Source of the DNA: an uncultured Oscillospiraceae bacterium
GTDB taxonomy: Bacteria; Bacillota; Clostridia; Oscillospirales; Oscillospiraceae
Direction of reading: 5' to 3'
Length of the DNA: 32,345 bases
Assembly: GCA_944385675.1 (NCBI GenBank)
Contig: CALWYD010000074.1
Span: forward strand, 1 to 32,345
A model generated the notes under the pieces. It worked only from the letters and a program-made list of their open reading frames with translations. It did no database searches and had not been told where the DNA came from. The position numbers and the translations under genes were made by a program. Positions 1 to 32,345 of this stretch are shown piece after piece; the stretch's first letter is position 1; the number at the start of each line of letters is the position of its first letter.

Positions 1-299
1 GCGCCGATCTGCACCTTGGTGTAGGGCTGACGATGGCCCTGACGCTTCCGGTAGCCCTTCTTGGGGGTGTACTTGAAGATACGGATCTTCTTGCCCTTTC
101 CGTTCTTCACAACAGTGGCCTCCACGCTGGCACCCGCCACGGTGGGAGCACCGAAGGTGGCCTTGTCCCCGTCCAGGATAGCCAGAACCTGATCAAAGGT
201 AACGGTCTGGCCGGCCTCGGCCTCCAGCTTCTCGATGAACAAAGTGTCGCCTTCTGCTACCTTGTACTGCTTGCCGCCGGTTACGATAATTGCGTTCAT
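1..299 (-). CDS. rplU: Large ribosomal subunit protein bL21 (3' end cut by window)
   Basis: Ribosomal protein bL21 binds 23S rRNA in the large subunit. The visible 99 codons begin [14 protein letters not shown] and run to the conserved GHRQPYTKV block close to the C-terminus; the family is normally about 102-104 residues, so only a few residues lie outside the window. The ATG at 299 is preceded by a GAAGGAG ribosome binding site at a normal distance. In Firmicutes this gene usually leads an rplU - cysteine protease Prp - rpmA operon, which would continue left of the window. Family assignment is secure from the sequence. Confidence 0.96.
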
Positions 300-381
300 A
301 AGATTCAACTCCTTCATTACGGGCTCGCTCTCCTGGGAGGGAGGTAGCTCCACTTGGTTCCCCACTCAAAGCGGCTTTAAT

Positions 382-410
382 ATTTTACCAACGATTCTGC
401 TGTGTGTCAA
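382..410 (-). promoter_or_regulatory. Sigma-A promoter of rplU
   Basis: Read on the minus strand, a perfect -35 TTGACA (410-405) is followed after exactly 17 bases by TAAAAT (387-382). Transcription should begin near 375, giving a leader of roughly 75 bases before rplU. Firmicutes rplU genes often carry an L21 autoregulatory leader; the leader here has GGAG/CTCC self-complementarity, but I cannot confirm the L21 fold by eye. Confidence 0.8.
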
Positions 411-439
411 TAGTAATGGGGCACTTTTTCTTGCATTTT

Positions 440-1654
440 TCAAGATTTTTCGGCGGAAATTTCCCGCCGCAGGGCCACGGCCGCATCCAGGATCCGGCCT
501 GCGGCTGCTTCCTTGGACATAAGAGGCAGTTCCTGCGCTCCAGCAGCGGTGATAAGGGTGATGACGTTGGTGTCGGTGCCGAAACCCGCCCCGGCGACCT
601 TCAGATTGTTGGCGCAGATCATATCCACTTTTTTCTTTTCCAGTTTGGCGGTGCTGTTTTTCACCATGTCCTTTGTCTCCATGGAGAAACCGCAGATAAT
701 CTGGCCAGCTCTGCGGTGTCCACCTAGGTACTGAAGGATGTCTGTGGTGCGCTTGAGGGGGATGGACAAATCCCCGTCCTTCTTTTTCAGCTTGTCATCG
801 CTGTATCCCGCAGGGGTGTAGTCGGCCACAGCGGCCGCCTTGAAAATGAAGTCGGCCCACTCCTGGTAGGCGGACACAGCCTCAAACATATCCTGGGCGG
901 ATACCACCTTCACCACCTTTACAAAGGGAGGTGCCTCCAGGGCAGTGGGGCCGGTAACCAGGGTAACGTCGGCTCCCCGGAGCATGGCAACCCGGGCGAT
1001 GGCATAGCCCATCTTTCCGGTGGAGTGGTTGGTGAGGTAGCGCACCGGATCCAGGGCCTCTTGGGTGGGGCCGGCAGTAACCAGCACATGCTGTCCCTCC
1101 AGGTCGTGGGGGAGGGCCAGACGGCGTAACACATATTGAAGGAGCGTGTCAGGCTCAGGCAGCTTTCCCTGTCCTACTGCTCCACAGGCCAGTCTGCCGC
1201 TGGCGGGGGCGATAACCTCCCAGCCGTAACGGCGCAGAATGTCCAGATTGTCCTGGGTCACCGGATTTTCGTACATATGGGTATTCATGGCGGGGGCAAT
1301 GAGCTTGGGGCAGGTACAGGCCAGCACGGTGGTGGTAAGCATGTCATCGGCAAGGCCGTGGGCCAGTTTGGCGCACACATTGGCAGTGGCGGGGGCAATG
1401 AGCACTAGGTTAGTCCGATCTGCCAGAGCGATATGTTCCACCTGGTGACTGAAATTCCGGTCAAAGGTGTCCACCATGCACCGCCGGCCCGTAAGCTGTT
1501 CAAAGGTGAGGGGGGTAATGAATTGAGTGGCATGCTGGGTCATAATCACCTCCACATTGGCGTGGAGCTTCACCAGGGCAGAGGCCAGATAAGCGGCCTT
1601 GTAGGCGGCAATGCCGCCTGTGACTCCCAGCAGGACGGTTTTTCCTTTGAGCAT
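440..1654 (-). CDS. coaBC: Bifunctional phosphopantothenoylcysteine decarboxylase / phosphopantothenate-cysteine ligase
   Basis: CoaBC makes 4'-phosphopantetheine: the C-terminal CoaB half joins 4'-phosphopantothenate to cysteine using CTP, and the N-terminal flavoprotein CoaC half decarboxylates the product. The 404-residue length matches the family. The N-terminal half shows the flavin-fold start (GVTGGIAAYKA), PATAN and the substrate-binding PAMNTHMYENP motif; the C-terminal half shows NHSTGKMG and KAAAVADYTP, the typical CoaB nucleotide and catalytic segments. The open frame continues far upstream of 1654, but the ATG at 1654 sits behind GGGAGG and starts exactly where the family begins. 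It is divergent to the pantothenate transporter and coaX genes, making a compact coenzyme A locus. Confidence 0.95.
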   Translation of the reverse strand: MLKGKTVLLGVTGGIAAYKAAYLASALVKLHANVEVIMTQHATQFITPLTFEQLTGRRCMVDTFDRNFSHQVEHIALADRTNLVLIAPATANVCAKLAHGLADDMLTTTVLACTCPKLIAPAMNTHMYENPVTQDNLDILRRYGWEVIAPASGRLACGAVGQGKLPEPDTLLQYVLRRLALPHDLEGQHVLVTAGPTQEALDPVRYLTNHSTGKMGYAIARVAMLRGADVTLVTGPTALEAPPFVKVVKVVSAQDMFEAVSAYQEWADFIFKAAAVADYTPAGYSDDKLKKKDGDLSIPLKRTTDILQYLGGHRRAGQIICGFSMETKDMVKNSTAKLEKKKVDMICANNLKVAGAGFGTDTNVITLITAAGAQELPLMSKEAAAGRILDAAVALRREISAEKS

Positions 1655-1711
1655 AAATATAATCCCTCCCGGCCGGGGCGCTAGTGGCCCGACCGTGTTG
1701 ATAGTGACCCC

Positions 1712-1740
1712 ATTATACAAAGTTTTTTCTATGGTGTAAA
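1712..1740 (-). promoter_or_regulatory. Sigma-A promoter of coaBC
   Basis: On the minus strand TTTACA (1740-1735) and a perfect TATAAT (1717-1712) are separated by 17 bases, about 60 bases upstream of the coaBC start. It lies back-to-back with the promoter of the pantothenate transporter gene. Confidence 0.8.
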
Positions 1741-1803
1741 GCATCACGGAGAGGGAACTACCTGAGAATTTGTTAAGAAATACACAAAGATTATGCTGCC
1801 CCC

Positions 1804-1832
1804 TTGCACTGCAGCCTGATGTCCTGTATAAT
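1804..1832 (+). promoter_or_regulatory. Sigma-A promoter of the pantothenate transporter-coaX unit
   Basis: TTGCAC (1804-1809) and TATAAT (1827-1832) are separated by 17 bases. The expected start near 1839 leaves a leader of about 85 bases before the gene at 1923. The 63 bases between this -35 and the opposing coaBC -35 (1741-1803) would be the natural place for a shared regulator, but I see no clear palindrome there. Confidence 0.8.
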
Positions 1833-1922
1833 ATCTGGGCAAGATTGGGGGGCATCCCTGAACTTGTAAAATTGCGCTGCATCTCCAAAATATAGGAGAG
1901 CGGCAGCAGGAGGTAATTGAAT

Positions 1923-2561
1923 ATGAAAACCCGTAAGCATGACACCCACTGGATGGTGGGGGTGGCTATGATGGCCGCCATTGTAATTCTCTTGGCCAAT
2001 ACTCCGTTGGGACTAATCAACATCCCCCCCATTAAGGCCACCACCACCCACATTCCGGTCATTGTGGGATCCATTTTGTTCGGTCCGTTGGCCGGCGGTA
2101 TTTTGGGAGGCGTGTTTGGGGTGTGCTCCCTGGTGAGCAATACCGTTGCTCCCGTACCTGCGTCCATCTGCTTTTCCCCGTTTTTAAATGAGTCTTTGTC
2201 GGGGGCAGCAAAGGCGGTGTGGGTCTCCATCGGCTGCCGCATCCTCATCGGTGTGGTAGCAGGGTGGCTATGGATTGGGTTGAAGAAGATGAAGGTCCAC
2301 GATGTTGCGGCCCTGCCTGTGGTGGGGTTTGTGGGCTCTATGACCAATACAGTGACTGTGATGAGCAGCATTTTTTTCCTGTTCCGTGCTGAATACGCTG
2401 CGGCCAACAACAAGGCCGTGTCGGCGGTGTTTGATTTTATTATGGCTACCGTCACCGGCGCAGGGGTAATGGAGGCCGTGGCGGCCCTGGTGCTGGTGAC
2501 TGCCATTGGAAAGGCGCTGCTGAGGGTCTTCAAGTCTGGCGCACAGGTCAAAGCGGCCTGA
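1923..2561 (+). CDS. ECF transporter S component, probably pantothenate-type (PanT-like)
   Basis: A 212-residue, strongly hydrophobic protein with about five or six membrane segments, typical of the substrate-binding S subunit of energy-coupling-factor vitamin importers. The glycine/proline-rich stretch near residues 38-70 (INIPPIKATTTHIPV, FGPLAGGILGGVFG) is the usual S-component signature region. It would dock onto a shared EcfA-EcfA'-EcfT module encoded elsewhere. The substrate is inferred: coaX follows 28 bases downstream and coaBC is divergent, so pantothenate is the likely cargo. The ATG at 1923 has AGGAGG nine bases upstream; an in-frame TTG at 1917 is too close to that site to be the start. 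Confidence 0.85.
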   Translation: MKTRKHDTHWMVGVAMMAAIVILLANTPLGLINIPPIKATTTHIPVIVGSILFGPLAGGILGGVFGVCSLVSNTVAPVPASICFSPFLNESLSGAAKAVWVSIGCRILIGVVAGWLWIGLKKMKVHDVAALPVVGFVGSMTNTVTVMSSIFFLFRAEYAAANNKAVSAVFDFIMATVTGAGVMEAVAALVLVTAIGKALLRVFKSGAQVKAA

Positions 2562-2589
2562 TTAATTGCGTTTTTTGAGGTGAAGCGAG

Positions 2590-3378
2590 ATGCTCCTTGC
2601 CATTGACATCGGAAATACCAACATTGTCATCGGCGGTATCCGGGACGGGAAAATTGTGTTTGAAGCCCGGGTAGCCACCGACCATATCAAAACCTCTGAC
2701 CAATACGGGGTGGACATTAAGAATATCCTCTCCCTCTTCCATACCAAGCCGGAGGATATCCGAGACTGCATTATCTCCTCTGTGGTTCCTCCGGTGTTCA
2801 ACTCGGTGCGTACCGGTGTCATGAAGGTGATTCGCAAGCCTCCCATGGTAGTGGGGCCTGGAATCAGAACTGGATTAAACATTCAAATGGATACGCCCTC
2901 TCAGGTGGGCAGTGACCGCATTGTTATTGCCGTGGCTGCTCTGGCAGAATATAAGCCCCCATTGGCCCTGGTAGACATGGGGACGGCCACGACCATTGAA
3001 GTGGTGGGCAAGGGCAGTACGTACCTGGGGGGGTGTATTATCCCCGGTGTCCGGGTATCTCTGGAGGCGCTGACCTCCAAAACCGCCCAGCTGCCCGGCA
3101 TTCAGCTGGACAGGCCCCGGCGAGTCATTGGCAAGAACACAGTGGACTGCATGCGCAGCGGCATTATGTACGGAACCGCCGCTATGTTGGATGGAATGCT
3201 GGACCGGGTGGAAGAGGAGCTGGGCTGCTCCACCACTGTGGTCGCCACCGGGGGGATGGCCCAGTTTATTATCCCTCTGTGCCGAAGAAAAATCATCTTG
3301 GAGAAGGATTTACTCCTGAAGGGACTATATGTTTTGTACCAGAAAAATGTCCAGGAGCGACGGAAAGGAGAGGGATGA
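2590..3378 (+). CDS. coaX: Type III pantothenate kinase
   Basis: Phosphorylates pantothenate, the first committed step of coenzyme A synthesis, using the ASKHA fold. The 262-residue protein begins with the family motif DIGNTN (residues 5-10). It carries the QVGSDR segment that binds substrate, the second phosphate loop VDMGTATT and the later TGG loop (ATGGMAQF). Length and motif order are standard. It shares a transcript with the ECF S-component gene just upstream and uses a GAGGTG ribosome binding site. Unlike CoaA, type III kinases are not feedback-inhibited by CoA, so control may rest on transport and transcription. A GC hairpin (3361-3390) spans the stop codon but has no U-tract. Confidence 0.96.
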   Translation: MLLAIDIGNTNIVIGGIRDGKIVFEARVATDHIKTSDQYGVDIKNILSLFHTKPEDIRDCIISSVVPPVFNSVRTGVMKVIRKPPMVVGPGIRTGLNIQMDTPSQVGSDRIVIAVAALAEYKPPLALVDMGTATTIEVVGKGSTYLGGCIIPGVRVSLEALTSKTAQLPGIQLDRPRRVIGKNTVDCMRSGIMYGTAAMLDGMLDRVEEELGCSTTVVATGGMAQFIIPLCRRKIILEKDLLLKGLYVLYQKNVQERRKGEG

Positions 3379-3400
3379 GCCCCCTTTCCGGTGGAATCCC

Positions 3401-3429
3401 TTGACATAGTCTGAGAGATTTCGTATAAT
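3401..3429 (+). promoter_or_regulatory. Sigma-A promoter of the valS T-box transcript
   Basis: A perfect TTGACA (3401-3406) and perfect TATAAT (3424-3429) with a 17-base spacer. Transcription should start around 3436, immediately before the T-box leader, so this is a strong, constitutive-looking promoter whose output is decided downstream by tRNA-dependent termination. Confidence 0.9.
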
Positions 3430-3435
3430 ACTACC

Positions 3436-3710
3436 TACAAAGTCGGTCTTGCGGGAACGGCTTGTGCCACAGGCAATGCGGAAGAGGAGTATCCGGTGCA
3501 CGGCGGCTGCAGAGAGGGGACGGATGGTGTAAGTTCCTCCCCGGCCCGGAGAAGTGCCTTCCAAGCTCTGCCCCTGAACCTGCGCATAGTAGGGGGCGGC
3601 GGTGCCCGCCGTTATTGGGAAAAGAGTGTGGGCAAAAACGCCCAAATTCAGGTGGTACCGCGGACTTGTTCCAGTTCGCCCTGAGCCAGACGGCTCAGGG
3701 CGTTTTTTAT
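3436..3710 (+). promoter_or_regulatory. T-box leader (tRNA-Val sensing) with terminator, upstream of valS
   Basis: The hallmark T-box sequence GGTGGTACCGCGG lies at 3651-3663. Stem I elements precede it: an AGTA loop-E strand (3488-3491) within GAGGAGTA, an AGAGA bulge near 3511, and a GTGTAAGTT segment in which GTT (3533-3535), a valine codon, sits just before CCTCC that can pair with the earlier GGAGG-like strand. I infer this as the specifier. The TGGT of the T-box matches an acceptor end with discriminator A, as in tRNA-Val. The competing terminator is an 11-bp perfect stem (CGCCCTGAGCC, 3677-3687, with 3692-3702) followed by six T. Uncharged tRNA-Val should promote readthrough into valS. 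Confidence 0.93.
3677..3708 (+). terminator. T-box attenuator terminator
   Basis: Eleven perfect base pairs (3677-3687 with 3692-3702), loop AGAC, then TTTTTT at 3703-3708. It is the OFF state of the T-box leader before valS. Confidence 0.92.
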
Positions 3711-3770
3711 TGCTTCTGCGGTTTCCCTGTTGGAAGTAAGATTAATTTTTACAGATAGGAGAAAACACAT

Positions 3771-6401
3771 ATGGGTATTGAACTGCCAAAGGTCTACGAG
3801 CCTCAGGAGGCGGAGGGCCGCATTTATGAGAAGTGGGAAAAGGCGGGCTGTTTCCGGGGCGTCCGAGATCCTGAGAAGAAGCCCTTCACCATCGTGATGC
3901 CGCCTCCCAATGTAACGGGGCAGTTACACATGGGTCACGCCATGGATTGCGCCCTTCAGGACATCCTCATCCGCTTCAAGCGCATGCAGGGCTATGCCGC
4001 TTTGTGGGTACCCGGCACGGACCACGCGGGCATTGCCACTCAGATTAAGGTGGAGGAGGAGCTGCGGGTCAATGAAGGGCTGACCCGGTATGATCTGGGG
4101 CGGGAAAAATTTCTGGAACGGGTGTGGGACTGGAAAAACAAATACGGAAACCGTATTGTGGCCCAGCAGAAGAAGATGGGGGCATCCTGTGACTGGGAGC
4201 GCTCCCGCTTTACCATGGACGAAGGCTGCTCCAAGGCAGTGCGGGAGGTCTTTGTCAATCTGTATGAGAAGGGCCTTATCTATAAGGGGAGCCGCATCAT
4301 TAACTGGTGTCCCCACTGCGTCACCGCTCTGTCCGACGCAGAGGTAGAGTACCAGGATAAGCCGGGCTTTTTCTGGCATATCCGCTATCCCATCCAGGGA
4401 GAGGAGGGCCGGTATGTCATCGTGGCCACCACTCGTCCCGAAACCATGCTGGGTGACACCGGCGTGGCCGTCCACCCGGATGACGAGCGGTACAAGGACA
4501 TTGTAGGTAAGAAGTGCATTCTGCCTCTGGTGGGTCGTGAGATGCCTATTGTAGCCGATGAATATGTGGACATGGAGTTCGGCACTGGCTGCGTAAAAAT
4601 GACTCCTGCCCACGACCCCAATGACTTTGAGGTGGGTCTGCGCCAGAATCTGGAGACCATCCGGGTACTGGATGACAACGGCCGCGTGGTGGAGGGCTAT
4701 GGAAAGTACTCCGGAATGGACCGTTACGAGGCCAGGAAGGCCATTGTGGCTGATCTGGAGGAGCAGGGCTATTTGGTCAAGGTGGAACCTCACCAGCACA
4801 ACGTGGGCACCTGCTACCGCTGCCACAATGACGTGGAGCCACTTATCTCTGCCCAGTGGTTCGTGAAGATGAAGCCTCTGGCCCAGGAGGCCCTGCGGGT
4901 GGTCAACGAGGGTGAGGTTAAATTTGTCCCCGATCGCTTTGCCAAAACGTATACCAACTGGATGGAGAACGTCCATGATTGGTGTATCTCCCGCCAGCTA
5001 TGGTGGGGCCACCAAATTCCCGTGTGGTACTGTGATGACTGTGGACACATGACGGTCAGCCGTGAGGACGCGGTGGAATGTGAGAAGTGCCACTCCAAAA
5101 ACATCCACCGGGATCCCGACGTGCTGGACACCTGGTTCTCCTCCACTCTCTGGCCCTTCTCTACCCTGGGCTGGCCGGATAAAACGGAAGATTTGGATTA
5201 TTTCTACCCCACCGATGTGTTGGTCACTGGGTACGACATTATCTTTTTCTGGGTTGCCCGGATGATTTTCTCCGCCTGCCAGCAGACGAAAAAGCCTCCC
5301 TTTCACACGGTGTTTATCCACGGCCTGGTGCGGGATGACAAGGGACGCAAGATGTCCAAGAGCCTGGGCAACGGCATTGATCCCCTGGAAATTGCAGAAA
5401 AGTACGGCGCTGATGCCCTGCGCTTTAACCTGGTCACCGGCAACTCGCCCGGCAATGATATGCGCTTTTACACCGAGCGGTGTGAGGCTATGCGCAACTT
5501 TGCCAACAAAATCTGGAATGCCAGCCGTTTCCTCATGATGAATCTAACCATCGACAAATGTCAGCTGCCAGAGAAGCTGGAGCTGGAGGACAAGTGGATT
5601 TTGTCCAAGCTCAACCGGGTCATCCCTGAGGTTACGGAGAATATGGACAAGTATGAGCTGGGTGTGGCAGCTCAGAAGATCTATGACTTCATCTGGGACG
5701 ACTACTGCGACTGGTATATTGAGTTGACCAAGACCCGTCTGCAGGGGGAGGACCAGGACAGCAAAGTCCGGGCTCAGCAGGTACTGTGCTATGTACTCAC
5801 CAACATGCTCAAGCTGCTGCATCCCTTTATGCCCTTTATTACTGAGGAAATCTGGCAGGCACTGCCCCATGAGGGGGACTTCCTCATGCTCTCCCACTGG
5901 CCCAAGGCATGTCCGGAACTGTCCTTCCCCCAGGAAGAACGGGCTATGGAAATGATTATGGATGCCATCCGGGCAGTGCGTACCCGTCGCAGTGAAATGA
6001 ATGTTCCTCCTTCCAAAAAGGCCCATCTCACTGTAGCTACAGATGAGGAGCAGGTCTTTACGCTGGGTGTCCCATTCCTGAAGAAGCTGGGCTACGCCAG
6101 CGATGTGGACGTTGTTCCTGCCGCCCAGGCCCCCTCTGCAATGGGAATGGTGGCAGTGGTCACCCATGCCGCCCAGATGTTTATCCCGCTGGGCGAACTG
6201 GTAGATTTGGCTAAGGAGAAAGCGCGCTTAGAGAAAGAGTTGAAGAAGAATTCCGAGGAGCTTCAGAAGCTGACTACCAAGCTGAATAATCCCGGCTTTG
6301 TAAACAAGGCCCCCGCCAACGTGGTGGAGGCTGAGCGGGAGCGTTCGGTCAAATTGGCTGAACTGGTGGCCAAGCTGGAGGAACAGCTGCGGGGAATGTA
6401 A
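3771..6401 (+). CDS. valS: Valine-tRNA ligase
   Basis: Class Ia synthetase that charges tRNA-Val and edits mischarged threonine. The 876 residues are full length. The HIGH signature appears as HMGH (residues 53-56) after PPPNVTGQ, and KMSKS appears at about 527-531 ([10 protein letters not shown]). The CP1 editing region carries [11 protein letters not shown], and the C-terminal end is a lysine/glutamate-rich coiled coil (about 810-876) typical of ValRS. GAGTTCGTGACGC-type frameshifts or breaks are not seen. The ATG at 3771 follows TAGGAGAAAACACAT. It is expressed from the T-box leader immediately upstream, which independently supports the valine identity. Confidence 0.98.
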
Positions 6402-6420
6402 GGAAGCAGGCCAAGAAACA

Positions 6421-6454
6421 AAGGGGGCGGTGCTTTGTGCACCTCCCCCTTTTC
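6421..6454 (+). terminator. Terminator after valS
   Basis: AAGGGGG-C-GGTGC pairs with GCACC-T-CCCCCTT around a TTTGT loop, followed by TTTTC. It separates valS from the next promoter. Confidence 0.75.
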
Positions 6455-6480
6455 ATTTAGCAAAATTCCGCTTCTGACCC

Positions 6481-6509
6481 TTGACAGGGGAAAAGAATGG
6501 ACGTTTAAT
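6481..6509 (+). promoter_or_regulatory. Promoter of the aldo-keto reductase gene
   Basis: A perfect TTGACA (6481-6486) and TTTAAT (6504-6509) with 17 bases between; AT-rich sequence continues downstream, so the exact -10 could be shifted. It lies between the valS terminator and the gene at 6548. Confidence 0.65.
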
Positions 6510-6547
6510 ATAAAATAAGAGAAATAATCAGACGGGAGGGAACTGCT

Positions 6548-7561
6548 ATGACGCCAATTGAACTGGGGAAAACTGGTATCATTATTGAGAAAAATGGATT
6601 TGGATGCCTGCCCATCCAACGTATTTCAAAGAAGGATGCTGCCTATCTGCTGCGTAAAGCGGCGGATGGGGGAATAACTTACTTTGACACCGCCCGCGCC
6701 TATACGGACAGCGAAGAAAAGCTGGGGCTGGCCTTTGAGGGAATGCGGGATAAAGTGGTGATTGCCACCAAGAGCCAGGCCCAAACAGGGACACAGATGC
6801 TGGAGCATCTGGAGACCAGCCTTCGTAACCTGCGCACCGACTATGTGGATATCTTTCAATTCCATAATCCCTCCTTCTGTCCAAAGCCAGGCGGAGACGA
6901 CGGACTGTATGACGCAGCCCTGAAGGCGCAGGCCCAGGGGAAAATTCGCTTTATTGCCATTACCAACCACCGCCTGTCTGTGGCCCAGGAGGCGATTGAC
7001 TCCGGCCTGTACGTCTCCCTGCAATTTCCGTTTAGCTATTTGTCCGGCGACCATGAGATGAAACTGGTAGAGGGCTGCCGTAAGGCAGGTATGGGCTTTA
7101 TTGCCATGAAGGGTCTGGCCGGTGGGCTGATTCATAACGGCCGGGTAGCGGCAGCTTTTATGGCGGGGCAGCCCGATGTGGTTCCTGTCTGGGGAGTGCA
7201 GCATGAATGGGAGTTGGACGAGTTCCTGGAGTGCGTAAAAAACCCGCCGGAACTGACGATGGAATATCAAGCCATCATTGCAAAGGATAAGAGGGAACTG
7301 GCCGGAGATTTCTGCCGTGGCTGCGGCTACTGTATGCCCTGCCCCGTGGGGATAGAAATCAACGACTGCGCCCGCATGTCTCTGATGCTCCGCCGGGCGC
7401 CTACGGCCGGGTGGCTCAGCCCGGAGAACCAGGCCAAGATGGAGAAGATCAAAGACTGCCGCCATTGCGGTCAGTGTAAGTCCAAGTGCCCCTATGGCCT
7501 GGATACCCCCCGTCTGCTGGAGCAGAATTACTTAGATTACCAGACCTTCCTAAAGAAATAA
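6548..7561 (+). CDS. Aldo/keto reductase with C-terminal ferredoxin-type 4Fe-4S domain
   Basis: A 337-residue fusion. Residues 1 to about 245 form the aldo-keto reductase barrel. Its usual catalytic tetrad is visible: Asp and Tyr in FDTARAY, Lys in VVIATKS and His in FQFHN. The C-terminal 90 residues hold two clusters in the form CX2CX2CX3C: CRGCGYCMPCP and CRHCGQCKSKCP, the second followed by a YGLDTP tail. This arrangement is common in anaerobic Clostridia and is thought to couple NAD(P)H chemistry with electron transfer, but the substrate is unknown. It stands alone between its own promoter and terminator. The ATG at 6548 follows GGGAGGG at good spacing. Confidence 0.9.
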   Translation: MTPIELGKTGIIIEKNGFGCLPIQRISKKDAAYLLRKAADGGITYFDTARAYTDSEEKLGLAFEGMRDKVVIATKSQAQTGTQMLEHLETSLRNLRTDYVDIFQFHNPSFCPKPGGDDGLYDAALKAQAQGKIRFIAITNHRLSVAQEAIDSGLYVSLQFPFSYLSGDHEMKLVEGCRKAGMGFIAMKGLAGGLIHNGRVAAAFMAGQPDVVPVWGVQHEWELDEFLECVKNPPELTMEYQAIIAKDKRELAGDFCRGCGYCMPCPVGIEINDCARMSLMLRRAPTAGWLSPENQAKMEKIKDCRHCGQCKSKCPYGLDTPRLLEQNYLDYQTFLKK

Positions 7562-7567
7562 ACGTTT

Positions 7568-7600
7568 CGGCGCTGCGGCGATAGCCGCAGCGCCGCTTTC
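7568..7600 (+). terminator. Terminator after the aldo-keto reductase gene
   Basis: CGGCGCTGCGG (7568-7578) pairs perfectly with CCGCAGCGCCG (7585-7595), 11 bp with a 6-base loop, followed by a short CTTTC tail. The weak U-tract lowers certainty. Confidence 0.65.
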
Positions 7601-7611
7601 AGTTCAGCCGG

Positions 7612-7640
7612 TTGACAAGCAGTGGGAAGTTAGGTACAAT
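7612..7640 (+). promoter_or_regulatory. Sigma-A promoter driving the cobalamin riboswitch transcript
   Basis: A perfect TTGACA (7612-7617) and TACAAT (7635-7640) with a 17-base spacer. The transcript would start near 7647, directly ahead of the riboswitch. Confidence 0.85.
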
Positions 7641-7654
7641 TTTCCTACAGACCA

Positions 7655-7880
7655 ATAGCTTCCCAAGTGTCCCCGGGGGCGTGCGGCCCACGGGGGAGAA
7701 TAGGAAACCGGGTGAAATTCCCGGACGGGACCGCCGCTGTAAGTGCGTGGTGTTCCTCCCACAGGCGAAAGCCGGCCATTGGGGAAACCTGAGAAGGCGG
7801 GAGGGACGGGAGCGGAAGAAGCTGCTCTGGCGCGTAAGTCAGAAGACCTGCTTGGGAAGGGTGTGCCCGAGCCTCCGGGA
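7655..7880 (+). promoter_or_regulatory. Cobalamin (B12) riboswitch
   Basis: The conserved cobalamin aptamer core is readable. AAACCGGGTGAAATTCCCGG (near 7706-7725) is followed by GGGACCGCCGCTGTAAGTGCG (near 7727-7747). The B12-box-like AGTCAGAAGACCTGC lies at 7837-7851. The order and spacing match the classic P3-P6 core and the closing strand. The aptamer sits between a sigma-A promoter and an intrinsic terminator at 7921-7963, so cobalamin binding should reduce expression of the gene at 8024. Aptamer borders are approximate. Confidence 0.93.
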
Positions 7881-7920
7881 TAGGGGCGGTATGGTGCAGC
7901 CAAAGGAAGCGCGGAAACAG

Positions 7921-7963
7921 GCCGCGGCGGCGTTTTGTGCCGCCGGGGCTTTTGTTGTGTTTT
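7921..7963 (+). terminator. Riboswitch-controlled intrinsic terminator
   Basis: GCCGCGGCGGC (7921-7931) pairs with GCCGCCGGGGC (7939-7949), ten pairs with one mismatch, then a T-rich tail (TTTTGTTGTGTTTT). It lies between the aptamer and the start codon, making it the probable expression platform. The remaining 60 bases to the gene hold only its ribosome binding site. Confidence 0.8.
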
Positions 7964-8023
7964 ACGCCCGGCGGTTGCCAGCGGGAGAGGCGCAATGCGC
8001 CGGGAAAGGAAGATGTGTGTTTG

Positions 8024-11000
8024 ATGAGGAACGTAAAAAATCGGGGGCTGAGCCTGCTGCTGGTCCTGGTACTGCTGCTGGGTTTGCTGCCCGGGGCGGC
8101 TCGGGCGGCGGAGGAGGGGGTGACCATCACCTTCCTGGCCTCCTCCAGCGTGGAGGGCTTCTATGTGCCCCGAAGGGAGCTGAAGGTGCTGCCCGGCACG
8201 GCCCAGCAGTACGGATATGTCAACGGGGCTGAAGTGGCACACGGCCAAGTGACTCTCTTGGACGCGCTGGTGCAGGCCCACGTGGACAAGTACGGCCAGG
8301 CCTTTACTCAGGCGGAGGACAGCGTCCGGCGGAGCTACTTGGACATCTCAGACAGCGGATTTGTCCAGACTGCCTTTGGGAACACGGATGCGTCCTACAG
8401 TATCCAGCTGGTCAACGGAGGACCCCTGGGCAACGCCACGGTGGCCACGGCGGTGCTGCGGGAGGGGGACGTGGTGGAGAACCTCTATCCCGATCCGGAC
8501 TCCTACGGCATGGATACCTACGCCTACTTTTCCTATGAGAGCAGCCCCGTCACAGAGCTGACTGTAGTGGAGAACACGCCGGTCACCCTGGCCCTCATGG
8601 GGGACATGGCCTACAAAAAGACTATGCCCTCCTACTACGGCACATACGAGCCCCAGGTGCTGTCGGTGGAGGGGGGGACGGTGTTCCCCGTCCTGGCGGA
8701 CGGCAGCCTGGGCGCGGCGGGGGAGCAGGTCATCGAAGCGGACGGAACCGTGACCTTTACCCTGCCTCAGGGGGAGTATACCTTCACGGTTCAGGGAATA
8801 GATGAGGAGACCTACTGCTTCATTACCTGTCCCTGGATTACCCTCCACGTAGTGGCGGAGGATGGGCAGGATCGCCGGGCGGACAACCTGGCCGCCAACC
8901 TGACCTGGGAGGTTATCCGGGGGGAGAACCTGCGCATGGACGGGGTGACCTCCAATCTGGTGCTGCCCGCCAGCTTCATGGGGGAGAGCCTGACCTGGAG
9001 CTGTGACGACCAGAGCGGGGCCCTGTCCATCTATGGGGAGACGGGCTATGTCTCCATGCCCCTGTCCCAGGATGTCCCGGTGGTGCTGACGGCTTCCATG
9101 GACGGCGGCACGCCGGTGAAGACCTTCCCCCTCACCGTCAAGGCGGAGGGGGTCACCGACGACAAGGCGGGGGTGACCAGCTACGCCGGGCTGATGGCGG
9201 GCATCGCCCAAAATTACACGGACTATGACGTCTACACCAGCGCCATGGAGACCAACGACCTGCCCTGGATTGCCATGGATCTGGTGGCCTGCGGCGGGCT
9301 GTCCCTCAGCGGGGACTCCGGGGAACTGACCACCTATTACCAGAGCAGAAATCTGGGCGAGGCGAAGTATGTCCTGGCCGAACTGGCCCGGGGCGGGGAA
9401 GTGACGGCGGAGGCCGAGGCCCTGAAAGGGCAGGACCTAGGGGCCTATTACATCTACAGTGCGCCCTATGTGCTCCTGGCCCTGGATGGGGCGAGGGTGG
9501 AGGACAGCGCCCTGGAGGGGGCGGTGAACACCCGGCAGAACCTGGTGGAGCGCATTGCCTCCTACCTCACCGACCCTGCCAGCTATCTCTCCGCCGATGT
9601 GGTGGGGCCAGCCCTGGCTGCTCTGGCGGCATATCAAACCGATGCGTATCCCCAGGCCAGGGCGGCGGTGGAGGCGGGCGTGGCCTGGCTGTCCCGGAAC
9701 CAGAGGACGGACGGCAGCTGGGACGGCAACGCGGAGGCTACGGCCATGGCCATCGTGGGCCTGTCCGCCCTGGGCATCGACGCCCACACTGACAGCCGCT
9801 TTATCAAGGACGGGACCAGCGGGGTGGAGGGCCTGCTGTCCTTCGCCCTGGCGGACAACTCCGGCTTCGGCCACATGGGCAACGTGACCTATAACGCCAT
9901 GGCCACCGAGCAGGGCTTTCGGGCCCTGGTGGCCTATGCCCGCATGCAGGAGGGCGGCGCGCCCTATAACATCTACCTCCTGGCCGGGGACAGCCAGGGG
10001 ACCGTGATCGCTCCTGATATTACCGCCACGGTGACACCCGGAGATGGTGACTCCGGGGAGGAGGACAAAGATGACGGCGGCATCACTGTACCTACGGTGC
10101 GGGTGACCGTCTCCGTCATGGTGCCCCCGGAAGGGGGGGCTGAGGGCCAGTATACCTATCGATATGATTCTGCCCTGTACTCCAACCTCCTGGGCTCAGC
10201 CCAAACGCAGACAGTTCCCCTGGGAACCACAGCCCAGTCCGTACTTACCAGCGCGCTGAGTGAGGCGGGGATCTCCTACCGGCAGTCAGGGGGATACTTT
10301 ACCGCCATCGGCGGCCTGGAGGAGGGAGACCACGGGCCCAACTCCGGTTGGCAGTACCTAGTCAACGGCACCGCGCCTCTGGAGTCCGCTTCTACCTATA
10401 CATTCTTTAGCAACGCCACCCTGGTCTGGTACTACACCGATGATTACACCCGGGAGGAGAGCGCCGAGTCCTGGGAGAGCGGCGGGGAAAAGGAGGAGAA
10501 GCCAGAGGCGGATAAAGAGGTTCAGATCACTTCCACAGGGGACGGCGCCTATCGGGTGACTCTGCCCCAGGACAGTACCGGTCCCCTCCTTGTCGCCATC
10601 CCGGACGTGGGCCGGGGCGACGTGGTGGTAACGGTGGGCGCCGACGGCGTGGAGAAGCCGGTGAAGAAGTCCGCTGTCCTCAATGGAACTGCTTACCTGT
10701 TGTTGGAGGAGGATGCCAAGGTCAAAGTTGTGGACTATGCCGGCGGCTTTGCGGATGTGGCCGGGGACGCCTGGTATGCCGGGGCGGTTGATTTTGTGGC
10801 CGGGCGGGGGCTGTTCTCCGGCGTGGGCGGAGCATACTTTGCACCCCATGATACGCTCAACCGGGGCATGGTGGTCACCGTGCTGTACGCCCTGGAGGAC
10901 GGGGCGGCGCAGAATGCCCAGACCCTGTTTGCCGATGTGGCCCAGGATGCCTGGTATGCCTGGGGAACGGCCTGGGCCGTGGAGGCCGGTATTGTCTCCG

Positions 11001-11296
11001 GGTATGGGGACGGGCGGTTCGGTCCGGAGGACGCCGTCACCCGGGAGCAGTTGGCCCTGATGCTGTACCGCTACGCTCAGAATCTGGGAAAGGAGCCCCA
11101 GGACGACGGAGCTCTGGAGAACTTCCAGGACAGCGCAGAGATTTCCGCCTGGGCCGTCCCGGCCATGTCCTGGGCGGTGGGCGTCGGTATTCTCAGCGGA
11201 GGAACCGACGGCTGCCTGAACCCCGGCGGCAGCGCCACCCGGGCGGAGGCCGCCGCCATGGTGCGGCAGTTTGTGAGCTGGATGCTTCAAAACTGA
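8024..11296 (+). CDS. Secreted, S-layer-anchored protein with intrinsic-factor-like domains; probable cell-surface B12-binding protein
   Basis: A 1090-residue exported protein. A signal peptide ends near residue 28 (PGAARA). Residues about 30-180 form a first beta-rich region resembling DUF4430 (LVNGGPL, EGDVVE). About 290-375 is an aBig-type Ig-like domain. About 385-650 is alpha-helical with terpenoid-cyclase/prenyltransferase-like repeats (GVAWLSRNQRTDGSW, ATAMAIVGLSALG). About 690-810 is a DUF4430/transcobalamin C-terminal-like domain (GGYFTAIGG, SGWQYLVNG). Three S-layer homology repeats (about 908-960, 968-1022 and 1033-1090) would attach it to the cell wall. An alpha-barrel followed by this beta domain is the architecture of animal intrinsic factor and transcobalamin. 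With a cobalamin riboswitch upstream, B12 or corrinoid capture is a strong inference, not proven. ATG 8024 is chosen for its ribosome binding site and signal peptide; TTG 8021 is possible. Confidence 0.88.
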   Translation: MRNVKNRGLSLLLVLVLLLGLLPGAARAAEEGVTITFLASSSVEGFYVPRRELKVLPGTAQQYGYVNGAEVAHGQVTLLDALVQAHVDKYGQAFTQAEDSVRRSYLDISDSGFVQTAFGNTDASYSIQLVNGGPLGNATVATAVLREGDVVENLYPDPDSYGMDTYAYFSYESSPVTELTVVENTPVTLALMGDMAYKKTMPSYYGTYEPQVLSVEGGTVFPVLADGSLGAAGEQVIEADGTVTFTLPQGEYTFTVQGIDEETYCFITCPWITLHVVAEDGQDRRADNLAANLTWEVIRGENLRMDGVTSNLVLPASFMGESLTWSCDDQSGALSIYGETGYVSMPLSQDVPVVLTASMDGGTPVKTFPLTVKAEGVTDDKAGVTSYAGLMAGIAQNYTDYDVYTSAMETNDLPWIAMDLVACGGLSLSGDSGELTTYYQSRNLGEAKYVLAELARGGEVTAEAEALKGQDLGAYYIYSAPYVLLALDGARVEDSALEGAVNTRQNLVERIASYLTDPASYLSADVVGPALAALAAYQTDAYPQARAAVEAGVAWLSRNQRTDGSWDGNAEATAMAIVGLSALGIDAHTDSRFIKDGTSGVEGLLSFALADNSGFGHMGNVTYNAMATEQGFRALVAYARMQEGGAPYNIYLLAGDSQGTVIAPDITATVTPGDGDSGEEDKDDGGITVPTVRVTVSVMVPPEGGAEGQYTYRYDSALYSNLLGSAQTQTVPLGTTAQSVLTSALSEAGISYRQSGGYFTAIGGLEEGDHGPNSGWQYLVNGTAPLESASTYTFFSNATLVWYYTDDYTREESAESWESGGEKEEKPEADKEVQITSTGDGAYRVTLPQDSTGPLLVAIPDVGRGDVVVTVGADGVEKPVKKSAVLNGTAYLLLEEDAKVKVVDYAGGFADVAGDAWYAGAVDFVAGRGLFSGVGGAYFAPHDTLNRGMVVTVLYALEDGAAQNAQTLFADVAQDAWYAWGTAWAVEAGIVSGYGDGRFGPEDAVTREQLALMLYRYAQNLGKEPQDDGALENFQDSAEISAWAVPAMSWAVGVGILSGGTDGCLNPGGSATRAEAAAMVRQFVSWMLQN

Positions 11297-11427
11297 GGCG
11301 GTCTGCGTGCGTTCTGTGGAGCAAAATTTTGTGCATGCAAAAGTTTGCGTTTTTCCCAAAAGCCTCTTGAGATCCGATACCATAGACGTGTGAGGTGAAC
11401 TTTGCCCCACGGAATCGGAGGATGGGC

Positions 11428-11619
11428 ATGAGAGGGAAAGCAATTAAGAACATTGGCCTGCGTGTGGACATGGATGTGTATCGAAAACTACGCTATATTG
11501 CCCGTTACGAGTGGCGTACAATTAACGGTCAAGTCTATCACCTCATTCGTGCCTGCATCTTGGAATTTGAAAAGGAGCATGGCCCTATTCCAGAGGAGGA
11601 CTTCGAACCGCGGCAGTAG
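11428..11619 (+). CDS. Small ribbon-helix-helix (Arc-like) protein 1
   Basis: A 63-residue protein that looks like an Arc/MetJ-type ribbon-helix-helix DNA-binding protein. A short strand (IGLRVD, about residues 9-14) would enter the DNA major groove, followed by two helices (VYRKLRYIARYE and NGQVYHLIRACILEFEKEHG). It has a close paralogue 167 bases downstream, sharing the YE-R--GQ-Y---- and EFEKEHGPI patterns. The frame extends upstream to 11395, but the ATG at 11428 follows GGAGG by six bases. Target sites and function are unknown; autoregulation is plausible for this class. A strong terminator follows, so it is transcribed separately from the second copy. Confidence 0.75.
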   Translation: MRGKAIKNIGLRVDMDVYRKLRYIARYEWRTINGQVYHLIRACILEFEKEHGPIPEEDFEPRQ

Positions 11620-11670
11620 TGTGGCGACAAACTAGTTGCAGCTCATGCATAACAAAATGATGTTCCGTAT

Positions 11671-11702
11671 GGCCCCGCCAAGTTTGGCGGGGCCAAATTT
11701 TA
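11671..11702 (+). terminator. Terminator after the first ribbon-helix-helix gene
   Basis: A perfect 10-bp stem GGCCCCGCCA/TGGCGGGGCC (11671-11680 with 11685-11694), loop AGTT, then AAATTTTAT. It isolates the first gene from the second. Confidence 0.85.
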
Positions 11703-11786
11703 TGCCCTAAAAATACACTAAAATCTAGTTTATTTTAAGGGTTCTCGGGTATGCTTTATCTATTCCGGAAGGAGGATAAAGCAACG

Positions 11787-11963
11787 ATGAACGATCGAAC
11801 TCATTTAAGTATTCGGATGAATACCGAATTGCATGACAAGTTTCAATATGTGGCGGCCTATGAGGGCCGTTCCATGAGTGGACAAATTTTATATTTGATG
11901 CTGACAGCGGTTCGGGAATTTGAGAAAGAGCACGGCCCCATCGTTCTGGAGAAGACGGAATGA
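11787..11963 (+). CDS. Small ribbon-helix-helix (Arc-like) protein 2
   Basis: A 58-residue paralogue of the protein at 11428. The N-terminal strand is HLSIRMN, followed by helices LHDKFQYVAAYE and SGQILYLMLTAVREFEKEHG. The residue pattern of Arc-type ribbon-helix-helix repressors is recognisable, but no function can be named. A GGAGG lies 11 bases before the ATG at 11787. Its TGA overlaps the ATG of comF (ATGA, 11960-11963), so the two are translationally coupled and the regulator may act on, or be dosed with, comF. The upstream 80 bases are AT-rich and probably hold its promoter, though I cannot fix the boxes. Confidence 0.75.
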   Translation: MNDRTHLSIRMNTELHDKFQYVAAYEGRSMSGQILYLMLTAVREFEKEHGPIVLEKTE

Positions 11964-12649
11964 AGCTGGGACAGGCTGTATTGGATCTGGTCTTTCCACC
12001 CAAATGCCCTTTCTGCGGGAGGATCTTGGACTCGTCCCGCGATTTGCTGTGCCCAGACTGCCAGAAGGAGCTGTCTTGGTTGGAGGGGACGGCAGCAGAG
12101 CGGAAGGTAGAGTTTGCCGACGGCTGCTTTTCGCCTTTGGCATACCGGGGGAAAGCAAGGGACGGAGTGCGCCGCTACAAGTTTGGGCGCTGCGTCTCCT
12201 GTGCCAGGCCTTTCGGAGTGCTGATGGCCCAGTGTGTCCGGGACCATCTGAAGGAGGAGGCGGATGGGGTGACCTGGGCGCCTCTGAGCCGGAAACGGCG
12301 GCGGAAGCGGGGCTTTGATCAGGCGGAGTTGTTGGCTCGGGAGCTGGGTGCGAACCTAAGTTTGCCGGTGGTGTCCCTGTTGGAGAAAAGCCGGCATACC
12401 CAGCCCCAGTCCTCCCTTTCGGATCCCTCCCAGCGTAGGGCCAATGCCAGAGGGGCTTATCGTCTGCGTCCCAAGGGACAGGTAGAAGGCCGCCGTTGGC
12501 TTTTGGTGGATGATGTAGTTACGTCCGGCTCCACCCTGGGGGAATGTGCATACCTCCTTAAACAGGCCGGGGCAGAAAAGGTTTGGTGCGTGACTCTGGC
12601 CCAGGCGGGAAACGGGAAAGAAGAAACAGAGGAGCAAAGGAAAATTTAA
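11960..12649 (+). CDS. comF: ComF family phosphoribosyltransferase-like protein
   Basis: A 229-residue ComF/GntX-type protein. In competent bacteria ComF assists single-stranded DNA uptake or handling with ComFA and PriA; elsewhere its role is unsettled. The N-terminus has a four-cysteine zinc ribbon (CPFCGRI and CPDCQ). The middle carries the family's RKRGFDQAELLA motif, and the C-terminal part has the PRPP-binding loop VDDVVTSGST. All the usual elements are present and the length is typical. It overlaps the preceding ribbon-helix-helix gene by four bases. No comFA helicase gene is adjacent. A separate promoter for mreB lies just downstream. Confidence 0.9.
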   Translation: MKLGQAVLDLVFPPKCPFCGRILDSSRDLLCPDCQKELSWLEGTAAERKVEFADGCFSPLAYRGKARDGVRRYKFGRCVSCARPFGVLMAQCVRDHLKEEADGVTWAPLSRKRRRKRGFDQAELLARELGANLSLPVVSLLEKSRHTQPQSSLSDPSQRRANARGAYRLRPKGQVEGRRWLLVDDVVTSGSTLGECAYLLKQAGAEKVWCVTLAQAGNGKEETEEQRKI

Positions 12650-12660
12650 GGAAGAAACGG

Positions 12661-12689
12661 TTGAAAACCCTGGCCTAAGCCGCTATAAT
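12661..12689 (+). promoter_or_regulatory. Sigma-A promoter of mreB
   Basis: TTGAAA (12661-12666) and a perfect TATAAT (12684-12689) with a 17-base spacer, leaving a leader of about 70 bases before the ATG at 12766. Confidence 0.85.
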
Positions 12690-12765
12690 AGTACACACTG
12701 GGACTGAATACCCCCCAAAACGGGTTATACTAAAAAATATTTAAAATATAAGGTGGAACATTGCT

Positions 12766-13797
12766 ATGGGTCTGTTCAGCAAGGATATCGGTATCGACTT
12801 GGGTACCGCATCTGTTTTGGTATATATCAAGGGAAAAGGGGTTGTACTTCGGGAGCCCTCTGTGGTGGCTATGGATAAGAATACTGGCAAATTGCTGAAG
12901 GTGGGCGCCGAGGCCGAAGCTATGCTGGGCCGTACCCCAGGCAACATCGTGGCCATGCGCCCCCTGCGGGACGGGGTTATCTCTGACTACGACATGACCG
13001 AACGGATGCTGAAAGAATTTATCAAGAAGGTCACTACGTTCTCCCTGTTTAAGCCCCGCCTGCTCATCTGTGTCCCCTCCGGCATCACCGAGGTAGAGGA
13101 GCGGGCTGTGGTGGATGCGGGGATTCAGGCCGGCGCCCGCCGTGCCTACCTCATCGAGGAACCGGTGGCTGCCGCCATCGGTGCAGGCATTGACATCACC
13201 AAACCAGACGGCCACATGGTGGTGGACATTGGCGGCGGCACTGCCGATATCGCTGTTATTTCCCTGGGTGGTGTGGTGGAATCTGCCTCCATTAAGACTG
13301 CCGGGGACAAGTTTGACGAGGCGGTGGTGAAGTATATCCGCCGCAAACATAACGTCCTCATTGGTGACCGCACCGCTGAGGAGCTGAAGAAGACCATCGG
13401 CTGCGTTTTTCCCCGGCCGGAGGAGGTCACCATGGAGATCAAGGGCCGCTGCCTGATGACCGGCCTGCCCCGGGTGTTCTCCGTCTCCTCCGGGGAGATG
13501 ATTGAGGCTTTTGAAGAGGTGTCCAGCCGGATCCTGGAGGCAATCCACGCTGTGCTGGAGCGCACGCCCCCTGAGTTGGTGGCCGATATCTCTACAAACG
13601 GCATCGTGATGACCGGCGGCGGCAGTCTGGTCTGGGGCTTTGACAAGTTGGTGGAGTCCCACACGGGCATCGAGACCCATGTGGCCGATGATGCCATCTC
13701 TTGCGTGGCTTTTGGAACAGGCAAGAGCCTGGACAGCTTGGATCAGATGCAGGACGGCACCATGAACCTGTCCCGCCGCAGACAGATGAGCTATTGA
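12766..13797 (+). CDS. mreB: Rod shape-determining protein, MreB/Mbl family
   Basis: Bacterial actin homologue that forms membrane-associated filaments steering lateral cell-wall synthesis. The 343 residues are full length. The ASKHA nucleotide-binding elements are present: phosphate 1 (DIGIDLGTASV, residues 7-17), phosphate 2 (VVDIGGGTADIAV) and the adenosine loop (MTGGGSL). IEEPVAAAIGAG is the conserved connecting segment. There is no mreC-mreD pair next to it, so it is probably an Mbl-like orphan rather than the copy in the main mre operon. An AAGGTGG ribosome binding site precedes the ATG. A metal-dependent regulator gene follows after 37 bases without a terminator. Confidence 0.93.
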   Translation: MGLFSKDIGIDLGTASVLVYIKGKGVVLREPSVVAMDKNTGKLLKVGAEAEAMLGRTPGNIVAMRPLRDGVISDYDMTERMLKEFIKKVTTFSLFKPRLLICVPSGITEVEERAVVDAGIQAGARRAYLIEEPVAAAIGAGIDITKPDGHMVVDIGGGTADIAVISLGGVVESASIKTAGDKFDEAVVKYIRRKHNVLIGDRTAEELKKTIGCVFPRPEEVTMEIKGRCLMTGLPRVFSVSSGEMIEAFEEVSSRILEAIHAVLERTPPELVADISTNGIVMTGGGSLVWGFDKLVESHTGIETHVADDAISCVAFGTGKSLDSLDQMQDGTMNLSRRRQMSY

Positions 13798-13834
13798 GGA
13801 GGCCGTAATAAAAAAGGTGAAAGGGAGTACAGGT

Positions 13835-14203
13835 ATGGCGCTGCATGAATCAGGTGAGGACTATCTGGAGGCCATTTTGGTTCTGCAGGAGCAAAAAGGT
13901 ATCGTACATTCCGTTGACGTGGCGCAGCATTTGGGCTACAGTAAGCCATCGGTCAGTCGGGCCATGTCTATTCTCCGTTCCAGCGGTCACATTGTCATGG
14001 AGAAAGATGGGCGGCTGTGCCTGACGGAGGAAGGACTCCGGGTGGCTGACCGCATCTACGAGCGGCACAAACTGCTTACAAACTGGCTGATTCGTCTGGG
14101 TGTATCTCCCCAGACGGCGGCGGAGGACGCTTGCAAGATTGAGCATGATATCAGTGAAGAGACGTTCCGGTGCCTGAAACAGCACGCCAGGGAAGGTAAG
14201 TGA
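13835..14203 (+). CDS. DtxR/MntR-family metal-dependent transcriptional regulator
   Basis: A 122-residue repressor of the short MntR type, with no C-terminal SH3-like domain. The winged helix spans about residues 1-65, with recognition helix KPSVSRAMSIL. The dimerisation and metal region follows. Aligning by eye to MntR, the metal ligands are Asp9, Glu12, His78, Cys100, Glu103 and His104. The MntR glutamate (Glu99) is replaced by Cys, as in the DtxR CX2EH pattern. This suggests sensing of Fe(II) or a mixed specificity rather than strict Mn(II); that is an inference. An in-frame GTG at 13817 exists, but AAGGGAG favours ATG 13835. Likely co-transcribed with mreB. No metal transporter gene is nearby. 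Confidence 0.85.
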   Translation: MALHESGEDYLEAILVLQEQKGIVHSVDVAQHLGYSKPSVSRAMSILRSSGHIVMEKDGRLCLTEEGLRVADRIYERHKLLTNWLIRLGVSPQTAAEDACKIEHDISEETFRCLKQHAREGK

Positions 14204-14213
14204 GCGTCCGGGG

Positions 14214-14243
14214 CGGGGCATTTGTCCTGCCCCGAATTGTTTG
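14214..14243 (+). terminator. Possible terminator after the metal regulator gene
   Basis: CGGGGCA/TGCCCCG (14214-14220 with 14228-14234), a 7-bp stem with a 7-base loop, followed by AATTGTTTG. The tail is weak, so it may only attenuate transcription into the MscS gene. Confidence 0.45.
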
Positions 14244-14279
14244 CCCGGATGCCGGCACGGAGAGATGAGGAGGAGTGCA

Positions 14280-15170
14280 ATGGAACGCCTACAGGAAGTG
14301 TTTGCCGGACTGACCGGGGGTCTGCGGCTGGATTTGTCCCTAAATAGTGTGCTGCGGGTTCTGGTTCTGATTCTGGCCGGGGCGGTGCTTGTGCGGGTGC
14401 TGACCCGTCTGGCGGACAAAATGCTGGCCCGTTCCAAGGGAATGGCCTCTCTGCGGGTATATATTCTGTCAGTGATTCGCATTGGCCTGTGGTTTTTGGT
14501 GATACTCATGGCGGCGGAGTCGGTGGGTATCCCAACTGCTTCGGTCATTGCCCTATTGAGTGTAGCCGGCCTGGCAGTCTCTCTGGCGCTACAGAATACT
14601 TTGTCCAATGTAGCTGGTGGTATCACCCTGTTGGTAACCCGGCCCTTCCAGGTGGGAGATTACGTGGAGGCCGATGGGGTAGGGGGCACTGTGTCGGCAA
14701 TAGACCTTTCCTATACCACCTTTATTACCATAGATAATAAAATGGTCTACGTGCCCAACAGCCAGCTGTCTGCGGCCAAGATCGTCAACTATACCTCCCA
14801 GAGCCGTCGGCGGGTAGATTTGAACTTTACCGCCTCCTATGATGCCCCTACCCAGACAGTAAAAGAGGCCATTCGGGAGGTAGTGGATTCCATCCCCCAA
14901 ATTCTGCAGGATCCGGAACCGGTTATTTGGTTGTCAGCCTATCAGGCCAGCAGTATCCAGTATGTGGTGCGGGCCTGGACGGCTAATGCCGACTACTGGA
15001 ATGTGTACTATGCGATTCAGGAGGGGGTGCGGGAATCTTTTGCCCGACACGGAGTGGAGATGACGTATGAACACCTGAATGTCCATCTGATGGGGCAGGG
15101 CTCTGCTGCCGGCCGGCCCTCTTCTTTCCAGACGGCAGACACGGAGGACGACGGCGAGGCGTTGAAATGA
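14280..15170 (+). CDS. mscS: Small-conductance mechanosensitive channel (MscS family)
   Basis: Opens under membrane tension and releases solutes during hypo-osmotic shock. The 296 residues match the size of the minimal MscS. Three membrane segments are visible: about residues 20-42, 60-82 and 87-120. The third is the glycine/alanine-rich pore helix (SVAGLAVSLALQNTLSNVAGG). It is followed by the beta domain signature RPFQVGDYVEADGVGGTV, the VPNSQL motif and an alpha/beta C-terminal vestibule. The start ATG at 14280 lies six bases behind GAGGAGG. An in-frame ATG at 14241 has no such site. The gene ends at a strong bidirectional terminator shared with the opposing gene. Confidence 0.93.
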   Translation: MERLQEVFAGLTGGLRLDLSLNSVLRVLVLILAGAVLVRVLTRLADKMLARSKGMASLRVYILSVIRIGLWFLVILMAAESVGIPTASVIALLSVAGLAVSLALQNTLSNVAGGITLLVTRPFQVGDYVEADGVGGTVSAIDLSYTTFITIDNKMVYVPNSQLSAAKIVNYTSQSRRRVDLNFTASYDAPTQTVKEAIREVVDSIPQILQDPEPVIWLSAYQASSIQYVVRAWTANADYWNVYYAIQEGVRESFARHGVEMTYEHLNVHLMGQGSAAGRPSSFQTADTEDDGEALK

Positions 15171-15214
15171 TACCCTGAGGGGGCGGGCGCAAACCTGTAT
15201 CCTCAATAAATTTT

Positions 15215-15252
15215 AAAAGCGGCCCGCATCTGTCAGGATGCGGGCCGCTTTT
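15215..15252. terminator. Bidirectional terminator between mscS and the DUF4830 gene
   Basis: A perfect 16-bp inverted repeat (AAAAGCGGCCCGCATC, 15215-15230, with 15237-15252), with TTTT on one strand and TTTT on the other. It serves both converging genes. Confidence 0.93.
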
Positions 15253-15304
15253 AATTCATGATAGAAAAGCGCTATATAAACTGGGTTCCCCGTCCCTTGG
15301 GCCT

Positions 15305-15781
15305 TCAAGGCATAGCAAGCCCATGTAGAAACCCGTCCAACTGAGGGGAGAGGACCTCTCCGCCAATGACCGTGTTTTTATAGATGAGCAGATTGGCCTG
15401 TACCCCATCCTCTCCGGATGGATAGTTAGTGACTTCATAGGTATAGCGCTTGACCCGCTTGCCGGCGTATTTGGTCAGATCGAAACCCTGTTCTGACTGA
15501 AGGGCCAAATACTCGTCATAGCTCTCGTCCATCTCCTCCGGAATAAGCAGCTCCTGGGTGGCCAGAGGTTCTTCTGATACCTCCCAGCCGAAGGAGCGCA
15601 GGTAGGCCACACGATCCTCATTGCTTTTGACCCCGGTGGGGTCGGGCCCAGCGGGGGCGGAGGCCTCCCGAAAGGCGTAATTGGTCAAATTCAGAGCCAA
15701 AGCGCAGCAGCAGGCCAGCGCCGCTATTGCCGCTCCAAAGGCCAGCTTTCGCCGGGGAACCTTCGCGGTTACAATCAACAC
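15305..15781 (-). CDS. DUF4830 domain-containing membrane-anchored protein
   Basis: A 158-residue protein with one N-terminal membrane anchor (about residues 12-30, rich in Ala/Leu/Cys) and an extracytoplasmic domain. The domain has the pattern typical of DUF4830: RVAYLRSFGWEV, then IPEEMDESYDEYLALQ, GFDLTKYAGK, VKRYTYEVTNYP and a C-terminal QLDGFLHGL. The function of the family is not known. The start is a GTG at 15781 with AAGGAG eight bases upstream; the overlapping ATG is in another frame. It lies 79 bases downstream of the methyltransferase gene on the same strand and may share its transcript. Confidence 0.85.
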   Translation of the reverse strand: MLIVTAKVPRRKLAFGAAIAALACCCALALNLTNYAFREASAPAGPDPTGVKSNEDRVAYLRSFGWEVSEEPLATQELLIPEEMDESYDEYLALQSEQGFDLTKYAGKRVKRYTYEVTNYPSGEDGVQANLLIYKNTVIGGEVLSPQLDGFLHGLAMP

Positions 15782-15860
15782 AGCACATTCTCCTTCCCTT
15801 GAGGGTGTTCTCCCTTCAAATTATGCAAAGAAGAACAGGCTTATGCAGAAAGTTCCCCTT

Positions 15861-16481
15861 CTACAGGACAAATTTCAGCCCTGGTCTACCCTGACGGACG
15901 CTCTCCACAAGTATGCAGGAGGGAGGATAGGCGGGGCTGTGGCTCAAAAGCTTGAGACGTTTGGGCTCCAGTCCAGCGCTCCGCAGGGCGGAAAATACAT
16001 CCACCAGCCGCTCTGGCCGGTGACACAAGGCAAAGCGTCCCCCATTTCGGGTCAGCCGCCCTGCGGTGGTACACAACTGCTCCAAAGTACAGGATTCCTC
16101 ACACCGGGCGGGACCGCCGCTTTTTCCACCGCCCAGAGGAAAGTAAGGGGGATTGGACACCACCAAGTCAAACTGTCCGGAAGGCAGAGAAGTGTGGCGC
16201 AGATCTTCCTGGAGGATTTGACCCTCCAGACCATTTTCCTTCAGATTTTCCCGGGCCGTGCGGGCGGCTAAAGGATCCTGTTCTACGCCGAAAAAAGATA
16301 GCTTTTCCGCCCTACCTGCCAGCAGGAGGAGCAGGGCTCCGCTCCCTGTTCCCAGATCGCATACCCGCCAGCCGGGGCGCAGCGTAGCAAACCGACCCAG
16401 AGCCAGTGTATCGCCCCCCAGGGGAAAAACTCCCGCCGGCCAACGCAGGGTATAAGACCCTAATTGTTCTTTCCGCTCCAA
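15861..16481 (-). CDS. tRNA1(Val) (adenine-37-N6)-methyltransferase family protein (TrmN6/YabB-like)
   Basis: SAM-dependent N6-adenine methyltransferase. The SAM-binding loop VCDLGTGSGALLLLL lies near residues 40-54, the acidic residue of motif II in FFGVEQD, and the catalytic NPPY motif in LVVSNPPYFP. The C-terminal part is standard for the TrmN6/YfiC/YabB group. I place the start at TTG 16481, six bases after GGAGGG. The ATG at 16496 falls only about eight bases after the predicted transcription start and would lack a ribosome binding site. It lies divergent to rsmI, another RNA methyltransferase gene, a pairing common in Firmicutes. The exact tRNA substrate is inferred from the family. Confidence 0.85.
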   Translation of the reverse strand: MERKEQLGSYTLRWPAGVFPLGGDTLALGRFATLRPGWRVCDLGTGSGALLLLLAGRAEKLSFFGVEQDPLAARTARENLKENGLEGQILQEDLRHTSLPSGQFDLVVSNPPYFPLGGGKSGGPARCEESCTLEQLCTTAGRLTRNGGRFALCHRPERLVDVFSALRSAGLEPKRLKLLSHSPAYPPSCILVESVRQGRPGLKFVL

Positions 16482-16510
16482 GAAACTCCCTCCCATCTGT
16501 GCCTGAGAAA

Positions 16511-16519
16511 AGTATACCA
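16511..16519 (-). promoter_or_regulatory. Extended -10 promoter of the TrmN6-type gene
   Basis: On the minus strand TGGTATACT (16519-16511) is an extended -10 element; no good -35 is seen. It lies back-to-back with the rsmI promoter, so each -35 region overlaps the other's -10. Confidence 0.6.
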
Positions 16520-16534
16520 TACCTGATGAGCTTA

Positions 16535-16543
16535 TGCTATAAT
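16535..16543 (+). promoter_or_regulatory. Extended -10 promoter of rsmI
   Basis: TGCTATAAT: a perfect TATAAT (16538-16543) with the TGn extension and no clear -35. The leader to rsmI would be about 75 bases. Confidence 0.65.
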
Positions 16544-16624
16544 ATTTACTGCAATTAAGGGAAACTGGATGTACTCCCGGTGTGGAAGAAATGCGTGCAA
16601 TACGAATATGAAGGAGAATGCAAT

Positions 16625-17500
16625 ATGGCAGGGACACTCTACTTGGTTCCAACCCCCATTGGGAACTTGGGCGACATTTCAAAGCGTATGGCGGATACTC
16701 TGGCCCAAGTGGACTTCGTGGCGGCTGAAGATACCCGGGTGTCCTTGAAGCTGCTCAACCACCTGGGGCTGAAAAAACCCATGGTGTCCTATCACCGGCA
16801 CAACACCCAAAAAGGAGGGGAACAGGTGCTGGAGCGCCTGCGGGCAGGGGAAAGCTGTGCTCTGGTTACTGACGCAGGGATGCCGGCCATCTCTGATCCC
16901 GGAGAGGAATTGGTAGCCCAATGTGCACAGGAGGAAATCCAAGTGATAGGTATCCCCGGGCCCTGCGCCCTGGTCACTGCCCTGGCCATATCCGGCCAGC
17001 CCACCAGCCGTTTTACCTTTGAAGGCTTTTTGGCCATGAATAAGAAAAACCGCCGTACTCATCTGGAGTCATTGGTGGGGGAGGAACGCACCATGATTTT
17101 CTATGAGGCCCCCCATAAGCTGGCGGCTACGCTAGAAGATCTGGCCAAGATGTTTGGAGGGGAACGTCCGGTGTCCCTGTGCCGGGAGCTGACTAAGCTC
17201 CATGAGCAGGTATGGCGCACCACTTTGGGGCAGGCAGCAGAGTATTACAGGCAGACCCCCGCGAAAGGGGAATTTGTGCTGGTAGTCCGAGGAGCACAGC
17301 CAAGGGGAGAGGAGGGACCGGAGATAGAGGATGGGCTCTCCCTGGTGCGACGACTGCAGGGGAATGGGCTTTCCCTTCGTGACGCAGTGAAGCGGGCAGC
17401 CAAGGAGCTGGGCCTGTCCCGGAATCAGCTCTACGATCTAGCAGTTAATGGGGAAGTAACAGCCGGGAAAGAGGAGAAAAGCAGAAGAGAAGATGGGTAA
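16625..17500 (+). CDS. rsmI: 16S rRNA (cytidine-1402-2'-O)-methyltransferase
   Basis: Adds the 2'-O-methyl group to C1402 in the decoding centre of 16S rRNA. The 291-residue protein has the tetrapyrrole-methylase-like fold. Signature segments are LVPTPIGNLGDIS near the start, AAEDTRVSLKLL, SYHRHN, VTDAGMPAISDPG and GIPGPCALVTALAISG. All are in order and intact. ATG 16625 has AAGGAG eight bases upstream; the frame extends to 16580 without a better start. The last residues are charged and variable. It ends 40 bases before a bidirectional terminator facing abrB. Confidence 0.96.
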   Translation: MAGTLYLVPTPIGNLGDISKRMADTLAQVDFVAAEDTRVSLKLLNHLGLKKPMVSYHRHNTQKGGEQVLERLRAGESCALVTDAGMPAISDPGEELVAQCAQEEIQVIGIPGPCALVTALAISGQPTSRFTFEGFLAMNKKNRRTHLESLVGEERTMIFYEAPHKLAATLEDLAKMFGGERPVSLCRELTKLHEQVWRTTLGQAAEYYRQTPAKGEFVLVVRGAQPRGEEGPEIEDGLSLVRRLQGNGLSLRDAVKRAAKELGLSRNQLYDLAVNGEVTAGKEEKSRREDG

Positions 17501-17540
17501 TTTTATCATGGAAGCTGAATAGGGACAGCCTCATTTTAAC

Positions 17541-17578
17541 AAAAAAATCCGCACTCCTGACTAGGAGCGCGGATTTTT
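17541..17578. terminator. Bidirectional terminator between rsmI and abrB
   Basis: AAAAATCCGC-A-CTCCT pairs with AGGAG-C-GCGGATTTTT around GACT, with A and T runs on the two sides. It can end transcription in both directions. Confidence 0.9.
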
Positions 17579-17601
17579 GATAGGTAGGCAAGAAAAACGG
17601 A

Positions 17602-17853
17602 CTAGCCCGCCTCCCCGGATTGGAGGGCCTTGATGCAGCGGCGGCAGACATTTTTTCCCCGGAAACTCACTACGTCCTTGGACTCATCGCAGAAGATACA
17701 GGTGGGCTGGTATTTCTTCAATACGATAGAGGGACCGTCCATATAAATCTCCAGGCTGTCTTTTTCCGCTATGTCTAGGGTGCGCCTTAGCTCAATGGGA
17801 AGCACAATGCGACCCAATTCATCTACTTTCCGAACAATACCGGTAGATTTCAT
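17602..17853 (-). CDS. abrB: AbrB/SpoVT-type transition-state regulator with C-terminal CX2C pairs
   Basis: An 83-residue DNA-binding regulator of the AbrB family, which controls the switch from growth to stationary phase and sporulation in Firmicutes. The swapped-hairpin DNA-binding domain is clear (STGIVRKVDELGRIVLPIELRRTL, residues 3-26, seen in segments GIVRKVDELGRI and VLPIELRR). The C-terminal part carries two CX2C pairs (CIFC and CRRC), which may bind zinc. That differs from Bacillus AbrB, whose C-terminal half lacks these pairs. The ATG at 17853 follows AAGGAAGGA; the much longer open frame upstream crosses the promoter and is not coding. It is divergent to spmAB, consistent with a sporulation role. 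Confidence 0.9.
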   Translation of the reverse strand: MKSTGIVRKVDELGRIVLPIELRRTLDIAEKDSLEIYMDGPSIVLKKYQPTCIFCDESKDVVSFRGKNVCRRCIKALQSGEAG

Positions 17854-17941
17854 GCGATCCTTCCTTCCTTTCGCTTCCTCTCTCCTGGTGGAGAGGCCCG
17901 GTGTGTACCGTGGGGCAGGGAGAAATATTACTAATAAGAAT

Positions 17942-17969
17942 ATTCTACTACAAAGATGGTTTCTGTCAA
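17942..17969 (-). promoter_or_regulatory. Sigma-A promoter of abrB
   Basis: On the minus strand TTGACA (17969-17964) and TAGAAT (17947-17942) with a 16-base spacer. The flanking 17930-18060 is markedly AT-rich against a GC-rich background, as expected for an AbrB-binding region, so autoregulation is possible. Confidence 0.75.
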
Positions 17970-18117
17970 CTGTTTTAAAAAATAAACTGCAAAAAAATGG
18001 CGAGAAAACAGGAAAAATATAGAGAAATTTGGCAAAATTAGGCAAAAATTGTCTATAGAAGATCTGGGCATGAAGAAGAGGACGTACTCGTATATATGGA
18101 CAAGAGGGGGGATAAAT

Positions 18118-18696
18118 GTGGCGATGAGTATGATATGGACCGGAATGGTGACCATTTCCGTGTTGTGCGGGCTGGTTACAGGTCAAGGAAGCCAGGTAGC
18201 CGCAGCGGCCATAGAGGGGACGGCGGCAGCGGTGGAGCTGAGCTTATCCATCGCGGGAATGATGTGCCTATGGACTGGTATTATGGAAGTAATGCGGCAG
18301 GCGGGGTTGGCAAGGGCCCTATCCCGTCTGCTGCGCCCGATCCTGTCCCGCCTATTTCCGCAGGTGGCCGGAGATGGGGAGATTATGGACAGCATCTCGG
18401 CCAATGTCTCCGCCAACTTACTGGGGCTAGGCAATGCGGCCACACCCCTGGGGTTGGAGGCAGCGAGGAAGATGAGCCGGCACAGCCGGGGCCAAGCCTG
18501 TGACGCCCTGTGCATGCTGGTGGTGTGCAATACGGCCTCACTCCAGCTGATTCCCACTACGGTAGCCGCTGTTCGGGCCGGAGCGGGGAGTCAGACACCT
18601 TTTGATATTCTGCCCGCTGTCTGGCTGGCCTCCGCCATCTCTGTGGGGGTGGGGGTAGGGGCCTGTAAGCTGTTGGCCGGGCTGTGGAGGGATTAA
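18118..18696 (+). CDS. spmA: Spore maturation protein A
   Basis: SpmA acts with SpmB in spore core dehydration and heat resistance. The 192-residue membrane protein has several hydrophobic segments and the nucleoside-recognition (Gate) domain pattern. Conserved motifs are SANVSANLLGLGNAATPLGLEA, seen in parts NLLGLGNAATPLG, and NTASLQLIPTTVAAVRAG. Length matches the family. GTG 18118 lies six bases after GGGGGG; ATG 18124 is an alternative. spmB starts one base after its stop, so the two are coupled. No sigma-A promoter is obvious; a sporulation sigma factor is likely, but I cannot place its boxes. Confidence 0.93.
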   Translation: MAMSMIWTGMVTISVLCGLVTGQGSQVAAAAIEGTAAAVELSLSIAGMMCLWTGIMEVMRQAGLARALSRLLRPILSRLFPQVAGDGEIMDSISANVSANLLGLGNAATPLGLEAARKMSRHSRGQACDALCMLVVCNTASLQLIPTTVAAVRAGAGSQTPFDILPAVWLASAISVGVGVGACKLLAGLWRD

Positions 18697-18697
18697 A

Positions 18698-19225
18698 ATG
18701 GGGGAACTGCTCTTTACTATGCTGGTTCCCTTTACCATTGCCGGGGTGGCACTGTATGCTGCAGCCAGGCGGGTGGATGTGTATGCGGCCCTGGTACATG
18801 GGGCGGGGGAGGGGCTTGGGACGTTGACACGGATTGTTCCTGCCCTAATTGGGCTCATGACAGCGGTGTATATGCTGCGGGCCTCCGGAGCGCTGGAATT
18901 GGCGTCCCAACTGTTGGCTCCGTTTCTGGAGCGCCTGGGTCTGCCAGCCCAGTTATTGCCTCTAATGCTGGTACGACCGGTGAGCGGTTCCGCCGCCCTG
19001 GGGGTGGGAGCAGAACTGATAGAGACCTACGGGCCTGACTCACTGCTGGGACGGACTGCTGCGGTTATGCTGGGGTCTACAGAGACCACATTTTATACCA
19101 TTGCCGTCTACTTCGGGGCGGTAGGCATTACCCGAACCCGTTATGCAGTGCCCGCTGCCCTCTGTGCTGATCTGGCCGGTTTTTTAGCATCCGCCTGGGC
19201 AGTGCGCTTGTGCTTTGGAGGATAG
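18698..19225 (+). CDS. spmB: Spore maturation protein B
   Basis: Partner of SpmA in spore core dehydration. The 175-residue membrane protein has the Gate-domain pattern. It contains IVPALIGLMTAVYMLRASGAL, read in parts as IGLMTAVYMLRASGA, and the SpmB hallmarks MLVRPVSGSAALG and GSTETTFYTIAVYFGAVG. It follows spmA directly and the pair is closed by a strong terminator. Presence of an intact spmAB operon supports a spore-forming host. Confidence 0.93.
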   Translation: MGELLFTMLVPFTIAGVALYAAARRVDVYAALVHGAGEGLGTLTRIVPALIGLMTAVYMLRASGALELASQLLAPFLERLGLPAQLLPLMLVRPVSGSAALGVGAELIETYGPDSLLGRTAAVMLGSTETTFYTIAVYFGAVGITRTRYAVPAALCADLAGFLASAWAVRLCFGG

Positions 19226-19233
19226 GGAGAGAA

Positions 19234-19271
19234 GAAACAGCCCCGGCCGGATAAACGGCTGGGGCTGTTTC
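19234..19271. terminator. Bidirectional terminator between spmB and the DUF1576 gene
   Basis: GAAACAGCCCCGGCCG (19234-19249) pairs with CGGCTGGGGCTGTTTC (19256-19271), 16 bp with one G-T wobble. It is the probable end of both spmAB and the long minus-strand operon. Confidence 0.88.
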
Positions 19272-19303
19272 AATGAGGTGAAGCTACAGGGGAGCTGCTT
19301 CTC

Positions 19304-20698
19304 TTACAGAACAGGGTTTTCCGCGTCTTTATCTGAATCTGAAGTCTGATGGGAGTCCGGTGGTATGAGCGGATCGTCGTGTTCCATTGGTTCAAAATAA
19401 TCCTGATCCTGCAGTACGGGCTTGCGTCGGCGGGCGATGGCAATAATGCAGGGATATAGGACAACCGCCACAAGACCACCGGAAAAGCCGTTATTATACA
19501 GATTCATGCCGGCGACGGGGGTTCCGGTGTAAAGGACCACGGAGGCATGTAGAAAACCTGCCAGAACTCCATAAGGCCACCCAAAATGGCCGGAAATAGG
19601 GGCCAGTGTCGTACAGAACAGGCAGGCTAACTGTACGGCGGGGTTGTCCAGAGACCAGTGCATCACAAGGCCTCCCAGGGCTACCCCCATCATAGGGGGC
19701 AGGATGTTTAGCGCGTGTTTACCGAAAGCAGAAAAGCCGATGATAGTGAAAATGCCGCCTATGGTAGGGCCATTCAGGTCTCCGCCCACGGCCAGGATAA
19801 AAGCGGTGCCAATCAGACCGTTAATACCTGCGTTAATGAGGACAGGAGCCGGGCCAAACATGCGCAGATAGTCACTGGGAGCCCGACCGCTGGTGCGAAG
19901 CAGCCAGCGGTAGCCGGCCCAGGCGGCCCACACCGGTTTCCTGCACAAAAACAGGCCGGATACAAGCAGCAAAAGGCATAAGGTCAGCAGCATAGGGAGA
20001 AAAAGCCAGTTATAACCCACAGCCCAGCGGTAGTGGGTGGTAGGGTCGGCACCCAGCGAACCCATTAACGGGACACAGATAAAGGCTACAAGGCCGCAGG
20101 CAAAGCCCACGTTGTAAAGGTTCATGCCGTTTTGAATGCGGTAGGTATAGGCGGCCAGGGGAGGAAGGAGAAAGCCGATGACCAAGCCAATAAAAGCGCC
20201 GGCCAGCGGGTTGCCCCAGCCGTTTTCCAGGGAAATATAGCTGATGACAGGGGCCAGGGCGGTGGACATCAGACCGATGTTTACATAGGAAGAAAAGGGC
20301 TCTTTGCGGTATCTGGCGTACAGCCATGTCCCCAGTAGAATGGGCCAGATATTTACAAAGTTCTTCCCAAACAGGGAGAAGCCGGACATAAGTCCCACCA
20401 CCACCAGAGTCATGCCGTTTAGCACATCCCGGGATAAATAGAGCACGCACAAGGTAATGGCAGTGACTAGGGCGGAATTTACCAAGGCCGCCCCAGGGCC
20501 GGCCAGCATCACGTAGTCTGTGATCAGGGCGTCTTCAGTCAGGACAATGGTCTCCAGTCCCTTTAAGATGGCCTGAGGGCTGTCCGACAGGAAGCCGGCC
20601 AGTGCCAAAACCAGGGTGTAGATCCACAGCAGGGGAAACATCTTGTTGTAACGAATATGGGGATGCTGGAGCAGATGGGGAAACGGCGGTTGGCCCAT
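19304..20698 (-). CDS. DUF1576 integral membrane protein with internal duplication
   Basis: A 464-residue polytopic membrane protein with roughly ten or more hydrophobic segments and a charged cytosolic-looking tail (HDDPLIPPDSHQTSDSD). The function of DUF1576 is unknown. The two halves repeat. GFSLFGKNFVNIWPILLG in the first half matches GFSAFGKHALNILPPMMG in the second, and GMNLYNVGFACGLVA matches GMNLYNNGFSGGLVA. A duplicated core with short signature loops is typical of channels or secondary transporters, so a transport role is plausible. ATG 20698 follows AAAGGAAGG. It starts 36 bases after the ribF stop with no terminator between, so it is probably the last gene of that operon. Confidence 0.85.
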   Translation of the reverse strand: MGQPPFPHLLQHPHIRYNKMFPLLWIYTLVLALAGFLSDSPQAILKGLETIVLTEDALITDYVMLAGPGAALVNSALVTAITLCVLYLSRDVLNGMTLVVVGLMSGFSLFGKNFVNIWPILLGTWLYARYRKEPFSSYVNIGLMSTALAPVISYISLENGWGNPLAGAFIGLVIGFLLPPLAAYTYRIQNGMNLYNVGFACGLVAFICVPLMGSLGADPTTHYRWAVGYNWLFLPMLLTLCLLLLVSGLFLCRKPVWAAWAGYRWLLRTSGRAPSDYLRMFGPAPVLINAGINGLIGTAFILAVGGDLNGPTIGGIFTIIGFSAFGKHALNILPPMMGVALGGLVMHWSLDNPAVQLACLFCTTLAPISGHFGWPYGVLAGFLHASVVLYTGTPVAGMNLYNNGFSGGLVAVVLYPCIIAIARRRKPVLQDQDYFEPMEHDDPLIPPDSHQTSDSDKDAENPVL

Positions 20699-20734
20699 GG
20701 AATCGCCTTCCTTTCTGGAAAAGTCCTGTTGAGG

Positions 20735-21652
20735 TCAAAGCGGGTCAGCCGGGTGGGCAAAGTAGGCACGGGTCTGCTCCACATTGCGGCTGATTTCTTG
20801 GGACAGGGCCTGCAGGGAGGGGAACTTTCGCTCTCCGCGCAGATATTTAAAAAATTCCATACGTACTTGATGGCCGTATAAGTTGCCGTCAAAATCCAAC
20901 AAGAACCCCTCTACAGTCACGCGGGAGTCATGTTCACTGACGGTAGGGCGTACTCCCACATTGGTCACGGCATACCGGTGTTGTCCATCAAACCATACCC
21001 GGCTGGCATAGACACCGAAGGCGGGGAGAATAACGTGTGGGGGTACCTGCAGGTTAACGGTAGGAAAGCCCAATGTGGAGCCACCCAGTTTTTTCCCGTG
21101 GCTGACCCGGTTAGAGAGGATGTGGGGGTGCCCCAGGAATTGGGTAGCCCGTTCCATCTCCCCCTGGGCGATGAGGGTACGGATGTAAGTAGAGGAAATG
21201 GTAATACCATCTCGTTCCACCCGTCCAATGATATCGCAGCCCAGCCCCAGTTGGGCACACTTTTCCTGAAGGCGGGCCGGGTTTCCCTTGCCCATGTAGC
21301 CGAAATGAAAGTCATGGCCGGCCACCACGTGAACCACACCCAGTTCCTTCACCAGGTACTGGGTAATAAAGTCCTCCCAGTCCATGCGCATCATAGCCTC
21401 AAAGGAGGCTACGATAACCTCTTGAATTCCGTAATAATGGCGCATGAGCCACACTCGATCCTCTACGGAACTGAGCAGAGGGATAGGGTGTCCGGTGATA
21501 GCAGCGGCCGGATGGCGGTCAAAGGTAAAGGCGCAAGCGGCAGCCCCCAGTCGATCGGCCGCAGCGGTCACCGCTCGCAGCAGTGCTCCATGTCCCAGGT
21601 GAACGCCATCAAAAAAGCCCAGGGCAATGACCCGCTTTTGATTCATTGACAT
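20735..21652 (-). CDS. ribF: Bifunctional riboflavin kinase / FAD synthetase
   Basis: Converts riboflavin to FMN and FMN to FAD. The 305-residue protein has the N-terminal adenylyltransferase domain with GFFDGVHLGHGALL (residues 13-26) and later ISSTYIRTLIAQGE. The C-terminal flavokinase domain carries LGFPTVNL, GVYASRVW and the VEGFLLDFDGNLYG metal/flavin segment. It is full length. ATG 21652 follows TAGGAG by about seven bases, though the frame is open to 21724. Its place after truB is a common arrangement in bacteria. Confidence 0.96.
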   Translation of the reverse strand: MSMNQKRVIALGFFDGVHLGHGALLRAVTAAADRLGAAACAFTFDRHPAAAITGHPIPLLSSVEDRVWLMRHYYGIQEVIVASFEAMMRMDWEDFITQYLVKELGVVHVVAGHDFHFGYMGKGNPARLQEKCAQLGLGCDIIGRVERDGITISSTYIRTLIAQGEMERATQFLGHPHILSNRVSHGKKLGGSTLGFPTVNLQVPPHVILPAFGVYASRVWFDGQHRYAVTNVGVRPTVSEHDSRVTVEGFLLDFDGNLYGHQVRMEFFKYLRGERKFPSLQALSQEISRNVEQTRAYFAHPADPL

Positions 21653-21713
21653 GATATATCTCCTAAAACAGGGTAGGTACGGCGTTTGCCGGAGGGAAGT
21701 CAGCGACGCCGGG

Positions 21714-22586
21714 TTAAACTTCAAAAAAGCTTTTTATTGTATGAAGTACTTTTCCTTCACATCGGCACAAGGCCAAAAAACTGCCATCGGTTCCATATAC
21801 TCGGTACTCTCCGTCTGGTGGCGCTTTAGGCAAGTGGAGAGTCATGCCGTTGCGCAGCTTGCGTTCTCCATCCGGTTGAAGGATCAGTACAGGGCGGCCG
21901 GAAAAGTAAGCATCAACAGGAAGCAGAAGGGAGAGGGGATCATCTGCTTGCTGCACCTGTTCCAAGGTGACCGCCTCGTTCAAAGTGAAGCCGGCCGCCA
22001 TGGTTCGCCGCAGGCTGCTCATACAGCCTCCGCAGCCCAGGGCGTCACCAATATCGTGGCACAGGGTGCGCACATAGGTGCCCTTGGAGCAGCGGACCCG
22101 AAGAATAAACTCATCGGGGGCGGACTGTCCCTCCACCGTCAAAGTGTGAATCGTGACAGAACGGGGAGGGCGTTCTACTTCCTTGCCCTTGCGTGCCAGT
22201 TCGTAGAGCTTCTTCCCGTTGATCTTAACAGCGGAGTACATGGGAGGGATCTGCTGAATAAGTCCGCGGAAAGCAGGCAGCACCCCCTCCAGATCCTGTG
22301 CAGTCACACGGACGGGTCTGTATTCCAGAACCTGGCCGCTGGTGTCCTGAGTGTTGGTGACCACCCCTAATTTCAAGCCGGCTACGTACTCTTTTTCTCC
22401 CTCACCGGCAAAGGATACCGCCCGGGTGGCGCGGCCCAGAAAGACCGGGAGTACTCCGGTGGCCATGGGATCCAGAGTGCCGGCGTGTCCTATCCGTTTT
22501 TCGTGGAAAATGCCCCGAAGTTTGGCGCACACGTCCATAGAGGTCCAGTTCTGAGATTTATCAATGACAAGGATGCCGTTAGCCAT
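21714..22586 (-). CDS. truB: tRNA pseudouridine-55 synthase
   Basis: Makes pseudouridine 55 in the T-loop of nearly all elongator tRNAs. The catalytic aspartate is Asp39 in [14 protein letters not shown]. Other family segments are [13 protein letters not shown] at the N-terminus, [18 protein letters not shown] in the middle (seen as [15 protein letters not shown]) and the [16 protein letters not shown] motif. The 290 residues include the usual C-terminal PUA-like part. Its start overlaps the end of the nrnA-type gene by eight bases, so translation is probably coupled. Confidence 0.96.
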
Positions 22587-23526
22587 GGCGCACCTGCCGG
22601 ATGGCGGCCAGCACAGCCTCTTTGGCCTGCGCCCCAGTACCTTCTGTCATGCCGCCGGCAGCAGCGGCGTGGCCGCCGCCCCCTAAAAGCGCGCATACCT
22701 GGCTGGCATTGAGCCGTTGGGGATCGGTGCGCAGGGACAGTTTCCATTTGCCGGGGGACAGCTCCCGAAGGGTGGCGGCATTGTGTACCCCCTCCACTTG
22801 GGCTGCAAAGTTGGCAATGTCCTCCAAATCCCGATCATCAGCACCCACCTGGGCCATCATATCCAAGCTGATGAGCGCCAAAGCGGTCTCTCCATTTTCA
22901 TGCAGCTCCATAGACTGGGCGATGAGACTCTCCATTTGAAGGCGCTTCATGGTCTTGGTGCGAAAGTGGCGCTTGTTGAGCTGGTCCAGAGGGATACCGC
23001 AGTCGATCAGTTCTGCCGCAATACGATGGGTATCTGAAGTGGTGTTGCCATACATAAAGCAGCCGCAGTCCGTGGAAATGGCCACATAGAGGGGAGCGGC
23101 AATCTCAGCCGTAATAGGGCCAAGCCGGCGGGCAATTTCATAGATCAGCTCCCCACAGGCCGCCCGTTTGGCATCGAGACAAGTTTCCCGGGCAAAAAAC
23201 TCCTTGGAGGGGTGGTGGTCGATGGCCAGATCTACCTGCTCCAAGTAGACTTGGGCATTATCCGGAAACAATCCCCGGGCTGCAATGTCCACAGTCACCA
23301 CTGTGTCCGGCATGAAATCATGGGGGGCCAAGAGCTTCTCCACGTAGGAGGAGAAGAGGGTGGTGGTCTCCCGGTTGGGCAGCACATAGGCGGTTTTACC
23401 CGCCTGGCGCAAGGAGAGGCACAGTCCTGCCGCGCAGCCCACCGTATCCCCGTCGGGGCGCACATGGGTCAGAATGATATAATTGTTGTGGGAGAGCAGA
23501 AACTCAGTGGCCTGCTGAGGGGTCAT
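22579..23526 (-). CDS. nrnA: DHH-family phosphoesterase, NrnA type (nanoRNase / pAp phosphatase)
   Basis: Degrades short oligoribonucleotides, and in some relatives pAp or cyclic-di-AMP products. The 315 residues show the DHH domain: THVRPDGDTVGCA (motif I), VDIAARGLFPD, and AIDHHPS (the DHH motif). The C-terminal DHHA1 domain ends with LGGGGHAAAAGG. The Mn-binding motifs are intact. ATG 23526 is preferred because GGAGGAGG lies at proper spacing; the in-frame GTG at 23535 is too close. It lies directly after rbfA and before truB, the standard Firmicutes order. Which of the family's substrates it prefers cannot be told by eye. Confidence 0.93.
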   Translation of the reverse strand: MTPQQATEFLLSHNNYIILTHVRPDGDTVGCAAGLCLSLRQAGKTAYVLPNRETTTLFSSYVEKLLAPHDFMPDTVVTVDIAARGLFPDNAQVYLEQVDLAIDHHPSKEFFARETCLDAKRAACGELIYEIARRLGPITAEIAAPLYVAISTDCGCFMYGNTTSDTHRIAAELIDCGIPLDQLNKRHFRTKTMKRLQMESLIAQSMELHENGETALALISLDMMAQVGADDRDLEDIANFAAQVEGVHNAATLRELSPGKWKLSLRTDPQRLNASQVCALLGGGGHAAAAGGMTEGTGAQAKEAVLAAIRQVRHG

Positions 23527-23531
23527 ACGCG

Positions 23532-23918
23532 TCACTCCTCCTCCAAATGAATATGCTCGTTGGCTGGATTGGCCGGCTTCACAATTTCCGGGTTACGGAG
23601 CATCTCCAGAATGTGCGCCCCGTGGTCGATGGAATCGTCCTGGATAAAGGTCAGCTCCGGAGTGCTGCGCAGGTTGAGGGTGTGTCCCAGCTCCCGGCGA
23701 AGATAGCCCGCAGCGGACTTCAGACCTTTGAGCACCTGCTGGCAATCTTGCTTGTCCAGCACACTGATATAGACTTTGGCGTATTTCAAGTCCGGTGTGG
23801 TGTCCACCCCGGTGACAGAGATCATTCCGCTGACCCGGGGGTCCTTGACCCCGGGAATCAGAGAAGCCAGCTCCCGCTGAATCTCCTCATTAATGCGGCT
23901 GATGCGGTTACTTGCCAT
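23532..23918 (-). CDS. rbfA: 30S ribosome-binding factor A
   Basis: Late assembly factor that binds the 30S subunit near helix 1 of 16S rRNA. The 128-residue protein has the single KH-like domain. Family segments are NRISRINEEIQRELA, KDPRVSGMISVTGV, AKVYISVL and LGHTLNLRSTPELTF. ATG 23918 has AAGGAG eight bases upstream. It belongs to the infB operon but is separated from infB by 231 bases holding a hairpin and a small ORF. Confidence 0.95.
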   Translation of the reverse strand: MASNRISRINEEIQRELASLIPGVKDPRVSGMISVTGVDTTPDLKYAKVYISVLDKQDCQQVLKGLKSAAGYLRRELGHTLNLRSTPELTFIQDDSIDHGAHILEMLRNPEIVKPANPANEHIHLEEE

Positions 23919-23954
23919 GGTTGGTTCTCCTTTCCGAGCCAGGTGGCCCGCAGG

Positions 23955-24044
23955 TTAAGAAATCAGAAAGATAGAGACTGGGCGCACCCCCGGGTCATAC
24001 AGGGGGAGAGGATGGTCGGCGGCCAGTAGAAAAACATAGCTCAT
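23955..24044 (-). CDS. Candidate 29-residue small protein or gene remnant between infB and rbfA
   Basis: Within the 231-base gap of the infB operon an ORF starts at ATG 24044, with GGAGG nine bases upstream, and ends at TAA 23955. The predicted peptide begins MSYVFLLAADHPLPLYD and ends in SIFLIS. Its first part is hydrophobic and then proline-rich. The good ribosome binding site and co-directional position argue for translation. Its abrupt end after 29 codons would also fit a 5' remnant of a longer gene truncated by mutation. It is too short to judge codon use, and I do not recognise a characterised family. Confidence 0.4.
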   Translation of the reverse strand: MSYVFLLAADHPLPLYDPGVRPVSIFLIS

Positions 24045-24071
24045 GGAAGGTGCCTCCGCAAACAGACAGAC

Positions 24072-24101
24072 CCGTCCCCTCCTCAAATGACTTGGGGACG
24101 G
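24072..24101 (-). terminator. Hairpin after infB, possible partial terminator
   Basis: CCGTCCCC (24072-24079) pairs with GGGGACGG (24094-24101), 8 bp with a 14-base loop. On the minus strand it is followed by GTCTGTCTGTTT rather than a clean U-tract. It may lower expression of the downstream rbfA part of the operon. Confidence 0.4.
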
Positions 24102-24149
24102 AACGGGCCTGGTTCGACTGCTCGTACAGTACTCAGACGGGCAAATAGA

Positions 24150-26561
24150 TTATACCTGGATCTGCTCCATCAAGAAGGCCTCGATAATATCGCCCTCCTT
24201 GATGTCCTGGAACTTCTCAAAGGTGATGCCACACTCGTAGCCGGCAGCCACCTCTTTTACGCTGTCTTTGAAGCGCTGAAGGGAGGCAATGGATCCATCG
24301 TAGATGACAATATTGTCCCGCAGCAGACGCATCTGGGCTCCCCGCTGCATTTTGCCGTCCAGCACGTAGCAGCCGGCCACCATGCCCACACCGGTGATGC
24401 GGAACACGTTGCGCACTTCCGCCCGACCCAGATCCACTTCCTTGAACTTGGGGGCCAGCATGCCCTTCATGGCTGCCTCAACCTCGTTGATGGCGTCATA
24501 GATGACCCGGTACATGCGCATATCCACGTTCATCCGGGCGGCAGACTCTTTGGCGTTGGCATCAGGGCGGACGTTGAAGCCCACAATGATAGCACCGGAG
24601 GTGGAGGCCAGCATCACATCGCTCTCGCTAATAGCGCCAACGGCGCAGTGAATGACCCGCACCCGCACCTCCTCGTTGGAGATCTTCTCCAAACTGGCCT
24701 TAACTGCCTCGGCAGAGCCCTGGACGTCAGCTTTGACAATAATATTCAGGTTCTTCATCTCGCCGGCTTGGATCTGGCTGAACAGGTCCTCCAGTGATAC
24801 TTTGCCCACAGGAGAGGCTGCGGCCGTCTTTTGCTCGTGCTTGCGCTGATCTACCAACTCCCGGGCCATGCGTTCGTCAGCTACTGCGTGGAAGTCGTCG
24901 CCGGCACCGGGCACCTCACCCATGCCGATGATCTCCACCGGGACAGAAGGACCGGCCTCGGTAACTTTCTGGCCCTGGGCGTTGGTCATAGCCCGCACGC
25001 GGCCAACGGCGGTGCCCGCAATAATCACGTCGCCCTGATGCAGGGTTCCGTTTTGTACCAGCAGGGTAGCTACAGGGCCGCGGCCCTTATCCAAACGGGC
25101 TTCAATCACCGCGCCGTGGGCAGAACGGTTGGGGTTTGCCTTCAGCTCCCGCATTTCAGCGGTAAGAACCACCATGTCCAGCAGGTTATCAATGCCCATG
25201 CCCGTTTTTGCAGAGATGGGGCAGATAATGGTGTCTCCCCCCCACTCCTCAGGTACCAGCTCATACTCAGTCAGCTGCTGCATAATCCGGTCGGGGTTAG
25301 CGGTGGGTTTATCCATCTTGTTGATGGCCACAATAATGGGAATTTCCGCGGACTTGGCGTGGTTGATAGACTCCACGGTCTGGGGCATAATGCCGTCATC
25401 AGCCGCTACAACCAGGATGGCCACATCTGTAATCATGGCGCCCCGGGCACGCATGGCGGTAAATGCCTCATGGCCGGGGGTGTCCAGGAAGGTAATGGGG
25501 TTTCCATTTACGTTGACCTGGTAAGCGCCGATATGCTGGGTAATGCCGCCTGCTTCACCAGAGGCCACGTTGGCGTGGCGGATATAGTCCAAAAGGGAGG
25601 TCTTTCCGTGATCCACGTGGCCCATAACTACCACCACGGGGGCTCGGGGCACCAGATCTTCCTCCTTGTCCTGGGTGGTGTCAATGAGCTTCTCCTCAAT
25701 GGTGACCACCACCTCTTTTTCCACCTTGCAGCCCATCTCTTCGGCGATGATAGCGGCGGTATCAAAGTCAATAATATCGCTCAGGGAGGCCATGACGCCA
25801 TTTTTAATAAGGCACTTTACCACTTCCGTGCCGGCCTTCTTCATACGGCTGGCCAACTCTCCCACGGAGATCTCATCGGGAATAAGAACCTTGACAGGGG
25901 CCTTTTTGGCGATCTCCAGCTGCAGACGGCGCAGACGCTCCTGCTCTTCCTGACGGCGCTTGTTTCCAAAGCTGCCCGCCTGCTTGCCGCCCCGCTGGCG
26001 CTGAGCGTTGCGGCCCTGAAACTTCTGCTTGCCGCCCCGATCCTGCTGGCGCTGGTCGGTAAAGGACTCCAGCCGCTCGTCATATTTGTCCAGATTGACT
26101 GCCGGGCCGCCCCGGGTGTCAACCACTTTCTTAGCGGGAATGCGGGAAACAGGCTGCTGCACAGCGGGTTTAGCCTGATGTTGCACCTGGGACGGATTAT
26201 CCTCCTGCACCTGGCTGTGAGCCTGCTGAGGCTGGGCGGGTTTAACCGGCTGCTGATGAACCGGCTGTTGAGGGGCAGGCGGATTCTCTGTTTTCGGGGC
26301 AGTGGGCTGGCTTTGAGGTTTGGGAGCCTCCGCCGGGTCATGGTACACGTCAGCATACACAGACTCAATAGAATCAATCTGATTATGCTGGGTGAGGTAT
26401 TCAAACACAATAGACAGCTCCTCGTCAGTCAGGGGCTGCATATGATTTTTCGGCGGGTGGTTGTACTGGGTAAGGATGTCCATAATCTCCTTGGAAGGGA
26501 GTTCTTTGGAACCCTTTCGGAAATCCTTGGCAACCTTGTGGATGGGGTATTTTATCATCAT
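24150..26561 (-). CDS. infB: Translation initiation factor IF-2
   Basis: GTPase that brings formyl-Met-tRNA to the 30S P site and promotes subunit joining. The 803-residue protein has an N-terminal IF2-N helix region ([13 protein letters not shown]), a long Gln/Pro/Lys-rich linker (about 85-210) and a second IF2-N copy. The GTPase domain shows GHVDHGKT near residue 312, DTPGHEAF and NKMD, followed by beta-barrel domains and the C-terminal tRNA-binding domain. ATG 26561 lies nine bases after GAGGTG. The in-frame GTG at 26573 lies inside that site and is unlikely. The linker is glutamine-rich and low in complexity, as is usual for this factor. Confidence 0.96.
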
Positions 26562-26581
26562 AGTGGAAGCCACCTCGTTTC

Positions 26582-27202
26582 TTAGGGATTATGCCGGAAT
26601 TTACCGGACAGGCGCCGTGTACCGGGGCCCGATTTTGGAAGACGAACAGGGCGGCGGGGACCGTCCTTGTCCTGACAGGCCGCAGCGGCCTGTCGGGGCG
26701 GCTTCGGCTTCGTGCTGGAGTTGGGATGGGGATGAGCGGACAATGGCTTAGGCGGACTGGGAGGAGCGGCCCATGGCTTATGTTTGCCCTGCCGCAGATT
26801 TTTCTCATGCTGGCGCTTTTCCCGCTGGCGCTGGAGAGCCTGATCAGCTTTCTCCCTTAGCTGTCGGGCGGCTGGTCCATAGCGACCTGGTTCCCGCTGG
26901 GCCAGCTTTTCTGCCACGGCGGCGGCCAGACCTGGATCTGTGAGAGCCAGCACAGCGCAGGATCCCCGGCCCAGATGGAAACCTATCTCCTCTTTGGTAA
27001 AGGGCAGTTCCAGCCACAGCGCACCGCCCATTTGACCGAAGTGGGCGCAGCGGCGGCAGGTGTTGGGGGCGGCATCGCTGGCCAGAAGGAGCAGTCTGGC
27101 ATGGTGAGCGCGGCAGGCCGCCCCCACCGGCTCCTCTCCCAGTTCCAACAGTCTGGCCTTGCGGGCCAGCCCCAGGAGATGGAGGACAGGGTCGTTAGCC
27201 AT
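26582..27202 (-). CDS. L7Ae-family RNA-binding protein YlxQ with long basic tail
   Basis: YlxQ-type proteins are kink-turn RNA binders of unclear role found in nusA-infB operons. The first 100 or so residues carry the L7Ae fold ([55 protein letters not shown]). The remaining roughly 100 residues are a tail rich in Arg, Lys, Gln and Pro, not found in the usual ~100-residue YlxQ. The tail is probably disordered and could add RNA affinity. Codon use continues smoothly and no frameshift is apparent. It starts inside the end of ylxR/rnpM (8-base overlap) and ends 20 bases before infB. Confidence 0.88.
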
Positions 27203-27470
27203 CCTGAGGCACCTCCTTCATCTGGGCCTCCAACGCTTCCCACACCGGGTCTGGCAGGGGGGCGGAAAAGGCCCGTTCCAGGGCACGGCTCTTCCTGGCC
27301 TTGGCCAGACAGGCCGGATTAGGGCACACGTAGGCACCCCGGCCGGGCAGCTTGCCCTTAAAGTCCAGGGTTACCTCTCCCTGAGGAGAGCGAACCACTC
27401 GAATCAGCTCTTTTTTCGGTTTCATTTCCCGGCAGCCAAGACATTGGCGCATGGGTATTTTTTTGGGCAC
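27195..27470 (-). CDS. rnpM: YlxR-family protein (RNase P modulator RnpM)
   Basis: A 91-residue YlxR protein. Work on the family has reported binding to RNase P RNA, hence the name RnpM. The pattern PMRQCLGCREMKPKKELIRVVR is present in parts (RQCLGCREMKPKKELIR), followed by GRGAYVCPNPACLAKARK, the usual conserved end. GTG 27470 is chosen because GAGGTG lies six bases upstream and gives the family-typical MPKKIP start; the ORF also opens at GTG 27479. It sits between nusA and ylxQ, as in most Firmicutes. Confidence 0.9.
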   Translation of the reverse strand: MPKKIPMRQCLGCREMKPKKELIRVVRSPQGEVTLDFKGKLPGRGAYVCPNPACLAKARKSRALERAFSAPLPDPVWEALEAQMKEVPQDG

Positions 27471-27524
27471 GGAGCTCACCTCGTCATTGTTACAGGTTCT
27501 CCTGAATCCCCGGCAGAGGAAAGT

Positions 27525-28682
27525 TTACTGCTCGGGCTGCTCCTGAACCTCGTCTTCTGCAAAGAGGGGAGTATCCTCCTGGGGTTCGGCCGGAGCGGAA
27601 GCAGACTTGATGTCAATCTTGTAGCCAGTGAGTTTGGCGGCCAGACGGGCGTTTTGTCCCTCCTTGCCGATGGCCAGGGACAGCTGGTCGTCAGGTACCA
27701 CCACCCGGCAGCTTTTCCCCTCAGGCAGTTCTTCCACACTGATGACATCGGCGGGGGAGAGGGCGGCGGCAATATACTCGGCAGGGTCTTCCGAGTATTT
27801 GATGATGTCCATCTTCTCGCCCTTAAGTTCCTCCACGATAGTGTTTACCCGCTGGCCCCGGGGGCCGACGCAGGCGCCGATGGGGTCCACGTTGGGATCG
27901 GCGGACCAGACGGCTAGCTTGGTACGGGAGCCCGCCTCCCGGGCCACGGATTTAATTTCCACAGTACCGTCGTAGATTTCGGGAACTTCCAATTCAAAAA
28001 GCCGCTTGACCAGACCGGGATGGGTGCGGGAGATGAGTACCTGGGGTCCCTTGGTGGCCCGGCGTACCTCAGCCACGTAGACTTTCAGCCGCTGGCCCTC
28101 CACATAGTGCTCCCCCTTTACCTGCTCGTTGACACTGAGGTAGGCGTCGGTAAACTCGGAGCCGGAGTGGATGCGCAGAGCAACCGCCCCACTGCGGGGG
28201 TCAATGCGGGTGACCACGCCGGTGAGCAATTCATGCTCCTTAGAGGAAAACTCGTCGTACACCATGCCCTGTTCAGCCTCCCGGATGCCCTGGATGATGA
28301 CCTGGCGGGCGGTCTGAGCGGCAATGCGGCCGAAGCTCTTGGGCTTGATCTCAATACGTACCACGTCTCCAAGCTGAGCCTGGGGCAGGGCGGCACGGGC
28401 CTCCTCCAGACTGATTTCGGTGGCGGGGTTATCCACCTCCTCCACCACATCTTTTTTCAGAAACAGGCGGACGGTAGCTGTCTCCTGATTGGCCTCAATG
28501 ACCAGATTGTCCCCGACCCCCTCGTGGTCCCGGCGATAGGCGGAGAGAAGGGCCTGAGTGATTTTTTCCATCATATAACCGGGCTTAATGCCCTTTTCCT
28601 GCTCAATTTGTGCAATGGCGGCAAAAAATTCCTGACCGTCAAGCTCGTTGTTGTTTACCTTTTTGGTGGTTTTCTTAGCCAC
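27525..28682 (-). CDS. nusA: Transcription termination/antitermination protein NusA
   Basis: RNA polymerase accessory factor that enhances pausing and intrinsic termination. The 385 residues comprise the N-terminal polymerase-binding domain, S1 domain (about 135-200), KH1 and KH2. Markers are ISRTHPGLVKRLFELEVPEI, read in parts as HPGLVKRLFELEVPEI, then PIGACVGPRGQRV and IGKEGQNARLAAKLTG. It lacks the extra acidic repeats of E. coli NusA, as is normal for Firmicutes. The GTG at 28682 follows AGGAGGAG by about eight bases. A terminator-like hairpin in the operon leader (29211-29239) may let NusA control its own synthesis. Confidence 0.96.
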   Translation of the reverse strand: MAKKTTKKVNNNELDGQEFFAAIAQIEQEKGIKPGYMMEKITQALLSAYRRDHEGVGDNLVIEANQETATVRLFLKKDVVEEVDNPATEISLEEARAALPQAQLGDVVRIEIKPKSFGRIAAQTARQVIIQGIREAEQGMVYDEFSSKEHELLTGVVTRIDPRSGAVALRIHSGSEFTDAYLSVNEQVKGEHYVEGQRLKVYVAEVRRATKGPQVLISRTHPGLVKRLFELEVPEIYDGTVEIKSVAREAGSRTKLAVWSADPNVDPIGACVGPRGQRVNTIVEELKGEKMDIIKYSEDPAEYIAAALSPADVISVEELPEGKSCRVVVPDDQLSLAIGKEGQNARLAAKLTGYKIDIKSASAPAEPQEDTPLFAEDEVQEQPEQ

Positions 28683-28701
28683 GGTGTTCTCCTCCTAAAC
28701 G

Positions 28702-29157
28702 TTAAAAGCGGGGGTACAGCCGTACCAGCGCGATCTCTTTTTTTTCAAATTCCACGGGGCTGCCTCCTATCAGGAGGGTGACATTTCCATCGGACCAGCC
28801 CTCCAACAGGCCTACACAGCTTTTTCGGCCATCTCTGGGGCGGTAGAGCTTGACCTCCACCTCCTGTCCCTGGAACTGGGCAAAATGTTCCGGTTTTTTC
28901 AGCGCCCGGTCGGCTCCGGCAGAGGATACCTCAAAGGTGTAGCTGCCCTCGATGGGATCCGCCTGGTCCAAGGCATCGGACAGGGGGCGGGAAACCGCCT
29001 CGCAGTCGTCAATGGACACGCCGCCCTCCTTATCGATGTAAACTCGGAGGAACCACTCCCCGGCCTCCTTCACATATTCTACGTCCCACACAGAGCAGCC
29101 CGCGGCTTCCACAAAGGGAACGGCCAGGGCGGCCACGGTATCGGTCACTTTTGCCAT
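28702..29157 (-). CDS. rimP: Ribosome maturation factor RimP
   Basis: Assembly factor for the 30S subunit. The 151 residues show the RimP/YlxS pattern: GCSVWDVEYVKEAGEWFLRVYID (read as VWDVEYVKE and LRVYID), GGVSIDDCEAVSRPLSDALD, and the Gly/Ala-rich FEVSSAGADRAL. ATG 29157 has AGGAGGTG upstream. It is the first gene of the minus-strand translation operon that continues through nusA and infB to ribF. Confidence 0.95.
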   Translation of the reverse strand: MAKVTDTVAALAVPFVEAAGCSVWDVEYVKEAGEWFLRVYIDKEGGVSIDDCEAVSRPLSDALDQADPIEGSYTFEVSSAGADRALKKPEHFAQFQGQEVEVKLYRPRDGRKSCVGLLEGWSDGNVTLLIGGSPVEFEKKEIALVRLYPRF

Positions 29158-29210
29158 GGGGCACCTCCTGTTGAGGCCGGAAAAGAAGGGGTCCGGCCGG
29201 TTTGGTCAAT

Positions 29211-29239
29211 CAAAAAGAGCGGAGCCGAAACTCCACTCT
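29211..29239 (-). terminator. Terminator-like hairpin in the rimP-nusA operon leader
   Basis: On the minus strand AGAGTGGAG (29239-29231) pairs with CTCCGCTCT (29224-29216), 9 bp with one G-T wobble and a 6-base loop, then TTTTTG. It lies after the predicted start (~29261) and before rimP, so it can act as an attenuator. A second GGCCGG/CCGGCC hairpin follows closer to the gene. Confidence 0.7.
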
Positions 29240-29267
29240 CACCAATACTACCATGAATAACACCCAT

Positions 29268-29296
29268 ACTATATCATAAAATCTGGGTAAATGCAA
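29268..29296 (-). promoter_or_regulatory. Sigma-A promoter of the rimP-nusA-infB operon
   Basis: On the minus strand TTGCAT (29296-29291) and TATAGT (29273-29268) with a 17-base spacer. It gives a leader of about 105 bases. No second strong promoter is seen down to ribF, so it probably drives the whole operon. Confidence 0.75.
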
Positions 29297-29452
29297 GGGG
29301 AGGGAGAGAAGTTTTTCCCAAAACAGGGCTTTTTCCCATGCAAATAAAAAATATGGAAAAAGAAAAAAGTATTTCCAGATTTCTGCGGGAAAATGGGTAC
29401 ATACTAGAAGGCGGATGGAACCTCCAAGGGAAAAAGACGGGAGGATGCGCAG

Positions 29453-29791
29453 ATGGGAAGACAATGGATGACTCTGGCCTTGGCCGGGGCACTGGCGGTG
29501 ACGCTGACGGCCTGCGGCGCGGGCGAGGATAAAACAGGGGATATGACCAACCAGACCAGCTACGCCCGTACAGGACGGGCAGGCTATGCTCAGGATTGGC
29601 GTACGGCCAGCGACTATATGAAGGATGCCAGATATAGCGCCGGTTCTGACGGCCAGGTTCACGACCGGGACAGCTCCACGGCCCGAGACTTTACCCAGGA
29701 TGCCCGGGATATGCTCCGGGATGCCGGAGATGCGGTAAAGGATGCGGGGAAAGATGTGCGCAACGCTGCCAAAGATATTATGAACCAGTAA
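29453..29791 (+). CDS. Small helical lipoprotein of unknown function
   Basis: A 112-residue predicted lipoprotein. Residues 1-20 form a signal peptide ending in the lipobox LTAC, so Cys21 would be lipidated and the protein anchored outside the membrane. The mature part is hydrophilic. Its C-terminal third has a repeating D-A pattern (TQDARDMLRDAGDAVKDAGKD, seen in parts DAGDAVKDAGKD and RNAAKD), suggesting an amphipathic helix. I do not recognise a family. ATG 29453 has GGGAGGA upstream. Its AT-rich leader (29300-29440) probably holds a promoter, but I cannot fix it. It converges on the YgiQ gene. Confidence 0.75.
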   Translation: MGRQWMTLALAGALAVTLTACGAGEDKTGDMTNQTSYARTGRAGYAQDWRTASDYMKDARYSAGSDGQVHDRDSSTARDFTQDARDMLRDAGDAVKDAGKDVRNAAKDIMNQ

Positions 29792-29804
29792 ACCCCATTT
29801 CACA

Positions 29805-29843
29805 CAGGGCGCCCGCGGCAATATGCCTGCTGCGGGCGCCCTG
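29805..29843. terminator. Hairpin between the lipoprotein and YgiQ genes
   Basis: A perfect 12-bp stem CAGGGCGCCCGC/GCGGGCGCCCTG (29805-29816 with 29832-29843), with a nested GGCA/TGCC hairpin in the loop. Neither strand has a strong U-tract, but its place between converging genes favours a terminator. Confidence 0.65.
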
Positions 29844-29863
29844 GGCTATATTTCATACTATTT

Positions 29864-31864
29864 TCATTGGGAAGTACGGTTTTTTTTACTTCTTTTTCCA
29901 TTGGGCTTGGGTTTCGCTTTGGCCCAGCCCGCCTTGCGCTGAGGCCTGGCCTGCCGGGCAGGGGTTTCGCCTCGCCCTTTCTGGCCAGAGGGAGCCTTGG
30001 CTTTGCACAGCGGGCCTTTTTGGGTGCGCCTTTGTCCGGAGAGGTGGACATTTGGCTCTTTATCAGGGCGGATGAGGCAATGCTTTCCATAGCCAATTAA
30101 GTCCTCCCTCCCCGTCCTGTGCAGGGCCTCCAGCACCAGAGCCCGGTTCTGGGGCTTGCGCCACTGCATCAGGGCCCGCTGCAGGGCCTTGTCATGGGGA
30201 GTCTTGGGCACAAAGACCGGCTTCATGGTGCGGGGGTCAATCCCCGTGTACCACATGCAGGTGGCCAGTGTGCCGGGGGTGGGGTAGAAGTCCTGCACCT
30301 GCTCGGGCATGTGTCCCTGGCGGTTGAGCCACTCTGCCAGTTGCACCGCATCCTCCAGGGTGCAGCCCGGGTGGGAGGAGATGAGGTAGGGCACCAGATA
30401 TTGGTCCTTGTGGTAGCGCCGGTTGAGCTTAAAGTACTTTTCCCGGAACTTCTCATAGACCTCAATGTGAGGCTTGCCCATGTAGTCCAGGGTATGGGCC
30501 ACGCAGTGCTCCGGAGCCACCTTCAGCTGGCCGGAGATGTGATGCTGAACCAAGTCAGTGAAAAACTCCCCGCTGGGGTCCTTCATGAGAAAATCAAAGC
30601 GGATACCAGAACGGATGAACACCTTTTTTACTCCGGGAATGGTCCGAAGCTTCCGCAGGAGCATCATATAGTCGGTGTGGTCGGCGTCCAGGTTGGGGCA
30701 GGCCTCCGGGGCCAGGCAGGCCCTGTTTTTACACAGTCCATACTTTAACTGTTTTTGACAGGAGGGGCGGCGGAACGTGGCTGCGGGGCCTCCCACATCG
30801 TGGATGTATCCCTTGAAACCGGGGTGACGGGTGAGGGCGGTCACTTCCCGGATGACACTCTCATGGCTACGGGCGGAGACAATGCGTCCCTGATGGAAGG
30901 CCAGAGAACAGAAGGTGCACGCCCCAAAACAGCCCCGGTTGTGGGTGACGGAAAAACGTACCTCCTCGATGGCGGGCACGCCCCCCAGCTCGTCGTACAT
31001 GGGGTGGGGTTCCCGCACATAGGGAAGCTCCGCCACCCTGTCCAGCTCCTGGGTGGACAGGGGGCAGGCGGGAGGGTTGACCAGCAAGAACTGCCGCCCG
31101 TGCTTCTGCACGATGGCTTTGCCCACCACCGGATCATGCTCTAGGTACTCCGTCATGTTGGCCCGGGCGTAGTCCTCCTTGGAGGCGGCCACCTCCTCAA
31201 AGGAGGGAACCTCCACAAAGGGGTAGGCGCTGACGGAGGGGTACGCAACGGCTACGCAGGTGCCCCGCACGTCTGTAATCTCCCCCACGGGGGTGCCGGA
31301 GGCCAGGCGGGCGGCAATTTCCCGGGTGGCGTATTCCCCCATGCCGTAGGTGAGGAGATCCGCCTGAGCGTCAAAGAGGACGGAGCGGCGCACCTTGTCC
31401 TCCCAATAGTCATAGTGGGCGAAGCGGCGCAGGGAGGCCTCCAGTCCGCCGATGATGACGGGGATATCCCCAAAGACCTCCCGCACCCGGTTGGAGTAGA
31501 CCACGGTGGCGTGGTCGGGCCGCAGGCCCGCCCTCCGGCCGGGGGAGTAGGCGTCGTCGTGGCGGCGCTTTTTGGCGGCGGTGTAGTGGGCCACCATGGA
31601 ATCCAGGTTGCCTGCAGAGATGAGCACCCCCAGCCTGGGCCGCCCCAGGGCGGCAAATGACTCCGGGGTTCTCCAGTCGGGCTGGGCCAGCACGGCCACC
31701 CGGTAGCCCTCAGCCTCCAGCACCCGGCCGATAATGGCCGGGCCGAAGGAGGGGTGATCCACATAGGCGTCCCCGGTGATGAGGAGAAAGTCGTAAAAAT
31801 CCCAGCCTCGCCGGGCCATATCCTCCCGGGAGACGGGGAGGAACAGATCGCGGTCAAAACCCAT
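29864..31864 (-). CDS. YgiQ-family radical SAM protein
   Basis: A large 666-residue radical SAM enzyme of the YgiQ type, whose substrate is unknown. An N-terminal cobalamin-binding-like Rossmann region (about residues 30-165) precedes the radical SAM domain. Its cluster motif CFGACTFC (CX3CX2C) lies near residue 313, following SVTHNRG. YgiQ-specific blocks follow (VGGPAATFRRPSCQ and HISGQLKVAPEHC). The last 60 or so residues are a basic Lys/Arg/Pro tail, common in the family. ATG 31864 has only a weak GAGGCG site. It lies 48 bases downstream of the XRE repressor gene on the same strand, with a 13-bp hairpin between. Confidence 0.9.
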   Translation of the reverse strand: MGFDRDLFLPVSREDMARRGWDFYDFLLITGDAYVDHPSFGPAIIGRVLEAEGYRVAVLAQPDWRTPESFAALGRPRLGVLISAGNLDSMVAHYTAAKKRRHDDAYSPGRRAGLRPDHATVVYSNRVREVFGDIPVIIGGLEASLRRFAHYDYWEDKVRRSVLFDAQADLLTYGMGEYATREIAARLASGTPVGEITDVRGTCVAVAYPSVSAYPFVEVPSFEEVAASKEDYARANMTEYLEHDPVVGKAIVQKHGRQFLLVNPPACPLSTQELDRVAELPYVREPHPMYDELGGVPAIEEVRFSVTHNRGCFGACTFCSLAFHQGRIVSARSHESVIREVTALTRHPGFKGYIHDVGGPAATFRRPSCQKQLKYGLCKNRACLAPEACPNLDADHTDYMMLLRKLRTIPGVKKVFIRSGIRFDFLMKDPSGEFFTDLVQHHISGQLKVAPEHCVAHTLDYMGKPHIEVYEKFREKYFKLNRRYHKDQYLVPYLISSHPGCTLEDAVQLAEWLNRQGHMPEQVQDFYPTPGTLATCMWYTGIDPRTMKPVFVPKTPHDKALQRALMQWRKPQNRALVLEALHRTGREDLIGYGKHCLIRPDKEPNVHLSGQRRTQKGPLCKAKAPSGQKGRGETPARQARPQRKAGWAKAKPKPNGKRSKKNRTSQ

Positions 31865-31899
31865 GGCGCGCCTCTTTTCTTTGTGTGTTGAACGGGACA

Positions 31900-31931
31900 G
31901 GAAAGGGAGCGGTCATCTCCGCTCCCTTTCC
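31900..31931 (-). terminator. Perfect hairpin spanning the XRE stop codon
   Basis: GGAAAGGGAGCGG (31900-31912) pairs with CCGCTCCCTTTCC (31919-31931), 13 perfect base pairs. On the minus strand it is followed by TGTCCCGTTC, not a U-tract. It may be a partial terminator or an mRNA stabiliser between the repressor and YgiQ genes. Confidence 0.5.
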
Positions 31932-32131
31932 TCGGAACGCCCCACCAGATAGTCCAGACTGACGTCGAAGAAGTCGGCGATGGCGATCAGACCCTTGAAA
32001 TCCGGATACCGTGTGGCATACTCGTACGCTTGATAGGAGTTCAGCGCCAGACCAAATTCAGCCGCCATCTCGCGCTGTTTTAGACCGCGTTCCTTTCGCA
32101 GTTCTTTAATGCGTTCACAAAATTGTGCCAT
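31913..32131 (-). CDS. XRE-family helix-turn-helix repressor
   Basis: A 72-residue Cro/CI-type DNA-binding protein. The helix-turn-helix covers about residues 8-62 (RIKELRKERGLKQREMAAEFG, seen as ERIKELRKERGLKQ, then NSYQAYEYATRYP, and ADFFDVSLDYLVGRS, the usual family end). ATG 32131 has GGAGG eight bases upstream; the frame is open further but lacks such a site. Two palindromic TCACT-N3-AGTGA sites lie immediately upstream of its promoter region, and a divergent gene starts at 32219. It probably represses itself and that gene. Confidence 0.87.
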   Translation of the reverse strand: MAQFCERIKELRKERGLKQREMAAEFGLALNSYQAYEYATRYPDFKGLIAIADFFDVSLDYLVGRSEERERR

Positions 32132-32149
32132 AATTTTGCCTCCGGAAGC

Positions 32150-32178
32150 TTGACAATCACTCAAAGTGAGTATATCAT
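32150..32178 (+). promoter_or_regulatory. Promoter of the divergent gene at 32219, overlapping an operator
   Basis: TTGACA (32150-32155) and TATCAT (32173-32178) with 17 bases between. The first operator (32157-32169) fills the spacer, so repressor binding would block polymerase. A nearby TATAAT (32178-32183) would need a 22-base spacer. Confidence 0.6.
32157..32169. promoter_or_regulatory. Operator 1 (TCACT-N3-AGTGA)
   Basis: A 13-base inverted repeat TCACT-CAA-AGTGA centred at 32163, lying in the spacer of the rightward promoter. It is the same type as the site 26 bases away, so it is probably bound by the XRE repressor. Confidence 0.7.
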
Positions 32179-32182
32179 ATAA

Positions 32183-32195
32183 TCACTTAAAGTGA
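32183..32195. promoter_or_regulatory. Operator 2 (TCACT-N3-AGTGA)
   Basis: A 13-base inverted repeat TCACT-TAA-AGTGA centred at 32189, with AATCACT/AGTGATT extending the symmetry. It lies near the rightward transcription start. A lone half-site AGTGATT follows at 32210-32216. Confidence 0.7.
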
Positions 32196-32218
32196 TTAAA
32201 ATTGAGCGGAGTGATTTG

Positions 32219-32345
32219 ATGCAGGACATTTTACTCAAAATCCTTGACGGGGAGCAGGAGACGGATCAGGCGGTCTGGGAACTGCTCCGCACCCTGCCCG
32301 GCTACCGCCGGGCCCAGCAGGAGCTGGAGAAAGCGACGCAGGCCA
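32219..32345 (+). CDS. Partial ORF divergent from the XRE repressor, cut by the window end
   Basis: ATG 32219 follows a modest CGGAG site and opens a frame of 42 residues that runs off the window. It begins MQDILLKILDGEQETDQAVW and continues with LLRTLPGYRRAQQELEKATQA, a hydrophilic, probably helical N-terminus. I do not recognise it. Its promoter overlaps two operator sites shared with the XRE repressor, so it is probably under that repressor's control. Confidence 0.6.
   Translation, partial: MQDILLKILDGEQETDQAVWELLRTLPGYRRAQQELEKATQA

Follow-up and report, generated by a model that had tools for sequence, protein, structure and literature searches.

What is the role of a gene that lies alone behind a cobalamin riboswitch, and whose product combines an alpha-helical barrel, a transcobalamin-like domain and S-layer repeats? 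The window analysed here is the whole stretch of 32,345 nt of contig CALWYD010000074.1 (assembly GCA_944385675.1, 87% complete), from an uncultured Oscillospiraceae bacterium; coordinates refer to the forward strand, and all features located below are on the plus strand. A sequence-only reading of this DNA had already seen that no BtuFCD-type transporter adjoins the gene, and had proposed a stand-alone scavenging or storage device. The evidence assembled below favours, with a probability of about three in four, a different role: the product would sit on the cell wall and catch corrinoids as part of a Gram-positive regulon for B12 uptake.

The regulatory leader begins with a promoter-like site of the sigma-70 type (TTGACA-17-TACAAT, 7612..7640), which matches the consensus at 11 of 12 positions and occurs once, against a mean of 0.1 in shuffled sequence; position 7612 is thus the -35 box of this site and no codon of the gene. 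It is followed by a cobalamin riboswitch aptamer (7648..7869; RF00174, E 1e-20), whose 88.2 bits are well above the covariance-model gathering score of 31.5. Downstream, a terminator-like hairpin and a U-rich stretch (7919..7951) are recognised from a sequence stem at 7925-7945 with a T-rich tail, which folding lengthens to about 7919-7951. The homologous leaders of loci L085, L086 and L094 have a similar hairpin at the equivalent position, with z-scores of -5.7, -7.1 and -3.8 and none of 200 shuffles as stable. The window has the weakest hairpin of these (z -2.0, with 9 of 200 shuffles equally stable), the longer leader (7848-8040) folds unremarkably (z -1.3, 20 of 200 shuffles as stable), and the same script found no terminator-like stem in the leaders of L089 and L091. 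A putative antiterminator hairpin, CGCGG..CCGCG, can be read at 7910..7926, and this pairing is possibly mutually exclusive with the terminator. The same inverted repeat also turns up on the minus strand. Control of the gene by B12 through terminator and antiterminator is a possibility suggested by the leader.

The listed open reading frame (7937-11296) opens with GTG. The true start is likely the ATG at 8024, preceded by AAAGGAAG, which gives a product of 1,090 aa (8024..11296). A putative signal peptide (residues 1-28, 8024..8107) is suggested by eye from a hydrophobic stretch and an AxA site. Residues of about 30-384 went undescribed in the sequence-only reading. The N-terminal region (residues 30-210, 8111..8653) has no Pfam match and resembles the N-terminus of the L085 protein and others. 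It was considered as a second DUF4430 domain and rejected, the window protein scoring -3.6 bits with a profile (A3) tried on nine proteins; among these the profile was found in L086 (44.8 bits), L089 (37.6), L107 (24.0), L105 (22.9) and weakly in L094 (8.8), and was undetected in L085, L099 and L116. Next come an Ig-like stretch resembling aBig_2 (8933..9145; PF20578, 26.2 bits, below the cut-off of 27) and the alpha/alpha toroid domain (residues 385-659, 9176..10000), recognised by searching PDB with a profile (A4) of 46 members. The DUF4430 or transcobalamin-C-like beta-grasp domain occupies 10097..10459, with a core at 10223-10438 (PF14478, E 2.4e-12; residues 734-805, 47.6 bits against a curated cut-off of 23.8). 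The protein ends in three S-layer homology (SLH) repeats (10736..11287; PF00395, three stretches, E 1.6e-26), a region that matches structures of the S-layer protein Sap. The three repeats and the alpha-then-beta domain order, which had been likened to that of intrinsic factor, are thus both borne out. A signal peptide, as judged by eye, together with three SLH repeats is what is expected of an SLH surface protein, and the product would be anchored to the cell wall through these repeats. The source genome has a single match to PF04230, to which the wall-polymer pyruvyl transferase CsaB belongs, and this is compatible with SLH docking.

A search for the same pair of riboswitch and DUF4430 in related genomes had been suggested as a check, and it was carried out in two surveys. 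Over 61 family genomes, including that of the window, 31 of 79 DUF4430 matches are preceded by a riboswitch on the same strand at no more than 7 kb, where about 0.3 would be expected by a rough estimate; the other 48 have none within that distance. From the opposite direction, 27 of 103 riboswitches stand upstream of a DUF4430 match. These counts take in all 79 DUF4430 rows and all 103 riboswitch rows and refer to matches, not genes; some of the riboswitch rows fall short of the gathering score, and the riboswitch search was run with stricter filters, by which weak riboswitches are lost. When the full-length protein was searched against 120 family genomes, SLH repeats dominated the matches, which served only to pick sites for reading.

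The second survey covered the fused toroid-DUF4430 gene in other Firmicutes, with 48 of 80 fetched loci used in the count (profile match over at least 300 positions and more than 100 bits) and the other 32 dropped; an earlier filter had retained 80 of 82. A cobalamin riboswitch lies directly upstream in 34 of the 48, and with both surveys the suggested check has a positive outcome. The number of 34 includes L101, in which the riboswitch is 1.2 kb upstream, past a separate frame with its N-terminal region, and counts L128 (2.7 kb upstream) as a miss. Among the 14 loci counted as misses, the frame begins at most 400 bases from the locus edge in 8. In 44 of 48 loci the frame itself also encodes SLH repeats. 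Where at least 6 kb of room is available (34 loci), ECF genes are present within 8 kb downstream on the same strand in 20, the fused gene leads a contiguous ECF operon in 19, and 14 have no ECF genes downstream. The two surveys overlap, as some family genomes and some of the loci have contigs of equal length (e.g., G087:C34 and L089, G044:C26 and L091), and their counts are not independent. Since many relatives have the catcher gene and a B12-type importer in one cluster, the most likely role of the window protein is to catch B12 on the outside for an uptake system.

The source genome itself provides such an importer. Two DUF4430 matches and two cobalamin riboswitches were found in it, paired at both sites. 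The other riboswitch, the sole second one found in the genome at 87% completeness, stands at the head of an operon on contig C13 for a toroid protein that carries a signal peptide, a membrane-anchored DUF4430 protein, EcfT, and a fusion of the form CbiO-CbiO-EcfS. In the fusion, two stretches match ABC_tran, and there is a match to an ECF S-component. As a single sequence EcfT matched no Pfam or NCBIfam model, and the split toroid and split DUF4430 proteins, each searched singly against PDB, found no useful match there. An EcfT profile of 16 sequences matches EcfT structures, 6FNP included, at 3.9e-19, and an S-component profile of 20 sequences matches 6FNP chain A at 1.5e-19, with the runner-up at 0.011. 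6FNP is ECF-CbrT, the vitamin B12 transporter of Lactobacillus delbrueckii (PMC5997447). With a CbrT-homologous S-component, two ATPases and EcfT, the C13 operon is of the CbrT type.

Demand for the vitamin is indicated by a MetH-type protein and two B12-type radical SAM proteins. Only two TP-methylase matches were found, one to RsmI and one of the CobA/CysG type, which is common to the siroheme route, and CobS was not found in the 87% complete assembly. The genome thus appears to use B12 while having none of the synthesis markers tested and fewer methylases than B12 synthesis would require. Three FecCD-type permeases are encoded away from the riboswitches, and the two that were examined score on BtuC models below the cut-off, so a second B12 route is possible.

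The mechanism that we propose starts at low B12, when transcription would read through the riboswitch terminator, as the leader and known cobalamin riboswitches suggest. The secreted protein would dock onto the cell wall via its SLH repeats. A corrinoid would be held between the alpha/alpha toroid and the DUF4430 beta-grasp, in the manner of intrinsic factor and transcobalamin, to judge from domain order and context. The surface catcher would then raise local B12 for, or pass B12 to, a membrane stage consisting of the C13 products: the toroid protein, the anchored DUF4430 protein, EcfT, and the CbiO-CbiO-EcfS fusion with its CbrT-related S part. A more elaborate and decidedly more speculative version, which we consider possible but doubtful, is a two-stage relay under riboswitches, leading from an S-layer single-chain catcher to a two-chain membrane pair and on to a CbrT-type ECF transporter, with the Firmicutes set as the source of animal intrinsic factor and transcobalamin. 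In the relay, the two-chain intrinsic factor consists of a secreted or SLH-bound toroid and the membrane-tethered DUF4430 protein.

The stand-alone storage device first suggested fares worse. A store or decoy would retain corrinoid at the cell surface, either as a reserve or to deprive competitors of it, and would pass none to a transporter; the window without a transporter fits this, as do L085, L086 and L094, whose fetched stretches also have no EcfT or EcfS gene. It is made unlikely by the CbrT-type operon under a cobalamin riboswitch in the same genome, and by the 19 of 34 loci in which the gene heads such an operon. The B12 role in general is well supported by this context of riboswitches and CbrT-type operons. 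That the ligand is specifically a corrinoid other than complete B12, such as cobinamide or another cobamide, has about the same low probability as the storage reading. Burroughs et al. (PMC1796856) emphasise the ligand range, and CbrT imports cobinamide too (PMC5997447), but the present evidence fits any corrinoid alike.

The strongest match of the toroid profile in PDB is squalene-hopene cyclase (5e-15), and the alpha barrel-like region proposed from the sequence is therefore real; in Pfam the window protein has squalene-cyclase toroid matches below threshold. Gastric intrinsic factor (E 0.06-0.075) comes behind the squalene cyclases, and is also outranked by alpha-2-macroglobulin (0.025) and complement C3d (0.03). 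Transcobalamin-2 appears in profile searches at E 0.16-0.5, and with a DUF4430-only profile at 0.27, beside an unrelated protein at 0.33. Sequence kinship to intrinsic factor thus appears weak, and no closer than to other toroids. PF01122, the eukaryotic cobalamin-binding protein family, does not match the window protein; it matches 12 of the 46 aligned members at E <= 0.01 (best 4.6e-5), and a single one (L105, 15.7 bits, below the cut-off of 25) of 20 members scanned singly. Its lack of matches over the 61 genomes speaks neither for nor against toroid kinship, as the control likewise matched nowhere. All 46 members match PF14478 at E <= 0.01. DUF4430 has a conserved loop, SGW..Y.VNG, and the toroid a conserved Asp (position 141 of A2). 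Some carry additional domains (PEGA in 10 of 46, FIVAR in 5, Big_3 in 4), placed between toroid and DUF4430 in the members inspected, and the two halves may thus not in every case grip a single ligand together. A squalene-hopene cyclase- or prenyltransferase-type enzyme, or a thioester-type adhesive domain, with an incidental riboswitch link, would suit this ranking of matches but is very improbable, as residues 385-659 show by eye neither the acid motif DxDD nor the thioester motif CGEQ, and the riboswitch is directly upstream in 34 of 48 loci.

Toroid and transcobalamin-like B12 scavengers beside CbiO/CbiQ genes were predicted by Burroughs et al. in 2007 (PMC1796856). Like their transcobalamin-like SLBB clade, which is described from Gram-positive bacteria and shares operons there with CbiO and CbiQ-like genes, the window protein joins a toroid to a transcobalamin-C-like beta-grasp, is predicted to be secreted and has surface-tethering domains. 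The clade is characterised by a beta-hairpin inserted behind the beta-grasp helix, in contact with the ligand. A search of that text yielded neither riboswitch nor S-layer nor SLH. Unlike the clade as described, the system has three SLH repeats, a cobalamin riboswitch, a CbrT-type S-component and a split toroid and DUF4430 pair, and in the window the gene stands apart from the transporter. The 2007 prediction is thereby extended by putative S-layer anchoring, probable control by a riboswitch, a partner of the CbrT type and the split pair. Animal intrinsic factor, transcobalamin and haptocorrin share the order of alpha/alpha toroid and beta-grasp, but the sequence match is weak (E 0.06 or worse), B12 binding by the bacterial protein is putative, and the window protein is longer, SLH-bearing, and has N-terminal and Ig-like regions. 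ECF-CbrT (PMC5997447, 6FNP) resembles the partner operon in its S-component at profile level, whereas in C13 the S-component forms one chain with two CbiO ATPases, and extracellular toroid and DUF4430 proteins accompany it.

In the literature searched we found no bench test of such toroid-DUF4430 B12 catchers. The proposed job, surface capture of B12 ahead of a transporter, is like that of BtuG of Bacteroides (PMC6977713), a surface-associated beta-propeller that partners BtuB and differs in fold from the window protein. While Bacteroides employ BtuG-type surface proteins, B12 capture outside the membrane is little known in Gram-positive gut bacteria.

The gene at 8024..11296 (+) is preceded by a promoter-like site (7612-7640) and a cobalamin riboswitch (7648-7869, 88.2 bits), the latter as claimed in the sequence-only reading. 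As to the intrinsic terminator of that reading, a terminator-like hairpin is present at about 7919-7951; the region folds only moderately better than shuffled sequences (z -2.0; z -1.3 for the longer leader). A CGCGG..CCGCG hairpin read from the sequence at 7910-7926 would compete with it. Among the fetched homologous loci (L-numbers), the hairpin at the same place is stronger in L085 (Pseudoflavonifractor phocaeensis An901), L086 (a chicken MAG) and L094 (Flavonifractor sp. An100), and the same script found no such hairpin in the L089 and L091 leaders. ATG 8024 is most likely the start codon, giving a product of 1,090 aa. Pfam places DUF4430 (core at residues 734-805) and three SLH stretches above cut-off, in line with the domains originally assigned, and squalene-cyclase models match the toroid (residues 385-659) below cut-off.

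Elsewhere in the window, a strong terminator-like hairpin of 12 pairs (7568-7595) lies directly 3' of an aldo/keto-reductase-like gene (6548-7561), which it would set apart from the riboswitch gene. A T-box leader (3467-3686, 105.7 bits) precedes an 876-aa ORF at 3771-6401, and is found at the matching place in L085 and L094. A DUF1576 protein is encoded at 19304-20698 (1.7e-95).

Comparison with known folds was based on 46 aligned toroid-DUF4430 segments, that of the window and 45 from 80 loci of the GTDB genome collection. Identity to the window over this stretch is 55% for L086, 53% for L085 and 26-35% for the remaining 43 members. The toroid-only profile matched squalene-hopene cyclase at 5e-15, bearing out the proposed alpha-helical barrel-like region; alpha-2-macroglobulin (0.025) and complement C3d (0.03) both ranked ahead of gastric intrinsic factor (0.06). 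For the DUF4430-only profile the top PDB match was transcobalamin-2, at a non-significant 0.27 with an unrelated match beside it at 0.33, while the two-domain profile gave intrinsic factor at 0.07 and transcobalamin-2 at 0.16-0.5. DUF4430 was matched by 46/46 members and PF01122, the animal cobalamin-binding toroid, by 12/46 (both E up to 0.01; best PF01122 match 4.6e-5); when 20 members were scanned singly (E up to 0.1), PF01122 appeared in one, with a score of 15.7 bits where the cut-off is 25. A PF01122 search across 61 family genomes returned zero matches, with the control likewise silent everywhere. Because of these profile, Pfam and PF01122 results, the likeness to intrinsic factor first proposed holds for fold class and alpha-then-beta order, which are established, but special kinship, at E values of about 0.06-0.07, is suggested.

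Some of the 46 members carry an additional PEGA, FIVAR or Big_3 match (in 10, 5 and 4 members), located between toroid and DUF4430 wherever positions were inspected. A second, diverged DUF4430-type domain (22.9-44.8 bits) is found N-terminally in some homologues (open-frame residues 110-212 in L086, 45-156 in L089, 56-186 in L107 and 42-171 in L105), and was not detected in the window protein by profile scan.

In the 61 family genomes, including that of the window, DUF4430 hits occur in 43 and cobalamin riboswitches in 46 (E up to 0.001). The sequence-only reading had suggested looking for the same pair in related genomes, and it is indeed recurrent: for 31 of the 79 DUF4430 hits, a same-strand riboswitch is located no more than 7 kb upstream, where a rough estimate would expect about 0.3, and this pairing uses 27 of 103 cobalamin riboswitches. 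In a second layout, seen in 9/61 genomes (L083 on G010:C8, L084 on G018:C35, G001, G004, G005, G008, G021, G034 and G049), a short DUF4430 frame (137-200 aa) soon follows a cobalamin riboswitch; the DUF4430 match starts about 0.3-0.5 kb past the riboswitch match, and two of the riboswitch matches score below gathering.

Among the 80 loci, 48 passed as fused toroid-DUF4430 genes. SLH repeats share the frame in 44/48. In 34/48 (23/29, 4/10 and 7/9 by scan order) the open frame is preceded, on its own strand, by a cobalamin riboswitch at a distance of no more than about 1.2 kb and in most cases 0.5 kb or less. These riboswitch-bearing loci include Bacillus sp. EAC (L141), Anaerovorax (L103), Urinicoccus (L146) and Ndiopella (L126). 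In eight of the 14 misses (L099, L100, L104, L112, L115, L116, L122, L123) the frame starts less than 400 bases from the locus edge; L128 has a riboswitch 2.7 kb away, and L097, L107, L119, L121 and L145 have upstream room with no riboswitch match above threshold. In L101 the N-terminal region occupies its own open frame (1695-2849) preceding the toroid-DUF4430 frame (2876-5761), and the gene is therefore split or interrupted in this MAG.

ECF genes follow within 8 kb on the same strand in 20 of the 34 loci having at least 6 kb downstream, 19 of them in a contiguous gene run, typically ordered fused SLH gene, toroid(-SLH), small DUF4430, EcfT, CbiO-CbiO-EcfS. In L101, L110 and L141 a separate toroid gene was not called, and a second toroid match lies inside the fused frame; in L146, EcfT sits behind a separate riboswitch of its own. 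Downstream ECF genes were not seen in the other 14 loci; L145 has such genes upstream. The fetched stretches of L085, L086 and L094 resemble the window in showing neither EcfT nor EcfS genes.

In the window's own genome, DUF4430 and the cobalamin riboswitch were each found twice, paired at both places. The second pair belongs to an operon on contig C13. After the riboswitch, this operon encodes a toroid protein of 322 aa whose signal peptide was recognised by eye, a DUF4430 protein of 270 aa with a hydrophobic N-terminal anchor (by eye), an EcfT-like protein, and a protein of 916 aa in which two ABC ATPases are fused to an S-component. The toroid call rests on sub-threshold Pfam matches and on near relatives in other operons that resemble the window toroid. 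The EcfT-like sequence alone had zero Pfam or NCBIfam model matches; a 16-member EcfT profile matched solved EcfT at 3.9e-19. A 20-member S-component profile matched 6FNP chain A at 1.5e-19 (runner-up 0.011), a structure described as the B12 transporter ECF-CbrT (PMC5997447).

Two B12-type radical SAM proteins are encoded in the genome, as is a MetH-type methionine synthase. The latter scores 473 bits on TIGR02082, under that model's cut-off for full-length proteins; the scored piece, of 753 aa, is cut short where the fetched stretch ends. Its two TP-methylase hits are one of CobA/CysG type, which also serves siroheme, and RsmI inside the window. CobS was not found in the genome and, with the assembly 87% complete, this gene content would fit a B12 auxotroph. 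Three FecCD permeases lie away from the riboswitches. The two examined, from FecCD-type ABC transporters on contigs other than the two riboswitch contigs (G000:C17, L174:5672-8362; G000:C86, L175:11702-13757), score on BtuC models below cut-off, so that a second B12 route is possible. The genome has one hit to PF04230, the family of the wall-polymer pyruvyl transferase CsaB, which would agree with SLH docking on a wall polymer that is pyruvylated.

Fusions of a toroid with a transcobalamin-like SLBB domain were described in Gram-positive bacteria by Burroughs et al. 2007 (PMC1796856), in operons that include CbiO and CbiQ-like genes as well as another SLBB protein, in organisms usually without key B12-synthesis enzymes; B12 scavenging, as a prediction, and transfer to animals are also set out there. 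A search of that text for riboswitch, S-layer and SLH returned nothing. DUF4430 is mentioned in proteomics papers (e.g., PMC9963975, PMC9801417). Experimental corrinoid binding by such a protein was not found among the matches listed, which covered titles and abstract starts without preprints and most subscription papers. Judged by this literature, proteins of this kind had been predicted before, and their particular arrangement here, with S-layer repeats, a riboswitch and a CbrT-type system, extends that prediction.

The best supported mechanism would be riboswitch-controlled corrinoid capture at the wall coupled to ECF import. The genes themselves, their linkage to riboswitches, the order of the domains and the relation to CbrT are shown, and the direction of riboswitch control, wall anchoring, corrinoid binding and hand-off are inferred from them. 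Low B12 would open the riboswitch, the toroid-DUF4430-SLH protein would be secreted, dock at the wall and capture corrinoid, and this would be handed off to the C13 ECF system for import.
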